NCBI GenBank assembly: GCA_019634165.1
Contig: JAHQVT010000003.1
Span: forward strand, 62,001 to 126,000
Origin: Rhodospirillales bacterium
Lineage (GTDB): Bacteria > Pseudomonadota > Alphaproteobacteria > Rhodospirillales > Thalassospiraceae
DNA length: 64,000 nucleotides
Reading direction: 5' to 3'
The first letter of the stretch is position 1, and every line of letters starts with the position of its first letter. A model generated the notes under the pieces. It was given only the letters and a program-made list of their open reading frames with translations, did not search any database and had not been told where the DNA came from. Shown here one piece after another: positions 1 to 64,000 of the stretch. A program made the translations under genes and the position numbers.

Positions 1-162
1 GATCAGTGTCGATTTACCGGCACCATTATGGCCAAGCACACCGACCACTTCGCCGGGGTAAAGGTCGATGGATACGCCGTCCACCGCCTTGACCCCGCCA
101 AAGCTGATATGGATGTCGCGCATTTCGACCAGCGGATCTTTGTTGATGTTGGTGTCAGTCAT
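1..162 (-). CDS. xylG: Sugar ABC transporter ATP-binding protein, N-terminus only (XylG-like)
   Basis: Only the first 54 residues lie in the window; the rest continues past the left edge. They contain an ABC ATPase beginning with a Walker A motif, GHNGAGKS, at residues 44-51. The start is supported by a GGAGACC ribosome-binding site. It lies 11 bases after the permease gene and, with the permease and xylose-type binding protein upstream, forms one leftward operon order xylF-xylH-xylG. It would energise pentose import at the inner membrane. The sugar is inferred from the binding protein, not from this fragment. Confidence 0.85.
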
Positions 163-173
163 GTCCGGTCTCC

Positions 174-1439
174 TTACGCGGTCGGGTCGCTGTAACGACG
201 ATGGAAATACTTGTCGCTAAAGACGGCCAGAACAAGAACCAGCCCGATAACGATGCTTTGAAGGGATGTATCAACCCCCAAAAGCGCCATGCCACTTTGA
301 AGGCTTTGCATCACAAGTGCCCCGATCAGCGCACCATAAATTGTGCCTAAACCACCAGCCAATGACGTGCCGCCAATGACAACCGCGGCAATGACGCGAA
401 GTTCGTCAAGCGTGCCAAGATCATTGCCCGCAGATTGCAGTCGGGCTGATGAGATCGCCGCACTGATTGCACAAAGAACCCCCATCAAGGCAAAGACAGC
501 AACAGTCATGCGTTTGACATTAATACCGGCAAGTTCGGCTGCCTGCGGATTGCCGCCAATGGCAAATACATAGCGTCCAAACCGGGTGCGTTTGACAACG
601 ATGGTCAGAACAATAGCAACAAGCGCGACAATCAAAAGTGGGATGGGAATACCATGCGAAATCTCAAGACTTTCCGGCGTAACCGGGAGGCCTTTGTTTT
701 CAAGCAGGCGTTCTGCTGCGCGTTTTGGCAGGTGATAGGCATTGAGTGTCGTAATCACCGCCAAAACCAAACCGGCCTTAATGATGGTGTTGGTATACTC
801 CGCCCAAATAGGTTTGACCGGAAATTCAAAAGAAAGACGACGGCGGCGTTCCATGATCGCGGCATAGATAATTGCCAGAATGGCGATCAATGCGACGATC
901 CAGCTCCAAGATGCCCCAATGGTGCCTTCGATCCCGCCGCCCAGCAAAATGAAATTCTGATCAAGCGGGGCAACGGTTCGCCCTTGTGTGACCCACCATG
1001 CAGAACCACGCCAGACAAGAAGGCCACCCAAGGTAACGATAAAGGCCGGAACGCCCAGATACCCAACAGCTAATCCCTGAATGCCACCAATGGCCGCACC
1101 CAAGATGATGCCGATCACAAGGGTCAAAATCCAGGTCATTGGATGATTGTAATCAAGGAATTGCGGCAGGAGGTCAGTTTGAACGACCCCCATGATCATG
1201 GCAAGAACGCCAAGGATCGCGCCAACAGAAAGGTCGATATGGCGGGTGACAATGATCAAAACCATGCCGCAAGCCATAACGGCGACCGAAGCGGTCTGAA
1301 CCGATAAATTAAAAATGTTTCGCGGGGTGATAAAACGCCCACCCGATGCGATATCAAAGCCGACCCAAATGATCAGCAAAACAACAGCAAGACCAACCAA
1401 TCGGCGGTCGACTTCCATTTTCGAAAGTAGTCGTGACAT
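174..1439 (-). CDS. xylH: Sugar ABC transporter permease, XylH-like
   Basis: This 421-residue, very hydrophobic protein matches the BPD_transp_2 permeases of carbohydrate uptake ABC transporters (XylH/RbsC/AraH). About ten membrane segments can be seen, and the family stretch [20 protein letters not shown] sits near the C-terminus. A hydrophilic insertion around residues 195-215 and 240-265 separates the two membrane halves. XylH proteins are usually longer than RbsC, about 390-430 residues, which fits. It lies between the binding-protein and ATPase genes. No strong ribosome-binding site is visible before this ATG; an alternative start is seven codons downstream. Confidence 0.9.
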
Positions 1440-1460
1440 GAAAAAAGCTCATAAGGCAGC

Positions 1461-1506
1461 GGGGCCGACATGCTGTGGTCTGCGCATAGATACGGCTGTC
1501 GGCCCC
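1461..1506 (-). other. Intergenic hairpin between xylF and xylH
   Basis: Two perfect 10-base arms, GGGGCCGACA at 1461-1470 and TGTCGGCCCC at 1497-1506, can form a stable hairpin in the xylF-xylH transcript. There is no T-run after it on the minus strand. In other binding-protein-dependent operons such hairpins protect the upstream message, so that the periplasmic protein is made in excess; that role is inferred here. Confidence 0.6.
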
Positions 1507-1540
1507 GGGTTAAGCAAGGTAGGAGGAAATGCAGTTTGTC

Positions 1541-2572
1541 TTAGTTACAAGCTGCGACCTTGCCGCTCGAAACGCCCTGGCATACGACGTCTTTCGAAAC
1601 CCAACCGGCATCAATGACCTGCCCAAGTTTATCCTGGGTGATGGCAACCGGATCAAGGAAATAGGATTTCATGGTAACACCATTCGGGCTTTGCCAATCT
1701 TGGGTTCCTTCGACATCGCCAAGTTTGGTGCCTGCTGCCAGATCAACTGCGATTTCAGCGGCGCGTTTGCCCAAAAGACGTGCGTCTTTCCAGACCGAAA
1801 CAGTCTGGGTTCCCTGCGCAACACGGTTCAAAGCAGCAAAATCGCCATCCTGACCAGAAACCGGGATGCCTTGCATGCCCTGCGCTGAAAGGGCGGCAAC
1901 CACACCACCTGCCGTGCCATCGTTGGAGGCAACAACGGCATCAACTTTGTTATCTGCAGCGGTCAGGAACTGTTCCATGTTGCGCTGTGCGATGGCTGGC
2001 TGCCAGCTATCGGTGTAGGCTTCGCCAACAACCTTGATATCGCCGCCGTCAATTGCAGCCTGAAGGATTTCAAGCTGCCCTTCATGCAAAAGGTTTGCGT
2101 TTGGATCGGTCGGGGCACCTTTGATGAAGACATAGTTGCCTTTTGGCTGTGCCGCAAAGACGGCTTCTGCCTGCAGGCGACCAACTTCTTTGTTGTTGAA
2201 GGTAATGTAATAGGCGTTGCTGTCTTCGATCAGGCGGTCATAGCCAACCACCGGAATGCCTTCGTTCAAGGCCACTTCAACAGCCGGGCCGATGGAAGAC
2301 GAGTCTTGTGCCAGAACGATCAGTGCATTTGCACCGCGTGCGATCAGGCTTTCAATATCGGAAAGTTGCTTGGATGGGGAGCTTTGCGCATCGGCGCTGA
2401 TATATTCAGCACCCGCTGCTTCCAATGCGGCCTTAATGGCGGCTTCATCGGTTTTCCAGCGTTCTTCCTGGAAGTTTGACCAGCTAACGCCAACGGTCAA
2501 ATCAGCAGCAAAAGCATTTGCAGACAGCAGTACAGTACCGGCCAGCATGGCCGTCGATAGGAGTTTTTTCAT
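1541..2572 (-). CDS. xylF: Periplasmic D-xylose-binding protein, XylF-like
   Basis: The 343-residue precursor has a clear signal peptide ([22 protein letters not shown]) ending at about residue 22, followed by a periplasmic binding fold of the ribose/xylose type. Features typical of XylF are [17 protein letters not shown] near residue 125 and the hinge and C-terminal lobe motif [10 protein letters not shown]. It captures the sugar in the periplasm and hands it to XylHG. It is the first gene of the leftward operon and is separated from xylH by 101 bases containing a hairpin. Xylose is the likely ligand because the divergent neighbour resembles a xylose dehydrogenase, but another pentose is possible. 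Confidence 0.88.
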
Positions 2573-2815
2573 CGGTTTCTTCCCTGAATGTGTGTGTCAT
2601 TTACTGGTATTTATTTTTATTGACGAAAAAATGTTGACGCGAAGAAGCCGCCCTGTCAAATTTTTTTTAGTGAATAAATTAAAAACAGTGCTTTTAGCGA
2701 TCAAATAGCCGCATAAATCGGCATCTATGGTTGATTTTAAGGTGTTTTTCCTGTGGTGCGCTGCAGCATTTAATTTGGTCGCCTAAAATAAGATAAAGAA
2801 ATGGCAGGGAACGTT
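2573..2815. promoter_or_regulatory. Divergent promoter region between xylF and the SDR gene
   Basis: This 243-base AT-rich stretch separates two divergently read sugar genes and should hold both promoters. A poly-T/A tract lies around 2657-2690. I could not identify a convincing operator or a clear -35/-10 pair, and no small gene is visible. Confidence 0.5.
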
Positions 2816-3577
2816 ATGACAGCGAGTTATCACGATATTGATGGGAAATCCGTGCTTGTAACTGGCGGTGCGTCGGGGATTGGTGCGTCGATTGTTCGTG
2901 CCTTTTGTGCGCAAGGGGCGCGTGTTGGGTTTTTCGATATTGATGACGGTGCGGCGCAGTCGCTTATTGAATCGATTCGTGACGAAACCGGCGTTGTGCC
3001 GATCTATAAATCGTTGGATTTACGCAATCAGGCGGCGATTCCCGGTGCTGTTCGTGAATTATCATCGATGATCGGGGCGATTGATGTTTTGGTCAATAAC
3101 GCCGCGCGTGATGATCGCCACGCACCAGAGGATATCGGGCCGGACCAATGGCGCGATGGGCTGGATGTGAATTTAAGCCACCATTTCTTTTGTGCGCAGG
3201 CGGTTGCGCCCGACATGAAGAAAAAAGGGTCTGGCAGCATTATTAATTTCAGCTCGGTAAGTTATTTGATGGGCCTGCCCGATCTGGTGGCCTATGAAAC
3301 GGCCAAGGCCGGGATTATCGGCCTGACCCGTGCGCTTGCGCGTGACTGGGGGCAGGATGGCATTCGGGTGAATGCGGTAACGCCGGGCTGTATCATGACC
3401 CAAAGACAGCTTGATCTTTGGATTTCACCCGCCGATGAAGAACGTATCCAAGAACAGCAATGTTTGAAACGCCGGCTGGTTGGCGACGATGTCGCACAAA
3501 TGGTGCTGTTTTTGGCATCAGATGTATCATCTGCGTGCTCGTCCCAGAACTTCATCGTGGATGGCGGTATTGTCTGA
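2816..3577 (+). CDS. SDR-family D-xylose 1-dehydrogenase-like enzyme
   Basis: A classical short-chain dehydrogenase of 253 residues: N-terminal TGGASGIG cofactor motif, NNAA motif, Ser in FSSVSY, and YETAK supplying the catalytic Tyr and Lys. It resembles the Caulobacter NAD-dependent xylose dehydrogenase (there called XylB) in details such as DDRH after the NNA motif and a QCLKRR segment near the C-terminus. It would oxidise D-xylose to xylonolactone in the cytoplasm. The start at 2816 is preferred over the ATG at 2801 because AGGGA lies about five bases upstream. No lactonase gene is seen between it and the dehydratase. A related aldose dehydrogenase activity cannot be excluded. Confidence 0.82.
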   Translation: MTASYHDIDGKSVLVTGGASGIGASIVRAFCAQGARVGFFDIDDGAAQSLIESIRDETGVVPIYKSLDLRNQAAIPGAVRELSSMIGAIDVLVNNAARDDRHAPEDIGPDQWRDGLDVNLSHHFFCAQAVAPDMKKKGSGSIINFSSVSYLMGLPDLVAYETAKAGIIGLTRALARDWGQDGIRVNAVTPGCIMTQRQLDLWISPADEERIQEQQCLKRRLVGDDVAQMVLFLASDVSSACSSQNFIVDGGIV

Positions 3578-3643
3578 TGTGCGCTTTACGTGCTTAATCC
3601 TGCCCAAATTGTTGCACCCGCCAAGAATTGAGAATTGAACACC

Positions 3644-5806
3644 ATGTCGCCCACCAATTTGCCTGCATCCCCGATCATCATTGATGAGAAGGCCAATCCG
3701 TATCGCGATTGTATTCAGGGATTGGCCAATCAGCCGATCACAGTGATCAGACTTTTGCGCGACGGGGTGAATGAAAACCCGGTTCTGGCGCGTGATCGCC
3801 ATTTTGATGTGCCGGAAATCAAAGATGTGGTCGGGCGTCTGGTTGAAAACCGGCCGCGTGTTGCGATCATTGCCGGTGCGCCAGACCACCCGGCCCATCT
3901 TTTGGACCGGCCGCAGGCCTTGATGGCGGCTATTCGTATTTGGGAAATGGGCGGGGTGCCGTTCCTGTTTCATGTGCCTGTCATTTGCGATGGCACGGCA
4001 CAGAACAATATCGGGCAAAGCTACTCCCTAGCATCGCGCAATCATACGGCAGCCGCAGTTAACATTACCTTTGAAGGGCATAGCTATCACGCCGCATATG
4101 TCATTGCCGGATGTGACAAATCCCCCGCCGCCGTGGTGGCCGGATTGGCGTCTGCGGATCATGCGCGGGCTTACCGTGGGGATCAGGCACCGGTTTGGGC
4201 GGTGTTTGCGCCATCGCATGTTCTAAAGGGCGGTGAAATTCCTGATGGAACACGCCGTTTACTTGAAAACATCGCCAAGGATGCCGATCAGGCCGGGCAT
4301 AATGATCTTGGGTCCGATATTCGTGAAAACATGCGCTATATCCTGCAATGCACCTCGGACGAGGCCTTTGCCGGATTGCTGGAACGCGCAAGGTTGCTGG
4401 GCTTGATTGATGCCGGGCTGGAACGCCGGGTGCTGGATCAATTGGCGGCGGCAACCTGTGATTCCAAGGGCGGTATTTGTGCCTTTAACGGTACGGGGAA
4501 TTCATCTCGCACCATGTTGGCGGCTTTTGGCCTGACCCCGCCAGAGTTGGAATTGCTGACCGATGTTCCGCCATATGCCGCCGTGGCGGCGGGCATTGAC
4601 GCGCTGTTTGGGGTGTTTAACAAACCGGAATATGCGATTGGCAATTTGCTAAAGGCCAATTTTGCCAATTTTGTGCGCATTCATAATGCCACCGGATCAA
4701 GCAGCAATATGCTTTTGCATCTGCCTTTCATGATGCGCTATGCCGGGTTCGATGTGTCGATTGATGACTATCAGGATGTCCGCACCAAAACACCCGTGCC
4801 AGAAATATTCGCCCATAGCCTGACGGAAAACCGCGATACGTTTGTTCTGGCCCAGCAAATGGCCGAAGGCAAAAACCGGGGTATGGAAAGCATCTATCGC
4901 ATTCTGTCTGATTTGGGGGTTGCGATGGATCTGGATGCACCAACCATCCTTGGTGAAACGTGGGCGGAGCGGATTGAAACCCTTGAAAACCCGATTGATC
5001 TAACGTTGGGGGACGCGTCGGTTATTCGGGCAACCCCAGTGCGAAAGCGTTCTGGGGTGGATGTGATTACCGGTAGTTTCTTTGAAAATTGTGCGGTGAA
5101 AACATCGGGCATGAGCGATCATTTGCTGTCGCATTTTGACGATCATGTTTTCATCGTGCGCTATTACGAGAACGAACATGTTTGTAATGCCGATTTTGCA
5201 TCGCCTGATTTGGTCACGCGCCTGATTGAAACGGACGGCGTTGACGAAGACCTGATTGCTGCGGTGGTTCGGCGTAATGGTGGCAACCGGGTTGATATGG
5301 ATGCGCCAAAGGAGATGTTAGAACAAGGGCATCTTTCCTTTGCCTTTGTCATTGGCGGGCAGGGACCAGAGGCCTATGGCATGCCCGAAATGTTTGCCCC
5401 ATCACAGAATTTGCGCCATCACCGCATTCTCGAAGCATCCTCAATGCTGATCACGGATGGACGTTATTCCGGTGTGACCAAGGGGGCTTGCATTGGTCAC
5501 ATGGTTCCCGAAGCCTTTGCCGGTGGCGGGATTGGTTATTTGCGCGATGGTGATGTGTTACGGCTTAACCTGACAACCCTGACATTGGATTGGCTGGACC
5601 CCGAAGCGTTTCATGATGGCAAAGAATTAGCCGCCGATCCAAGGCGGCTCGCGGAACGGTTTGAATTCTTCGAAGGGCGGATGGCGCGGATGGAAGCCCG
5701 GCAATGCGATATCGCCGCGAGCAATGTTCTCGATGCGATTGGAAATGCTGCGCGCGGCATCGTCCCAAGGGCAGTTGATCGCCGTGCAATCAAGGCTTGG
5801 CGTTAA
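3644..5806 (+). CDS. IlvD/Edd-family sugar-acid dehydratase, long divergent form
   Basis: This protein of about 720 residues belongs to the IlvD/Edd dehydratases. Likely iron-sulfur ligands are the Cys of ICDG, of AGCDKSP and of GGICAFNG. The C-terminal family motifs GPEAYGMPEM and TDGRYSGVTKG are present. Typical members have about 560-620 residues, so this one is long and the region around the third Cys is divergent. Next to a xylose dehydrogenase and xylose transporter, dehydration of D-xylonate to 2-keto-3-deoxyxylonate is the best guess. The ATG at 3644 is preferred over an upstream TTG at 3635. The downstream steps of the pathway are not in this window. Confidence 0.72.
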   Translation: MSPTNLPASPIIIDEKANPYRDCIQGLANQPITVIRLLRDGVNENPVLARDRHFDVPEIKDVVGRLVENRPRVAIIAGAPDHPAHLLDRPQALMAAIRIWEMGGVPFLFHVPVICDGTAQNNIGQSYSLASRNHTAAAVNITFEGHSYHAAYVIAGCDKSPAAVVAGLASADHARAYRGDQAPVWAVFAPSHVLKGGEIPDGTRRLLENIAKDADQAGHNDLGSDIRENMRYILQCTSDEAFAGLLERARLLGLIDAGLERRVLDQLAAATCDSKGGICAFNGTGNSSRTMLAAFGLTPPELELLTDVPPYAAVAAGIDALFGVFNKPEYAIGNLLKANFANFVRIHNATGSSSNMLLHLPFMMRYAGFDVSIDDYQDVRTKTPVPEIFAHSLTENRDTFVLAQQMAEGKNRGMESIYRILSDLGVAMDLDAPTILGETWAERIETLENPIDLTLGDASVIRATPVRKRSGVDVITGSFFENCAVKTSGMSDHLLSHFDDHVFIVRYYENEHVCNADFASPDLVTRLIETDGVDEDLIAAVVRRNGGNRVDMDAPKEMLEQGHLSFAFVIGGQGPEAYGMPEMFAPSQNLRHHRILEASSMLITDGRYSGVTKGACIGHMVPEAFAGGGIGYLRDGDVLRLNLTTLTLDWLDPEAFHDGKELAADPRRLAERFEFFEGRMARMEARQCDIAASNVLDAIGNAARGIVPRAVDRRAIKAWR

Positions 5807-5984
5807 ACCACTTTGCGGGCGTTTCAAAATCACATCGCCCTGTGCCAGAATATTTGATTCCCGCACAGTCAGGATCAGGGCGGCAAAACATAATCCGCCG
5901 CCCATCAGCATCAAGATGCGTCCGATCAAAGATGCCTTTTCATGGCGATAAATACGCATATCTGAGACCTTTATAATTCGGCAA

Positions 5985-6030
5985 AATTAATCAATAAGCC
6001 GGCCGATCAGGCCGGTGTGACCTGATCGGC
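5985..6030 (-). terminator. Probable terminator of the efflux operon
   Basis: Perfect 10-base arms GCCGATCAGG (6002-6011) and CCTGATCGGC (6021-6030) form a hairpin that overlaps the last codons of the outer-membrane factor gene. On the minus strand it is followed by an AT-rich tract with a short T-run. The rest of 5807-6006 lies between convergent genes and shows nothing else I can support. Confidence 0.55.
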
Positions 6031-7494
6031 TGTTTGATCCTTAAGCTGGGCAGTATCTTTAACCGCATCGCCACCCAATGCCTGGTACAGCGTGATCAGA
6101 TTGGTGATACGTTCAAGTTGATTGTTGATAACGGTTTCTTCGGCCGTGCGACGGTCTTCCTGGGAATCCAGCCAGTCTTGCATGGCAACCGCACCAGACC
6201 GGAAACGCGCCTCATAGATCCGTTCGGCGTTTGCCGATGCGCGAAGGGCGGCTTCAAGCCGTTCAGCCCGGCGGTCATAATTGGTGCGTGCCGACAGGGC
6301 ATTTTCCACATCTGCCATGGCCTGATAGGTGGTCTGGCGGAATTCGGTGATGGCCTGTTCATATTCGGCTTCGGATACCTTGATGTTAAGCTGCCCTTCG
6401 TTCCAGTTCAGGAATGGCAGCGCCAGACTGGCACCAAGGGTGCCAATCGGGTTGGATAGAAGATTGCGCAATTGATCGCTGCTTGATCCCAATGTGCTGG
6501 TCAGGCTGATGGTTGGCAGCAAGCTGGTTTTTACGGAATTCAGTTCTTCGACACTTTCACGTAAACGCAGTTCAGCCGCACGCACATCCGGGCGCCGTTC
6601 AAGTAAATCGGCAGGCAAACCTTCGGGGATGGTTGGCAAAAAACCAGAAGGTAAAGCAGTTCGGGTGATCGTGATATCTGATGGCGGCTGATTGAACAGG
6701 ATCGACAGGGCGTTTTTGGTTTCCGTCAGGCTTTGTTCAATCTGGGTAACGGCCGCGCGCTGACTTTCAAGGTTGCTGCGTGCCTCGTTGACTTCAAGCG
6801 AGGAGGTTGAACCAGATGCATATTGCACATCGACCAGATCAAGGGTGAGTTGGGCGTAATCAATGCTGGCCTGTGCAATATCAAGACGCTGCTGATAATA
6901 GACTGCCTGCCAATAAAGCGTTGCAGTGGTGCCGATCAATGACAGGGCGGTGCTTTCGCGGTCCTCTAAGGTTGCCAAGGCTTCCCATTTGGCCGCGTCA
7001 TAGTCGTGACCAAGCTTACCCCACAAATCAAGTTCATAGCTGATCCCTGCTTCAAGACCAAAGCTTCGGCTGATGTCACCGTTGCTGTTGTTATCTTGGC
7101 TGTCAAACTGGCGCGATATGGATGTGTCACTGCCTGCGGATAAATCAGGATACAGTGCATCTTCGGCCAAGCCTGCGGTTAATTGTGCCTGACGGACCTT
7201 GATCGTGGCGGCGGCAAGATCGTTGTTGGTTTCAAGTGCCTTGGCGATCAGAAGGTTTAACTGAGGATCGTCAAAGTTCTTCCACCAGCCGGTTTTGGCA
7301 AGAATTTCGGCACGGGTTTTATCATCATTCGTTGCAGACAATTGGGTTTGTGAAACCGCACTTGTGGCAACACCCCACTGATTTGGCATCGCCATATCGG
7401 GCTGGGTATAGGTGACTTCTGATAAGCTTGAACACCCGGCAAGGATCAGCATCGACAAGATGGTTCCGGTTTTCAGGATTTTTTTCATTTTCAT
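6007..7494 (-). CDS. Outer-membrane efflux lipoprotein, NodT/OprM-type TolC family
   Basis: A 495-residue outer-membrane factor with a lipoprotein signal peptide; the lipobox LAGC places the lipidated Cys at about residue 21. The body has the duplicated coiled-coil TolC/OprM architecture, with the family signature LPADLLERRPDVRAAELRLR near residue 295. It would form the outer-membrane channel for the MacA/MacB pair encoded immediately upstream, nine bases away on the same strand. The three genes read leftward as macA-macB-channel. The product exported (macrolide, peptide or lipid) cannot be told from sequence. Confidence 0.88.
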   Translation of the reverse strand: MKMKKILKTGTILSMLILAGCSSLSEVTYTQPDMAMPNQWGVATSAVSQTQLSATNDDKTRAEILAKTGWWKNFDDPQLNLLIAKALETNNDLAAATIKVRQAQLTAGLAEDALYPDLSAGSDTSISRQFDSQDNNSNGDISRSFGLEAGISYELDLWGKLGHDYDAAKWEALATLEDRESTALSLIGTTATLYWQAVYYQQRLDIAQASIDYAQLTLDLVDVQYASGSTSSLEVNEARSNLESQRAAVTQIEQSLTETKNALSILFNQPPSDITITRTALPSGFLPTIPEGLPADLLERRPDVRAAELRLRESVEELNSVKTSLLPTISLTSTLGSSSDQLRNLLSNPIGTLGASLALPFLNWNEGQLNIKVSEAEYEQAITEFRQTTYQAMADVENALSARTNYDRRAERLEAALRASANAERIYEARFRSGAVAMQDWLDSQEDRRTAEETVINNQLERITNLITLYQALGGDAVKDTAQLKDQTADQVTPA

Positions 7495-7503
7495 ATATCT
7501 CTG

Positions 7504-9504
7504 TTAGTCGCGCGACAGGGCGTCGACCGGGTCAAGCTGCGCGGCATTGCGAGCAGGTAAAAAGCCAAAAGTCATGCCGATCAATGTCGCGCAGGCAAAG
7601 GCACCGATGATTGATCCGGCGGAATAGACCATCGAAAAACTGCTGCCGATGACGTCAAACAAAACGCCAATACCAAGTGCGCCAAGTACACCAAGGCCAC
7701 CGCCAAGGATGCAAACCAGAACCGCCTCGATCAGGAATTGACGCAGAATGTCATTTTGACGCGCGCCCACGGCCATGCGGACCCCGATTTCACCGGTACG
7801 TTCAGTGACCGATACCAACATGATATTCATCACCCCAATACCCCCAACGATCAGCGAAATAACCGCGATCGAAGAAATCAAAAGCGTCATGGTGCTTGTG
7901 GTTTTCTCGACCGTCTGGCGAATGCTGTCGCTGTTGATGGTAAAGAAATCTTTGGTGCCGTGGCGTTGGCTGATGAGTTTCGTGATCTGGGTTTCTGCAA
8001 CGGCGGGATCGACGCTATCTGCGACACGCACGGTTATACTGCTGAGGTAGTTTTGCCCCAGAATGCGGGTTAAGGCCGTGCTGTGTGGCACCCAGATGTT
8101 CAAGCTGTCCTGATTGCCAAATGTGCTGGTTTTCTTGGCCGTCACACCAATGATTTGCACCGGAACCGATCCCAGAAGGATTACTTCGCCAACGGCATTT
8201 CCCCCGTTGGGAAACAGTTTTTGGACGGTGTTGTCATCAATGATGGCGACCTGTGCGCGTTTGGTGATGGCCCGCTGGTCAAACCAGATGCCGTCGGCCA
8301 TTTCATAGCCGCGCACGCGATAGTAATCAGTACCAACGCCGGTCACACTGGCATCAACTTCGATATTGCGATAGCGCAGGGCAACCGTGCTTGAAACACG
8401 TGGGGTGACGCTATCGACAAAATATTGGCTTGATAGCACTTCGGCATCGCCCGCGGTCAGGGTTCTGATTTGATCGGCATCACGATCGCCAAAATCCTTG
8501 CCGCGGTTGATATCAATCGTGCTGGTGCCGATTTGGCTGATGTCTGAAAGAATGCGTTCCTGCGATCCTTTGCCAAGGGCAACAACCGATACCACCGATG
8601 CAATACCGATAATGATGCCAAGCATGGTCAAAAACGTCCGCAACCGATGGGCATTCATTGCGATCAATGACATCTTGAATGCTTCGCCAAAACGATTGAT
8701 CTGTGATCGCCATCCTGCATCGGTTGAGCGGGCCGGGTCCATAAGGGCCGGTTTTGCCGAATTTGCGGATTTGGCGGCAATCCGTTCATCGCGGATAATT
8801 TCGCCATCGCGGATTTCAATAATGCGTTCGGCGTGGGCGGCAACCTCTGGGTCATGGGTCACCAAAATTACGGTATGACCGTCACGGTGCAAATCACGCA
8901 ACAGATCAAGTGTTTGTGCCCCGCTTTGACTGTCAAGCGCGCCGGTTGGTTCATCGGCCAGAATGACGTCGCCACCATTCATCAAGGCACGGGCAATGCT
9001 AACGCGTTGCTGTTGACCACCGGAAAGCTGACTTGGGCGGTGGTGGATGCGGTCTGCCAACCCGACACGGGTCAGAATATCGGTCGCACGTGCTGCGCGT
9101 TCATCGGTATCCGCACCGCTATAGATCGCGGGAACCTCGACATTGCCAAGCGCACTTAGGTCTGACAACAAGTGATAGCGTTGAAAGATAAAGCCGAAAT
9201 ATTCCCGGCGCAGGGCGGCAAGTTCGTCAGGTTCAAGGTCACCCGTGATGCGCCCATTAATGCGGTATTCGCCTTCGGTCGGGCGATCAAGACAGCCAAG
9301 AATGTTCATCAAGGTCGATTTGCCAGACCCCGAAGCCCCAATGATCGCGACCATTTCACCGCGTTCAATCGTAAGATCAACACCCTTAAGCACGGCGATT
9401 TGTTCTTCGCCAGCGGGATAGTGGCGCCACAGGTTGCGGATTTCAATCAGCGGTGCGCCCGCAGTTGACCCGGTTTGGGTGGTTGGTGTGGTTTCATCAC
9501 GCAT
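7504..9504 (-). CDS. macB: MacB-type ABC exporter (ATPase fused to permease)
   Basis: About 666 residues: an N-terminal ABC ATPase with Walker [10 protein letters not shown], signature LSGGQQQR and Walker [12 protein letters not shown], a linker, one membrane helix near residue 290, a large periplasmic MacB_PCD domain and three C-terminal FtsX-type helices. MacB is a mechanotransmission exporter that works with a periplasmic adaptor and a TolC-like channel, both encoded next to it. The ATG at 9504 begins two bases after the macA stop; a TTG six bases upstream would overlap macA. Substrate is unknown, since homologues handle macrolides, lipopeptides, siderophores or toxins. Confidence 0.9.
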
Positions 9505-9506
9505 GA

Positions 9507-10697
9507 TCAAAACATCCCACCCGCAGGACCGCGTCGGGTACTTGTTGAACTGGCCACATCGCTACTGCTTGCCATGCCGACAATAACTTCGTCAGTCGCA
9601 TCTAACCCGCTGGTGATTTCCGCATTGATATTGGTGTTCAAGCCGACCGTAACTGTGCGGTGTTCGGGTAGGCCATCTGGGTTGATGACATCAAGAATAT
9701 AGGTGCCCTCTGGCGTTGGGCCGATAAGGGATGCGGATGGAACGATCAGGGCATTTTCGGATTTGTTTAGGGTAATGGTGACTTCTGCTGTCATCCAAAG
9801 GCGCAACAATCGATCAGGGTTTTCAACATCAAACAGGGCGTTGTAATAAACCGCTTCGTCGTCGGTGTTTTCATCAGCATCTTCGATGCCGGTTGGGGCG
9901 GGTTCGATGGCGCGAAGGGTGCTTTGATAAACGGTACTGGCATTCCCCAGAACCGTAAACTGAACCGGTAATCCTTCATGGATGCGGATGATGTCGGCCT
10001 CGGATACTTCGGCCTTGATCGTAACCGTGCCAAGCTTGGCCAATTTGATGATGGTGGGGGCTTCTTGCGTGGCATTGACGGTCTGGCCTTCCTTGACCGG
10101 AAGGGCAACGACCGTGCCATCCATTGGGGCGGTGATTTTGGTATAGCCCAGATCAATACGCGCTGTATCAACGGCAATCTCGGCCTGTGCGATCTGGGCA
10201 TTTAGCGCATCAATATCAGCACGCGCAATCGCAAGGGTGGCGACCGCGGCATCAAAATCTTCCTGTGGGGAGGCATCAAGGGCGCGCATTTTTTTCTGCC
10301 GCGCGAAATCAAGTTCAGCCTGCGCCAGGGTTGCTTTTTGGGCGGCAAGCTCTGCCTTGATATTGGCAAGTGATGCTTCGGCCTCTTTTAAATCGTTTTC
10401 CTGGGTTGATGGATCAATTTCGGCAATCAAATCGCCTTCTTTGATTTGTTCACCCAGTTCCGCATGAAGTGCCTTGATCTGCCCGGAAACCTGCGCGCCA
10501 ACACTGACCAGTTTGGATGCGCTAACGGTGCCGGTTGCAAGGACGGTATCTTCAATCGTGCCAATGCGTGGTTTTGCTGTGACATATGTGGTTTGGGCAC
10601 TGCTGGGAAACAGATAGGCCTGTAATCCCCACGCCATGCCCGCAACGGCAACGAGGATAATAACAATGTTGCGGATACGTTTGGTGGTTTTGCTCAT
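9507..10697 (-). CDS. macA: MacA-type periplasmic adaptor protein
   Basis: A membrane-fusion protein of about 396 residues with an N-terminal membrane anchor at residues 7-26, then lipoyl-like half motifs, a long alpha-helical hairpin (residues about 95-185, rich in Ala/Glu/Gln) and beta-barrel domains. It bridges MacB in the inner membrane to the outer-membrane channel. The ATG at 10697 (MSKTTKR) is chosen because the longer reading frame upstream adds 24 residues with no membrane-fusion character. AGGA lies about 14 bases upstream, so the ribosome-binding site is poorly spaced. It is the first gene of the leftward efflux operon, divergent from the two-component genes. Confidence 0.87.
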
Positions 10698-10800
10698 CGG
10701 GCATTCATTCCTGAAGTCAGTCAGTTGCGCGGCATGCGCATTCCTGATGAGACAGAGATAACAAACCAATTATCCATTGAGGGTGAGGGGGGCGAAAATG

Positions 10801-10822
10801 ATGTGTAAGGAATGTGTAAAGA
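10801..10822. promoter_or_regulatory. Direct repeats, candidate response-regulator box
   Basis: Two 11-base direct repeats, ATGTGTAAGGA and ATGTGTAAAGA, lie side by side between macA and the response-regulator gene. OmpR/CpxR-family regulators bind tandem half-sites about one helical turn apart, and CpxR uses GTAAA-type halves. Control of the efflux operon by the neighbouring regulator is therefore plausible but inferred. Confidence 0.45.
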
Positions 10823-10952
10823 TGACCCAAGGCCTCTTTTAACGCGCAAATTCATCGGTAGAATGGCAACATAAAAATAACGCCATACGTTAAGGGGCCT
10901 GACCCTAGGTTACCCATGAGACTGTTTTGCCGTTTAGGAAAGACCCCGCACA

Positions 10953-11657
10953 GTGACCCGCATATTGCTTGTTGATGATGACGCCGAACTTGGTGCCATG
11001 CTGGCTGAATATCTTGAAGGTGAAGGCTTTGACGTATCCCAAGCTTATACCGGCAAAGAAGGCCTCGCACGCGCCCTTCAAGGGGAATATGCCGCCATCC
11101 TGCTTGACATCATGATGCCCGGCATGGGCGGCATTGATGTTTTGCGTGAACTACGCACCAAAAGCCGGGTGCCGGTGATTATGTTAACCGCCAAGGGCGA
11201 TGATGTGGACCGGGTGGTTGGGCTGGAACTTGGCGCGGATGATTATATTCCCAAACCGTATTACCCGCGTGAATTGGTCGCACGGATACGGGCGGTGTTG
11301 CGCCGGGCAGAACCCGTCGCAGAAATGTCCGATGCATCATCAGAAACACCAGATGAAGTGCATTACAGCAAGATCGTTCTTAAATCTGCCAGTCGGGTGG
11401 CGCGATATGACGGTGAAATCCTTGATCTAACCGTATCGGAATTCAATCTGCTTGAAGTCTTGATGCGCGCGGGCGAGCGTGCCCTGTCAAAGGATGAGCT
11501 ATCGCGTAAGGTGCTGGGGCGACCGCGCGAAGTTTATGACCGTTCGATTGACGTTCATATGAGCAACCTGCGCCAGAAACTGCAAACCGTAAGTGGCGAT
11601 GCAGGCGTGATCGAAACCGTGCGTGGATTTGGCTACCGTTTAAGGCAAGGCACATGA
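10953..11657 (+). CDS. OmpR/CpxR-family response regulator
   Basis: A 234-residue two-domain regulator. The receiver domain (residues 1-120) has the acidic pair VDDDAE, the phosphorylatable Asp in LLDIMMPG at about residue 52, and Lys in PKPY. The C-terminal winged helix (residues about 135-232) ends with the OmpR-type signature VIETVRGFGYRL. It starts with GTG; AGGAAAG lies upstream. Its last four bases overlap the sensor kinase gene, so the pair is translationally coupled. Position divergent from macAB suggests it controls the efflux operon in response to envelope stress or the exported compound; this is inferred. Confidence 0.9.
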   Translation: MTRILLVDDDAELGAMLAEYLEGEGFDVSQAYTGKEGLARALQGEYAAILLDIMMPGMGGIDVLRELRTKSRVPVIMLTAKGDDVDRVVGLELGADDYIPKPYYPRELVARIRAVLRRAEPVAEMSDASSETPDEVHYSKIVLKSASRVARYDGEILDLTVSEFNLLEVLMRAGERALSKDELSRKVLGRPREVYDRSIDVHMSNLRQKLQTVSGDAGVIETVRGFGYRLRQGT

Positions 11658-13018
11658 AAAGACGGCTTTTCTGGAAAATCCTGATTGGATTTGTCATCAC
11701 CTTTACCTGTATTTCGGTCGGGGTTTGGTCGCTGCTTCAACTTTATGGTGGTCCGCCGGAACCGTTCCATATCGGGTATCTTAAACGCACGGCTCCGGGC
11801 TATGTTGATACAGCAGCCGATGTTGCCAAGGTGGGTGGGATTGATGCGGTTAAAACAACAGTTTCGTATTGGCCTGCATCCGAACGCGAACGCCTAAGTC
11901 TTGAGATTACGGACGCGGTGGCATCCGATATTCCGAAGTTGGATGATCGTTCGCCTGAATGGTTGGCACAGCTTTCAAAACATCCGGAATTGATCCGGGT
12001 GGTGAGTGGACCACAAGGTGAAAACATTCGTCTGATCTTTGATGTCAGCGACATCATTGCCGAAATTCCGCAACGCTCGCGCTGGAAAGTACCAAGCCCG
12101 CTGATTTATCTTGGAATGATTGGCGCCCTTATTTTTAGTGCGGTTCTTGCCTGGTATTTAACCCGGCCCATCGTCAAGTTGCGCGACGGGTTTGAAGAAC
12201 TTTCAAAAGGCAATCTTGATCATCGACTGGGAAAAACGATTGGACGCCGCCGTGATGAAATTGCCGATCTGGCGCGTGATTTTGATGTGATGGCCGAACG
12301 GTTGCAGCGGTTGGTCGCATCACGGGATCGGTTGTTAAATGACGTGTCGCATGAATTGCGATCCCCATTGGCACGGATGCAGCTTGCCGTTGCTTTGGCT
12401 CGGCAAAAGCCTGAAAAAAGTGTGACATCCCTTGATCGGATTGAAAAGGAAGCCGTCCGATTAGATGAATTGGTCGGTGAACTTTTGACCTTATCAAGGG
12501 TGGAAAGTGGGGCTGCCCAACATCAAACGTGGATCGGTATTGATCATTTGTTGGGGCGCGTGGTTGGCGATGCCCGATTTGAAGCCGAAGCAACCGGTGT
12601 GATTGTGTCGGCTGATTTTGGGGGCCGACAAAGTGAAGGCGGTAAGCTTCCGGTTTTGATGGGAAGTCCTGAATTATTACGCCGCGCGTTCGAAAATGTT
12701 GTGCGTAATGCTTTGCGCCATTCAAGTGAAGGCCAAGTTGTGCACATTACCGCCGATGACGATAGAGATCAGGAACAGTTCTGTATCACCATCACCGATG
12801 AAGGTCCGGGGATAGAGCATGACAAGCTTGAAGACCTGTTTGAACCCTTTGTCCGGGGCGCGGCCAATGCATGGGGGGCTGGTTTTGGTTTGGGGCTTTC
12901 GATTGCACAGCGGGCAATTCGCGCACATGGCGGTGATATTGAAATTCAAAACCGCGATGAAGGTGGTTTGCGCGTTCTAATCTTCCTGCCCTATCAGCTG
13001 CACGATGCCGAAGCATAA
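11654..13018 (+). CDS. Sensor histidine kinase, CpxA-like
   Basis: A 454-residue membrane kinase: first membrane helix at residues 9-30, a periplasmic sensing domain of about 115 residues, a second helix at about 148-169, HAMP linker, then HisKA with the H-box DVSHELRSPLARMQLA (His at about residue 233), and HATPase motifs including the N-box ENVVRNALRHS, DEGPGI and GFGLGLS. It would autophosphorylate and phosphorylate the regulator encoded just upstream. The architecture fits the CpxA/RstB group of envelope sensors; the stimulus is unknown. A bidirectional terminator follows. Confidence 0.9.
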   Translation: MKRRLFWKILIGFVITFTCISVGVWSLLQLYGGPPEPFHIGYLKRTAPGYVDTAADVAKVGGIDAVKTTVSYWPASERERLSLEITDAVASDIPKLDDRSPEWLAQLSKHPELIRVVSGPQGENIRLIFDVSDIIAEIPQRSRWKVPSPLIYLGMIGALIFSAVLAWYLTRPIVKLRDGFEELSKGNLDHRLGKTIGRRRDEIADLARDFDVMAERLQRLVASRDRLLNDVSHELRSPLARMQLAVALARQKPEKSVTSLDRIEKEAVRLDELVGELLTLSRVESGAAQHQTWIGIDHLLGRVVGDARFEAEATGVIVSADFGGRQSEGGKLPVLMGSPELLRRAFENVVRNALRHSSEGQVVHITADDDRDQEQFCITITDEGPGIEHDKLEDLFEPFVRGAANAWGAGFGLGLSIAQRAIRAHGGDIEIQNRDEGGLRVLIFLPYQLHDAEA

Positions 13019-13040
13019 GAACCGAGATTTCCGCCATAAG

Positions 13041-13080
13041 AAAAACGCCCCGAACCAATAAAAGGTCGGGGCGTTTTCGT
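13041..13080. terminator. Bidirectional rho-independent terminator
   Basis: A 12-base stem, AAAACGCCCCGA (13042-13053) with TCGGGGCGTTTT (13066-13077), flanked by A-rich and T-rich ends. It lies between the convergent sensor kinase and purU genes and would serve both. Confidence 0.85.
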
Positions 13081-13103
13081 TTCATCGCATGTAGCGTGGG
13101 CGA

Positions 13104-13988
13104 TTAGCCCATGCGTTCGGATGCATAGCTTCCCGGACTTGGCGGGAAGACGATCGTGCGGTTGCCGTTGATGAACGAGCGATGATGAATATGGGCGTGA
13201 ACTGCACGGGCAAGAACCTGACTTTCAACATCGCGCCCGATCGACACATAATCAGCCGAGTTCTGCGCATGGGTAATGCGCGCCAGATCCTGTTCAATGA
13301 TCGGGCCTTCATCAAGGTCGGCCGTAACATAGTGCGCGGTCGCGCCGATCAATTTGACCCCGCGTTCATAGGCCTGACGATAAGGATTAGCACCCTTGAA
13401 ACTTGGCAGGAACGAATGATGGATATTAATGATCCGACCGCTCATTTTCTTGCAAAGATTATCAGAAAGAACCTGCATGTAGCGGGCCAGAACAATCAGT
13501 TCGACATCGTTGTTTGTGACAATATCCAAAAGCTTTTTCTCAGCTTCGGGCTTGTTGTCTTTGGTCACCGGAATGTGGTGGAACGGGATGTCGTGATTGA
13601 CGACGACTTTTTGATATTCGAAATGATTGGAAACAACACCAACAATCTCAATCGGCAAGGCACCAATTTTCCACCGATAGAGCAGATCATTCAAACAGTG
13701 ACCAAACCGCGACACCATCAGAAGAACTTTCATCTTCTCAGCGCTGTCGTGGAATTGATAGGACATGCCAAATTCGGTTGCCGGACCATCAAAACCACGT
13801 GTCAGTGTTTCCTGATCCGTACCTTCTTCGCTGACAAAGGCCACCCGCATAAAGAACAAACCCGTTTCCATGTCGTCAAACTGGGAACTGTCGGTAATGT
13901 TGCAGCCTTGTTCGGCCAGATAGGTGGAAATGGCTGCAACGACCCCGCGCTGGGAGTCACAGGTGACAGTCAGAACGTAGCTTTTCAT
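13104..13988 (-). CDS. purU: Formyltetrahydrofolate deformylase PurU
   Basis: 294 residues: an N-terminal ACT domain (residues 1-80) and a formyltransferase-type catalytic domain. The latter shows IINIHHSFLPSFKGANPY and the HYVTADLDEGPIIEQD signature of PurU. It hydrolyses 10-formyl-tetrahydrofolate to formate and tetrahydrofolate. Here it ends the leftward gene series mgsABC-gmaS-purU, an arrangement that makes sense because the methylated-amine enzymes load one-carbon units onto tetrahydrofolate and PurU returns the free cofactor. In other methylotrophs purU is likewise found with N-methylglutamate pathway genes. Confidence 0.92.
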   Translation of the reverse strand: MKSYVLTVTCDSQRGVVAAISTYLAEQGCNITDSSQFDDMETGLFFMRVAFVSEEGTDQETLTRGFDGPATEFGMSYQFHDSAEKMKVLLMVSRFGHCLNDLLYRWKIGALPIEIVGVVSNHFEYQKVVVNHDIPFHHIPVTKDNKPEAEKKLLDIVTNNDVELIVLARYMQVLSDNLCKKMSGRIINIHHSFLPSFKGANPYRQAYERGVKLIGATAHYVTADLDEGPIIEQDLARITHAQNSADYVSIGRDVESQVLARAVHAHIHHRSFINGNRTIVFPPSPGSYASERMG

Positions 13989-14071
13989 CTCGTCCGGCTT
14001 TCAAATTAGCAGTGATTAAAAGTTACCCGACCCCGTCCATCGGGGAATGTTTTTGGGGCCGGGCATAAACG

Positions 14072-15376
14072 TCAAATATCAAGCGTGTTTTCGCGTTCCC
14101 AATGGGAGAAATGCGAAACGTATGAATTCCATTCCTTTTGCTTAAGCTTGAGGAACGCCTTGGAAAAGTCCATGCCAAGTTCGGCCTGCAGGGCTTTGTT
14201 ATTGCCCATTTCGCGCAAGGCATCCAAAAGGTTCAGCGGCAGAAGCGGTGCATCCTTTACCAGATGGCCTTCTTCATACATATCAATATCATAGTGCGGT
14301 CCCGGATCGGCGATATTTGCCATGCCATCAAGACCCGCGGCCATAATCACGGCCTGCAACAAATAGGGGTTTACAGCCCCATCTGGCAGACGCAATTCAA
14401 AGCGGCCCGGTCCAGGCACACGCACCATATGTGTACGGTTATTGCCGGTCCAGGTGACGGTGTTTGGCGCCCAAGTCGCACCAGATGAGGTGCGCGGTGC
14501 ATTGATGCGTTTATATGAATTTACCGTCGGGTTGGTAATTGCCGCCATCGCAGATGCATGGGTCATGATCCCGCCAAGGAAGTTCTTGCCCTTGGCCGAC
14601 AAACCAAACGGTGCATCATCATCGGCAAATGCATTTTTGCCAGCATCATCCCAAACCGAGACATGGCAATGACAGCCATTGCCCGTCAGACCGGCAAACG
14701 GTTTGGGCATGAAGGTCGCGCGCAGGCCGTGCTTTTCGGCAACGGATTTAACCATGAACTTAAAGAAGGAATGTTTGTCTGCGGTTTTAAGCGCATCATC
14801 AAATTCCCAGTTCATTTCAAACTGGCCATTGGCGTCTTCGTGATCGTTTTGATAGGCACCCCAACCAAGGTCGAGCATGTAATCGCAAATCTCGGCAATG
14901 ACATCATAGCGACGCATGACAGCTTGCTGGTCATAGCACGGCTTTTCGGCGGTATCGGCCGGGTCGGAAATCTCGGTGCCATCGGGTGTTACGAGGAAGA
15001 ATTCTGCCTCAACCCCGGTTTTGACATTAAGGCCAAGTTTGCTGGCCTTGGCGATCTGGGCTTTAAGGACATTACGCGGTGCTTGTCCAACCGGTTTGCC
15101 TTCCATCACGCAATCAGCAGCCACCCATGCAACATCGGTTTTCCACGGCAGTTGAATGACAGAGTCCGGGTCAGGAATGGCAAACATGTCCGGGTGGGCT
15201 GGGCTAAGGTCAAGCCATGTGGCAAAACCGGCAAAGCCAGCACCTTCTTCCTGCATGTCAGCAATCGCCTGGGTGGGAACAAGTTTGGCACGCTGTCCGC
15301 CAAACAGGTCGGTAAAGCTGATCATGAAATACTTTATGCCGCGTTCCCGGGCAAAGGCTGATAGATCCTTGGTCAT
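14072..15376 (-). CDS. gmaS: Gamma-glutamylmethylamide synthetase (glutamine synthetase family)
   Basis: A 434-residue glutamine-synthetase fold with GVEAEFFLVTPDG (glutamate and metal ligands), GNGCHCHVSVWD, and the ATP/substrate loop ending VPGPGRFELRLPDGAVNP. The family labelled glutamine synthetase type III includes GmaS, which ligates methylamine to glutamate using ATP. Context decides for GmaS: it lies directly after mgsABC, whose product pathway needs gamma-glutamylmethylamide. The start at 15376 has AGGGGAC five to six bases upstream; a longer frame adds 11 residues without support. An ordinary glutamine synthetase role is unlikely because of this neighbourhood and length. Confidence 0.9.
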   Translation of the reverse strand: MTKDLSAFARERGIKYFMISFTDLFGGQRAKLVPTQAIADMQEEGAGFAGFATWLDLSPAHPDMFAIPDPDSVIQLPWKTDVAWVAADCVMEGKPVGQAPRNVLKAQIAKASKLGLNVKTGVEAEFFLVTPDGTEISDPADTAEKPCYDQQAVMRRYDVIAEICDYMLDLGWGAYQNDHEDANGQFEMNWEFDDALKTADKHSFFKFMVKSVAEKHGLRATFMPKPFAGLTGNGCHCHVSVWDDAGKNAFADDDAPFGLSAKGKNFLGGIMTHASAMAAITNPTVNSYKRINAPRTSSGATWAPNTVTWTGNNRTHMVRVPGPGRFELRLPDGAVNPYLLQAVIMAAGLDGMANIADPGPHYDIDMYEEGHLVKDAPLLPLNLLDALREMGNNKALQAELGMDFSKAFLKLKQKEWNSYVSHFSHWERENTLDI

Positions 15377-15473
15377 TGAAGTCCCCTGACGAATTTTATG
15401 CAGAGCCAACCGTTTCCCGGTAAACCAATTGGTAGACCAAAAGGCACACCGGGTCGGCTGGTGCGGTTATGTT

Positions 15474-16802
15474 CTAGAATCCTCCCTGACCGGGAACCCA
15501 ACTGGTCCCGGCAAGCGGTACACCGGCCATAGCCGCCGCTTCGATATTCAGTGCGCATAGATCCTCAGGTTCGAGGTTGTGCACATGATTTTTGCCGCAG
15601 GCACGCGCAATTGTTTGCGCTTCAAGGGTCATGACCTTCAGATAGTTGGCCAAGCGCCGCCCGGCGGCAATCGGGTCAACCCGTTTCATCAGGTCGGCAT
15701 CCTGGGTCGTGATGCCTGCGGGATCACGGCCTTCATGCCAATCATCATAAGCACCCGCCGTGGTGCCAAGCGCGTTATAGTCTTCTTCCCATTTCGGATC
15801 ATTGTCTCCAATGGCAACAAGTGCAGCCGTTCCGATCGAAACCGCATCCGCACCAAGTGCCAATGCCTTTGCAACGTCCGCACCATTGCGAATGCCACCA
15901 GACACGATCAACTGTACTTTGCGATGCATGCCCATATCTTGCAATGCTTTTACCGCCGGACGAATACAGGCAAGGGTTGGCTGACCAACATGTTCAATAA
16001 ACACTTCCTGTGTTGCGGCAGTACCACCTTGCATCCCGTCAAGGACGATGACATCAGCACCGGCTTTGACCGCAAGGGCAACGTCATAATAAGGGCGCGC
16101 GCCACCGACCTTGATAAAGATCGGTTTTTCCCAATCGGTGATCTCGCGCAGTTCCTGAATTTTAATTTCCAGATCATCCGGGCCGGTCCAGTCCGGGTGA
16201 CGGCATGCTGATCGTTGATCAATGCCTTTTGGCAGATTGCGCATATGGGCAACACGGTCCGAAATTTTCTGACCCAGAAGCATCCCGCCGCCGCCCGGCT
16301 TTGCACCCTGACCAACGACGATTTCAATCGCATCTGCACGTTTAAGATCGCGCGGGTTCATGCCGTAACGCGATGGCAGATATTGATAAACAAGGGTTTC
16401 GGAATGGCCGCGTTCTTCTTCGGTCATGCCGCCATCGCCCGTGGTGGTCGATGTGCCTGCAATGGTCGCACCTCGGCCAAGGGCTTCTTTGGCGGGGCCA
16501 GAAAGGGAACCAAAACTCATCCCGGCTATGGTGATCGGGATTTTAAGTTCAATCGGCTTTTTGGCAAAGCGTGTGCCAAGTGTTACTGCGGTTTCGCATT
16601 TCTCGCGGTATCCTTCAAGCGGGTAACGCGACATGGATGCCCCAAGGAACAATAGGTCGTCGAAATGCGGGACCTTGCGTTTGGCACCGCTGCCGCGAAT
16701 GTCATAGATGCCCGTGGCCGCCGCACGACGAATTTCCGACATAGTGTAATCATCAAACGTTGCCGATTTGCGCGGCGTGGTAACGGGATTTTTGTGGCTC
16801 AT
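15474..16802 (-). CDS. mgsC: N-methylglutamate synthase, FMN-binding large subunit (MgsC)
   Basis: A 442-residue protein equivalent to the FMN-binding synthase domain of glutamate synthase GltB. Visible features are GMSFGSLSGPAKEALGRGA, the phosphate-binding IVSGGIRNGADVAKALALGA, and a Cys-containing C-terminal segment (ARACGKNHVHNLEPEDLCAL). With MgsA and MgsB it forms N-methylglutamate synthase, which converts gamma-glutamylmethylamide (or methylamine plus glutamate) to N-methylglutamate. AGGAT sits eight bases before the chosen ATG. In ordinary GltB the amidotransferase, FMN and GXGXG domains are one chain; here they are three genes, the hallmark of MgsABC. Confidence 0.9.
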   Translation of the reverse strand: MSHKNPVTTPRKSATFDDYTMSEIRRAAATGIYDIRGSGAKRKVPHFDDLLFLGASMSRYPLEGYREKCETAVTLGTRFAKKPIELKIPITIAGMSFGSLSGPAKEALGRGATIAGTSTTTGDGGMTEEERGHSETLVYQYLPSRYGMNPRDLKRADAIEIVVGQGAKPGGGGMLLGQKISDRVAHMRNLPKGIDQRSACRHPDWTGPDDLEIKIQELREITDWEKPIFIKVGGARPYYDVALAVKAGADVIVLDGMQGGTAATQEVFIEHVGQPTLACIRPAVKALQDMGMHRKVQLIVSGGIRNGADVAKALALGADAVSIGTAALVAIGDNDPKWEEDYNALGTTAGAYDDWHEGRDPAGITTQDADLMKRVDPIAAGRRLANYLKVMTLEAQTIARACGKNHVHNLEPEDLCALNIEAAAMAGVPLAGTSWVPGQGGF

Positions 16803-16849
16803 GGTCTGATCCTGTTTCTGGGCTGAAAACGGTGTTTCAGCGCTGCGCG

Positions 16850-17536
16850 TCAATAAGCGTCGGCATTGTCGATGTTGAAATTATAAAGCTCGCGGGCCGA
16901 GCCATATCGGGTGAATTCTTCTGGCTTCACATCCGAAATACCTGCATCGGCAAGAAGCTTGGTCAGAATGTCGATATGTTCAGGACGCATTTCTTTTTTG
17001 ATGCAGTCCGCACCAAGCGATTTGACGGTGCCGCGGACAAAAAGGCGGGCTTCATAAAGTGAATCGCCCAATGCATCACCGGCATCGCCAAGAACAACCA
17101 GATTGCCCGATTGCGCCATAAAGGCCGACATATGACCAATATTGCCTTTGACCACGATGTCGATGCCCTTCATCGAAATGCCGCAACGTGATGATGCATT
17201 GCCTTCAATCACCAGCAATCCGCCATGGGCGGTGGCACCCGCATACTGGCTGGCATCGCCCTTGATCACGACTTTGCCCGACATCATGTTCTCGGCAACA
17301 CCCGGTCCGGCATTGCCGTTAACAGTGATGTTGGCCGTTTCATTCATCCCGGCACAGTAATAGCCGACACTGCCGTTGATCGTGACATCGACCGGGGCAT
17401 CAATCCCGACCGCAACAGCATGGGCACCGCGCGGGTTGGTAACTTCGAATTGCTCGTTTGCACCACTTTTATCAAGTCCATGCAGCGACTGGTTCAGTTC
17501 GCGCAAGGTCGTGGTTGCAAGATCAAACACTGGCAT
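16850..17536 (-). CDS. mgsB: N-methylglutamate synthase, GXGXG subunit (MgsB)
   Basis: A 228-residue beta-helix protein corresponding to the C-terminal GXGXG domain of glutamate synthase. The repeating pattern of G-x-x-G-x-G (NVTVNGNAGPGVAENMMSG region, then VIKGDASQYAGATAHGG and VIEGNASSRCG) can be seen through residues 55-165. It is structural, packing against the FMN subunit. An AAGGAAGG site precedes the chosen ATG; the longer frame adds nine residues. It sits between mgsA and mgsC, all leftward, with 86- and 47-base spacers. Confidence 0.88.
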   Translation of the reverse strand: MPVFDLATTTLRELNQSLHGLDKSGANEQFEVTNPRGAHAVAVGIDAPVDVTINGSVGYYCAGMNETANITVNGNAGPGVAENMMSGKVVIKGDASQYAGATAHGGLLVIEGNASSRCGISMKGIDIVVKGNIGHMSAFMAQSGNLVVLGDAGDALGDSLYEARLFVRGTVKSLGADCIKKEMRPEHIDILTKLLADAGISDVKPEEFTRYGSARELYNFNIDNADAY

Positions 17537-17622
17537 ATGTGTTCCTTCCTTATGTGACCGCATTTAACTGGTGCGATCAGCCGGTTGCGCGTCATCGCTG
17601 CACCGGGCAGGGTTCTTGATAA

Positions 17623-18519
17623 TCAATGTTCCCAGAAATAAACCGTGGCGGGTTCTGGTTCCCAAACGCGGGCCTCTTCAATGCCCGGCAGGTTCACCAA
17701 CGCCCGGTATTCCGACCCAAACGCAACATAGGCATCGGTTTCGGCCATGACGGCGGGTTTGCAGGCAATCGGATCACGCACAACGCCAAAGCCCGACTTG
17801 GTGCCAACGACAAAGGTAAAGAACCCGTCGAGATCATCGAGCGCACTGGTCAATGCCTGCCCAAGGTTTTTGCCCTTGGCCATTTCGCCGGTCAGATAGG
17901 CGGCCGCAACTTCGGAATCATTTTCCGTTTCAAGGCGGATGCCCTGATGGGAAAGTTCGCGGCGAAGGTTGTTGTGATTGGAAAGGGACCCGTTATGCAC
18001 AAGGCACTGATCTGATCCGGTTGAAAACGGGTGCGCGCCAAGGGTCGTCACCGCACTTTCGGTGGCCATACGGGTATGGCCGATCCCGTGGGTTCCTGAC
18101 ATGTCCGAAATTTTAAACCGTTCAAGAACGTCTTTCGGCAGGCCGACTTCCTTATAGATTTCCATCGTACTGCCCGTGCCCATAACGCGGACATCTGGGC
18201 GCAGTTCAGCAAGGGCGGCACGGGTGGCGTCCATCTGATCGGCGGAAATCGTAATCACCGCATGGGTGCTTTTGGGAAGGATAGATGCGTTTGTAATCCC
18301 GCTCTTGCGCAAATCTTCAGCCAACCCGGCAAAATCCGTTTCCGGGTCCGGTGACTGAATAGTGAGTTTGGCCAGATTGTTCTGGTCTGCACCATAAATG
18401 GCAATGCCCGCGCTATCGGGGCCGCGATCGGTCATGGTGACCAGCATTTCGGACAGCAAGGTGCCGAGCTGCGGTTCCAGACTTTTGTCTTTTAAGAATA
18501 AACCAACAATGCCGCACAT
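17623..18519 (-). CDS. mgsA: N-methylglutamate synthase, glutamine amidotransferase subunit (MgsA)
   Basis: 298 residues of class II (Ntn) glutamine amidotransferase. The sequence begins MCGIVGLF, so Cys2 would be the nucleophile after Met removal; GIGHTRMATES and VHNGSLSNHNNLR are conserved substrate-binding segments. In MgsABC this subunit is thought to open the amide of gamma-glutamylmethylamide, passing methylamine to the FMN subunit. It is first in the mgsABC-gmaS-purU series. The downstream end of the XRE-cupin regulator gene is 118 bases upstream on the same strand, so readthrough from that gene or a promoter in the gap is possible. Confidence 0.9.
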   Translation of the reverse strand: MCGIVGLFLKDKSLEPQLGTLLSEMLVTMTDRGPDSAGIAIYGADQNNLAKLTIQSPDPETDFAGLAEDLRKSGITNASILPKSTHAVITISADQMDATRAALAELRPDVRVMGTGSTMEIYKEVGLPKDVLERFKISDMSGTHGIGHTRMATESAVTTLGAHPFSTGSDQCLVHNGSLSNHNNLRRELSHQGIRLETENDSEVAAAYLTGEMAKGKNLGQALTSALDDLDGFFTFVVGTKSGFGVVRDPIACKPAVMAETDAYVAFGSEYRALVNLPGIEEARVWEPEPATVYFWEH

Positions 18520-18596
18520 GGCAGGACAGTCTCCATTCTGTTTGTGGAATGGAGACTAGCTGTTCATGATTTTGGAATCAACTGGTAAGAATAAAA

Positions 18597-18635
18597 ATTT
18601 CATCAGGGTGAATTATATTTTTCACCGTGAAGAAA
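18597..18635 (-). promoter_or_regulatory. Imperfect palindrome between the XRE gene and mgsA
   Basis: GGTGAA and TTCACC arms around an AT-rich loop, with further partial pairing outside, and an AT-rich tract with TTTTT following on the minus strand. It could be a weak terminator of the regulator gene or an operator for mgsA; I cannot choose. Confidence 0.35.
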
Positions 18636-18637
18636 GT

Positions 18638-19504
18638 TTATGCCCGTGCGGGATAACAGATGATTGATAGGTAACGTATTGGAAATGAAAGAAGTTCTTC
18701 TGGCCCGTGACGTGCGTCGGCATCAAAAAACAGGCTGTCACCGGCTTGCATGTGATAAAGCTGATCGCCGTGGCGATAGCGTACTTCACCCTCAAGCATA
18801 TAAATGAATTCCATGCCTTCATGCTGGAAGGCGGGGAAACTGCTCGACTCCTCGGTCAAGGTCAGAAAATAGGGTTCGACCACAACGCCGCTGGTGTTGT
18901 TATCAATATGACCCAGCAAGTTATATTCATGACCGGCACGGGTTCCGCGACGTTCAATTGCAATGCCTTCGCCGGACTTCACAAACACCGCATTGCGCGG
19001 TTCTTCGTAACGGCGGAAGAAATCGGTCAAGGGCACGCCAAGCGCGCTTGCCAATGCCTGAAGCGATGTCAGGGACGGTGACGTCACGCCATTTTCAATT
19101 TTCGACAACATCCCCATCGAGATTCCGGTTGCCGATGCAAGATCGGCAATCGTAATGCCAAGTTTCTTGCGCAATGCACGGACTTCATGCCCGATCGCAA
19201 TTTCCAGATTGTTTTCCTTCGGTTCACGAAGGGCGTGCGGGTCCTGGGTAAGGGCGGCCGGTTTATTCATGGAATCCATGGTTGCTCCTTGCTCGCGGGT
19301 AATGCTGGTCGGGTGCAGTGTGCTTGTCTTTTCACGTGCCATACTGGCGGCTTCCTTCGTCACCGGTTCAATGACCGGTGCGTTTGTTGATCGTTTCTTG
19401 GGTGTTTCCGGTGGGCCGTTTTTTAACGGTCTGATTTTATGCCGATGGGTCATGAGCCATTCCGGGCCGACTGGCGGTGCCATATCAATCAGGTGCGGGC
19501 TCAT
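18638..19504 (-). CDS. XRE-family transcriptional regulator with cupin domain
   Basis: The C-terminal 200 residues hold an XRE helix-turn-helix (LGITIADLASATGISMGMLS, then KIENGVTSPSLTSLQALASA) and a cupin effector domain (EGMEFIYMLEGEVRYRHGD). This is the PuuR-like architecture, whose cupin senses small metabolites, often amines or amino acids. Placed between mgsA and the divergent dmm operon, it is the obvious candidate regulator of methylated-amine use. The start is uncertain: the ATG at 19504 has AAGGATGGAG upstream, but an internal ATG at 19279 has a textbook AAGGAG and gives the usual length of about 213 residues. The extra 75 residues are polar and Pro/Thr-rich. Confidence 0.8.
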   Translation of the reverse strand: MSPHLIDMAPPVGPEWLMTHRHKIRPLKNGPPETPKKRSTNAPVIEPVTKEAASMAREKTSTLHPTSITREQGATMDSMNKPAALTQDPHALREPKENNLEIAIGHEVRALRKKLGITIADLASATGISMGMLSKIENGVTSPSLTSLQALASALGVPLTDFFRRYEEPRNAVFVKSGEGIAIERRGTRAGHEYNLLGHIDNNTSGVVVEPYFLTLTEESSSFPAFQHEGMEFIYMLEGEVRYRHGDQLYHMQAGDSLFFDADARHGPEELLSFPIRYLSIICYPARA

Positions 19505-19513
19505 GCTCCATCC

Positions 19514-19573
19514 TTACTGTTTCATTTAAACTGTCAGTAAAGATTTATCAACTGAAGGGAAAAACTTACTGAC
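19514..19573. promoter_or_regulatory. Inverted CAGTAA/TTACTG elements upstream of the XRE gene
   Basis: A perfect 8-base inverted repeat, GTCAGTAA (19533-19540) and TTACTGAC (19566-19573), plus a third TTACTG at 19514-19519. They lie immediately upstream of the XRE-cupin gene in the divergent gap to dmmD. Autoregulation and control of dmm by the XRE protein are inferred from position. Confidence 0.45.
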
Positions 19574-19668
19574 GGAAACGGCAATATTTCGGGTCAATAA
19601 AATGCTGCGATGCCGTCACAAAATAGCACTTGAGGAATAAATATTGAATTAAATGAAAATAATTGTTG

Positions 19669-19680
19669 CGTTCGCGAACG
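19669..19680. promoter_or_regulatory. 12-base palindrome upstream of dmmD
   Basis: CGTTCGCGAACG is a perfect palindrome 87 bases before the dmmD start, in an otherwise AT-rich gap. It may be an operator; no regulator is assigned. Confidence 0.3.
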
Positions 19681-19766
19681 AGTTGCCGCCAAAATGTAAG
19701 ACATAAAAAGCCAGTGTTTGCGTGCTGATTGTGCGCCGCGGCGACTATAATCAGGAGGCCATCACA

Positions 19767-20900
19767 ATGACTGCAAGCTGGAGATTTTCAGCCCTTGCCG
19801 ACCGACACCGTGCACTTGGTTCCAATCTTGAAGATTGGAGCGGGATGGGTACGGCTTGGACGTATGATAAGGATTGGGACGAAGAATATATCGCGATCCG
19901 GACCAAAGCCGGGATCATGGATGTATCGGGGCTGAAAAAGGTCCATATCACCGGGCCGCATGCATCGCATGTCATTGACTATGCAACGACCCGCAATGTC
20001 GAAAAGATTTATCCGGGCAAATCAGTTTATGCCTGCATGCTAAATGACCAAGGCAAGTTCACCGACGATTGCGTGATTTATCGCATGGGGCCAAATTCAT
20101 GGATGGTTGTGCATGGATCGGGCACAGGCCATGAAGAATTGACCAAGGCGGCAATCGGCCGGGATGTGTCTGTTCGCTTTGATGATGATCTGCATGACCT
20201 TTCCCTGCAGGGGCCGGTTGCGGTGGATTATCTGGCGGAATATGTGCCGGGCATTCGCGACTTACCCTATTTCCATCATATGCAGACCCGTTTGTTTGAC
20301 GCACCTGTGATGATTTCACGTACCGGTTATACCGGCGAACGTGGTTATGAGATTTTCTGTCGCGGGCAGGATGCCGGCATGATCTGGGATCGGATTGTTG
20401 CCGAAGGTGCCGATATGGGCATCATCCCGTCGCGCTTTACCACGCTTGATATGCTGCGTGTCGAAAGCTACCTGCTGTTTTATCCTTATGATAACTCGCA
20501 GATGTATCCGTTTGAAAACGAAGGTCCGGGCGACACACTTTGGGAGCTTGGCCTTGATTTTACGGTTAGTCCGGGCAAAACCGGCTTCCGCGGGGCCGAA
20601 GAACATTACCGTCTCAAGGGCAAGGAACGCTTTAAAATCTTTGGTCTTTTGTTTGATGGCAAAGAAGTCCCCGCCGAAGGTGCCGAAGTTTCCAAGGATG
20701 GCACCAAGGTTGGTGTTGTGACCTGTGCGATGTATTCGCCGCTTAAAGATCAAACCATGGCGATTGCCCGTTTGGCGGTCGACTGTGCCGAGCAAGGTGT
20801 CCGCCTTGATGTCGCAGGCGAGAATGGACCTTTGGGCGCCATCGCGCATACCATGCCGTTTGATGATCCAAGTAAATCAAAAAGAACCGCCAAAGGATAA
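19767..20900 (+). CDS. dmmD: Dimethylamine demethylase, tetrahydrofolate-binding GcvT-like subunit
   Basis: A 377-residue aminomethyltransferase (GcvT/T-protein) fold, with DYATTRNVEKIYPGKSVYACML in the N-terminal domain and TGYTGERGYEIFCRG at about residues 187-201. Heme-dependent oxidative N-demethylase (HODM, DmmABCD) contains such a subunit that captures the released formaldehyde on tetrahydrofolate. It leads a rightward operon dmmD-dmmA-dmmB-dmmC, followed by tmm. The ATG at 19767 is supported by AGGAGG eight bases upstream; the longer frame begins within the promoter region. Letter names for the subunits vary in the literature; here they follow gene order DABC. Confidence 0.86.
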   Translation: MTASWRFSALADRHRALGSNLEDWSGMGTAWTYDKDWDEEYIAIRTKAGIMDVSGLKKVHITGPHASHVIDYATTRNVEKIYPGKSVYACMLNDQGKFTDDCVIYRMGPNSWMVVHGSGTGHEELTKAAIGRDVSVRFDDDLHDLSLQGPVAVDYLAEYVPGIRDLPYFHHMQTRLFDAPVMISRTGYTGERGYEIFCRGQDAGMIWDRIVAEGADMGIIPSRFTTLDMLRVESYLLFYPYDNSQMYPFENEGPGDTLWELGLDFTVSPGKTGFRGAEEHYRLKGKERFKIFGLLFDGKEVPAEGAEVSKDGTKVGVVTCAMYSPLKDQTMAIARLAVDCAEQGVRLDVAGENGPLGAIAHTMPFDDPSKSKRTAKG

Positions 20901-20982
20901 CGGGCCACATCGGGGGCTGTGTGAAGCCCCCGGATCACTTTCCTGATCCTTGTGGTTTCTGACAGAATGGGACCCCGCTACC

Positions 20983-21594
20983 ATGTCTGAGAGTCTGATC
21001 GAAGAACGTTTTCTATCGCGCCTAACCGATGGTCCATTGGCGATCGCGCCGGGGTTGGCGCACTACTTTGTCGCCGATGCATCCGGCGCTGAGTGCATCA
21101 TTCGGGTTGCCCAATCAGCACCCAAGGGATTTATCGAAAAGGTCCATATCCTTTATGTGCCAACCCCCGGTGAAAATGCGCTGATAACTGCACTTTATGC
21201 CCTTGGGGCCAAGCAGTTCGAGCATGTGCCAACCATTGATGAAGCCATCATCAAACTCGGCGACTGGTTGTCAGATGCCAAGATGGGCAGTCAGCTTTAC
21301 CTTGCCGGGACCGAAGGGCTGATTGGCAAGGCGGTTGCCAAGGGCGAAGAATGCGGCTTGGACCACACTGCTGTTCAATGTGAACAGCGCGGCAGCCTTG
21401 CCCGCCGGGTTCAATGTGTTCATTGCAAAACCATGATTGAAAACGTCACGACCCAGCCGACCAAATGCCCATCCTGTGATTTGTTATTGCTGGTGCGTGA
21501 TCATTATTCCCGCCGACTTGCCGCTTTTCAGGGCGTTTGCATCAATGCCGAAGATCCATCTGAAGTGGTCGAGATCAAGGAGGTGTTCAAATGA
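20983..21594 (+). CDS. dmmA: Dimethylamine demethylase small subunit with zinc ribbon (DmmA-like)
   Basis: A 203-residue protein with a C-terminal four-Cys zinc-ribbon-like motif, CVHC then CPSC 21 residues later, followed by a conserved DHYSRRLAAFQGV stretch. The N-terminal part shows no fold I can name. The family occurs with the reductase and heme subunits of dimethylamine demethylase. Its stop overlaps the next start by four bases, indicating coupled translation with the reductase. The ATG at 20983 is used; a TTG 33 bases upstream gives a longer frame with a non-conserved-looking lead and no better ribosome-binding site. Confidence 0.78.
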   Translation: MSESLIEERFLSRLTDGPLAIAPGLAHYFVADASGAECIIRVAQSAPKGFIEKVHILYVPTPGENALITALYALGAKQFEHVPTIDEAIIKLGDWLSDAKMGSQLYLAGTEGLIGKAVAKGEECGLDHTAVQCEQRGSLARRVQCVHCKTMIENVTTQPTKCPSCDLLLLVRDHYSRRLAAFQGVCINAEDPSEVVEIKEVFK

Positions 21595-22556
21595 GTGCGT
21601 CCGATAATCTGATCCCGGTCATTGTCAGCAAGGTTGTTGAGGTGAATTCAATCATCAAGCGGTTTGAATTCAAACATATCAACGGTGACGCACTTCCGGC
21701 CTTTTCCGGCGGGGCGCATATCGTTGTTGAGATGATTGACGGTGCGACCAAGCGCAAAAATGCCTACTCACTGATGAGTTCGCCATTCAAGCTTGGGCAA
21801 TACGCCATTTCTGTTCGCCGCGAGGACGATGGGCGTGGCGGGTCAAAATTCATGCATGAAAAAGTCGTGCCGGGAATGGAGATGAAAATCTCGGCCCCGG
21901 TGAACCTTTTTGCATTGGATTTGCGGGCCAAGAAACATCTCATGATTGCAGGTGGCATTGGCATCACGCCGTTTATGGCCCAGATGACGCAGGCAACTGA
22001 ACTGGGTTTGCCGTTTGAATTGCATTACGCAGCACGCTCGGCATCGCAAGCGGCCTATATGGGCAGTCTGAAAGCTCAGTTTGGTGACGCGGTTGCGTGT
22101 TATTGCGCCGATATTGGCGACAGGCTGAACTTAGAAGCACTTTTGTCAGATCAGCCGCTTGGCACGCATGTTTATGTGTGTGGGCCAAAAGGCATGATCG
22201 AAGCGGTGGTGCAAACGGCCACCAATCTTGGCTGGCCAGCCGCCCACATTCATTTCGAACATTTCCTGTCCCCGCCAATGGGCAAGGCATTTTCGGTTCA
22301 TCTGGCCAAAGCCGGGATCGATATTGATGTTGGTCCGGAACAAAGCCTGCTTGAGGCGATCGAGGCATCTGGAACGCCGGTGAATTGCCTGTGCCGTGCC
22401 GGGGCGTGTGGGCAGTGTGAAACCCAGATTGTCGCCTGTGATGGGGACATTACCCACAACGATCATTGGCTTGAAGATGATCAACGTGCATCAAAAAAAT
22501 TCATTATGCCATGCGTGTCGCGCTTTAGCGGCAAGCGGCTTGAACTTGATCTGTAA
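21591..22556 (+). CDS. dmmB: Dimethylamine demethylase reductase, PDR-type (FMN, NAD(P)H, 2Fe-2S)
   Basis: 321 residues in the order of phthalate dioxygenase reductases: FMN-binding barrel with KNAYSLMSSP, nucleotide domain with GGIGITPFMAQM, and a C-terminal plant-type [2Fe-2S] ferredoxin with CLCRAGACGQCET plus a further Cys near the end (MPCVSRF). It passes electrons from NAD(P)H to the heme subunit. The ATG overlaps the dmmA stop by four bases, and dmmC follows after 14 bases. Without the neighbours it could be read as a vanillate demethylase reductase; the DUF3445 partner makes dimethylamine the better substrate system. Confidence 0.88.
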   Translation: MSASDNLIPVIVSKVVEVNSIIKRFEFKHINGDALPAFSGGAHIVVEMIDGATKRKNAYSLMSSPFKLGQYAISVRREDDGRGGSKFMHEKVVPGMEMKISAPVNLFALDLRAKKHLMIAGGIGITPFMAQMTQATELGLPFELHYAARSASQAAYMGSLKAQFGDAVACYCADIGDRLNLEALLSDQPLGTHVYVCGPKGMIEAVVQTATNLGWPAAHIHFEHFLSPPMGKAFSVHLAKAGIDIDVGPEQSLLEAIEASGTPVNCLCRAGACGQCETQIVACDGDITHNDHWLEDDQRASKKFIMPCVSRFSGKRLELDL

Positions 22557-22570
22557 GGGAGGATGGACAT

Positions 22571-23611
22571 ATGACCATTCAGTTTCGAAACGAGACCTTC
22601 CGCAACGATTTCACCTATGCCAACAGTCCGGGAAACATTCCGCGCTTTCCGTTTCCGTTCCCCGAAGACGAATACATGTATTCAACCAATGTGGAACCCC
22701 ATCATGCAACGCGTGTTGGAAGCCCGTTTGAACATGGCTTTGATGTTGATGAACATTACGTCGCGGAAATGAAGGACCGTGCCCTTGTTCTGGCCGATGA
22801 TCCGGGGCGGTGTCAGGCCTTGCCGCATATGGAAACAGCCGGTTGGGATTTTGTTGAACTGGTGATGGTATCAAAGGCGCGCGATTATCCCGACCTGTTC
22901 GAACTGACCATGGAAGGCGATCAATGGCATTGGATCAATAAGCCGCTTCAGATCGACGATAAATTTACCTTTGGCGACGCATCGACTTTGCCCTGCCATC
23001 CAATGGAATATATCGGCCGTCAGGTGCAGGGTGATCATGCCATTCTTGATCAGCGCGATGGCAATCTTTGGCTTGATGCCGGGATCATAACCGCACAGGC
23101 GGACTGGTCGCTTGATTTTGATGTGGGCATGAATTTTTTCGAATGGCATGCACCCGTGCCGCTGGCGCATGAATTGGGGGTGTTTCAGCGGGCGTTGAAA
23201 TTCCTTTTATCATTACCGCAAGGCCAGCCATCGCGTCGCCTGAACTGGACGCTTACGGTTAACCCGCGTCTGGATACCAGCCCGGAAAACTATCCCAAAT
23301 GGGGCCCCGATAAGCTGAGCGTTACGCCAGACAATATCGGCGAGAAAATTCATCTGCGGGTAGAGCTTCAGACATTTTGGCGCTTGCCGCGATCAAACGC
23401 CATCCTGTTTCCGATCCGCACATATTTGATGGCGATGAATGAAGTCGTCACCCAGCCGAAATGGGGGCGTCGCCTGCATCGTGTGATACGCGATTTGCGC
23501 CCGGAACTTGTCGAATACAAAGGTTTGTCGCGCTACCACCCGATGTTGGTCGAGTGGCTTTCAAAATATGACGATGGTGCGCCGACCTCACCGGGGATTT
23601 TCCCCGACTGA
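22571..23611 (+). CDS. dmmC: Heme-dependent oxidative N-demethylase, DUF3445 heme subunit
   Basis: A 346-residue DUF3445 (HODM alpha-like) protein. Recognisable features are [20 protein letters not shown] near the N-terminus and, in the C-terminal half, [19 protein letters not shown] and [21 protein letters not shown]. In HODM this subunit has a PAS-like fold that binds heme and oxidatively removes a methyl group from dimethylamine, giving methylamine and formaldehyde. A strong AGGGAGGATGG ribosome-binding site precedes the start. It ends the dmmDABC series; tmm follows 70 bases later on the same strand. Confidence 0.88.
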
Positions 23612-23681
23612 TCAACCGTCCGGCACCCAAATAACGCCCGACGGACACAACCAAAAAAGGTTTATCAGGGGATATAAGGCT

Positions 23682-25046
23682 ATGACACTTCGCGTTGCTA
23701 TCATTGGGGCTGGCCCGTCGGGCATGGCACAAATGCGTGCCTTTCAATCGGCTGCTGCCAAGGGGGCCGAAATCCCCGAAATCGTTTGTTTCGAACGCCA
23801 AGAAGACTGGGGTGGCTTGTGGAACTACACATGGCGCACCGGGCTTGATGAATATGGTGAACCGATCCACGGGTCGATGTATCGCTATCTTTGGTCAAAT
23901 GGCCCGAAGGAATGTCTGGAATTTGCCGACTATTCGTTCGAGGAACATTTTGGCAAACCCATTGCGTCCTATCCGCCGCGTGCAGTGGTCTGGGATTACA
24001 TCAAGGGCCGGGTCGAAAAGGCCGATGTTCGATCATGGGTGCGGTTTAGAACACCTGTGCGCAGCGTTGAATTTGATCAAGCCACGGACAGTTTCACCGT
24101 GACATCGCATGATCTTAAAAACGATGTGATTACATCCGAAGAATTCGATTACGTCATTGTCGCCAATGGGCATTTTTCGACCCCGAATGTGCCCGAGTTT
24201 CCGGGGTTTGAAACCTTTGGTGGGCGGGTTCTGCATGCCCATGATTTCCGCGATGCACTGGAATTCAAAGATAAGGATATCTTGCTGATCGGGACGTCCT
24301 ATTCGGCCGAAGATATTGGATCGCAATGCTATAAATATGGCTGCAAATCGGTCACGGTCAGTCATCGCACCAACCCGATTGGATTTGACTGGCCTGATAA
24401 CTGGGCGGAAGTGCCGCTTCTGACCAAGGTTGATGGCAATACGGCCTATTTCAAAGATGGTTCAAGCCGTGACGTTGATGCGATCATTCTCTGCACTGGC
24501 TATCAGCACCACTTCCCGTTCCTGACCGATGATCTGCGTTTGAAAACCGCTAACCGTTTGTGGCCGCTTGGACTTTATAAGGGTGTTGTCTGGGATGAAA
24601 ATTCCAAGTTGCTTTATCTGGGCATGCAAGATCAGTTTTACACATTCAACATGTTTGACGCTCAGGCATGGTATGCGCGTGATGTGGTTATGGGGCGCAT
24701 TTCCCTGCCATCCAAAGATGAAATGAAGGCTGATAGTCTGGCATGGCGGGACCGTGAAGAAGCACTAAAAGACGATCATGATATGATCTGGTTCCAAGGC
24801 GATTACACAGCGCATCTGATTGAAATGACTGATTATCCGATGTTTGATATCGAAGGGGTGAACAAGACGTTTGAGGAATGGGAACATGACAAGGCGCATG
24901 ACATTATGGGTTATCGCAACAAGTCCTATCGGTCGCTTATGACCGGCAATATGTCGCCCGCCCATCACACACCTTGGCTTGAAGAACTTGACGACAGTCT
25001 GGAAGCTTATTTGCAGACCGGATTAAAAACCAACGCTGCAGAATAA
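23682..25046 (+). CDS. tmm: Trimethylamine monooxygenase
   Basis: A flavin-containing monooxygenase of 454 residues: FAD motif GAGPSG at residues 9-14, the FMO signature [17 protein letters not shown] (pattern FxGxxxHxxxF) at about 175-190, and the NADPH motif [10 protein letters not shown] near residue 207. Bacterial Tmm of about 445-455 residues converts trimethylamine to its N-oxide with NADPH and oxygen. The ATG at 23682 was chosen because the longer frame runs back through the end of dmmC; it begins [11 protein letters not shown], as expected for the FAD fold. It is transcribed with dmmDABC and converges on tdm, the next enzyme of the pathway. Confidence 0.93.
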
Positions 25047-25112
25047 GCCTGATTATTCAAAAAAAGTGAATAATAAAACCCGGCCATCTTGGCAAAGCAA
25101 ACTCGCAGTCAC

Positions 25113-25143
25113 CCCCGCGCATCATGCGCGGGGTTCTTTTTGT
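25113..25143 (+). terminator. Rho-independent terminator after tmm
   Basis: Perfect 9-base stem CCCCGCGCA (25113-25121) / TGCGCGGGG (25125-25133) with a 3-base loop, followed by TTCTTTTTG. It closes the dmm-tmm transcript before the convergent tdm gene. Confidence 0.88.
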
Positions 25144-25192
25144 ATGAGGATTGCTCTTTTGCCCGATATGGTCCCCGGATCGAATGCTGAGA

Positions 25193-27577
25193 TCAGGACC
25201 GCGGTTTGGTCTTTTCCGGATCGTAATGGGGGAAGGCCGTGATTTTGGCGGGCAGGCGCATCATCTGACCATCAAGCTTGCCAATCTCGACATCGGTGCC
25301 GATTTCCCCGTGGGCAATATCAACACGTGCGAGCGCGATGTTTTTGCCCAATATTGGGGATCGCATCGCACTGGTAACTTCGCCAATTTGCGCCCGACCA
25401 ATATGAACGCAATCGCCGTGGCCGGCGGCGACATTGCCATCAATCTCGATGCCGACCAGTTTGTGTGATGGATGTTCCTTGCGCCGGATCAGGGCTTCGC
25501 GGCCAATGAAATCATCTTCTTTGGATTTCAGTGGCACGGTAAAGCCGATCCCGGCTTCAAACGGGTCGGTTTGATCGGAAAATTCGTAATCGGCAAAAAT
25601 CAGCCCAGCTTCGATCCGCACCATATCAAGGGCGGCCAATCCCATTGGTGTCAGTTCATGGGGAAGGCCTGCTTCCCAGATGGCATCAAAGACCGTTGTT
25701 GCATCCTTTGGATGGCACCAGACTTCATAGCCAAGTTCGCCAGTGTAACCCGTGCGCGAGACGACAACAGGTGCGCCCTTGGCATCACCGATCCGTCCGA
25801 TGGTGAATTTGAACCAGCCGACTTCATCAAGTTTCGGCTGATGCGGTGGTGTCCAGATGATGTCACGCAGGATATCGCGGCTTTTGGGGCCTTGAACGGC
25901 GATATTGTGCATCTGATCGGTTGAGGATCGGATCAGGACATGTAGGCCCAGTTTTTCAGCCTGTTCGCGCAGCCACACACCACTGTAATCGTCACCGCAA
26001 ATCCAGCGGAAATTATCCTGCCCAAGGCGCAGGAGCGTTCCATCATCAATCATGCCGCCATGGGGATAGCACATGGCAGAATAGACGACCTGACCAATGC
26101 CCAGTTTTTTGACATTACGCGTCAGGCAATATTGCAAAAGGGCTTCGCTATCAGGCCCGGTGACTTCGAATTTGCGCAGGGCGGACAGGTCAATCACCAC
26201 GGCCTTTTGGCGGCAGGCATAATATTCTTCGATCATGCCAAAGCCGGTATATTCATGCGCCAGCCAGAAGCCTTTATAATCGACAAAATTGCGGGTCAGT
26301 TCGCCAAAACGGGAATGGAAGGCAGTTTCTTTGGTCATTTTTGCTTCGGCCTCTGCTGTGGGACGCCAGGCAACGGCATGGGTGAATTTTTCTGTCGCGT
26401 CATAGCTTCGAATATGGATGTCGGTGGGTTTCCAACCATTGGCAGCACTGGTGTCATCCGGGCAGGCGGATGAGACACAGACAAGATCAGTCATGGCACG
26501 CAGCAAAACGTAATCGCCGGGGCGCGACCATGGTTGATCGGCATACATCACCCCATGATCATCAATGCCGGTATTGAAAAAGAAATTGATCGCCATCCAG
26601 CCCGGGCGCGGATCAACGCCGTGATTGGTAAGGGCCATGTTAAAATTATCGGTACAGTTCACGTGCCCCGGATAGCCGATATCGTCGTAATATTTTGCGG
26701 CACAGGCCATGGCAAAGGCGTCATGGCGCCCGCAGGTATCCTGAACAACCTCGACCAAGGGGTCCATGTCCTGATCAAAATATTTGCCGTGCAGACCGGG
26801 CATGGGATAGGCATGCCCCATAAGGGTTCGGGTGGTGGTGACATCCAGCGGGTTCTGAATGCCGCGATCAAGCTTGCGGGCATCAAAGCATTGGAAATCA
26901 GTACACTGCCGACCATCAACATCAAGAATCTGGATGTAGTCACCTGCCTTGATTTCATATGCTTCTGCGGTGGCAGCATGAACCCGCAAATCCAATTTGG
27001 GGTCTGCCAGCGGGTGGGGCAGGGCAAAGCTGTATGGATCGGCATGGTGTGCGCGCGTGATCACGGCCGTTACCGGGCTTGCCGTATTATGAGCATCAAT
27101 CTGCATCATCGGGGCCGGGGTTGCGATAATGATAAAGCCATCAAGATTTGCGGTTAGCTCGATCTCATCGCCCGCAGGGCTGCTGTTGCCAAACAAGCGA
27201 AATGCCAAGCATTCCTCAATCCGGACATCACGGCGTTTTAACGTTCGGGAAAAATGCGCAAGGCTCTGATCAAACGCGGTGCTGAGAAGTTCCATCAAGC
27301 CGCGCGGGACGCCATGCGGCAGGCGGTGGAAGATCGACGGACAGGATTTACCATCCGGATCAAGCGCAATGAGTTCGACCGTTTGCATGCCTTCGGCATT
27401 GCACAGTACTAATTGATCGCCTTCACGTATCGGGATCAGGGCCGCACCACGACCGGGAATTTCATAGCGTTCCGTATTGCGGGCCATGTCGGTTCGCCCG
27501 GCATTTAAGATGCGACTGGGTCGTGCGGCGCGCACAGAATGGGGATAGGGCACGGATGTTTGGGTTGGGTCGATCAT
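25193..27577 (-). CDS. tdm: Trimethylamine N-oxide demethylase
   Basis: A 794-residue two-part protein: an N-terminal DUF1989-like metal-binding half (residues about 30-400) and a C-terminal GcvT-like tetrahydrofolate-binding half (about 420-790, with TGYTGELGYEVW). Tdm converts trimethylamine N-oxide to dimethylamine and formaldehyde. Asp227, Cys292, Cys308 and Cys372 have the same spacing as the zinc ligands I recall for Methylocella Tdm (D198, C263, C279, C343), which supports a working enzyme. It stands alone on the minus strand, convergent with tmm, so the two consecutive steps are separately transcribed. Confidence 0.93.
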   Translation of the reverse strand: MIDPTQTSVPYPHSVRAARPSRILNAGRTDMARNTERYEIPGRGAALIPIREGDQLVLCNAEGMQTVELIALDPDGKSCPSIFHRLPHGVPRGLMELLSTAFDQSLAHFSRTLKRRDVRIEECLAFRLFGNSSPAGDEIELTANLDGFIIIATPAPMMQIDAHNTASPVTAVITRAHHADPYSFALPHPLADPKLDLRVHAATAEAYEIKAGDYIQILDVDGRQCTDFQCFDARKLDRGIQNPLDVTTTRTLMGHAYPMPGLHGKYFDQDMDPLVEVVQDTCGRHDAFAMACAAKYYDDIGYPGHVNCTDNFNMALTNHGVDPRPGWMAINFFFNTGIDDHGVMYADQPWSRPGDYVLLRAMTDLVCVSSACPDDTSAANGWKPTDIHIRSYDATEKFTHAVAWRPTAEAEAKMTKETAFHSRFGELTRNFVDYKGFWLAHEYTGFGMIEEYYACRQKAVVIDLSALRKFEVTGPDSEALLQYCLTRNVKKLGIGQVVYSAMCYPHGGMIDDGTLLRLGQDNFRWICGDDYSGVWLREQAEKLGLHVLIRSSTDQMHNIAVQGPKSRDILRDIIWTPPHQPKLDEVGWFKFTIGRIGDAKGAPVVVSRTGYTGELGYEVWCHPKDATTVFDAIWEAGLPHELTPMGLAALDMVRIEAGLIFADYEFSDQTDPFEAGIGFTVPLKSKEDDFIGREALIRRKEHPSHKLVGIEIDGNVAAGHGDCVHIGRAQIGEVTSAMRSPILGKNIALARVDIAHGEIGTDVEIGKLDGQMMRLPAKITAFPHYDPEKTKPRS

Positions 27578-27854
27578 CGTGGCCTCATACGGTGGCGGTG
27601 TCTGGACCTTAAGGCGGGGATGTTGGGTGTTTGAGTATTCGACTGCGTGAAGTGTTGGCGTGAAGCGGGCGGCGAAAGGCTATTTGGCTGCGCAGGGAAT
27701 ATCGATATTTGCCGGTCGCGCGGTTTTAATCGCGCATTTGAGAAGAAAGAGAGAAAGGCCAGTTTTAACGCCGGCCTTTCTTGTTGTTGGATGAAAGGTA
27801 CGTTGCGCTTTGAATAAGTTCAATTTCGCAACGCACCCCATCAATCCACAAGTC
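27578..27854 (-). promoter_or_regulatory. tdm upstream region
   Basis: 277 bases between tdm and the small membrane-protein gene, holding the tdm promoter and the terminator described at 27753-27780. No clear operator or sigma-54 site was recognised, and no gene is visible. Confidence 0.4.
27753..27780. terminator. Terminator after the amt transcript
   Basis: GAAAGGCC (27753-27760) and GGCCTTTC (27773-27780) form a stem. On the minus strand it is followed by a pyrimidine-rich T tract, so it should end the amt-small ORF transcript. Confidence 0.7.
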
Positions 27855-28019
27855 TTACATGTCTTTGTATGATTTGTTCTCGTGGATGGCCATTGACGCA
27901 ATCGTGTAAACACATACGCCAATGCCAACAAGCGTGAACAGAACAAGAAGGGCTGGTTTGTCAGCAAAGGTGAAATAGGCCTCTGCACCTTCCCAGCTTG
28001 TAAGCGGAGCTGTATTCAT
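27855..28019 (-). CDS. Small single-pass membrane protein downstream of amt
   Basis: A 54-residue reading frame beginning MNTAPLTSWEGAEAYFTF, with one hydrophobic segment (about residues 23-45, LLVLFTLVGIGVCVYTIASM) and a polar Lys/Glu/Asp tail ending YKDM. AAGGAAAC lies eight to nine bases before the ATG, and the gene lies 36 bases after amt on the same strand, before the shared terminator. This ribosome-binding site and position support it as a real gene. I do not recognise a family. It could be an accessory subunit or regulator of the Amt transporter; that is inference. Confidence 0.7.
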   Translation of the reverse strand: MNTAPLTSWEGAEAYFTFADKPALLVLFTLVGIGVCVYTIASMAIHENKSYKDM

Positions 28020-28055
28020 TTTTCAGTTTCCTTGTCTAGAAGGTTCAGAACGATA

Positions 28056-29402
28056 TTACTCAGCCGGGGTCGGCGAAGTAGGATCGTTGGTAAACGCAGC
28101 CGGAACAGAACTTTCCGGGTATGCGCTTGCCGGTACTTCTGCCTTATCAAGACCTGCGACTTCTGCTGCTTCGGTAACACGCAACAGGCCAACAACCTTG
28201 AGGATGTAGGACAGAACGTAACCGGGGGCAAAGCCGAGAACCATGAAGACAACAGCACTTGAAAGCTGACCAACAAATGAGATTTCAGGGCCGGCAACGT
28301 TCGGGTAGCCCGACGCAAAGATGCCTGCCATCACAAGACCCCAGACACCGCCAAAGCCGTGAACGGCAACCGCACCAACAGCATCATCGATTTTGAATTT
28401 ACCAACGAGGATGTCGTTAAGTTTCGGCATGACGCAACCGCCGCCGAAGCTGATGAGGAAGGCAAGGCCCGGATAGTAAAGATCAAGTGCTGGTGCCGAA
28501 GAAATCACACCAATAAGTGCGCCAGACATCATCCAGAACGGATCACGGGTCACCAGATACGCACCGATCATGCCGCCAGCAACGCCCATCAGGGTGTTGA
28601 ATGCGAATGCCGACAGGGTTGCCGGGGTGTTGTAAATGGTCATCCAGGTGTCGCCGGTATAGATGATGCAACCGCCGAGGAAGCCAAAGAAGCCCATGAC
28701 GATCAGCATCAGGCCAATCAGCGACATCGGCATGTTATGGCCGTTAATATTGTTGACCGTTCCATCGGCGTTAAAGCGGCCGATACGTGGGCCAAGATTG
28801 ATCAGAACGCCGAGGGTGAAGAAACCGGCTACAGTGTGAACCGCACCTGCGGCACCAACGTCATGCAGGCCCCACTCGGTGGTGAGCCAGCCATCTGGGT
28901 GCCAGCCCCAAGATGCGCCAAATACCCAAACAACAGCACCCAGGAAAAGAGCAAGGATGGTGAAGCCGGAAATACGGATACGTTCGATCACCGAACCCGA
29001 CATGATCGAGGCGGTGGTTGCTGCGAACAGCGTAAAGGCCGCATAGAAGATGCCTGACGCGTTATCGGTCAGGTTTGGCCCCATATATTCGCTCCAGGGC
29101 AGGCCTGCCTCGGAACCGTCGGAAATGCTGAAACCTGTTGGGAACGCAAGATAGATCCACCAGCCGATATAATAGAAGGCCGGGATCAGGAATGCGAACG
29201 CGATCAGATTTTTCATGCCAGAGGCAAGTGCGTTCTTTGCGCGCGAAGCGCCCATTTCATAAGCAAGGAAGCCTGCATGGATGGCAAGCATCAGTGCTGT
29301 ACACCACCAATAGAAAACTTCGGAATTGATGGTCGTCGCCATGCTGAGCGATGACTCAAGGCTATCAAGCCTCGCCATCAACTCCGGTACGGATTGTTCC
29401 AT
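28056..29402 (-). CDS. amt: Ammonium transporter, Amt family
   Basis: A 448-residue Amt/Rh channel with eleven predicted membrane segments and both pore histidines: GAVHTVAG (His about 189) and VAVHGFGG (His about 348). The start at 29402 has GGAGAG upstream and begins with a polar, possibly helical lead (MEQSVPELMARLDSL); the longer frame upstream is AT-rich promoter DNA. Amt proteins conduct ammonium and methylammonium. No GlnK gene is linked, unlike the common glnK-amtB pair. Its place inside the methylated-amine island suggests uptake or recapture of ammonium or methylamine, or export balance, during growth on these amines. Confidence 0.9.
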   Translation of the reverse strand: MEQSVPELMARLDSLESSLSMATTINSEVFYWWCTALMLAIHAGFLAYEMGASRAKNALASGMKNLIAFAFLIPAFYYIGWWIYLAFPTGFSISDGSEAGLPWSEYMGPNLTDNASGIFYAAFTLFAATTASIMSGSVIERIRISGFTILALFLGAVVWVFGASWGWHPDGWLTTEWGLHDVGAAGAVHTVAGFFTLGVLINLGPRIGRFNADGTVNNINGHNMPMSLIGLMLIVMGFFGFLGGCIIYTGDTWMTIYNTPATLSAFAFNTLMGVAGGMIGAYLVTRDPFWMMSGALIGVISSAPALDLYYPGLAFLISFGGGCVMPKLNDILVGKFKIDDAVGAVAVHGFGGVWGLVMAGIFASGYPNVAGPEISFVGQLSSAVVFMVLGFAPGYVLSYILKVVGLLRVTEAAEVAGLDKAEVPASAYPESSVPAAFTNDPTSPTPAE

Positions 29403-29813
29403 TTTAGTCTCTCCATCACATAATGCCCCCCGATGGACATTCCTTTCATTAAAAATCAATTCCCTGTAGTGAACAAGTTCAAATATGTTTTTTATTGTGC
29501 GACGCAATAAATATAATAATTTCAATTACTTAAAGTTATTTAAATTCTCAGTGAAATCAATATGGTCAAAAAATAGACGACGAAAATCAATGCATATTGA
29601 ATATGCAGACTCGTTGAGTCGTGCCGATTCTATCGAAATCGGCGTTTGGGAAATGCATCCCTCAGTTGGATAGGGGCATTGCCAAAGACTGGTCCAAAAG
29701 GATGGGGCGCTGCGGGCACAAAGGTTGACGCAAACGGGGGCACAGAGTTTGGCGCAAAGGATGGCAGTCGTCGGGCAAAGGTGCGTGAAGGGGCTACGCA
29801 TGAAGGGCGGGGA
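29403..29813. promoter_or_regulatory. Upstream region of amt
   Basis: 411 bases; the part next to amt (29440-29600) is markedly AT-rich and should contain its promoter. A partial palindrome ATTGTG-CGA-CGCAAT lies at 29494-29508. I found no sigma-54 signature and no credible gene. The part next to the GlxA gene is GC-richer and unremarkable. Confidence 0.4.
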
Positions 29814-30878
29814 TCAGTCACCGCGGGCTTTGCTGGGAATAACGCCAAAGGCGTCTTTAAAGCTGCGCGAAAAATGGCTGCTGTTGGAAAAGCCGGTGGC
29901 GAATGCGATTTCCGAAATGCTTAAAGCGCTTTGTGTAAGGAGCTTTTTGGCATGATCCAAACGGACCAGTCGGTAGGTTTCAAGGAAGGATTTGCCAAGA
30001 TGCTGGACAAAAAGACGATCAAGCTGGCGGCTTGAAAGGCGGGCGAAGCGGGCCATTTCATCGCGGGATTTGGGATCTTCGATGGTGGTTTCCATCTTTT
30101 CCAGAACCCGAAGCAACCCGGCGTGATGGACGTTATAGCGTTCGGCAAGGGATGCGCGTTGTGATCCGCTTGAAACGCCAACATGGGTATGCAGATACCA
30201 GTCTGATACGCGGGTAGCGAAATCGGACCCCAGATGTTCGGCGATCATGGCATGCATCATATCAAGTGGCGCAACCCCGCCGCCACAGGTGATCCTGTCG
30301 CCATCAATGACAAAACGGGCACGTTGCGGTTCCAAATCGGGAAATGCTTCGATCAAGGCCGGGGCATGTTCCCAATGAATGGTGAATTGTCGTTGGGCAA
30401 GCAACCCGGCTGCAGCCAGAATATATGCCCCACTTGATATGCCGCCCAAGCGAACGCCCCAGCGGGCCAGTTTGCGTAAAGCCGGAAACATCCCCGGTGC
30501 CTGCCATTGAGATGGATGACCACCGGCACAGACAAACAAGCTGTGCAAGCTGGTTGGGGCCTGCGCGATTGGGGTGGTGGGGACCATCGTGCCAGATGAC
30601 GATAATACATTCCCGCCGGATGCCGAATAATTCAGGATTCTATAAATCGACTGCCCGGTAAGAAGGTTGGCAGCACGAAGGGGTTCTATCGCCGAGGCAT
30701 AAGACATCAAGGCAAAGTCAGGCAGCAATAAGAACCCAATGTTCTGGACCGCGGGCAACGCAGCACCGCCGGGATGGGATGGGCCGGTATTTGCCGCTGT
30801 TGTGCGGGGCAATGTTTTGTGGGTTGGCGTCTTGTGGGGTGACGTCTTGTGGATTGGCGTCTGGCTGTTTGATGTCAT
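29814..30878 (-). CDS. GlxA-family AraC-type transcriptional regulator
   Basis: About 354 residues: a polar His/Thr/Pro-rich lead, a DJ-1/PfpI-like domain (about residues 45-210) in which the usual nucleophile position reads GISSGAYILAAAG with Ser rather than Cys, and a C-terminal double helix-turn-helix with ISEIAFATGFSNSSHFSRSF. This is the architecture of GbdR, SouR and CdhR, regulators of glycine betaine, sarcosine and carnitine breakdown. It is divergent from the N-methylglutamate/sarcosine-oxidase-like operon, so it likely activates that operon. The ATG at 30878 is preferred; the upstream frame start lacks a ribosome-binding site. Confidence 0.88.
   Translation of the reverse strand: MTSNSQTPIHKTSPHKTPTHKTLPRTTAANTGPSHPGGAALPAVQNIGFLLLPDFALMSYASAIEPLRAANLLTGQSIYRILNYSASGGNVLSSSGTMVPTTPIAQAPTSLHSLFVCAGGHPSQWQAPGMFPALRKLARWGVRLGGISSGAYILAAAGLLAQRQFTIHWEHAPALIEAFPDLEPQRARFVIDGDRITCGGGVAPLDMMHAMIAEHLGSDFATRVSDWYLHTHVGVSSGSQRASLAERYNVHHAGLLRVLEKMETTIEDPKSRDEMARFARLSSRQLDRLFVQHLGKSFLETYRLVRLDHAKKLLTQSALSISEIAFATGFSNSSHFSRSFKDAFGVIPSKARGD
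30815..30859 (-). repeat. Three 15-base tandem repeats in the regulator N-terminus
   Basis: Imperfect units TTTTGTGGGTTGGCG, TCTTGTGGGGTGACG and TCTTGTGGATTGGCG, in frame, encode the repeated His-Lys-Thr-x-x lead of the GlxA-type protein. They could vary in copy number between strains. Confidence 0.75.
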
Positions 30879-30914
30879 GGCCTGCTGCCTTGTGATGGGA
30901 ATGCGTAAAAACGC

Positions 30915-30951
30915 ATGTCGCAAATTTGTTATTAGATGTCCTTTTTAGACA
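30915..30951. promoter_or_regulatory. Candidate GlxA/AraC operator before mgdA
   Basis: ATGTC occurs twice as a direct repeat exactly 21 bases apart (30915 and 30936), two helical turns as AraC-type proteins prefer. An inverted GACA follows at 30948-30951. It lies about 85-110 bases upstream of the mgdA start. Next to it, ATGCGT-AAAA-ACGCAT (30901-30916) forms a small palindrome. Confidence 0.45.
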
Positions 30952-31024
30952 AGCTGCATTTCAAGGCTGTGTCAAGATCGGTTAGTCCTTCAGGATTTCT
31001 AAACCGGGCAACAGCGAAAGAACC

Positions 31025-32278
31025 ATGATGCGTTATTCAGCCCTGTCATTGCTTGGCAATGCTTTTTCCAAGAACAAGAACTGGAAGCCTGCATGGCGTA
31101 ATCCAGACCCGAAACCCCATTATGATGTGATCATCATTGGCGGTGGCGGGCATGGGCTGGCGACGGCCTATTACCTTTCGAAGGTATTTGGCGTGCGCAA
31201 TGTGGCTGTGCTGGAAAAAGGTTATCTCGGGTCGGGGAATATCGGGCGCAATACGACGATCATTCGGTCGAATTATCTGTTGCAGGGAAATAACCCATTC
31301 TACGAATTTTCCATGAAGCTGTGGGAAGGGCTGGAGCAGGATTTCAATTTCAACGCCATGGTTTCCCAGCGCGGTGTGATCAATCTTTTTCATTCTGATG
31401 CGCAGCGCGATGCCTATACCCGTCGCGGCAATGCCATGCGCCTGCATGGGGTCGATGCCGACCTTTTGGGGCGCGATCAGTTACGTGAAAAACTGCCATT
31501 CCTTGATTATGAAAATGCCCGTTTCCCGATCATGGGCGGTCTGATGCAAAAGCGCGGCGGAACAGTACGCCATGACGCAGTTGCATGGGGATTTGCCCGC
31601 GGTGCGGATCAGCACGGGGTGGATATCATTCAGAATTGCGAAGTCACCGCGATTGACCGTGAGGGTGATCAGGTCACAGGGGTTCAAACCACACGTGGTG
31701 CGATCAAATGCAACAAGATCGGCATGGCCGTTGCCGGGAATTCAAGCCATGTCGCAGGCATGGTCGATATGCGTCTTCCAATTGAAAGCCACGCGCTTCA
31801 GGCCTTTGTATCCGAAGGGTTAAAACCATTCATAGATACCGTGGTGACATTTGGGGCCGGGCATTTTTATGTGTCGCAGTCAGACAAGGGCGGTTTGGTG
31901 TTTGGCGGGGATATTGAGGGATATAATTCCTATGCCCAGCGCGGAAACCTTGCCTGTGTTGAACATGTTGCCGAGGCCGGAATGGCCATGATCCCCGCCC
32001 TTTCACGGGTGCGCATTTTGCGAAGCTGGGGCGGGATCATGGATATGAGCATGGATGGTACGCCGATCATGGATCGCACCCATCTTGGCAATCTCTATTT
32101 CAATGGCGGTTGGTGCTATGGCGGGTTCAAGGCAACCCCTGCATCTGGTTATTGCTTTGCCCATTTGTTGGCAAAGGATGAACCGCATGAAACCGCGACC
32201 GAATTCCGGATGGACCGGTTCGCGCGTGGATACCTTCTGGACGAAAAGGGCGTTGGTGCCCAAGCGAACCTGCACTGA
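31025..32278 (+). CDS. mgdA: N-methylglutamate dehydrogenase / sarcosine oxidase beta-like subunit
   Basis: A 417-residue flavoprotein of the DAO/SoxB family with dinucleotide motif IIIGGGGHGLATAYYLSK at about residues 36-53. The C-terminal region has WGGIMDMSMDGTPIMDRT and the NGGWCYGGFKATPASG segment typical of heterotetrameric sarcosine oxidase beta chains. It carries the amine-oxidising flavin. The operon order SoxB-D-A-G equals that of mgdABCD. Because gmaS and mgsABC are nearby and no glycine betaine genes are seen, N-methylglutamate is the favoured substrate; sarcosine remains possible, and the divergent GbdR-like regulator leaves the question open. Confidence 0.85.
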   Translation: MMRYSALSLLGNAFSKNKNWKPAWRNPDPKPHYDVIIIGGGGHGLATAYYLSKVFGVRNVAVLEKGYLGSGNIGRNTTIIRSNYLLQGNNPFYEFSMKLWEGLEQDFNFNAMVSQRGVINLFHSDAQRDAYTRRGNAMRLHGVDADLLGRDQLREKLPFLDYENARFPIMGGLMQKRGGTVRHDAVAWGFARGADQHGVDIIQNCEVTAIDREGDQVTGVQTTRGAIKCNKIGMAVAGNSSHVAGMVDMRLPIESHALQAFVSEGLKPFIDTVVTFGAGHFYVSQSDKGGLVFGGDIEGYNSYAQRGNLACVEHVAEAGMAMIPALSRVRILRSWGGIMDMSMDGTPIMDRTHLGNLYFNGGWCYGGFKATPASGYCFAHLLAKDEPHETATEFRMDRFARGYLLDEKGVGAQANLH

Positions 32279-32302
32279 TTAAGTCGCATAAGGAATTTGG
32301 AA

Positions 32303-32581
32303 ATGAGCAGTCTTGTCAAATGTCCCCATTGTGGCCTTCGCCCCCGCGAGGAATTTGCAATCCGCGGCGAAGTCGCAACCCCGCGCCCCAAGGCGGGGGC
32401 GGATGAAAGTGCATGGTTTGATCATGTTTATCTGCGCGATAATCCGCGCGGTGAGCACCGCGAATATTGGCACCATGCCGGGGGATGTCGCCGGTGGCTG
32501 GTGTTAAGCCGCAATACAGTGACCCACGATATTAGTGACGTTGTTGATGCCAGCACGTTGAAGGTTGGAGGCGACGCATGA
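32303..32581 (+). CDS. mgdB: N-methylglutamate dehydrogenase / sarcosine oxidase delta-like subunit
   Basis: A 92-residue SoxD-like protein. CPHCG near the N-terminus and WHHAGGCRRWL near residue 55-65 supply the Cys, Cys, His and Cys that hold zinc in sarcosine oxidase delta subunits. It is structural. The ATG at 32303 is used; a TTG two codons earlier is in frame, and AAGGA lies about ten bases upstream. Its stop overlaps the next start by four bases, so it is coupled to the alpha-like subunit. Confidence 0.87.
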   Translation: MSSLVKCPHCGLRPREEFAIRGEVATPRPKAGADESAWFDHVYLRDNPRGEHREYWHHAGGCRRWLVLSRNTVTHDISDVVDASTLKVGGDA

Positions 32582-35553
32582 CCAGTTTCCGGATTGAGGG
32601 CGGTACGCTGATTGACCGCAATGATGTGCGCAGCTTTACATTTAATGGCACAAAACTTAGCGGTTTTGCCGGTGATACTGTTGCGTCGGCCTTGTTGGCC
32701 AATGGCAAACAGGTGGTCGGGCGCAGTTTTAAATATCATCGTCCGCGCGGCATTCTGAGTGCAGGGGCGGCAGAACCCAATGCACTTTTGACCATCGGTC
32801 GCGATGGCCGACGTGATCCCAATACCCGTGCGACCATCGCCGAGCTGTTTGACGGGCTTGAAGCCAGATCACAGAATTGCTGGCCGAATGTTGATTTTGA
32901 TGTTGGGGCGGTGAACGGATTGCTGGGCCCGTTTTTAGGGGCAGGGTTCTATTACAAAACATTCATGTGGCCAGCGGCCTTTTGGGAAAAGGTCTATGAG
33001 CCGATTATTCGCAAGGCAGCCGGTCTTGGTCGGGCAGGCTATGACCCCGATCCGGCTTATTATGAAAAATGCTGGGCACATTGCGATGTGTTGGTGATTG
33101 GGGCTGGGCCGTCGGGATTGGCCGCCGCATTGACCGCAGGGCGATCAGGCGCGCGGGTTATTATTGCCGATGAAGGCGGGCAGTTGGGCGGTGGGATTTT
33201 GGCCGAAGGTGGCATGATCGGGGATAAGCCCGCAGATGCGACATTGGCCGATATTGTTGGCGAGCTGCATGCATTGCCGAATGTCGAGATTAAGACCCGC
33301 ACGACGATCTTTGGCGCCTATGACGATCAGGTTTTTGGCGCGGTTGAACGGGTGCAAAAACATCTGCCGGAAAGTGCGATTAATCCAGACCGGGCGATGG
33401 AACGGCTTTGGCGAATTGTTGCCAAACACACCATTCTGGCAACCGGTGCAGAAGAACGCCCGATTGTGTTTGGTGGTAATGATCGACCCGGTGTGATGAT
33501 GGCCGGTGCCATGCGGACGTATCTGAACGCATTTGGCGTTGCACCGGGAAAGCGCGTTGCGTTGTTTGCCAATAACAATCAGGCCTATCAGACCGCGATT
33601 GATCTTGAAGCCCGTGGGATTGAGGTTGCAGCGATCATTGATCCGCGCACTTGCCCCAATACGCGATATCAAGGTAAGGCGCGTCATATTGCCGGGGCGA
33701 TGGTGCGCGATACAGATGGGCGCAAAGGCATTAAATCCATCACGGTTCGCCATGATGACGGGCGTGACGAGGTGATTAATGTTGATGCCCTTGCGGTGTC
33801 AGGTGGTTATAGCCCGATTGTGCATCTGGCCTGCCATCGTGGGGCAAAACCTGTTTGGTCGGATCAGCATGCCGGGTTCATGCCACCTGAAACGTCTGAT
33901 GGCATGACGCCTGCGGGTGCTGTTGCTGGAAACGTCGGGATAGCTTCTTGCTTTGATGCGGGGGCAAAGGCGGCTGTGGCGGCGTTGGATGCACTTGGTT
34001 TTTCAGCGCAGCCTGCAAATCTTTTGGGTTCGGATAAGTCAGATGATATTCGCCAGGACATCGTTGCCCTTTGGTCGGTGCCATCATCGATGGGCAAGGC
34101 ATTTGTTGATTATCAGAACGATGTGACGGCAGGTGACATTAACCTTGCGATGCGCGAGGGGTATGATCATGTCGAGCTTGCCAAACGCTATACCACCAAT
34201 GGCATGGCGACCGATCAGGGCAAAACATCGAATGTAAACGCGATTGGTATTCTGGCCGAGAACAAAGGTGTTTCCCCCGGCGAGATCGGGACAACGACCT
34301 TTCGCCCGTTTTATACGCCGGTTTCATTTGGCGCGCTGGTCGGGGCATCCAAAGGGTTTGAATTCCAGCCTGTGCGTAAATCGCCGCTGCATGGCTGGGC
34401 GGTGCGCAATGGGGCAAAGTTTGTCGAAACCGGGCTTTGGTATCGGTCAAGCTGGTTCCCGAAAGACGGGGAAACGTTCTGGCGCGATAGCGTTGACCGC
34501 GAAGTTTTGAACGTTCGATCCAATGTCGGCATTTGTGATGTATCGACCCTTGGCAAGATCGAGATTTTTGGCGCGGATGCGGCGGAATTCCTGAACCGGG
34601 TTTATTGCAACGCCTTTTTGAAATTGCCGGTGGGCAAGGCGCGTTATGGCATCATGCTGCGCGAAGATGGTTTGGTCTATGACGATGGGACGACAAGCTG
34701 CTTGGCGGAAAATCATTACTTCATGACGACGACAACCGCCCTTGCCGCAGGCGTTTTGACCCATCTGGAATTTTGTGCGCAGGTCTTGTGGCCTGATCTT
34801 GATGTGCGCATGGCATCTGCCACCGATCAGTGGGCGCAAATGGCGATTGCCGGGCCGAAAACGCGCGATGTGCTGTCTCAGATCATTGATGACGATATTT
34901 CCAATGAAGCCTTCCCGTTCTTGGCCGCACGTGAAGTATCGATGTTTGGCGGGCGGCTTAAGGGCCGGTTGTTCCGTATTTCATTTTCTGGCGAGTTGGC
35001 CTTTGAGATCGCAGTCCCGGCAGGGTATGGCGAAAGTGTTGCCGATGCGATCATGGCTGCTGGCAAGGAACATGGTATTGCACCTTATGGCACAGAGGCC
35101 CTTGGCGTGATGCGTATTGAAAAGGGCCATGTCACCCATGCCGAAATTAATGGCACAGTTACCCCCGCCGATCTTGGGATGGGGCGGATGGTGTCGGTTA
35201 AAAAGGATGACTTTATCGGGCAGGTGATGAATTTACGCGAAGGGTTGGTTGATCCGTCCCGTCCAGCCTTGGTCGGGATTAAGCCAAAATCACCGTCTGA
35301 TAAATTTGCCACCGGATCGCATATTTTAAATGTTGGCGATGAGGTGAGCCTTGAGAATGATCAGGGCTATGTCACATCGATGTGCCATTCCCCCAATCTT
35401 GGCCATGCGATTGGTCTGGCCTTGGTCAAAGGGGGGCCGGAGCGATATGGCGAGGAGGTCGTCATTTGGAATGGGCTGGCCGGATCGGCTGTCGCCGGCA
35501 TCATTTGCAATCCCGCCTTTGTCGATCCAGAGAATGAGAAACTCCATGCGTGA
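32578..35553 (+). CDS. mgdC: N-methylglutamate dehydrogenase / sarcosine oxidase alpha-like subunit
   Basis: A 991-residue protein in the order of SoxA: N-terminal ferredoxin-like fold (residues 1-100), a nucleotide-binding domain with VIGAGPSGLAAALTAGRSGA near residue 178, a middle domain with a second dinucleotide motif, and a C-terminal GcvT-like tetrahydrofolate-binding half from about residue 610. In the tetrameric enzyme this half takes the oxidised methyl group onto tetrahydrofolate. It overlaps mgdB by four and mgdD by eight bases, so all subunits are made from one coupled message. Whether the true substrate is N-methylglutamate or sarcosine cannot be settled by motif reading. Confidence 0.87.
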   Translation: MTSFRIEGGTLIDRNDVRSFTFNGTKLSGFAGDTVASALLANGKQVVGRSFKYHRPRGILSAGAAEPNALLTIGRDGRRDPNTRATIAELFDGLEARSQNCWPNVDFDVGAVNGLLGPFLGAGFYYKTFMWPAAFWEKVYEPIIRKAAGLGRAGYDPDPAYYEKCWAHCDVLVIGAGPSGLAAALTAGRSGARVIIADEGGQLGGGILAEGGMIGDKPADATLADIVGELHALPNVEIKTRTTIFGAYDDQVFGAVERVQKHLPESAINPDRAMERLWRIVAKHTILATGAEERPIVFGGNDRPGVMMAGAMRTYLNAFGVAPGKRVALFANNNQAYQTAIDLEARGIEVAAIIDPRTCPNTRYQGKARHIAGAMVRDTDGRKGIKSITVRHDDGRDEVINVDALAVSGGYSPIVHLACHRGAKPVWSDQHAGFMPPETSDGMTPAGAVAGNVGIASCFDAGAKAAVAALDALGFSAQPANLLGSDKSDDIRQDIVALWSVPSSMGKAFVDYQNDVTAGDINLAMREGYDHVELAKRYTTNGMATDQGKTSNVNAIGILAENKGVSPGEIGTTTFRPFYTPVSFGALVGASKGFEFQPVRKSPLHGWAVRNGAKFVETGLWYRSSWFPKDGETFWRDSVDREVLNVRSNVGICDVSTLGKIEIFGADAAEFLNRVYCNAFLKLPVGKARYGIMLREDGLVYDDGTTSCLAENHYFMTTTTALAAGVLTHLEFCAQVLWPDLDVRMASATDQWAQMAIAGPKTRDVLSQIIDDDISNEAFPFLAAREVSMFGGRLKGRLFRISFSGELAFEIAVPAGYGESVADAIMAAGKEHGIAPYGTEALGVMRIEKGHVTHAEINGTVTPADLGMGRMVSVKKDDFIGQVMNLREGLVDPSRPALVGIKPKSPSDKFATGSHILNVGDEVSLENDQGYVTSMCHSPNLGHAIGLALVKGGPERYGEEVVIWNGLAGSAVAGIICNPAFVDPENEKLHA

Positions 35554-36088
35554 TTTTCCGCTTAATATCGTATCGCCATTTCCCGCCAAACCCGCGGCCA
35601 ATGGTCATGCCGCGGTGCATATCGCGCCAATTGGGGATGGGTTTGTTTTCCATGTCTTGGGTAATGCAGGGGCAACAGAAGGCAGCTTGAAAAAGCTTAT
35701 CAACGATATTGCCCCGGAATTGGGCGGGGCGCTTTGCAGCCCGTCACCCCATCAATGGTTCTGGATCGGGTCTTGTGAGGTGTCACAAGACCGATTTGCG
35801 GAAATTTTGGCAAAACTGCCAGACGGGTTTGCGATGACTGATCAAACTCATGGGCGTGTGCGCATGGCGGTTTCGGGGGTTAAGGTCCGTGATGTGTTGG
35901 CAAAGGGCACTATGATTGATCTTGCGCCCGATGTTTTTGCGGTTGGCCAATCTGCCATGACCCAGATCGGGCAAATTGGCGCCATGATCACGCGCACCGA
36001 TGATGATTGTTTTGAAATCATGGTGCTGCGCAGCTTTGCGGTTAGCCTGTGGGATGAGCTTCATCATATGGCGGCAGAGTTCAAATAA
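35546..36088 (+). CDS. mgdD: N-methylglutamate dehydrogenase / sarcosine oxidase gamma-like subunit
   Basis: A 180-residue SoxG-like protein, itself related to the GcvT fold, with SPHQWFWIGS and RVRMAVSGVKVRDVLAKG as recognisable segments. It is the last subunit of the four-gene series. The ATG at 35546 overlaps the mgdC stop by eight bases; a much longer frame starting inside mgdC is a shadow. Its last segment (ITRTDDDCFEIMVLRSFAVSLWD) matches the family's typical C-terminus. Confidence 0.85.
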   Translation: MRDFPLNIVSPFPAKPAANGHAAVHIAPIGDGFVFHVLGNAGATEGSLKKLINDIAPELGGALCSPSPHQWFWIGSCEVSQDRFAEILAKLPDGFAMTDQTHGRVRMAVSGVKVRDVLAKGTMIDLAPDVFAVGQSAMTQIGQIGAMITRTDDDCFEIMVLRSFAVSLWDELHHMAAEFK

Positions 36089-36107
36089 CGTGTGCTGATC
36101 ATTGGGG

Positions 36108-36130
36108 GCGCATTTAGGTTTGCGCTTTTA
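36108..36130 (+). terminator. Weak terminator after mgdD
   Basis: GCGCA (36108-36112) and TGCGC (36121-36125) form a short stem followed by TTTTA, about 20 bases after mgdD. A second T-run follows at about 36139. Confidence 0.4.
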
Positions 36131-36234
36131 AAGCCTGTTTTTTTCAATCTGTTTTTTGATTCTGGAACCTTGTGATGTCACAATCGGGGAATAACTGATT
36201 GGGCATAAAGATCAAAACACGGAGGATATTTGCG

Positions 36235-36927
36235 ATGACCAAGCTGAATGTGACCACCCCGGACGGTTCGTTTGATGCCTATGTGGCGATGCCAGATATT
36301 CTTCCGGCGCCGGTTGTTGTGGTTGTTCAGGAAATTTTTGGTGTTAACGCGGTGATGCGCGGCATTGCCGATGATTATGCCAAGCAAGGCTATATTGCAG
36401 TTTGTCCTGATCTGTTTTGGCGGATTGAGCCGGGCATCGACATTACCGATCAGTCCGAAGCCGAATGGAAACAGGCATTTGGCTATTATCAGGCGTTTAA
36501 TGTTGATAAGGGCGTTGAAGATATTGCCGCCACCATGAAGGCCGCGCGTGGCATGGATGGTGCCAATGGCAAAGTTGGTGTGGTTGGGTTCTGCCTTGGT
36601 GGGTTGTTAACGTTCCTGTCGGCAACGCGGACCGATGGCGATGCCTTTGCCGCCTATTACGGTGGGGGAATGAATAATTATATGGCTGAGGCCGATAACA
36701 TCAAAAACCCGCTGATTGTCCATCTGGCAGGCAAAGATGAATATATCCCGGCGGAGGCACAGGCCGTGATCAAGGATGCGCTTGGTGATCATCCTTTGAC
36801 CGAACTTCATTTTTATCCCGACCGCGACCATGCCTTTGCGCGCAAGGGCGGGGCGCATTACGATGAAGGTGATGCGGAAACAGCTAATGAGCGCACAGCA
36901 GAATTTTTTGACGCCAATCTGGTGTGA
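36235..36927 (+). CDS. Dienelactone hydrolase family protein
   Basis: A 230-residue alpha/beta hydrolase of the dienelactone hydrolase family. The nucleophile is the Cys in VGFCLGG, Glu of VQEIFG matches the Glu that tunes it, and Asp and His of the triad appear in LAGKDEY and PDRDHAFARKGG. It has GGAGG about ten bases before the chosen ATG. The Cys nucleophile favours a genuine dienelactone-hydrolase-type carboxymethylenebutenolidase over a Ser esterase. No aromatic ring-cleavage genes are adjacent, so its substrate is unknown. It follows the mgd operon with a 146-base gap and is probably an independent unit. Confidence 0.85.
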   Translation: MTKLNVTTPDGSFDAYVAMPDILPAPVVVVVQEIFGVNAVMRGIADDYAKQGYIAVCPDLFWRIEPGIDITDQSEAEWKQAFGYYQAFNVDKGVEDIAATMKAARGMDGANGKVGVVGFCLGGLLTFLSATRTDGDAFAAYYGGGMNNYMAEADNIKNPLIVHLAGKDEYIPAEAQAVIKDALGDHPLTELHFYPDRDHAFARKGGAHYDEGDAETANERTAEFFDANLV

Positions 36928-36950
36928 TCATAGTTTTTGGCTAAATGACA

Positions 36951-36980
36951 AAGGGTTGCGAATTTCGCAGCCCTTTTTTA
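36951..36980 (+). terminator. Rho-independent terminator after the hydrolase gene
   Basis: AAGGGTTGCG (36951-36960) pairs with CGCAGCCCTT (36966-36975) with one G-T pair, followed by TTTT. It also separates the convergent argE gene. Confidence 0.82.
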
Positions 36981-37000
36981 ATGGCCGCAAGGCTGTAAAA

Positions 37001-38179
37001 TTACTTCGCCAGCACGCCAATCAGCTTATCAAGAAACAGCTCGCAGCGACCAAGCTGATCCATCTCGATGAACTCATCGGGCTTATGGGCCTGTTCGATA
37101 TTGCCCGGTCCGCAGACGACCGTGGGGATATCGCCCAACGCGGAAAAGACACCGGCTTCTGTGCCAAAGCTGACCTTGCCGGTGGTGTTGGCCCCGGTCA
37201 GGGCCATGACCAGTTTGGTGACTTCTTCATCATCGCCGGTCGCAAGGCCGGGCATATCGGAAATGACTTCGATCTCTACCCCGACATCATCATAGGTTTC
37301 GCGCATTTCGGGGATCAGCGTCGTGTCGAGATAATCAAAAATCTGTGCTTTTAGCGCGTCGCGGTCATCATTGGGCAGATTGCGAAATTCAAAATCAACA
37401 AAGCAGTTCTGCGGAATGATATTAAGCTGTGTTCCACCCTTGATCACGCCGGTATGGAATGTGGTGTGATTGGGCACAAAATCATTGTCATGTGGGCCGT
37501 GATCGCGGCATTTGCGGCCAAGCTTGCGCAGGAACACAACAAACTCTGATGCAAATTCAACAGCGTTAACACCTTCGCCCGGAAGGGATGAATGCCCGGA
37601 ACGGCCGGTAAAGTGCGCACGGGCGGAATATTTGCCTTTGTGCTGGGTGATGACCTTCATCTCGGTCGGTTCACCGACAATGCACATGGCCGGTTTGTTC
37701 GGCAGATTATTGATCGCCTCAACCAGACTTGGCACGCCGAGGCAGCCGACTTCTTCGTCATAGGTAAAGGCCAGATGGATCGGTACGCGAAGATCAGCGT
37801 TTTTAAAGGCGTGGGCCTTGGCGAGAAGGCATGCGAGAAAACCCTTCATGTCGCACGATCCGCGGCCGTAAAGCTTGTCGTCGCGGATATCGACGGTATA
37901 GGGATCAGACGCCCAGTTTTGCCCTTCGGTCGGGACCACATCGCTGTGACCTGACAAGATCACGCCACCATCTACCGCCGGACCGATGGAGGCATAGAGA
38001 TTGGCCTTGGTGTTGCTTTCATCGCGGACAACAAGTGTCTCATAGCCAAGTTCTTCTAAGAATGCTTTGACCTCGTCGATCAGGGCCATGTTTGGCGTCA
38101 TGCTGACCGATGGGTGGGCAATGAGTTTCGCGCACCATTCAATGGTGGATTTCGACGGTGAAAGTGCGGCGGAGGTCAT
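37001..38179 (-). CDS. argE: Acetylornithine deacetylase
   Basis: 392 residues of the M20 metallopeptidase family, ArgE subgroup. Zinc-binding motifs are [21 protein letters not shown] and [10 protein letters not shown] (the catalytic Glu pair); the C-terminal His lies in [15 protein letters not shown]. It removes the acetyl group from N-acetylornithine in arginine synthesis, or acts on a related acyl-amino acid. The start overlaps the NAD kinase stop by four bases on the same strand, an unusual pairing. A link to glutamate handling in the neighbouring island is possible but speculative. Confidence 0.85.
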
Positions 38180-38943
38180 TCGACGAATTGTTCCTTTAAG
38201 ATACGTTCTTCAAGATTATGTTCCGGGTCAAACAGCAGTTTGATTTTCATGCTGCGATCTTCACGGATTGTCACGCGCGAAACATCGCGAACCTCGGTAT
38301 AGTCGGCAACAGCCGATACCGGGCGCTTTTCCGGGTTCTCGATATGGAAAACGACTTCGGCCCCGTGAGGTAAAAGCGCACCCCGCCAACGACGTGGGCG
38401 AAACGGGCTGATCGGGGTTAAGGCCAAAAGCCCGCTTCCCATCGGCAGGATCGGACCATGTGCCGAAAGGTTATAGGCGGTACTGCCCGCAGGTGTGCAG
38501 ACAAGTGCGCCGTCACAGACCAGTTCGGCAAGACGTTCAACGCCATCTACCTTAATGCGCAATTTGGCGGCCTGACGGGTTTCGCGCAAAAGAGATACTT
38601 CGTTGATCGCCAGCGCACACAGGCTTTCGCCCGATACGGTGTGTGCTTCCATCTGCAGCGGACTAAGCTCGACCGTCTGGGCTTCGGCGATCCGTTCGAT
38701 CAGATCAATTTCACGGAATTCATTCATCAAGAACCCGACTGTGCCGCGGTTCATGCCATAAATCGGCACCTTGCGGCCCATATAACGATGCAGGGTTTCA
38801 AGCATGAAGCCATCACCGCCAAGGGCAACAATTACCTCAGCCTTATCAGGGGCTGTGTGGCCGTATCGGTGTTTCAGCCGATACATCGCATCCTGTGCGA
38901 TTTTGGTTTCGGCTGCGACGAAGGCGATAGATTCAAGCTGCAT
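38176..38943 (-). CDS. nadK: NAD kinase
   Basis: 255 residues with the NAD kinase GGDG motif ([18 protein letters not shown]), [13 protein letters not shown], and the [18 protein letters not shown] signature. It phosphorylates NAD to NADP. This is the shorter form common in alphaproteobacteria. It overlaps argE downstream by four bases. NADPH is used by Tmm and probably the dmm reductase, but there is no sign of shared regulation. The start is ATG; no strong ribosome-binding site is seen. Confidence 0.92.
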
Positions 38944-39049
38944 CTGCTATCCGAAGGGTAATTGGGCTTTTCCCGCAAAAAGGTATTTCCAGCAATAGAG
39001 TACGCTTTGCGTTGAATTGCAAGGGGCTCGGTCATGTTCGCGCTTGCAT

Positions 39050-39066
39050 GTCTAGTATAGACTAGC
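39050..39066. promoter_or_regulatory. Candidate TetR operator
   Basis: Overlapping palindromes GTCTA-GTA-TAGAC (39050-39062) and CTAGT-ATAG-ACTAG (39052-39065) lie about 95 bases before the TetR-family gene, in the divergent gap to nadK. Position and symmetry suit autorepression. Confidence 0.45.
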
Positions 39067-39156
39067 TGGTAGTATGATTGACGCCCCGATGAAAAGGGTG
39101 GAACCTGTCAACCTGAGGTTTTTAACCTTGGCTTATTTTCAAAACAGATTGGCTCT

Positions 39157-39900
39157 ATGACCAAAGAACCATTTAGTATCTCTGTCGCGCTTTCCCGGTC
39201 GTCGCATTCTGATGAAGATCATGATGATGCGGTGCTGGAAGTCGGTGAAAGCATGGAAATTGTCGAGGGGGATGAAGGCGCGCTGGTGACCAAGCGCCTT
39301 CGCGATCCAGACGTAACCCGCCAAAAACTTCTTGATGCTGCCTTTGGCGAAATCCGCCGTTCGGGATTTGGCGGGGCATCAATCAGTAATATCCTTGAAC
39401 TTAGCGGCTGCACCAAAGGTGCGCTGTATCATCACTTTTCGGGCAAGGCCAAGCTGGTCAATGCCGTGATCGAAGATTGCTTGCCCGGCTATGTTGATGA
39501 AGTCTGGCTTGATGATCTTGAAGGTGCCGAAGACATCCTGCCTGTCATGATGGGGCAGGTCGACCGACTTGGCGGGGAAGATGCACCTGCCTTGCTTGAG
39601 GGTGGGTGTCCTTTGGCGCGACTTGCTTCCGGGGCGGGGGAGCTTGATGAGAACCTTCGCAAACGCATTGATGGTGTTTATCGTTATTGGCGTCGCAGCC
39701 TGGCATCGCATATCGGCAAGGCGCAGTTTAACAAAACTGTGCGGACAGACGTCGAACCATCTGCCGTGGCAGAATTTATCATTGCATCGTTACATGGGTT
39801 CCTGACCCGGCCACCGGCCTTGCGCAACCTTGAAACGCAAGATGCGTTTGCCCGCGAATTTGCCCGTTATCTGAACAATCTGCGCCCACCTAACGCATGA
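39157..39900 (+). CDS. TetR-family transcriptional regulator
   Basis: A 247-residue regulator. The DNA-binding domain lies unusually far in, at about residues 50-95 (RQKLLDAAFGEIRRSGFGGAS then LSGCTKGALYHHFSGKAKL), preceded by a roughly 45-residue acidic lead (DEDHDDAVLEVGESMEIVEGD). The C-terminal ligand domain has GGCPLARLASGAGE, seen in the YcdC/AcuR-like TetR group. The start may be downstream if the acidic lead is not translated, though no in-frame ATG with a good ribosome-binding site was found. It is divergent from nadK. Effector unknown. Confidence 0.85.
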   Translation: MTKEPFSISVALSRSSHSDEDHDDAVLEVGESMEIVEGDEGALVTKRLRDPDVTRQKLLDAAFGEIRRSGFGGASISNILELSGCTKGALYHHFSGKAKLVNAVIEDCLPGYVDEVWLDDLEGAEDILPVMMGQVDRLGGEDAPALLEGGCPLARLASGAGELDENLRKRIDGVYRYWRRSLASHIGKAQFNKTVRTDVEPSAVAEFIIASLHGFLTRPPALRNLETQDAFAREFARYLNNLRPPNA

Positions 39901-39952
39901 GTTAATAGCCCAAGGTAAGCAGGGTTGATCGTTATTCGAGATAATTAAACAA

Positions 39953-39966
39953 AATACAATTGTATT
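39953..39966. promoter_or_regulatory. 14-base palindrome upstream of the rhodanese gene
   Basis: AATACAATTGTATT is a perfect palindrome about 80 bases before the rhodanese start, next to a TTGACA-like element at 39976-39981. It could be an operator for a sulfur-responsive repressor; no regulator of that type lies nearby. Confidence 0.4.
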
Positions 39967-40047
39967 ATAAAATTATTGACATTTTTCTGTGGGGGATTAC
40001 ATCTGTGCCACAGTTTGATGATATTCTTCCAATATGGAGACAGCCCC

Positions 40048-40971
40048 ATGCGTTCCCTTATCCTTACTGCCGTTGCAGCAGTCACCTTTGCCTTTGCAGG
40101 CGGTGCAGCGCAGGCAGAACGCCTTACCGACAAGCCGCTGGTTGATGCCAGCTGGGTTGAAGCAAACCTTGGCAATCCGTCATTGGTAGTTGTTGATATC
40201 CGTTCGATGACCAAAGAAGGCAGCCCGTATGATGCCGGTCACATTGCCGGTTCGGTTTATGCGCCTTATGGTAAATTTGGCTGGCGGGCAAAGGTCGATA
40301 ATGTTGTTGGCATGCTGCCGCCGGTTGATGTGATTTCCAAACGCATCGGATCGCTTGGCATTGATAATGACAAGCAGGTAGTTGTTGTGCCTGCTGGTCA
40401 GAACAGTTCGGACTTTGGTGCGGCTACCCGCGTTTATTGGACCTTTAAGGTTCTGGGTCATGATGCTGTGACCATTCTTGATGGTGGTCAGCGCGCTTGG
40501 GTTGCTGCGGGCAAAGCTGTTTCAAAAGATGCAGTCGCCCCGAATGCAGTTGCCTTTAACGCCAATTTCCGTCCAGAGCTTCTTGCATCTGCTGATGATG
40601 TTGCCAAAGCCCGCGCAAGCGGTATTGAACTGATTGATGCCCGCCCGGCCGCGCAGTTCACCGGCAAAGCAAAAAGCGGTGTTGTTGCCCGCGCCGGTGC
40701 CGTACCGGGTGCGAAAAACATTTCGCAAGCACAATTCTATAGCGATGAGAAAGGTGCCTTTGTGGCATCGAATGTGATTGAAACACTGGTTGCAGATGCA
40801 GGCGTTTCTAAAGACGCCAAGGAAATCACCTATTGCAACACCGGTCACTGGGCATCGGTTGCATGGTTTGGCTTGTCTGAAGTGATGGGCAATAAGAACA
40901 CCGCGATGTATGATGGTTCGATGACCGAATGGGCTGCTGATCCGGCGCGTGAAATGGTCATCCCGAAATAA
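40048..40971 (+). CDS. Secreted tandem-rhodanese thiosulfate sulfurtransferase
   Basis: A 307-residue precursor with a signal peptide cleaved after AQA at about residue 23. Two rhodanese domains follow. The first (residues 30-160) lacks a catalytic Cys. The second (about 180-305) has the active loop CNTGHWAS with Cys263, the only visible nucleophile. Such enzymes move sulfane sulfur from thiosulfate to an acceptor; this one should be periplasmic. GGAG lies about ten bases before the ATG. It precedes a YeeE/TsuA-type transporter and a Cys-repeat protein, so it probably processes sulfur compounds before uptake; this is inferred. Confidence 0.87.
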   Translation: MRSLILTAVAAVTFAFAGGAAQAERLTDKPLVDASWVEANLGNPSLVVVDIRSMTKEGSPYDAGHIAGSVYAPYGKFGWRAKVDNVVGMLPPVDVISKRIGSLGIDNDKQVVVVPAGQNSSDFGAATRVYWTFKVLGHDAVTILDGGQRAWVAAGKAVSKDAVAPNAVAFNANFRPELLASADDVAKARASGIELIDARPAAQFTGKAKSGVVARAGAVPGAKNISQAQFYSDEKGAFVASNVIETLVADAGVSKDAKEITYCNTGHWASVAWFGLSEVMGNKNTAMYDGSMTEWAADPAREMVIPK

Positions 40972-41083
40972 TCGGGCTTTTCCTTTTTCCTTCGCTTTGT
41001 GGCAGGATCATTTTGAACGGAATCGGGTTTTGCCCGGTTCCGTTCGCGTTTAAAGATTTCATACAAGGTTATTGAACGTCACC
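40972..41083 (+). terminator. Hairpin after the rhodanese gene
   Basis: GAACGGAATCGGG (41015-41027) can pair with CCCGGTTCCGTTC (41033-41045) with small bulges. No T-run follows, so it may be a processing or attenuating hairpin and not a full terminator. Confidence 0.45.
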
Positions 41084-41351
41084 ATGTCAGAAACGACACT
41101 AAAGCAAGTTGCATTTAATCTGCCGCATTTTGTTTGTTTTTGGCGTGTCGTTTGGTAAGGCACAGTGTGCAGGGCGATGCGGCGCATCGGGCAAACGGTG
41201 TAACGTCGTCAAACGCCGCCAAAATCAAACCCTGCGGGCCGGAATAGCCTTCCGCCCCGCAGCGTCAAGAACCTTGAACGTAACCCGCTACGCCCTGCGG
41301 CCCTTTCCTTGCCGGACAGAAGGCTGCCTCCGGCAAAATGAGGTAAATTAA
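41084..41351 (+). promoter_or_regulatory. Strongly structured leader before the YeeE-type transporter
   Basis: This 268-base stretch has many exact complementary arms: CGATGC/GCATCG around GGC (41175-41189), GCAGGG/CCCTGC (41169-41174, 41230-41235), an 11-base near-perfect stem (41234-41244, 41250-41260), CCGCAG/CTGCGG (41257-41262, 41295-41300), TCAAG/CTTGA (41265-41277), and TTGCCGG/CCGGCAA (41309-41336) ending just before the GAGG ribosome-binding site. Some arms overlap, so they are mutually exclusive. A 24-codon frame (41084-41158) also lies here with AAACGACAC/GTGTCGTTT repeats at its two ends. It may be a cis-acting RNA; alphaproteobacteria have a described sul1 motif near sulfur genes, which should be tested. 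Confidence 0.5.
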
Positions 41352-42560
41352 ATGCAACATGCTTTAAAGGCACGCCCGCACATATCGGGCTTTGAATTTG
41401 ACAAAGGTCCGGCTGCGATTACGGCTGTGCTGTTTGTCATTGTCGGCATCGCAATCGCACAGGCGGTAGATCTGCATCAGGCCGTTCTTTATGGCTTGGG
41501 CGGGGTACTTGGTATTGCGCTGTATCACGCATCCTTTGGCTTTACCGGTGGTTGGCGCCGTTTTTCGGTTGAAAAGCGTGGGCGCGCAATCCGGGCCCAG
41601 CTTTTAATGATCGGTGTGGCAGCAGCGGCGTTTATCCCGATGCTTGCCCTTGGTAGTCCGCTGGGGAATCCGATTGTCGGTGCTGTGGCACCGGTTGGGA
41701 CATCTGTTCTGATTGGGGCGTTTATGTTCGGGCTGGGCATGCAGCTTGGCGGTGGATGTGGTTCGGGAACCTTGTTTACCGTTGGCGGCGGAAGTTCCCG
41801 CATGTTGCTGACCCTTTGCTTCTTTATTATTGGGGCCGTGATCGGCACAGCACATTTGCCGATGTGGCTTGAACTCCCTGCTTTGCCGCCGATGAGTGTC
41901 GGGCGCGAGTTTGGCGTTGCGGGCGGTCTTGCTGTTACCTTTGCGGGCTTGGCACTGGTTGCCCTTATTACGGTGATGGTTGAAAAGCGTGCACATGGCA
42001 CGCTTGAAGCGACCTCGGTTGCGCCGCGTTCCGGTTTTGCACGATTGTTCCATGGTCCATGGCCGTTGATTTGGACCGGGCTTTTATTGGCCGGGTTGAA
42101 TGTCGCGACCCTTTTGATTGCCGGTCATCCGTGGTCAATCACGTTTGGGTTTGGCCTTTGGGGGGCAAAGATCGCCCAAGGGATCGGTATTCCGGTGGAA
42201 ACATGGGAGTTTTGGAACTGGGTCGGACCGGCAAAGGCGCTTGGAAATTCGGTTCTTGAAGATAATACGTCGGTGATGAATTTCGGGATTGTGATTGGGG
42301 CTGCCTTTGCCGCAGCCCTTGCCGGGAAATTCGCGCCAAAGGTTTCTGTTCCGTTTGCCTCGCTGTTGGCGGCGGCAATTGGCGGTTTGCTGATGGGCTA
42401 TGGCGCAAGGTTGGCGTTTGGGTGCAATATCGGTGCGTTCTTTAGCGGCATCGCATCGGGCAGTGTTCATGGATGGTTGTGGTTTGTGATGGCTTTTGGC
42501 GGTAGCTGGATCGGTATTGCGCTTCGTCCTGTGTTTGGAATGGATGGTTTCCGGAAATGA
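41352..42560 (+). CDS. YeeE/YedE-family sulfur transporter, TsuA-like
   Basis: A 402-residue membrane protein with about ten segments and the duplicated pattern of the YeeE/YedE (TsuA) family. The conserved Cys motifs are present: LGGGCGSGTLFTVGGGSSRM (Cys about 136) and LAFGCNIGAFFSGI (Cys about 358). TsuA takes up thiosulfate along a relay of such cysteines. GAGG stands about eight bases before the start. The last four bases overlap the start of the Cys-repeat gene. The rhodanese upstream supports a role in thiosulfate or sulfane-sulfur import. Substrate has not been shown for this branch. Confidence 0.88.
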   Translation: MQHALKARPHISGFEFDKGPAAITAVLFVIVGIAIAQAVDLHQAVLYGLGGVLGIALYHASFGFTGGWRRFSVEKRGRAIRAQLLMIGVAAAAFIPMLALGSPLGNPIVGAVAPVGTSVLIGAFMFGLGMQLGGGCGSGTLFTVGGGSSRMLLTLCFFIIGAVIGTAHLPMWLELPALPPMSVGREFGVAGGLAVTFAGLALVALITVMVEKRAHGTLEATSVAPRSGFARLFHGPWPLIWTGLLLAGLNVATLLIAGHPWSITFGFGLWGAKIAQGIGIPVETWEFWNWVGPAKALGNSVLEDNTSVMNFGIVIGAAFAAALAGKFAPKVSVPFASLLAAAIGGLLMGYGARLAFGCNIGAFFSGIASGSVHGWLWFVMAFGGSWIGIALRPVFGMDGFRK

Positions 42561-43108
42561 GCGAGAAAAACACACTTCTATTTGGTGCGGTCTTCCTTGC
42601 TGCGACCGGTGCGGTTGCCCTTGATCACTATAGCCACACGGCAAACATTCCGGCTGTTGCGAACCCAGCCCCGGCAAAAATGCCAGCCGCTGGTAGCAAT
42701 CCCTGTGCGGCAAATACCTGTGCCGCCAGCCCATGTTTTGCCAATCCTTGTGCCGCCAATCCGTGTGGGGCGAACCCATGTGCAGCAGGATATAACCCGT
42801 GCGCGGCATCGCCATGTGGGGCCAACCCCTGTGCTTCAAACCCCTGTGCAGCGTACAATCCATGCGGTGCGGCGTACAATCCATGCGGTGCGGCGAATCC
42901 TTGTGCGGCATCGCCCTGTTCGGCAGGGAATCCATGTGGGGCGGGGGCTAATCCGTGCGCAGCAGCACCGTGTTCGGCCAATCCATGCGCGGCATACAAT
43001 CCTTGTGGTGCGGGAAATCCTTGTTCTGCTACCAACCCGTGTGCGGCAGTAAACCCGTGTGCCGCGATGAACCCATGCGGTGCCGCGAATCCTTGTTCTG
43101 CATATTAG
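42557..43108 (+). CDS. Cysteine-rich Asn-Pro-Cys repeat protein, membrane-anchored
   Basis: A 183-residue protein that begins with a short hydrophobic helix (residues about 7-22) as a signal anchor, then a Pro/Ala linker, and then about 135 residues of nearly unbroken NPCAA-type repeats. I count 24 Cys, almost all as N-P-C, S-P-C or A-P-C, every four to seven residues. The start overlaps the transporter stop by four bases (ATGA), a sign of coupled translation. I know of no assigned function. Dense Pro-Cys repeats facing the periplasm could bind metal or carry sulfane sulfur for the linked transporter and rhodanese. Both the function and exact orientation are inference. Confidence 0.85.
   Translation: MSEKNTLLFGAVFLAATGAVALDHYSHTANIPAVANPAPAKMPAAGSNPCAANTCAASPCFANPCAANPCGANPCAAGYNPCAASPCGANPCASNPCAAYNPCGAAYNPCGAANPCAASPCSAGNPCGAGANPCAAAPCSANPCAAYNPCGAGNPCSATNPCAAVNPCAAMNPCGAANPCSAY
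42851..42892 (+). repeat. Perfect 21-base tandem duplication inside the Cys-repeat gene
   Basis: Two identical in-frame 21-base units (42851-42871 and 42872-42892) encode seven residues each, A-Y-N-P-C-G-A. Identity at DNA level suggests a recent duplication, in contrast to the diverged units elsewhere in the gene. Confidence 0.85.
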
Positions 43109-43142
43109 ATGTCGCGATCTGATTGAAAAACATATGTTATTA

Positions 43143-43178
43143 AAACAGGCCCCGCGCGCAAATATGCGGGGCCTGTTT
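43143..43178 (+). terminator. Terminator-like hairpin after the sulfur cassette
   Basis: Perfect 13-base stem AAACAGGCCCCGC (43143-43155) / GCGGGGCCTGTTT (43166-43178) with a 10-base loop and a short T-run at the end of the right arm. It closes the transporter-repeat transcript. Confidence 0.82.
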
Positions 43179-43436
43179 GCGTAAAACGCGGGGCTTTAAC
43201 GAATATGGCGTTTGACAAGCCGATAAAACTCTGCGCATTGTGTCCTAGATATTTGATCGCTCCAGAAGCGTAGAGGGGATGGAAGTCCTCCACTGTTGAG
43301 TGATTGACCTTAAGAACGCAATGAAGTGTCCAGCTACGCGGGTGCTTCCAGAACTGCAAGGCGCAGACCAGATTACTAAATTTCACCGGGCATTGACCCA
43401 GCTGTCTGCAGCCTCTAATTTACGAGTTACCCTTAT
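43179..43436 (+). promoter_or_regulatory. Leader region of the DEAD-box helicase
   Basis: 258 bases without a recognisable gene. A TTGACA-like element lies at about 43212. Long structured leaders are common for cold-induced helicase genes, but I could not define a structure here. Confidence 0.3.
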
Positions 43437-45230
43437 TTGACCCAGTTTTCCGAACTCGGCCTGGCCGAGCCGGTCCTTCGCGCACTAGCGCAAGAAGGAT
43501 ATGATGCGCCAACCCCCATCCAGGCGCAATCCATCCCGTCCCTGCTTCAAGGTAAGGACCTGCTTGGTATCGCTCAGACCGGTACCGGTAAGACGGCAGC
43601 ATTCGCGTTGCCGATCCTAGATCGTCTTTCCAAAACCGAAGGTCGTACACCCAAAGGTGCTTGCCGTGTACTGGTACTGGCTCCGACGCGCGAACTTGCT
43701 GCGCAGATCGGTGAAAGTTTCCGTGCTTATGGCCGCTTCTTGAATGTCCGCGTTGCCGTGGTCGTTGGTGGTGTTGCACCTGGTCCCCAGATCAAAGCGA
43801 TTAACCCCGGTGTTGAGGTGCTTGTCGCCACCCCTGGTCGTTTGCTTGATCATGTTGATAGTGGCAAGCTGAGCCTTAAGCATGTTGACGTCGTGGTTCT
43901 TGATGAAGCCGACCATATGCTTGACCTTGGCTTCCTGCCGCCGATCAAACGCATCATTAAAATGCTGCCGCGTAACCGTCAGAACCTGTTCTTCTCGGCA
44001 ACCATGCCGGGACAGATTGGTCAGCTGGCGGGGGATATGCTTTCAGATCCGGTCAAAGTGTCGGTAACCCCGGTTGCGACCACTCAGGAACGTGTCGAGC
44101 AGTCAGTTTATCTGATCGAGCGGACCCGCAAGCGTCAGCTTTTGGCAGAACTTCTTGATAATCCGGCATTCAAACGCACCCTGGTCTTTACCCGGACCAA
44201 GCGCGGTGCGGATCGTGTTGCCCGCCATCTTGAAGCAAACAAAATCAGTGCAGCAGCCATTCACGGCAATAAAAGTCAGAACCAGCGCGAGCGCGCCCTG
44301 AACGCCTTTAAGGACGGTCAGATTGGTGTGCTTGTAGCAACCGATATCGCGGCACGCGGTATTGATGTTGATGCTGTGACCCATGTTGTGAATTTCGAAC
44401 TTCCAAACGTCCCGGAAAGCTATGTTCACCGTATCGGCCGTACGGCCCGTGGCGGTGCAAGCGGAAGTGCTATTGCATTCTGTGACGCAGAAGAACGCGG
44501 TTTGCTGCGCGATATCGAAAGAACAACCCGTCAGTCGATCCCCGTGATTGATCGTCGCGATGCCAAGCTTGCTGCCGAACAGGAAGCGCTATCGGAAGAA
44601 ACCCGTGAAGCCAACCGTGGACGTCGTTCCAACGGTGGTGGTCAATCACGTGGTAACGGTGGCCGCAACAATAATGGTGGCAATGGTCGTCGTGGTGGCG
44701 AAGGCAACCGCAACGCATCTGCTGGTCGTAATGATCGGGCAGGTCGTCCTGCTGGTGGTCCGCGCCGTGGGGATGAAGCCCGCAAGCCTGCGGTGCGTCG
44801 TGACACAGAAGTAAATGCCAATTCGACTGAAAAGGCCGACGTAAATCCGGCTTTGGAAAAATCGAAAAGCCGTTTCAAAGGCGGGATTAAATCCAAGCCG
44901 GCAAACGGTCGTGGCAATGGTGCTGGAAACGGTGCCGGTCAAACAGATGGTCGCAAGCGCCCAACGAAACGTGTGGATTCCAACGGAAACCGCCGCGATG
45001 GTGCGCAAGGTGACAATTCAATTTCTTCCGGTCTTTCCTTTATGGGGAGCACCGAGGAACGCCGCGCGAATGGCAACGGGGGCAATGCCGCCCGGACCGC
45101 CAGACCGCAAGGCAAGCGCGGCGGTGCGAACCGCAATCGCAATCAACGTGGTCCACAACCTGGCGGGCAGCCGGGTGGGGCGGGCCGCGATACATCTTCC
45201 GGTAATCAGAGAAAGCGTGACCACGCCTGA
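43437..45230 (+). CDS. DEAD-box ATP-dependent RNA helicase, RhlE-like
   Basis: 597 residues. The helicase core (1-375) has AQTGTGKTAAF, PTRELAAQI, TPGRLLDH, VLDEADHMLDLGF, FSATMP, ARGID and HRIGRTARGG. A long C-terminal tail (about residues 380-597) is rich in Gly, Arg and Asn (GGGQSRGNGGRNNNGG), an RNA-binding, disordered extension typical of RhlE/CsdA-type proteins. The start appears to be TTG: an in-frame stop lies 21 bases upstream and no ATG intervenes, while the sequence MTQFSELGLAEPVLRAL fits the family N-terminus. It is 80 bases upstream of a cold-shock protein gene, so a role in cold adaptation and RNA remodelling is likely. Confidence 0.9.
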   Translation: MTQFSELGLAEPVLRALAQEGYDAPTPIQAQSIPSLLQGKDLLGIAQTGTGKTAAFALPILDRLSKTEGRTPKGACRVLVLAPTRELAAQIGESFRAYGRFLNVRVAVVVGGVAPGPQIKAINPGVEVLVATPGRLLDHVDSGKLSLKHVDVVVLDEADHMLDLGFLPPIKRIIKMLPRNRQNLFFSATMPGQIGQLAGDMLSDPVKVSVTPVATTQERVEQSVYLIERTRKRQLLAELLDNPAFKRTLVFTRTKRGADRVARHLEANKISAAAIHGNKSQNQRERALNAFKDGQIGVLVATDIAARGIDVDAVTHVVNFELPNVPESYVHRIGRTARGGASGSAIAFCDAEERGLLRDIERTTRQSIPVIDRRDAKLAAEQEALSEETREANRGRRSNGGGQSRGNGGRNNNGGNGRRGGEGNRNASAGRNDRAGRPAGGPRRGDEARKPAVRRDTEVNANSTEKADVNPALEKSKSRFKGGIKSKPANGRGNGAGNGAGQTDGRKRPTKRVDSNGNRRDGAQGDNSISSGLSFMGSTEERRANGNGGNAARTARPQGKRGGANRNRNQRGPQPGGQPGGAGRDTSSGNQRKRDHA

Positions 45231-45310
45231 TTTGATTATCGAACACAAATAGGCCCACCCACACGGGGTGTGTCGTAACGCCAATCAATACTCGATAAGG
45301 AGATTTAAAG

Positions 45311-45520
45311 ATGGCAACTGGTACAGTTAAATGGTTCAACGCAACTAAAGGTTTTGGTTTCATTCAGCCGGACGAAGGCGGAAATGACGTATTCCTGCAC
45401 ATCAGCGCTGTTGAACGCGCTGGTATGGGGCACCCGCAGGAAGGCGACAAAATCAATTACGAACTGCGTACCGACTCACGTTCGGGCCGCGTTTCGGCTG
45501 ACGACCTGACTGCTGCTTAA
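45311..45520 (+). CDS. Cold-shock protein
   Basis: 69 residues of a single cold-shock domain with RNP1 (KGFGFI) and RNP2 (DVFLHI) motifs and start MATGTVKWFNATKGFG. It binds single-stranded RNA and DNA as a chaperone. An AAGGAG site precedes the ATG. It follows the RNA helicase on the same strand and is closed by a strong terminator. Which member of the Csp group it matches cannot be told. Confidence 0.94.
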   Translation: MATGTVKWFNATKGFGFIQPDEGGNDVFLHISAVERAGMGHPQEGDKINYELRTDSRSGRVSADDLTAA

Positions 45521-45560
45521 TTCGGCTTGTCGTTCTTTTTGAACGGCACCGTATTATACG

Positions 45561-45598
45561 AAACCCCCATCCGGGAAACCGGGTGGGGGTTTTGTTTT
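45561..45598 (+). terminator. Rho-independent terminator after the cold-shock gene
   Basis: AAACCCCCATCCGG (45561-45574) pairs with CCGGGTGGGGGTTT (45579-45592) around a GAAA-type loop, followed by TTGTTTT. Confidence 0.9.
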
Positions 45599-45723
45599 GG
45601 CTAGCGTCTTTGCAAGATGTAACGGATTTATGAAACCATTGCCGGAGTGCTCTGAAATGTTTAACTATTTTGAGTTGAGCATATAAAACCTTGCCTGAAT
45701 GGCGATGGAAAGGACGGATTGCA

Positions 45724-46968
45724 ATGCGGGACGACGTTACCAACGATCTTGGCCCTGGCGAAGAAACCCGCCACGCGCCGGTCATCGCGGTTCTGGATCG
45801 CTATCCATTTCTGGTTCTTGGCCTGCTTCTTGTCGGGGCGTTTACGTCATCAGGTGCGGTGCCGCTGGCCGGGCTTTATGTGGTCGAAGGGCTTGGACAG
45901 GCGCCATGGAAATTAAGCATGGTCATGATCGTTCAGGTCTGCGTCACGCTGCTGACCAACCGAACTTTTGGCCGGGCGATTGACCGTGGGGTTCCGGTCA
46001 AGTTTTTGCTGGTGACCAGTATTCTGTGTTTTGGTACCGGGATGCTGATCCTTGCGACGTTTCAGGTCTATTGGGTTTATCTGTGTATCGTATCGATCCT
46101 GTTGGGGGTCGGGTCAGGTGCACTTTCGGTCATGTATTCGTTTGGCCGTTTGTTTGCCGAACAAACCAACCGCGATGTGGTGAAGTTTAACGGGTTCTTG
46201 CGCATGCAGACTTCGTTGGGATGGATGGTGGGGCCCGCGGCGTCATTGTCGTTTTATGGCGTGTTTGGTTTTGCAGCGACCTATTACGTGATTGCCGGAC
46301 TGGCCCTGATTTGGTTTGCCGCGTGTCTTTTGATTGTGCCGCATGCGTTTAAAACCCATCACCCCAACAGCCTTAAAGTCGGTGAAAAAATTCCGTTCAA
46401 TTTTGGTTTGCTGCAGGCCTGTGTGCCGGTGTTTTTCATTGGCGCGGCCAATGTTGTGTTTGTTTCGGCCATGCCGCTTTATTTCTCGACCGAGATGGGA
46501 TTGATTGCTTCATCTGCGGGATTTGCATTGACGGTAAAATGCTTTGTCGAAGTGGTGGCGATTTATTTTTGTGCATCGCTGATCAAGCGGGTTGGAGAGC
46601 GCAAAGGCATGATGATCGCAGCGGTTCTGGCGACGGTGTTCTTTGGTCTGATCTATCATGCAACCACACTTGGCGATGTTTTGGTTCTTGGGGTGCTTGA
46701 TGGCATTTACTATGGCATTTTTGCCGGGATCAGCATGACGTTTGTGCAGAATTTCGCCCCAGATCAGCCCGGTGTCGCGACAAGTTATTATGTCAGCACG
46801 TTATTTATCGGCGGGCTTATTGGTAATCTTTTGACCGGTGTGGTCGCCAGCATCTTTGATTTTCAAACCACGGTTCTTTTGGCCTGTGGGTTTGCCATGA
46901 TTGGGGGGGCGGTTTTGATCGTCATGCGCGATGCTTCTCCCGAAGAACGGGCGATTAGTGCGTCATGA
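45724..46968 (+). CDS. MFS transporter, SetA-like sugar efflux family
   Basis: A 414-residue protein with twelve predicted membrane segments. The segment around residues 138-175 (RLFAEQTNRDVVKFNGFLRM, then TSLGWMVGPAAS) resembles E. coli SetA/SetB, which export sugars and glycosides. The ATG at 45724 is chosen over an upstream TTG. The substrate is unknown. It is separated from the cold-shock gene by a terminator and stands as its own unit; the YaiI-family gene follows after 38 bases and may be co-transcribed. Confidence 0.78.
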   Translation: MRDDVTNDLGPGEETRHAPVIAVLDRYPFLVLGLLLVGAFTSSGAVPLAGLYVVEGLGQAPWKLSMVMIVQVCVTLLTNRTFGRAIDRGVPVKFLLVTSILCFGTGMLILATFQVYWVYLCIVSILLGVGSGALSVMYSFGRLFAEQTNRDVVKFNGFLRMQTSLGWMVGPAASLSFYGVFGFAATYYVIAGLALIWFAACLLIVPHAFKTHHPNSLKVGEKIPFNFGLLQACVPVFFIGAANVVFVSAMPLYFSTEMGLIASSAGFALTVKCFVEVVAIYFCASLIKRVGERKGMMIAAVLATVFFGLIYHATTLGDVLVLGVLDGIYYGIFAGISMTFVQNFAPDQPGVATSYYVSTLFIGGLIGNLLTGVVASIFDFQTTVLLACGFAMIGGAVLIVMRDASPEERAISAS

Positions 46969-47006
46969 GGTCTTGACTTTAACGGCGTCCCGGCGATGAT
47001 CGCGCC

Positions 47007-47480
47007 ATGTCTGAGATAACTGAAAACAGTCGCCCACGTTTGTTTGTTGATGCCGATGCCTGCCCGGTAAAGGTTGAATGCGAACGTGTGGCTGAACGTC
47101 ACCGGATTGAGATGATTGTTGTCTCAAACGGTGGTATCCGCCCGTCACGTAATCCGTTGATCCGAAACGTCATTGTGCCGCCCGAACCCGATGCCGCCGA
47201 TGACTGGATTGCGGAAAATGCCCGTGCGCGGGATGTGATCGTTACCAATGATATTCCGCTTGCATCGCGTGGGATTGAAATTGGCGCGCGGGTTTTGAAA
47301 GCCAATGGACAGGAATTTACCGAAGCCAATATCGGCAATGCCTTGGCCGGGCGCGAAATTGCCGCCCACATGCGCGAAGTCACCGGCGAGCAGGGACGCA
47401 ATGCGTCCTTTACCCAAAAAGACCGATCGAAATTTTCCAGTGCGCTTGAAGTTTTAATGCAGGCGGTCTTGCGGGGTTAA
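47007..47480 (+). CDS. YaiI/YqxD family protein (DUF188)
   Basis: 157 residues with the family signature LFVDADACPVKVECERVAER at the N-terminus, IVTNDIPLASRG in the middle, and a Lys/Arg-rich end (RNASFTQKDRSKFSSALE). The family is related to PIN-like or NYN nuclease folds with conserved acidic residues (DADACP, VTNDIPLA). Function is not established; a nuclease is possible. The start lacks a clear ribosome-binding site. Confidence 0.87.
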   Translation: MSEITENSRPRLFVDADACPVKVECERVAERHRIEMIVVSNGGIRPSRNPLIRNVIVPPEPDAADDWIAENARARDVIVTNDIPLASRGIEIGARVLKANGQEFTEANIGNALAGREIAAHMREVTGEQGRNASFTQKDRSKFSSALEVLMQAVLRG

Positions 47481-47515
47481 TCGGCAAGATTGATTGTGCC
47501 GTGTCCTGAAACGAC

Positions 47516-47648
47516 GCAGGCCGCCCAACGCACGTGGCGTTAGACGGCCTGCACACAGGTCCTGATTTGTAAGGGAGTTAGGACAAATCAGGCTTCCCCC
47601 CTGCGTATTCTGATTTCAATGGGAATGCCGGGTGGGTGAACCACCCGG
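47516..47648. repeat. Three consecutive perfect inverted repeats between convergent genes
   Basis: GCAGGCCG/CGGCCTGC (47516-47523, 47545-47552, with CAACGC/GCGTTA pairing inside), CCTGATTTGT/ACAAATCAGG (47561-47570, 47583-47592) and CCGGGTGG/CCACCCGG (47628-47635, 47641-47648). None has a long T-run. They lie between the convergent yaiI-family and aldehyde dehydrogenase genes; they may act as terminators for both or encode a small structured RNA. Confidence 0.6.
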
Positions 47649-47666
47649 ACATAAGATATGTGCGGC

Positions 47667-49124
47667 TTAGAACGGGTAGTGACGTTTGCCGCTTTGGATG
47701 GTGATCCAGCGCATTTCGGTGAATTCATCAATCGATGCTTGTGACCCGAAACGGCCATAACCAGACGATTTCACACCACCGAACGGCATTTGTGCTTCGT
47801 CTTGTACGGTCGGGCTGTTGATGTGGCAGATGCCGCTTTCGATGCGCTTGGCAACTTCCATCGCGCGCGGGATATTGGTTGAGAAGACCGCAGATGACAG
47901 GCCATATTCGCTGTCATTGGCGATGCGCACGGCTTCGTCTTCGTTGCCAGCACGAATAACCACACAGATCGGACCAAAGCTTTCTTCGGAATAGATTTTC
48001 ATGGCCGGGGTGACGTGATCAAGCAAGGTGGCATCCATCAGAACGCCGTCTTTGGCTTTGCCCGAACCTGCAACCAGTTTCGCACCCTTGGAAACAGCGT
48101 CTTCAACCAGTTCTTCGATACGGTTGACTGCCTCGACATTGACCACACCGCCAAGGATATGCTCGGCCTTGGCCGGGTCACCTGCGGTCAGGGTTTTGGC
48201 CTTGGCGGCCAGTTTGGCAACAAAGTCATCAGCAACGGCGTTATCGACGATCAAACGTTCGGTCGACATGCAAATCTGGCCTTGGTTCATATAGGCACCA
48301 AAGGCTGCACCATTGACGGCCTCGTCAATATCGGCGTCATCGAGAACCAGGAACGGTGCTTTGCCACCCAATTCAAGCAGAACCGGTTTAAGGTGTTCGG
48401 CACCTAGTTTGGCAATGATGCGCCCGACACGGGTGGAGCCGGTAAAGTTGATGCGACGCACCGCCGGATGGGCAATCAGGGTTTCGACAATTTCCGGGGC
48501 ATCTTCCGGGGCATTGGTGACAACGTTGACAACGCCTTCTGGTGCGCCTGCTTCGACCAAGCACTGACCAATCAGGTGATGAAGGGCCGGGCAAAGTTCG
48601 GATGCCTTAAGAACGACGGTGTTACCGCAGGCAAGGGGCATGGCAATGGCGCGGGTACCCAAAATGACCGGGGCATTCCACGGGGCAATACCCAAAACAA
48701 CGCCGACCGGCTGACGGACACCCATGGCCATCAGGCCCGGATGGTCGGACGGGATAATGTCGCCTTGAATCTGGGTTGTCATGGAACCCGCTTCGCGCAG
48801 CATGTTTGCGGCAAGGTTGGCGTTAAAACCACCCCACATGCGGGTACTTCCGGTTTCATCAAGAACCAGTTGGCCAAATTCACCGGCCTTTGATTCCATA
48901 ATGTCGGCGGCCTTCAGCAACACCTTGCGGCGCGCCCCCGGACCCATTTTGGACCATTCCGGAAAGGCTGCTGCTGCGGCATCGGCGGCCTTGCGGGCGT
49001 CGGCGGCATTGGCAGCAGCGGCAGTGGTTGCTGTTTCACCCGTGACCGGGTTTTTACGTTCAAATGTGCGGTTGTTGGACGCATTTACATCTTTGTTGTC
49101 GATCAACAGTTTGACATCATTCAT
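47667..49124 (-). CDS. Aldehyde dehydrogenase, benzaldehyde/vanillin type
   Basis: 485 residues of the NAD(P)-dependent aldehyde dehydrogenase superfamily with catalytic Glu in LELGGKAP and Cys in NQGQICMSTER, and oxyanion Asn in GIAPWNAPV. The pattern (GQICMSTER, HLKPVLLELGGKAP, MPFGGVKSSGYGRFG) is closest to vanillin, salicylaldehyde or benzaldehyde dehydrogenases. An AGGAGA site precedes the chosen ATG; the longer frame is not supported. It is last in a leftward series after the livKHMGF-type genes, so it probably oxidises a compound imported by that transporter. Aromatic-aldehyde specificity is inferred. Confidence 0.83.
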   Translation of the reverse strand: MNDVKLLIDNKDVNASNNRTFERKNPVTGETATTAAAANAADARKAADAAAAAFPEWSKMGPGARRKVLLKAADIMESKAGEFGQLVLDETGSTRMWGGFNANLAANMLREAGSMTTQIQGDIIPSDHPGLMAMGVRQPVGVVLGIAPWNAPVILGTRAIAMPLACGNTVVLKASELCPALHHLIGQCLVEAGAPEGVVNVVTNAPEDAPEIVETLIAHPAVRRINFTGSTRVGRIIAKLGAEHLKPVLLELGGKAPFLVLDDADIDEAVNGAAFGAYMNQGQICMSTERLIVDNAVADDFVAKLAAKAKTLTAGDPAKAEHILGGVVNVEAVNRIEELVEDAVSKGAKLVAGSGKAKDGVLMDATLLDHVTPAMKIYSEESFGPICVVIRAGNEDEAVRIANDSEYGLSSAVFSTNIPRAMEVAKRIESGICHINSPTVQDEAQMPFGGVKSSGYGRFGSQASIDEFTEMRWITIQSGKRHYPF

Positions 49125-49176
49125 GACGTTTCTCCTGACTTTCTCATGTTCTGCTGTGAGGTGACGAAAAGCTGCA

Positions 49177-49893
49177 TTACGCAGCCCCAAGACCAAGGAA
49201 GGCCTTTTGCACAGCAGGGTCGGATTGCAGAGCCTTGGCACTATCTTGCCCGGTAATGGCCCCGTTTTCGATCAGATATCCCCGATCTGATATGGCAAGG
49301 GACTGATGGGCGTTCTGTTCGACCAGAAGCACACCAACCCCGGTTTTACGAATGGCGGCAAGTGCCTTGAACAAATCACCGGTCATAATCGGTGATAGAC
49401 CAAGGGAGGGTTCATCAAGCAATAAAATATCCGGGTTGGACATCAATGCGCGCCCAATGGCGACCATTTGCTGTTCGCCGCCGCTCATGGTTCGGGCAGC
49501 TTGATCAAGCCGTTCGGCCAGTTTGGGGAAAAGGTCAATCACGCGTTCGAGATTTTGCTTTTCCGCTGCACGGGCGCGTTTGGCAAAGGCACCAAGTTCA
49601 AGGTTTTCACGCACCGTCAGTTCGCCGAAAATCCCGCGACCTTCGGGGACAAGGGCCAAGCCTGCCTCGACAATTTTATGGGCGGGAAGGGTGGTTAAGG
49701 CACTGCCTGAAAGATCGATGCTGGTGTCGCTATGGGTGGGGACAAGGCCAGCACAGGCTTTAAGCAGGCTGCTTTTCCCTGCACCATTGGCACCAAGCAT
49801 CACAACGATTTCACCGCGCTTAACGCTGACATCAACGCCGCGCAGGGCAGCGTGCTTGCCATAGGAAACAGACAGGTTTTTAATCTCAAGCAT
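49177..49893 (-). CDS. livF: Branched-chain-type ABC transporter ATPase, LivF-like
   Basis: 238 residues: ABC ATPase with Walker A GANGAGKSS, signature MSGGEQQMV and Walker B LLLDEPSLGL. The LivF subgroup feature VEQNA follows the H-loop region. The ATG at 49893 overlaps the livG stop by eight bases; the longer frame runs into livG. It pairs with LivG to drive import through LivM and LivH. Confidence 0.9.
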   Translation of the reverse strand: MLEIKNLSVSYGKHAALRGVDVSVKRGEIVVMLGANGAGKSSLLKACAGLVPTHSDTSIDLSGSALTTLPAHKIVEAGLALVPEGRGIFGELTVRENLELGAFAKRARAAEKQNLERVIDLFPKLAERLDQAARTMSGGEQQMVAIGRALMSNPDILLLDEPSLGLSPIMTGDLFKALAAIRKTGVGVLLVEQNAHQSLAISDRGYLIENGAITGQDSAKALQSDPAVQKAFLGLGAA

Positions 49894-50620
49894 GGCTGTC
49901 TCCAAGATAGGCACGCACAACTTCGGGGTCAGACAGAACTTCATCGGGGGTGCCATCGGCAATCTTGGCCCCGGCATTCATCACGACACAGCGATCACAC
50001 AGGCTGCGAATGGCGTCCATCACATGTTCAACCATGATGATGGTAAGGCCTTCGTCCTTAAGTTTGCGCACCAGTGTTATGCCATCTTGAAGTTCAGACG
50101 GGTTTAACCCCGCCAACCATTCATCAAGCAACAGCAGTTTGGGTTGAAGGGCCAAGGCGCGGCCAAGTTCCAAGCGTTTCTGATCGATATAGGTCAAATC
50201 ACCAGCAGGTGTGTGGGCCTGTTTGGCAAGACCAATCCGATCGAGAAGGTCAAGGGCCGCTTTTTGTGCGTCATCGCCCCACAGCGGATTATTGCGATAG
50301 GCAAGGCCCGCTTCGATATTTTCAATGCAATCAAGATCGGGCAGGATGCGCACCAACTGGAAGGTCCGCGCAATGCCGGAATGGCTGATCTTGTGGGCGG
50401 GAAGGTTGGTAATGTCCTTGCCGCTGATAACGACTTTGCCTTCATTGGCCTGAAGGGCACCAGAAATCAGGTTCATGACGGTTGTCTTCCCCGACCCGTT
50501 CGGGCCGAGCAGACCAAGAATTTCACCTTCATGGACATCAAACTGCATTTGATTAACAGCAATCAACCCGCCAAAGGCTTTGTGTAGTCCATCAATCGAT
50601 AGAAGAACCTGCGATGTCAT
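49886..50620 (-). CDS. livG: Branched-chain-type ABC transporter ATPase, LivG-like
   Basis: 244 residues: Walker A GPNGSGKTT, a signature region reading LTYIDQKRLELGRALA (LSxGxQ is altered to LTYIDQ, as is common in LivG), Walker B LLLDEWLAGL and MVEHVMDAI. Replacement of the usual P by W in DEW is seen in some LivG proteins. It overlaps livM by four bases. Confidence 0.9.
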   Translation of the reverse strand: MTSQVLLSIDGLHKAFGGLIAVNQMQFDVHEGEILGLLGPNGSGKTTVMNLISGALQANEGKVVISGKDITNLPAHKISHSGIARTFQLVRILPDLDCIENIEAGLAYRNNPLWGDDAQKAALDLLDRIGLAKQAHTPAGDLTYIDQKRLELGRALALQPKLLLLDEWLAGLNPSELQDGITLVRKLKDEGLTIIMVEHVMDAIRSLCDRCVVMNAGAKIADGTPDEVLSDPEVVRAYLGDSHA

Positions 50621-51603
50621 GCTGCTTTCTCCTCTGACTTGGGGGTGGTGTTATTGCCGTCAGGAGGCGAAAGGGTGCGTTTTTTGGGCGCACGGTATTT
50701 TTCATAAAGCCCAATCACGCCGCCGGGCAGAAGATAGACAATCACCATGAACACACAGCCCAGAAGGATGCTGAAATGGTTCGGGAAGCTTGCGGTGAGA
50801 ACTTCAAACAGCAAGGTCAGCGGAATAACACCCAAAAGGGGGCCAAGCAACCGGCGCGGACCACCCAAAAGCGCCATAATGACAACCTGGAAGGACAACA
50901 TCGGGTTAAAGGCAATCACCGGATCAATATAGGTCCAGCGCGGTGCCATGATGGCACCTGTCAGGGTCATGAACACAGCAGACAGGACAAACAGGGCAAC
51001 TTTGACGCGGGTAACATCAATGCCGCAATGTTTGGCGACAGTTTCGTCTTCGCCAATGATGCGAAGCGCAAAGCCAAGCCGGGATCGGGCCAAGATAAAA
51101 CCGGTCAGAAGCAGGATGGCAAACAGGGCAAGTAACTGCCAGTAAATGTCGTTCTGGGTGATATCAAGGAAGACATAGCGGCCCATTTCGCGGGTGACAT
51201 TGACTTCGTACCAACTGACAACCTGGCGCACCAATTCGGTCAGGCCAAAGGTAAAGATCACGAAATAAACGCCCGCCAGTCGCAGGGTCGAGAAGCCAAC
51301 TAAAACGGCAATGACAGTCCCGGCCAGTGCCGCACAGATAAGAACCAGCGGAAAGGCCATATGTTCGCCAAGAACAGCGACGGTATAAGCGCCGATGCCA
51401 AAGAACACGACGGTCGCCAACGAGATATAGCGCGTCGGGCCAGAGAACATTGACCATGCGGTTGCAAGCACGGCAAAGCTGACAACACTGATGGCAAGCG
51501 ACATATAGTAGTTGTCGACAAAGTTCGGCAGGAAGGCAAGGGCTGCAAAGATCACTGCACCCAAACCAACGGGCTTGATGAAGTCAGGTTTCAGGATGCT
51601 CAT
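50617..51603 (-). CDS. livM: Branched-chain-type ABC transporter permease, LivM-like
   Basis: 328 residues with about nine membrane segments and the LivM loop LRIIGEDETVAKHCGIDVTR near residue 185, the site where the ATPase docks. It overlaps livG and livH by four bases each, showing a tightly packed operon. The C-terminus is a charged tail. Confidence 0.9.
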   Translation of the reverse strand: MSILKPDFIKPVGLGAVIFAALAFLPNFVDNYYMSLAISVVSFAVLATAWSMFSGPTRYISLATVVFFGIGAYTVAVLGEHMAFPLVLICAALAGTVIAVLVGFSTLRLAGVYFVIFTFGLTELVRQVVSWYEVNVTREMGRYVFLDITQNDIYWQLLALFAILLLTGFILARSRLGFALRIIGEDETVAKHCGIDVTRVKVALFVLSAVFMTLTGAIMAPRWTYIDPVIAFNPMLSFQVVIMALLGGPRRLLGPLLGVIPLTLLFEVLTASFPNHFSILLGCVFMVIVYLLPGGVIGLYEKYRAPKKRTLSPPDGNNTTPKSEEKAA

Positions 51604-52472
51604 GAAGATGCCCTCCCGAATAGGCCAGATGGTTTGATCAGCAAGACCAGAAGGAAGATGACGTAAGTGACCGCAATGGTCAGGCCGGGATCAACATAGG
51701 TCGCCACCAGACTTTCTGCGACACCAAGGATCAACCCGGCAATCAGCGCACCAAGCAAGTTGCCAACCCCGCCCATGATCACAACAATCAGCGCCTTCAT
51801 GGTAAAGACAACGCCCATCGATGTTGAGAAGGTCAAAAACATGCTGACCAGAACCCCGCCGACCGCGGCCATCGCACCACCAAGGGCAAAGGCAAAGCAG
51901 GATGCAAAATTGACATCAATTGCAACCAGACGGGCAGAGGTCGGATCAACCGCAACAGCGCGAAGGGCGGTGCCAATGCGTGTCTTGGTCAGGATCAGAT
52001 AAAAGCCAAGCCCAATGACAATGGCAAATCCAAGGGCAACCAGACGGTTGGCAGCAATTGCTGCGCCAAACACATTCACGGCACCATTCATAAAGTCATA
52101 GCTGTAATAATTACCGCCAAACCAGACCAGCAGCACGCCTTGAACGATGAACAGCAGGCCAAATGTTGCCAGAATGCTGTCGACTTCAAGCATGCCACGG
52201 TTCTTTGCCCGTGCGACCAGCGGGGTCAGCAAGATGCGATAAATTATCCAGTTCAGGGCAAAGCTTAGCGGGATGATGATCAAAAGACCGACAATCGGGT
52301 TAATCCCCAATGTGGTCATGAAAATAAAGGCAATGAAGGATGCGACAATCACCAACTCGCCATAGGCGAGGTTCATGATGCGCGATACTCCATATTGCAG
52401 GGTCAAACCCATAGCGACGAGTGCATACATGCCGCCAAGAGTGATCCCGGAAAAGATAGCGTAGCTTAACAT
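51600..52472 (-). CDS. livH: Branched-chain-type ABC transporter permease, LivH-like
   Basis: 290 residues, about eight membrane segments, with MYALVAMGLTLQYGVSRIMN at the N-terminus and TRIGTALRAVAVDPTSARLV in the coupling loop, as in LivH. It follows livK after 80 bases that contain an inverted repeat, and overlaps livM by four bases. Confidence 0.9.
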   Translation of the reverse strand: MLSYAIFSGITLGGMYALVAMGLTLQYGVSRIMNLAYGELVIVASFIAFIFMTTLGINPIVGLLIIIPLSFALNWIIYRILLTPLVARAKNRGMLEVDSILATFGLLFIVQGVLLVWFGGNYYSYDFMNGAVNVFGAAIAANRLVALGFAIVIGLGFYLILTKTRIGTALRAVAVDPTSARLVAIDVNFASCFAFALGGAMAAVGGVLVSMFLTFSTSMGVVFTMKALIVVIMGGVGNLLGALIAGLILGVAESLVATYVDPGLTIAVTYVIFLLVLLIKPSGLFGRASS

Positions 52473-52493
52473 TCAATTCTTCCCAGAGGGATG

Positions 52494-52533
52494 CCGAGGT
52501 TCCCCAAGCGTTATAAGTACGCGGGAACCTCGG
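52494..52533 (-). other. Intergenic hairpin between livK and livH
   Basis: CCGAGGTTCCC (52494-52504) and GGGAACCTCGG (52523-52533) are perfect arms. As with xylF-xylH, this placement after a binding-protein gene suggests transcript protection or partial attenuation. Confidence 0.6.
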
Positions 52534-52552
52534 CCGTCCTTATCAGCAGCGC

Positions 52553-53770
52553 TTATTGCGCCGCCTTCCATTCAGGTTTCGGGAAGACAAGTTCGTGTGC
52601 GCCTTCCATGCTGGTCGGTGCAACACCAACAAACTTGCCATCCTGCCATTGGCCGACCTGCCAGAAGGTCTGGTCGCCCGGCTTATAGGTGCCAAGAATG
52701 GTGTCAAAGCCACCTTTGGCCAGTTCGGCATTGATGGCTTCGCGGTCGGTCGAACCGGCACGTTCGATTGCCTGTTGCAGGGACTGCAAGGATGCCCAGT
52801 TCACGATAGAAGCCCAACGATCCGGTTCGCGATCGGCGAATGCAACGTGACGTGCAATGTAATCGGCAATTTTCGGATCATCTTCACTGGCACCGCCAAG
52901 GCTGACGACACCCTGTGCATTGTCACCAAAACGGTTTTTATACAGCGGGAAGGCCGTGCCAACACCGGCATAGAAGATTTTCGGGTTGAAACCCAAAACG
53001 CGGGACTGTTCGGTCAGGCCAAGCGTGCCCGGCGGGTAGGAGAAGGCAACAAACGTATCCGCACCAAGTGATTTGATTTCATTGACAATGGTTGCCAGGT
53101 CTTGGGAACCCAGCGGATAGGTTTTGTCATAGACCAGATCAAAGTCACGATCTTCAAGGGCTTTGCGACCGGCTTTGGAAAGCTCAATGCCAAAACCATC
53201 GGCAACCGCAATCATTGCGACTTTGTCGTTGATCTTGCCAGCTTCTTTCAGGCCCTTAAGGAATTCGGCCATTTCGACGGCATATTGTTCGCCCGTGCCA
53301 AGCAGCCAGTAAGAGTTTTTCCAGCGTTTTGCCAGTTGCGGTGCCTTATCGGTCACAGCCGTACCAGCCAGATGCGCGTAACCCGCACGATCAAGGATCG
53401 GTGCAACGGCAAGGTTCATGCCCGTGCCCCAAGGCGAAAGGATGAAATCAACCTTATCCTGATTAATCAGGCGTTCAATCGCGCGGACAGCTTCTTCGGA
53501 GCTGGAGCGATCATCATATTCGACGACTTCAATCGGGATTTGTTTGCCGCCGACCTTAAGGCCGCCCGCATCATTGATTTCTTTGACCCACATTTCATAG
53601 TTGGGCGTGGTGCTTGTTGCAGCCCCCGGTGCGCCCGGTCCGGTTTTTGAAATGGCATAGCCAATGCGGTATGTTTCTTGTGCGTTGGCACCAAACAGCG
53701 TCGCGGTACTCATAAGGGCAGTGGTTGCCGCCGCAATGGTCGCGATGCGCAGTTTCGCTGAAATTTGCAT
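52553..53770 (-). CDS. livK: Amino-acid/aromatic ABC transporter substrate-binding protein, LivK-like
   Basis: A 405-residue precursor with a signal peptide ending near residue 30 (ANA), followed by a Peripla_BP_6-type fold (TYRIGYAISKTGPGAPGAA). It is the first gene of the leftward livKHMGF-aldehyde dehydrogenase series, divergent from an AraC gene. Members of this family bind branched-chain amino acids, amides, urea or aromatic acids. The adjoining aldehyde dehydrogenase suggests an aromatic or similar ligand here, not leucine. The start is ATG with AGGAGG-like sequence upstream. Confidence 0.87.
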   Translation of the reverse strand: MQISAKLRIATIAAATTALMSTATLFGANAQETYRIGYAISKTGPGAPGAATSTTPNYEMWVKEINDAGGLKVGGKQIPIEVVEYDDRSSSEEAVRAIERLINQDKVDFILSPWGTGMNLAVAPILDRAGYAHLAGTAVTDKAPQLAKRWKNSYWLLGTGEQYAVEMAEFLKGLKEAGKINDKVAMIAVADGFGIELSKAGRKALEDRDFDLVYDKTYPLGSQDLATIVNEIKSLGADTFVAFSYPPGTLGLTEQSRVLGFNPKIFYAGVGTAFPLYKNRFGDNAQGVVSLGGASEDDPKIADYIARHVAFADREPDRWASIVNWASLQSLQQAIERAGSTDREAINAELAKGGFDTILGTYKPGDQTFWQVGQWQDGKFVGVAPTSMEGAHELVFPKPEWKAAQ

Positions 53771-54086
53771 GCTTTTCCTCCTGATCTCTTTGCAGAGACG
53801 GTTTTCCCGTTTACGCGCTATTTCAGGAGTTTAGGCAAAGAGATTCTATTGTTTACTTTGCAGTGCAAAGTAAACCTCCAGCGTTTCCTCCTGCCCATTA
53901 GTTCGCAGATGCAAAACAATGGGAACGCAATTTTAATTTGTATTGTTGTTTTTGCGGTTATTTTTACCGTCACACTAGTAAGCGACGGAACGCTTTCGAT
54001 GTAAAGATAGCGAAATTGACATTTTAGGACGAAAAATTGTACTTTTATACATATAACCATTTGGAATAGATGATCGATAAAAAGGC
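53771..54086. promoter_or_regulatory. Divergent livK / AraC promoter region with a 25-base palindrome
   Basis: The gap holds a perfect palindrome at 53851-53875: arms GTTTACTTTGCA (53851-53862) and TGCAAAGTAAAC (53864-53875) around one G. It is about 80-105 bases from the livK start. Such symmetry suits a dimeric repressor or a hairpin in the livK leader, more than an AraC protein, which usually binds direct repeats. The side next to the AraC gene is AT-rich and shows no other gene. Confidence 0.55.
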
Positions 54087-55076
54087 ATGTCTCCGCAATC
54101 ATCCCGATACATCCCGGTTTCAAGCCCGGCACCGCTGACCGAAAACCCGTTCGACGATCTGGTTCCTGTCACGTCACAGGCAATGATGGATCATTTTGAT
54201 CATCCATTGTCCGCACAGGATTGGGTGATGAATGATCCGGGGCGGCGAGACCGTTGTTATGCGGTGCTGTTACTCAGTGGGCGTGCGCGGATTGGATTGC
54301 GCCAAGGCACCATTGAATGCAAGGCGCCGGCATTGGTTTGGATGCCACTTGGCGAAACGCAACGCTTTTCGGTCGCGGCCGGTGGCGAAGGGTATTTGCT
54401 TTCGGTGGCTGATGATTTGGTGGCGCGTCACTGCGGGGATAGTGCTGGTGGTCTGGGGGCAAGTCCGGGTGGAAGTCCTGTGGGGGGTGGCTTGCCGCTT
54501 CGTTTTGCTGCGGACACTGTTCACAACGTGACCCCGGCCGAAGACAGCGAAAACCTGTCATTGCTGGCGCGCAGCTTTGAGGCCATCCGGGCCGAGCTGA
54601 TGCAAAACGCGCTTGGGGCCAGCCTTGTGGTTGGTGCGCATTTGCAAATCATCCTGACCATGGTTTTGCGCCTTGGCGAAGGTGTGATGGAACAACGTGA
54701 TAAACATCGTCCGGGGTCCATCACATTCCAGCGTTTTTTGCAGGTTCTTGAATTGCATTTCCGCGAACATTGGAATGTTGCGGACTATGCAACAGCCCTT
54801 GGGGTGAGTGAGCGTCGGCTTGGATCGGCCGTGTTGCGCGCAACCGGAAAGCCACCCCTTAGCGTTATTCATGAACGGGTCTTGCGCGAAGCCTGCATGC
54901 GGCTAGAACAATCCCCCCTTGGTGTAGCGCAGATTGCCTATGGTTTGGGGTTCCGTGATCCGGCTTATTTCAGCCGGTTTTTTAAACGCTATATGGGCGA
55001 AGCGCCGGGGGGGTATCGCCGGTTACGTCGGGCGCAAGAACGTGTGCGCGATGATACATTTGCCGCGTGGCCATAA
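54087..55076 (+). CDS. AraC-family transcriptional regulator
   Basis: 329 residues with a C-terminal double helix-turn-helix (NVADYATALGVSERRLGSAV and VAQIAYGLGFRDPAYFSRFF) and an N-terminal cupin-like effector part. A Gly/Ser-rich linker (GLGASPGGSPVGGG) lies near residue 130. It is divergent from the livKHMGF-aldehyde dehydrogenase series and most likely controls it. Resemblance to the AraC_binding_2/ sulfurtransferase-type group is weak. No strong ribosome-binding site. Confidence 0.85.
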   Translation: MSPQSSRYIPVSSPAPLTENPFDDLVPVTSQAMMDHFDHPLSAQDWVMNDPGRRDRCYAVLLLSGRARIGLRQGTIECKAPALVWMPLGETQRFSVAAGGEGYLLSVADDLVARHCGDSAGGLGASPGGSPVGGGLPLRFAADTVHNVTPAEDSENLSLLARSFEAIRAELMQNALGASLVVGAHLQIILTMVLRLGEGVMEQRDKHRPGSITFQRFLQVLELHFREHWNVADYATALGVSERRLGSAVLRATGKPPLSVIHERVLREACMRLEQSPLGVAQIAYGLGFRDPAYFSRFFKRYMGEAPGGYRRLRRAQERVRDDTFAAWP

Positions 55077-55232
55077 GGGTAAGTATCGGGTGATTGGCGC
55101 GAATGTCGTAGAGATGTATCTGGCTTTCACGGGGTGTTGATTGCAGATGGGCATTGCGATGCCTTAATTTGATCCTACTTCTTTGAATGATCGTAAGAAT
55201 AAACAAATACGAATTCAGACAGGATCGATACG

Positions 55233-56072
55233 TTGGGTAAAGGCAAAACTCTTTTTCTGGGTCTTCTGGCCGTCATTATATTGCCGTTTGGCATAAGCCT
55301 TGCCGAAGACCCGCCGGGTGGGAAGACCAAAGAACCCTATACGTGGCGCAATGCCCCGCGTCATTCATCAGGTGTTGCCCCTGATCCTGCACGCCATGCC
55401 GATCAGGCGATTGTGATGGTGTTGGCAGCCGATACGTTTGGCTGGCGGGGCTATTTCGCGGTTCATCCGTGGATCATTTACAAACGTGCGGGCGAAACCA
55501 GCTATACCCGCTATGACGTTGTTGGTTGGGGCGGTGGCAATGCTGTGCGCAAGAATTATGCGCTTCCTGATGGATTGTGGTTTGGCGCAAAACCCAAAAT
55601 CCTTGCCGATCATCGCGGACCAGAAGCCGAAGGGTTGATTGATCAGGTTGAAGTTGCGGTTAAAAACTATCCCTTCCCACGCGAATATCGAAGCTATCCG
55701 GGGCCGAACAGCAATACCTTTATCGCCCATATCGGACGTAAAGTATCTGCGCTTAACCTTGATATGCCGGCCAACGCGATTGGTAAGGATTTCCGGGCGA
55801 TAACTGATCCTGTTGGAATGTCATCAAGCGGGCAGGGCATTCAGGCCAATTTTTTGGGTGTGCTTGGCTTTTCGGTTGGTCTGGAAGAAGGGATTGAGCT
55901 TAATCTGCTTGGTCTGAATTTCGGGATTGATTTTAACCGGCCTGCCTTGCGCCTTCCATCTGTTGGGCGGTTGGGCATGGATAATGTGGATCAGGATATT
56001 CCTGATAGTGCCGCGGCAGAAAAGAGAGGCTCTATTAACCGTGAGCAGGCGTCGTTTAAGCCAAGTAGTTGA
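55233..56072 (+). CDS. DUF3750-like secreted protein
   Basis: 279 residues starting with a signal-peptide-like helix (GKTLFLGLLAVIILPFGISL), followed by an alpha/beta domain with HPWIIYKRAGETSYTRYDVV and YRSYPGPNSNTFIAHIGR. This combination matches the DUF3750 family, of unknown function, present in many alphaproteobacteria. The start is TTG, with AGGA about nine bases upstream. It is not obviously part of an operon. Confidence 0.75.
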   Translation: MGKGKTLFLGLLAVIILPFGISLAEDPPGGKTKEPYTWRNAPRHSSGVAPDPARHADQAIVMVLAADTFGWRGYFAVHPWIIYKRAGETSYTRYDVVGWGGGNAVRKNYALPDGLWFGAKPKILADHRGPEAEGLIDQVEVAVKNYPFPREYRSYPGPNSNTFIAHIGRKVSALNLDMPANAIGKDFRAITDPVGMSSSGQGIQANFLGVLGFSVGLEEGIELNLLGLNFGIDFNRPALRLPSVGRLGMDNVDQDIPDSAAAEKRGSINREQASFKPSS

Positions 56073-56174
56073 TAATCGGCAGGAAGTTGGGCGATAAAGC
56101 AGTTAGAATAATGGAAGAACGCCGCCCCGTATCAGGGCGACGTGTGTTTTACCGGGATGGTTGACGGGTGGCGG

Positions 56175-57386
56175 TTAATTGCGTGCCCAGCGCGGGAAAG
56201 GATCAGTAAGGTCGGCATACTGCAAAGGGTCGAAACTGACTGAAAAAAGGTTATTTTCATCGTCAATCAGACATTTTGACAGACGTTCGCGTAGAGCGGT
56301 TTCATTCATATCTTGACCAATAAAGACGATCTCCTGACGGCGGTCGGCAAAGACTGGGTCCCATTTCGACAAAACGATGTTGCGCCATTCTTGGTTGTCC
56401 GGCCATTGTTCGCGTGGTACGGCACACCACCATGTTCCAAGTGCCTCTGTCTTTACTGCGGCACCGGCTTGGCTGATTTCCCCCACCCAATCAGGCCGTG
56501 TGGCCAACCAGAAGTGCCCCTTTGCACGAAGAACACCGGGCCATTCGCTGTTGACAAAGGCATGGAACCGTTCGGGATGAAATGGCAGAGACGTTCGGAA
56601 GGTAAAGCTTTTAATGCCGTATTCTTCGGTCTCGGGCACATGATCGGCAAAGCCATATAGTTCCTTGGCCCAAAGCGGGTGATCTTGGGCTCGTTCAAAA
56701 TCGAACCGGCCTGTATTGAGAATGCGTTCGGGATTGACGACGCTGTTGGTGGTTTCAATGACCTCGGCATCTGCGTTTAGGGCTTTGATGATGCCAAGAA
56801 CCGTTTTGAGTTGGCTCTCGGAAATCAGATCAAGCTTGTTCATGACGATCACATCGGCAAATTCGATCTGATCAACCAGCAAATCAACAATACTGCGATC
56901 ATCAGCATCGCCAAGGCTTTCGCCACGGTCAGACAGAAGGTCAGTCGAACTGTAGTCCGCAATCAATCGTGCGGCGTCAACCACGGTGACCATGGTATCA
57001 AGCTTGGCAACATCGCCAAGCGATTGGCCATGTTCGTCGCGGAAATCGAAGGTCGCCGCAACGGGGAGTGGTTCGGAAATGCCAGTTGATTCAATGAGTA
57101 AATAATCAAAGCAGTCCTGTTCAGCAAGGCGTCGTACCTCGGCCAGAAGATCATCACGCAATGTGCAGCAAATGCACCCGTTGGTCATCTCGACCAGCTT
57201 TTCATCCGTTTGAGACAATTCGGACCCACCCGTGCGCACCAGATCGGCATCAATGTTGACATCACTCATATCATTGACGATCACTGCGACCCGCAGGCCA
57301 AGTCGGTTATTGAGCACATGGTTAAGAAGGGTGGTTTTGCCCGCGCCAAGAAAGCCGGACAGGACAGTAACGGGAAGCTGGCGCAT
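56175..57386 (-). CDS. CobW-family zinc-associated GTPase (ZigA/YciC-like)
   Basis: 403 residues: P-loop GFLGAGKTTLLNHVLNN at residues 11-27, the metal-binding CICC motif (Cys71, 73, 74), Walker B LLIESTGISEP and NKLD near residue 190, then a C-terminal CobW_C domain. This COG0523 group (ZigA, YciC, ZagA) acts as a zinc metallochaperone in zinc shortage. ATG at 57386 has GAGGTC about seven bases upstream; the codon before it is TTG. A near-ideal Zur box overlaps its promoter, so expression should rise when zinc is low. Confidence 0.9.
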   Translation of the reverse strand: MRQLPVTVLSGFLGAGKTTLLNHVLNNRLGLRVAVIVNDMSDVNIDADLVRTGGSELSQTDEKLVEMTNGCICCTLRDDLLAEVRRLAEQDCFDYLLIESTGISEPLPVAATFDFRDEHGQSLGDVAKLDTMVTVVDAARLIADYSSTDLLSDRGESLGDADDRSIVDLLVDQIEFADVIVMNKLDLISESQLKTVLGIIKALNADAEVIETTNSVVNPERILNTGRFDFERAQDHPLWAKELYGFADHVPETEEYGIKSFTFRTSLPFHPERFHAFVNSEWPGVLRAKGHFWLATRPDWVGEISQAGAAVKTEALGTWWCAVPREQWPDNQEWRNIVLSKWDPVFADRRQEIVFIGQDMNETALRERLSKCLIDDENNLFSVSFDPLQYADLTDPFPRWARN

Positions 57387-57400
57387 CAATAGACCTCGTC

Positions 57401-57432
57401 AGTAAATGTTATGTTATAACATAACATTTACT
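57401..57432. promoter_or_regulatory. Zur-type operator before the CobW gene
   Basis: A perfect 32-base palindrome, arms AGTAAATGTTATGTTA (57401-57416) and TAACATAACATTTACT (57417-57432). The core ATGTTATNNNATAACAT matches the Zur consensus (AAATGTTATANTATAACATTT) of proteobacteria. It ends 15 bases before the start codon. Confidence 0.85.
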
Positions 57433-57505
57433 TGGCTGTGATGGGCAACGCAATCAAAATTTTGATCTCCATGCTGGATCTTGCTGTTTGGAGCCGTCGT
57501 GGGGT

Positions 57506-58036
57506 TTAACCGTTCAGGTGCAAAATCGCCCCATTCAACAGGCAAGCAAACCCAACCCAAGCGCCGTAAGGCAGCAACAGCAAACCGGCAACCCGATCAA
57601 TCCGGATAAAGACGATGACGTTGATCACAATCAGTGCCAAAAGCAGCAGGATATCAATCATCCCAAGCAGCGGAGATTGCGCGCCAAAGAACAGAAATGA
57701 CCACAATAGGTTTAAAGCCAGTTGCGCGCCGTAAATGGCAAACGGGCCTTTGGCCCCATTAAGCCCGCGTTTAAGCCAAACGCGCCAGCCGCTTAGGGCG
57801 ATTAAGAAGTAAATGATGCTCCAGGCCGGGGCAAACAGCCAGTCTGGCGGTGTGAAGAACGGTTTTGCCAGTTTAGGATACCATGTGCTGACACTGGTGG
57901 CTGTCACCGCCCCGCCAAATGCCGAAATGATCAGGCACAACACCATAAATGCAATCAACGCAAAAACGCGGGATCGATGATTGGGATTAAACGGTGTGCT
58001 TGCAGGCGTGTTGCTGGTTGTTTCGATATCCACCAT
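57506..58036 (-). CDS. tspO: TspO/MBR-family tryptophan-rich sensory protein
   Basis: 176 residues with five membrane segments after a polar lead. Conserved Trp/Pro features include WYPKLAKPFFTPPDWLFAPAW and ALNLLWSFLFFGAQSP. TspO proteins bind porphyrins and tetrapyrroles and affect their transport or degradation. The ATG at 58036 has GAAAGGC upstream; a longer frame starting at 58117 is not supported. It lies between the CobW gene and a VOC protein on the same strand. Confidence 0.9.
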   Translation of the reverse strand: MVDIETTSNTPASTPFNPNHRSRVFALIAFMVLCLIISAFGGAVTATSVSTWYPKLAKPFFTPPDWLFAPAWSIIYFLIALSGWRVWLKRGLNGAKGPFAIYGAQLALNLLWSFLFFGAQSPLLGMIDILLLLALIVINVIVFIRIDRVAGLLLLPYGAWVGFACLLNGAILHLNG

Positions 58037-58156
58037 GATTATGCCTTTCGGGGCCTTTTTTGGGGCTTTGCTGGTATCTGGATGATCAGGATATTGCACG
58101 AATGCGCTTTTCCGCAAGATGCATGAAATACCGATCTCGAAAAGCAGTTGGGGTGT

Positions 58157-58594
58157 TTATTGTGCTGGGGCGACGGGGTTATAGGTGCCAAAGCTCCAGA
58201 CATGGCCTTCGGGATCGCGTGCAGAATAGACTTTGCCGCCGTGGCTTTGTTCTGCCAGTGGAATAACGATTTCTGTGCTGGCGGCAATTGCGTGGGCATA
58301 GTGAAGATCGACATCCGATACCACAACATAGATGCTTTGCGTGACACCGCCAATATCATGGGGGCGGCGTGTTAGTTTTGCCAATTCACTGTCGCGTGCT
58401 TGCCCCAGCATGATGATGCCACGGCCGAAAACCAGTTCGGCATGTTCGACAATGCCCTGTTCATTTTCGTAGATGGCGTGTTTTTCAAAACCAAATGCCC
58501 GGCACAGGAAGTCTATGGCGGCTTTGGGATCATCATACCGTAAGGCGGGAATCACTGCGCCGAATTGTGTTGATCCATTCAACTGTGCGTTCAT
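58157..58594 (-). CDS. VOC (glyoxalase/bleomycin-resistance) family protein
   Basis: 145 residues in the betaalphabetabetabeta fold of the VOC superfamily, with VIPALRYDDPKAAIDFLCRA and a C-terminal SARDPEGHVWSFGTY that supplies the metal-binding Glu/His typical of the family. Function cannot be assigned. AAGGAACC precedes the ATG. Confidence 0.85.
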   Translation of the reverse strand: MNAQLNGSTQFGAVIPALRYDDPKAAIDFLCRAFGFEKHAIYENEQGIVEHAELVFGRGIIMLGQARDSELAKLTRRPHDIGGVTQSIYVVVSDVDLHYAHAIAASTEIVIPLAEQSHGGKVYSARDPEGHVWSFGTYNPVAPAQ

Positions 58595-58901
58595 GACGGT
58601 TCCTTGTGAGGTTCGATGTCACGCAAGAATGCAGCTTCCGCTGGCTGTTGTCTTTGACACAGTTCAACAGTTTTTTAGCAGGTGGAAACGTTCAGAAAGC
58701 AGGCGTTCAAAAGGTAAGTGTAAGTGACTGTAATCACAGATAAGGCCCGTGCCATACGTTATAAAATTATTCATCTGTTGTTTTCTATTATCTGCTGGGA
58801 ATGCAGCTATTAGTATTTGTTTTGCATATGGCATTCTTGAAAAACATCAATAATTTACCGACATGTTCAATATATTTGGACAGCGGTATGTGGGGAAAGA
58901 C

Positions 58902-60593
58902 ATGTTCAGTTTGAACTCTATGAAGATCAGCACGCGTATGCTGATCATTGTTGCGGGGGCAATTCTTGCAGTTTTGCTGGTCGGGGCGTTCGGTCTTACC
59001 GAAATGCGCAGCAATATGGTCGAGGATCGTAAGGCCAAGACACAGAATTTGGTCGAGACCGCGATCAGCCTGATTGGGCATTTCCATGCGATGGAGACGT
59101 CGGGCGAGCTCACAAGCGAACAGGCACAGGAAGCAGCGAAAAAGGCTGTTGGGTCCCTGCGCTATGATGAAAAGAACTACTTCTTTGCGTTTGATTACAC
59201 CCCGGTTGTTCTGATTCACGATATTAAACCCGCACGGGTTGGCACCAACGTTGGTAAGGCCGTCGATGGTTCGGGTAAGCCTCTTTATAGTGCAATGGTC
59301 GATGTGGCGCGTTCTGAGGGGCAGGGGTTTGTCGATTACACCTATCAGGTGCCGAAATCCGACAAGCTGCGTCCCAAGCTTTCCTTTGTTAAAGAATTCA
59401 AGCCTTGGGGCTGGATCGTTGCAACCGGCATTTACATGGATGATGTGAATGCGGTGTTCCAGAAAAGCATGCTGGTCATGGGCGCTGTTGCATTGGCAGT
59501 CTTGGTCGCAGTTGTCGGCATGTCTTTGATGATCAGCCGGGGGATTACCCGTCCGTTGCTGGCGATTTCTGAAAACATGCTGCGTCTGTCGCAGGGCGAT
59601 CACAATATCGAGGTCAAATACACTGATCAGAAAAGCGAGATCGGCGATTTGGCGCGTGCGATGGATATCTTTAAGGCCAAAACCATCGAAATGGAAGAAA
59701 TGCGCACGCACCGCGAAGAGCAGGAGCGCCGTTCCGATACTGAAAAACGCGAAGCTTTGCGCAAGATGGCCGATAGTTTCGAAGCCAGTGTTGGGCAGGT
59801 TGTTGCCCAAGTCATCAAGGCATCGGGCGATATGCAGACATCCGCTGATGCGATGACCGGTACAGCCAAGCAGGTTGGTCAACGATCAAGCGTGGTTTCC
59901 AGTGCGTCGCAGGAAATGTCGAGCAACGTTGAAACCGTGGCATCGGCGGCTGAAGAACTGAGCGCATCGATTGCGGAAATCAGCAATCAGGTCGCCCAGT
60001 CTTCGACTATTGCCAATGGTGCAGTTCGCACATCTGAAGAAACCCATCAGAAAATCGAAATGTTGGCCGATGCGGCAAACCAAATTGGCGAAGTCGTTTC
60101 GTTGATTACCAATATTGCCGAACAGACCAACCTTTTGGCGTTGAACGCAACCATTGAAGCCGCGCGTGCGGGGGATGCGGGCAAAGGCTTTGCCGTGGTT
60201 GCCAACGAGGTTAAGAACCTTGCCAATCAGACGGCCAAGGCAACCGAAGACATCCGTTCGCAGGTTGAAGACATTCAGGTGGCAACATCAAATGCGGTAA
60301 CTGCAATCAGCGAAATCGCTGAAACCATCCGTCAGCTTGACGGGTCGACAACGACGATTGCATCGGCCGTTGAAGAACAGGGTGCCGCAACGCAAGAAAT
60401 CGCCCGAAATGTTGAACAGGCCGCCCATGGTACGCGTGATGTTTCAGAAAATATCACCGGTGTATCGTCGGCTGCTGGTGATGCAGAACGGCTTTCGAAC
60501 GAAGTTCTTGGCCTGGCCCAAGGACTTGGTCGCGAGGCCGGGGTGCTGAACAAGGCTGTTGAATCCTTCCTTGCGGAAGTCCGCAACGCCTGA
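58902..60593 (+). CDS. Methyl-accepting chemotaxis protein with a Cache sensor
   Basis: 563 residues: first membrane helix near residues 7-27, a periplasmic single-Cache domain (about 30-175, with [20 protein letters not shown]), second helix, HAMP, and a signalling domain with the conserved hairpin [20 protein letters not shown]. It relays a chemical signal to CheA/CheW. The ATG at 58902 is chosen because GGGGAAAG precedes it; an upstream ATG at 58863 has none. It should sense a small organic ligand. A strong terminator follows. Confidence 0.9.
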
Positions 60594-60612
60594 TTTGCCA
60601 AATCTTGCTATG

Positions 60613-60648
60613 GCCCCCGCTTTGGGAACAGAGCGGGGGCTTTTTTAT
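60613..60648 (+). terminator. Rho-independent terminator after the chemotaxis receptor
   Basis: GCCCCCGCT (60613-60621) and AGCGGGGGC (60632-60640) form a perfect stem followed by TTTTTTAT. Confidence 0.92.
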
Positions 60649-60664
60649 GTGCGTTGCTTATGGA

Positions 60665-61369
60665 TTATGTTTTGTTGGTCGAATTCGATGTTTGGCCAAA
60701 CAGGATCTTTTTGCCTTCTTCGGTAACAGGGGGACGCGAAGAATACGGCTCTGCTGCTTTGTATGCGGCGATTGTGGCAGGACGGGACCCAATGGTTTCA
60801 AACCAGCGTTTCAGGTTTGGAAAGTCATTCAAATCTTGCTGTTGCTTGTCGTGTGAAACAATCCACGGATAGCACGCCATATCGGCAATCGTGTAATCGT
60901 CCCCGGCAATGAATTTACGTCCTTCAAGGCGCTTATTTAGCACGCCGTAAAGACGGTTGGTCTCATTGACATAACGGTTAATCGCATAGGGCAGTTTCTC
61001 AGGCGCATAGGTGCCAAAATGGTGGTTCTGGCCGGCCATCGGGCCAAGTCCGCCCATCTGCCAGAACAGCCATTCCATCACGGTTTTGCGGCCGCGCACA
61101 TCGCTTGGCAGGAATTTGCCGATCTTTTCTGCGAGATACTGCAAGATGGCACCGGATTCAAAGATGGTGATGGCATCACCGCCATCGGCCGGGGCATGAT
61201 CAATGATCGCAGGCATCCGGTTGTTGGGGGAAAAGGCCAGAAATTCTGGCTTGAACTGGTCCCCGGCACTGATGTCGACCGGAAAGATTTTATAGTCCAG
61301 TCCGGCTTCTTCAAGGAACAGGGTGATTTTGTGACCGTTCGGGGTTGGCCAGTAATAAAGGTCGATCAT
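60665..61369 (-). CDS. Glutathione S-transferase, YfcG/YghU-like
   Basis: 234 residues with an N-terminal thioredoxin-like domain (YYWPTPNGHKITLFLEEAGL, then NNRMPAIIDH and ESGAILQYLAEK) and a helical C-terminal domain (GDDYTIADMACYPWI). The TPNGHK start resembles YfcG/YghU Nu-class enzymes with disulfide-reductase activity. It is divergent from a second glutathione transferase. AAGGAGCC stands before the ATG. Confidence 0.87.
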   Translation of the reverse strand: MIDLYYWPTPNGHKITLFLEEAGLDYKIFPVDISAGDQFKPEFLAFSPNNRMPAIIDHAPADGGDAITIFESGAILQYLAEKIGKFLPSDVRGRKTVMEWLFWQMGGLGPMAGQNHHFGTYAPEKLPYAINRYVNETNRLYGVLNKRLEGRKFIAGDDYTIADMACYPWIVSHDKQQQDLNDFPNLKRWFETIGSRPATIAAYKAAEPYSSRPPVTEEGKKILFGQTSNSTNKT

Positions 61370-61523
61370 GGGCCCAAGGCTCCTTTGGTTCTTTTCTGGT
61401 GGCTATTTCGATAAACGAAGCTTGCCAATTGCGGTGTTATCGGTCAATTTAAAACGATCATTCCAAAAAGCAATGCCGGGTCACGCTTTTGTGTAAATTC
61501 ATTGGCCTGCAAGGAGACTGTTT

Positions 61524-62216
61524 ATGATCCGCTTCTATTTCCACCCAACGCCAAACCCGCAGAAAATCTCGATGATGCTTGAGGCGACCGGCCTTGACTA
61601 TGAAGTTCTGCCTGTTGATACCCGCAAAGGTCAGCAGCATGACCCGGCGTTTCGTTTGATCAATCCAAATGGCAAACTGCCAGCAATTGTTGATACCGAT
61701 GGACCGGGTGGCAAAGAAGTGCGCGTTTTTGATTCAAACGCGATCCTGATCTATCTCGCGGAAAAGACCGGTAAGTTCCTTGGCAAGCCCGAAGACCGTG
61801 GTGAATTCCTGTCATGGTTGATGTTCATTGCCACGGGTATTGGTCCGTTTTCCGGTCAGGCTGTGCATTTCCAGCATGTCGCGCCTGAAGGCAGCGACTA
61901 TGGTGTGAACCGCTATCGCAATGAGATCGCCCGTCACTATCAGGTTCTTGAAGATCATCTTGGCGGCCGTGACTTCATCGTTGGTGACGAGTTGACGATT
62001 GTTGATATCTCGGCGTGGGGCTGGATCGATAAGGCACCGTATGTTCACAAGAACCCGGATGTGATGGCCAAATATCCAAACATCAAACGTTGGTTCGATG
62101 CCATCAATAAACTTCCCGCAGCCATCAGTGCGCGCGACGTTGGCAAAGGCCACAGTTTTAAGATGGAAATGGACGAAGACGCCAAGCGCGCCATGTTCCC
62201 ATCGAACTACGTTTAA
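61524..62216 (+). CDS. Glutathione S-transferase, YfcG/YghU-like, second copy
   Basis: 230 residues, about as long as the divergent neighbour and clearly related (YFHPTPNPQKISMMLEATGLD, NPNGKLPAIVDTD, ESNAI replaced by DSNAILIYLAEK, GDELTIVDISAWGW). The active-site surroundings differ (PNPQK in place of PNGHK), so the two may have different substrates. AAGGAGA precedes the ATG. The 154-base gap between them should hold both promoters. Confidence 0.87.
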   Translation: MIRFYFHPTPNPQKISMMLEATGLDYEVLPVDTRKGQQHDPAFRLINPNGKLPAIVDTDGPGGKEVRVFDSNAILIYLAEKTGKFLGKPEDRGEFLSWLMFIATGIGPFSGQAVHFQHVAPEGSDYGVNRYRNEIARHYQVLEDHLGGRDFIVGDELTIVDISAWGWIDKAPYVHKNPDVMAKYPNIKRWFDAINKLPAAISARDVGKGHSFKMEMDEDAKRAMFPSNYV

Positions 62217-62249
62217 GAGAAAGATCCAGGCCACAGGTCTTTGAATGAA

Positions 62250-62282
62250 AAACACCCCGGCTTTTAAGGCCGGGGTGTTTTG
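62250..62282. terminator. Bidirectional terminator between the GST and MFS genes
   Basis: AAAACACCCCGGC (62250-62262) and GCCGGGGTGTTTT (62270-62282) form a 13-base perfect stem with flanking A and T tracts. Confidence 0.9.
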
Positions 62283-62303
62283 CGTTTCATCTAAGCCAAG
62301 CAA

Positions 62304-63644
62304 TCAGTCGGTGGTTTTCGCACCAAACTGTTTGTTGAATTGCAGGACCAGCAGGGTCACAACCGCACCCGACATCAGGTAAACACCAACACCGGGCAGG
62401 CCAAACTTATCGCAAAGATACAGTGCGATCAGCGGTGCAAAACCGGCACCAAGCAGCCATGCCAGATCCGATGTCAGGGCTGATCCGGTATAGCGGTATT
62501 CGCGTTTGAAGTTCGATGCCAGTGTTCCGGCAGCCTGACCAAAGCACAGGCCAAGAACAGCAAATCCACCCAGTACAATCATGCCTTCATTGATGATGTT
62601 GTAATTGTACAGAAGCGGGGTCAGGATCGCGCCCAGCAAGATGATCCCGGCACTGTAGCCCAGCAGGCGACGACGGCCGAGCTGGTCGGCGATGAAGCCC
62701 GATGCGACAATGCCAAAGGCACAGAGCACCGCCCCAACACCTTGGGTTAACAGGAACTGCCCCGGATTGCCGTCGGCATACAGAAACACCCAAGTTAGGG
62801 CAAAGACCGTGACCAGATGGAAGAGCGCATAGCTGACCATTGGGACAAGAGCGCCCAGAACAACGGTGCGGCCATTATGTTTGAGCGTGTCCATAACACG
62901 CGATGCCTGCAATTCGTTTTCTTCAAGCAGATGGCCAAATTCCGATGTTGCGACCAGACGCAGGCGGGCAAACAGCGCGACGACGTTAATGGCAAAGGCA
63001 ACAAAGAATGCATAGCGCCAGCCAAAGGAAAGGAAGTCATCGGGATGCAGGGTCAGGATCAAGTAGGCAAACAACGAGGATGCCAACATAAAGCCAAGCG
63101 GTGCGCCCAATTGCGGGATCATCGCGTACCAGCCTTTGCGGTTATCTGGTGCGTTAAGGGCAAGTAGGGAAGCAAGACCATCCCATGCGCCCCCCCATGC
63201 AAGTCCCTGCAGGAAGCGGAAAGCACACAGAAGATAGATCGCAAGCACGCCAGCAGACATAAAGCTTGGCAGGAAGGCCATTGCCGCGGTCGATCCACCA
63301 AGCATGAACATTGCGATTGTCAGTTTAACCCCACGACCATAGGCACGGTCGACTGTCATAAAGACAAGGGACCCAACCGGGCGCGCAATGAAGGCCAAGG
63401 AGAAGATGGCAAAGGAATACATGGTGCCAACAAGTGCTGTTTCACCGGGGAACAGCAATTGCGGGAAGACCAGTACCGATGCGATGCAATAGACGAAAAA
63501 GTCGAAGAATTCTGACGTCCGGCCAATAATCACGCCAAGCGCAATTTGACCCGGATCATTGGTGGCGTCGGCATTGTGGTGCCGCGCATCGCGTTCCAAA
63601 CCTGAAGAGGTGGCGGTCGCGTAGTTTTCTGGTGTTTGGTTCAC
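62304..63644 (-). CDS. MFS metabolite:H+ symporter (MHS-like)
   Basis: 446 residues, twelve membrane segments, with GRTSEFFDFFVYCIASVLVF near the N-terminus and the loop signature DRAYGRGVKLTIAMFMLGGST, as in the metabolite:proton symporters (ShiA, ProP, KgtP group). The start is GTG, with TTAGGGAGA about seven bases upstream. The ligand could be a dicarboxylate, shikimate, betaine or similar; none can be chosen. It is not linked to other genes in the window. Confidence 0.87.
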   Translation of the reverse strand: MNQTPENYATATSSGLERDARHHNADATNDPGQIALGVIIGRTSEFFDFFVYCIASVLVFPQLLFPGETALVGTMYSFAIFSLAFIARPVGSLVFMTVDRAYGRGVKLTIAMFMLGGSTAAMAFLPSFMSAGVLAIYLLCAFRFLQGLAWGGAWDGLASLLALNAPDNRKGWYAMIPQLGAPLGFMLASSLFAYLILTLHPDDFLSFGWRYAFFVAFAINVVALFARLRLVATSEFGHLLEENELQASRVMDTLKHNGRTVVLGALVPMVSYALFHLVTVFALTWVFLYADGNPGQFLLTQGVGAVLCAFGIVASGFIADQLGRRRLLGYSAGIILLGAILTPLLYNYNIINEGMIVLGGFAVLGLCFGQAAGTLASNFKREYRYTGSALTSDLAWLLGAGFAPLIALYLCDKFGLPGVGVYLMSGAVVTLLVLQFNKQFGAKTTD

Positions 63645-64000
63645 GCCGTTCTCCCTAATTCACTAGTCGGACCTTTTGCGGTCCTAACTGCTTTTGATTG
63701 GATCACAAAATCGGTGCACTGCACGATAAGACTTTGGGACCGAGTCTAATTATAGACATGTGAATTCCAAACGTCAGTGTCAATTATCATTCTGCACCGC
63801 ACAACGTATGGTTTACATTGTAATGATAATTATCATTAAGACCCTGCTATGCGCGGCGCCTACCTTGACATTGTTGCATTGCAGCTATAGCAATTCCCGC
63901 GAAATTACGATCTGGTAGATTTTTGAAAAAAATTTGCCAAATTTGTGCCTTTTCCGTGGATGTTTGGGGTGTCCATTCCTATATGCGGTGCGGAGGGGTA
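63645..64000. promoter_or_regulatory. Right-edge intergenic region with a Fur-box-like palindrome
   Basis: 356 bases upstream of the MFS gene, no gene visible. TAATGATAATTATCATTA (63821-63838) is a perfect 18-base palindrome matching the Fur/ferric-uptake type; a half-like ATTATCATT is at 63783-63791. A small hairpin with GGACC/GGTCC arms lies at 63661-63692. The regulated gene may lie on the plus strand past the edge. Confidence 0.6.

Follow-up and report, generated by a model that had tools for sequence, protein, structure and literature searches.

A Pro-Cys tail protein encoded in overlap with a YeeE-family sulfur transporter, a candidate sulfane-sulfur acceptor in Alphaproteobacteria

Genes and features of the locus

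The window, meaning the whole stretch of 64,000 nucleotides analysed here (positions 62,001 to 126,000 of Rhodospirillales bacterium contig JAHQVT010000003.1), carries on its forward strand the genes for a secreted rhodanese, a YeeE/YedE-family sulfur transporter and a protein that ends in a long Pro-Cys repeat tail, here called the PC-tail protein (Table 1). The rhodanese starts with a stretch that resembles a signal peptide, judged by eye, and the PDB sequences closest to it are sulfurtransferases. The TGA stop of the transporter gene (42558-42560) and the ATG start of the PC-tail gene (42557-42559) share the bases ATGA, a four-base overlap. Residues 48-183 of the PC-tail protein form a tail of 136 residues that contains all 24 of its cysteines and not a single Lys, Arg, Asp, Glu or His. 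At the other end, residues 6-22 form a hydrophobic stretch with a mean Kyte-Doolittle value of 2.12, and Asp23-His24 and His27 come after it.

Table 1. Features of the rhodanese, transporter and PC-tail gene locus in window coordinates
Feature	Position	Strand	Basis and remarks
Secreted rhodanese	40048..40971	+	PF00581 E 1.6e-24, two stretches; start codon chosen by analyst
Single Cys of the rhodanese	codon 40834-40836	+	within CNTGHWAS
YeeE/YedE-family sulfur transporter	41352..42560	+	PF04143 E 1.7e-73; 402 aa, one chain
Transporter Cys136	41757-41759	+	alignment to S. thermophila TsuA 6leo
Transporter Cys358	42423-42425	+	alignment to S. thermophila TsuA 6leo
PC-tail protein (NPC1)	42557..43108	+	183 aa: anchor helix (likely), Asp-His, linker, Pro-Cys repeat tail
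N-terminal helix of PC-tail protein, residues 1-28	42557..42640	+	AlphaFold2 and hydropathy (predicted)
Pro-Cys repeat tail, residues 48-183	42698..43105	+	24 Cys, 23 PC, 19 NPC; predicted unstructured

An AlphaFold2 model built with 16 family members predicts one helix in the PC-tail protein, at residues 3-28, with mean pLDDT values of 87, 95 and 87 over residues 1-10, 11-20 and 21-30, and from residue 53 on the pLDDT lies below 50 (mean 49.8). The predicted helix makes a membrane anchor likely. The initial annotation had described a membrane-anchored Asn-Pro-Cys repeat protein for which it knew of no described function, overlapping its transporter gene by four bases and lying behind a secreted rhodanese, and each of these points was borne out, the anchor as a likely feature, the rhodanese by its Pfam match and its secretion by the signal-peptide-like start. 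Searches with the window PC-tail protein returned 0 Pfam families, 0 NCBIfam families and 0 PDB sequences at E 1. A Pfam scan of its relatives at loci L115, L203 and L134 likewise gave no family, and the relative at L153 matched LHC at E 0.053, not reaching the cut-off.

As judged from its coding sequence, the PC-tail open reading frame is a real gene and more than a product of chance. Its 16 NPC[AG]A pentads are written in 15 different codon spellings. Genus relatives were compared in nine hand-picked pairs, in every one of which synonymous changes outnumber replacement changes; in all nine pairs together one cysteine is mismatched, counted over aligned ungapped positions. This synonymous spelling of the repeats, together with a frame kept across the genus, rules out a chance or wrong-frame reading, and the substitution pattern shows selection at the protein level. 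A protein-level match is present in 29/29 genus genomes, including the one studied here, and the order of rhodanese, YeeE and tail gene, with an overlap of -4, is whole in 28 of them; in the remaining genome (G022) a contig end divides it between L045 and L032. Repeat number shifts fast, the genus tail proteins (n=28) measuring 125 to 233 residues with 14 to 31 tail cysteines.

A TetR-family regulator gene lies upstream of the rhodanese (window 39157-39900), as it does in 24/29 genus loci. It was considered as a further member of the module and set aside, as no family upstream of the rhodanese occurs in more than six of 66 loci from outside Thalassospira among the best 80 named loci described below.

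Gene order and tail composition among relatives

A scan of named organisms with an alignment of YeeE yielded 14 Thalassospira loci and 66 others as its best 80 loci, which are the nearest relatives and no census. Hosts outside Thalassospira in this set include Aminobacter, Devosia, Mesorhizobium, Pelagibacterium and Chelativorans, with Sinorhizobium, Martelella, Bauldia, Oceanibacterium and Caenispirillum as further hosts, and the module is found in many soil and sea bacteria. The start of a tail gene lies directly behind YeeE in 80/80 of these best named loci (75 by script, five by eye), including L175, L195 and L226, where contig ends cut the tail gene before any cysteine, and the -4 overlap is seen in 73 of the 75 loci found by script. 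A rhodanese lies upstream of YeeE in 79/80 (78 by script, L187 by coordinates), and the exception, L191, begins at a contig end. For true relatives of the window protein, the link to YeeE and rhodanese that the initial annotation had proposed as a check is thus found far outside the genus. In the plasmid pSymB of the laboratory strain S. meliloti 2011 (L261), rhodanese, YeeE, a tail with four cysteines and a DUF6969-type gene stand together; the gene table of a different S. meliloti plasmid, a table stated to be incomplete, does not list the tail gene.

The fourth gene recurs. Directly downstream of the tail gene, 59 of the 66 non-Thalassospira loci among the best 80 carry a DUF6969-type gene, and in L187 it lies ahead of the rhodanese instead; such neighbours were called by BLAST with one such protein, and Pfam gave DUF6969 in both proteins scanned. 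No DUF6969-type gene was found at six of the 66, of which four end less than 300 bases from YeeE and the others are L176 and L212. Besides the genes of the module, no neighbour family occurs in more than six of these 66 loci, in a survey that took in up to two open reading frames within 900 bases on each side and left its clusters unannotated.

In an independent sample of 385 class genomes, YeeE relatives reach E 1e-60 or better in 42. From outside the genus, 40 loci were read, one per genome. The tail protein is present at nine of these 40 loci, picked by YeeE similarity alone (eight by script, L116 by eye), and a same-strand upstream rhodanese at eight; the script demanded an Asp with H, T or N as the next residue, and other tails could escape it. 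With L137 dropped at a contig end, the remaining 39 loci divide into seven with rhodanese and tail, one with rhodanese only, one with tail only and 30 with neither (Fisher p 4e-6), a p value that is only a guide since the loci are related. Several loci count against reading the tail as a sulfur carrier, as proposed below: L119 has a rhodanese and YeeE with no tail; L132 and L136, among the 30 with neither, have a divergent rhodanese upstream of YeeE and no tail; and at L116 a tail is present and a rhodanese was not found. At this last locus (5644-6867), YeeE contains in-frame stops; the tail gene behind it looks intact, and a DUF6969-type gene also follows. In a YeeE tree of 54 rows, including 12 of the best 80 named loci, the tail label requires one change compared with 17.6 when shuffled, a result recovered in 76% of 200 bootstrap trees, with a branch support of 74/78 that falls below the starred level. 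At L120 and L125, YeeE has no rhodanese and is followed by an overlapping DedA/TVP38-like membrane protein (named by eye), which indicates that other YeeE subfamilies have different partners.

The conserved core of the PC-tail proteins appears from their sequences to be an N-terminal helix, mostly ending in Asp-His, and a flexible Pro-Cys tail, and not Asn-Pro-Cys. Overall, 1090 of 1100 tail cysteines are preceded by proline: 622/630 in 28 genus proteins (shuffled tails mean 114), 33/35 in eight other class members (shuffled mean 6) and 435/435 in 61 named non-Thalassospira proteins from the best 80, some of them cut by contig ends (shuffled mean 95). Ahead of Pro-Cys, N predominates in the genus and A or S in the 61 named others. 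Asn-Pro-Cys, which the initial annotation had taken as the repeat unit, was accordingly rejected as a functional motif, since outside the genus only Pro-Cys is kept. Tail cysteines number from one to 31 per protein, odd or even and with varied spacing, and many relatives have just one to four. The shortest complete proteins are those of two pairs of loci. The proteins of L134 and L135, near-identical and from one genus, are 60 aa long, with a single tail cysteine in MPCGLGG, another cysteine in the helix and tails rich in His; those of L153 and L154, from one family, are 60-71 aa long with the tail CAPCGAPC. Among 96 proteins picked by an Asp-then-H/T/N pattern, the Asp is followed by His in 93 and by Thr in three, and four more proteins found by eye have DY (L186, L188 and L116) or DQ (L190).

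Two alternative functions are suggested by this composition. The tail may be a periplasmic thiolate buffer for metal, be it Cu(I), Hg, Cd or Zn, standing beside the sulfur module, a tentative reading that we consider unlikely, though it is the chief competitor of the sulfur-carrier reading given below. It would draw on tails of up to 31 cysteines, on the His-rich tails of L134 and L135 and on a possible copper site, since an N-terminus of the form X-X-His is an ATCUN copper site and a signal peptidase cut after AxA would leave X-Asp-His at the N-terminus of most members. The Asp-His pair in 93/96 and an Ala at the would-be -1 site in 85/96 of the pattern-picked proteins are compatible with such a cut, in a set whose picking pattern itself demanded Asp and H, T or N. 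Against this, 11/96 have V, I, F or T at that site, and a cleaved ATCUN protein was set aside as the main reading, both for these exceptions and because the model helix spans the site to residue 28. A metal buffer also sits poorly with relatives that have just one to three tail cysteines, with a window tail free of His and acidic residues, and with the neighbour survey of the best 80, in which none of the families beyond the module (each in at most six of 66 loci) looked metal-gene-like by eye. The regular thiols along a flexible chain could instead belong to a disulfide-forming or redox-buffering polymer that keeps the cysteines of the rhodanese and transporter reduced or protected, which would accord with a DsbD/CcdA-like gene (named by eye) upstream of the rhodanese in three of the 66 loci of the best 80. 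We regard this as decidedly unlikely: the cysteines are spread by Pro and small residues at varied spacing, and their number is odd or even and goes down to one.

Pro-Cys repeats and DUF6969 away from the transporter

Proteins with Asn-Pro-Cys (NPC) repeats also occur outside the YeeE module. The genome studied here encodes a second one, NPC2, in the stretch L002 217-1734 (contig C2, 79870-81387). It is 106 aa long, looks secreted and is transcribed divergently from an FGE-like gene; DUF6969 (C2:79004-79621) comes behind, and then Usp and TRAP genes. The synteny of NPC2, FGE-like, Usp and TRAP genes was seen in 11/11 further genus loci read (L046-L056). The FGE-like family includes copper enzymes, and the position of the paralogue NPC2 beside such a gene is a further point for a metal buffer. 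An NPC match at E 0.001 is present in 45/385 class genomes, some of the matches being weak; in a phylum sample, 47/398 genomes have a match. YeeE was seen at five of 28 short class NPC loci read (L057, L058, L077 and L081, of the anchor type, and L072) and not at the other 23.

In several alphaproteobacterial families, NPC stretches stand before or around a cytochrome P460-like domain (L059, L060, L062-L067, L069, L071, L072, L079, L080 and L082), some of them beside FGE-like, cytochrome c and DUF6969 genes; the P460-like calls were made by eye except at L062 and L063, and PF16694 scored above its cut-off in one of the two proteins scanned. YeeE, NPC proteins and DUF6969 occur together with no rhodanese at L141, L146 and L149, the last of which (3480-7618) carries YeeE, two NPC proteins (the first an NPC-P460 protein, the second small) and DUF6969, all on one strand. 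Outside the class, four of the six phylum loci read (L276, L278, L280 and L281) have a CxxCH stretch on NPC proteins, and at L278 DUF6969 adjoins the NPC-CxxCH protein. These NPC-haem and FGE-adjacent proteins share with the PC-tail protein the NPCAA-type repeats and DUF6969 as a frequent neighbour; unlike it, they show no Asp-His anchor helix and usually do not lie beside YeeE. As NPC repeats thus occur in other proteins, mostly away from YeeE, the repeat itself is not sulfur-specific, and there is evidence against the sulfur role suggested by the initial annotation where the repeat as such is concerned: NPC proteins often accompany FGE-like, cytochrome and DUF6969 genes, and 23/28 short class loci showed no YeeE.

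DUF6969 (PF22308) is present in 90/385 class genomes, in 35 of the 45 with an NPC match compared with 55 of the 340 without (p 1e-16), and the distance between the two is less than 10 kb in 28 of the 35 genomes in which they co-occur (by eye). In genomes free of NPC matches, a Pro-Cys open reading frame adjoins DUF6969 at 10/54 loci versus 1/27 control loci, in an adjacency test that recovers 56/66 known cases and whose lone control positive, L147, is itself near DUF6969. This partial co-occurrence links DUF6969 to Pro-Cys proteins without making it a strict partner. For one DUF6969 protein (L189:6543-7127) the predicted structure has a pLDDT of 93.8, and no solved structure matched the model; G, H, H, C and F of the motif GHFHCF are kept in 27/27 aligned members.

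The association raises a third alternative, in which the tail would be a substrate for enzymatic modification of its cysteines and hence a modified peptide, not a carrier of thiols, with DUF6969 as the modifier in the cytoplasm and FGE-like proteins acting outside in other loci. The co-occurrence of DUF6969 with NPC matches and the DUF6969-type gene that follows the tail gene in 59 of the 66 loci of the best 80, and precedes the rhodanese in one more, would agree with it. We nevertheless think it distinctly improbable, as a DUF6969 match is absent from 10/45 NPC genomes, 44 of the 54 DUF6969 loci in NPC-free genomes show no adjacent Pro-Cys open reading frame (by the adjacency test, with its recovery of 56/66 known cases), and the DUF6969 gene of the window's own genome sits in the other NPC locus. 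A wider proposal, doubtful in our estimate, is that Pro-Cys tails are extracytoplasmic thiol scaffolds of a single superfamily, which together with DUF6969 carry out one undescribed thiol chemistry. Its branches would be the YeeE-linked form, the NPC-haem proteins (P460-like and cytochrome c-like) and the small secreted NPC proteins with FGE-like genes; DUF6969 would mature or load the tail, and the transporter, haem domain or FGE-like protein would use it.

Known sulfur importers and a possible carrier role

The window transporter is covered by PF04143 (Sulf_transp) over profile positions 1-310 of 310. The initial annotation had called it TsuA/YeeE-type; membership of the YeeE family stands, and assignment to TsuA proper does not, since it scores 68.9 and 51.8 bits with the NCBIfam TsuA models, whose cut-offs are 400 and 645. 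In the parts of the published accounts used here, TsuA/SoxT thiosulfate importers have three conserved cysteines, C22, C91 and C293 in S. thermophila TsuA (PMC11582611, PMC11073785). C136 and C358 of the window transporter align with C91 and C293, and G63 stands where S. thermophila TsuA has C22, so the transporter departs from the three-cysteine rule of TsuA/SoxT. This position is Gly in 115/115 aligned relatives with a tail protein, and both cysteines are kept in these 115 and in 31/31 without one (146 aligned), with some genomes counted twice. The cysteines of PmpB and PmpA correspond to TsuA C91 and C293, according to the relevant part of PMC11582611, and the window transporter matches this PmpAB-type rule of two cysteines, one per half. 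YedE1E2, a two-subunit YedE importer, is described in the portion of PMC10812762 drawn on here as importing zero-valent sulfur with two essential cysteines. We infer that YedE1E2 belongs with PmpAB as one kind of importer, and the two-cysteine pattern would favour sulfane sulfur over thiosulfate as the cargo.

The transporter and the rhodanese are of known kinds, and the comparison with described systems, made with the sections of the cited papers used here, turns on the partner. TsuA (YeeE)/TsuB (YeeD) also combines a PF04143 transporter with a small Cys-bearing partner encoded alongside (PMC11582611, PMC11073785); TsuB is a cytoplasmic TusA-family protein (PMC11073785), whereas the PC-tail protein combines an N-terminal helix with a Pro-Cys tail that is unstructured and probably lies in the periplasm, and the transporter differs from TsuA by the missing third cysteine. 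SoxT1A/SoxT1B of Hyphomicrobium denitrificans is likewise a case of YeeE-family sulfur import in an alphaproteobacterium, and a 56-aa single-helix protein is encoded near SoxT1A; this 56-aa protein lacks cysteine, SoxT1B depends on three, and SoxT is tied to sox and sHdr genes (PMC11582611). YedE1E2 shares with the window transporter the YeeE family and a pair of cysteines and differs in having two short subunits in place of one 402-aa chain; a PC-tail protein was not found in the part of its description covered here (PMC10812762). In a literature search, no paper was found on DUF6969, PF22308, 'NPC repeat protein' or 'Asn-Pro-Cys repeat', and a PC-tail family in YeeE-based sulfur import is apparently undescribed.

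The reading that we prefer, with about even confidence and from sequence-level evidence, is that the PC-tail protein would be a membrane-tethered periplasmic sulfane-sulfur acceptor between the rhodanese and the transporter. The N-terminal helix would anchor it beside the YeeE-type transporter encoded by the overlapping gene, and the charge-free flexible tail would display isolated thiols, each preceded by a proline. Sulfane sulfur from thiosulfate or polysulfide as donor would be picked up by the secreted rhodanese and loaded onto the tail cysteines as persulfides, and the tail would then deliver it to the transporter's outer cysteine for import. One tail cysteine would be enough, and Thalassospira would have multiplied its tail cysteines into a store. 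The topology, the persulfide loading, the handover and the direction of flow are the parts of this scheme that we infer, and the gene order, which holds across many families, the Pro-Cys rule and the two-cysteine transporter are the observations around which it is built. A working analogy is the swinging arm of SoxY, on which sulfur is carried in the periplasm by a cysteine in a flexible tail of small residues; unlike SoxY, the PC-tail protein has no Pfam domain, has an N-terminal helix and in most members has many cysteines.

A carrier arm is the most likely role because both constant neighbours are sulfur proteins, a tail can have just one cysteine, and the tail is flexible and, in the window protein, uncharged. 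We also count for it the gene order in the best 80 named loci, the joint occurrence of rhodanese and tail among the 39 class loci, the single change of the tail label on the YeeE tree, the finding of no other frequent neighbour family, the two-cysteine transporter and the constancy of Pro-Cys despite varying number and spacing. The single tail cysteine of L134 and L135 is easier to square with a carrier thiol than with a metal cluster, while the His-rich tails of the same two proteins would suit metal and weigh against a carrier. Also against it are the NPC repeats in proteins with no rhodanese or YeeE nearby, and the usual fourth gene, DUF6969, for which we know of no sulfur function. In addition, the periplasm is oxidising and free thiols there tend toward disulfides.

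The authors of the SoxT study describe the import of sulfur into the cytoplasm as poorly understood (PMC11582611). A membrane-tethered thiol tail on the outside, with its gene in the operon of the importer, would be a candidate for the step in which YeeE importers are supplied with sulfur at the outer face, and the uncharacterised DUF6969 gains from the PC-tail loci a recurring genomic context.
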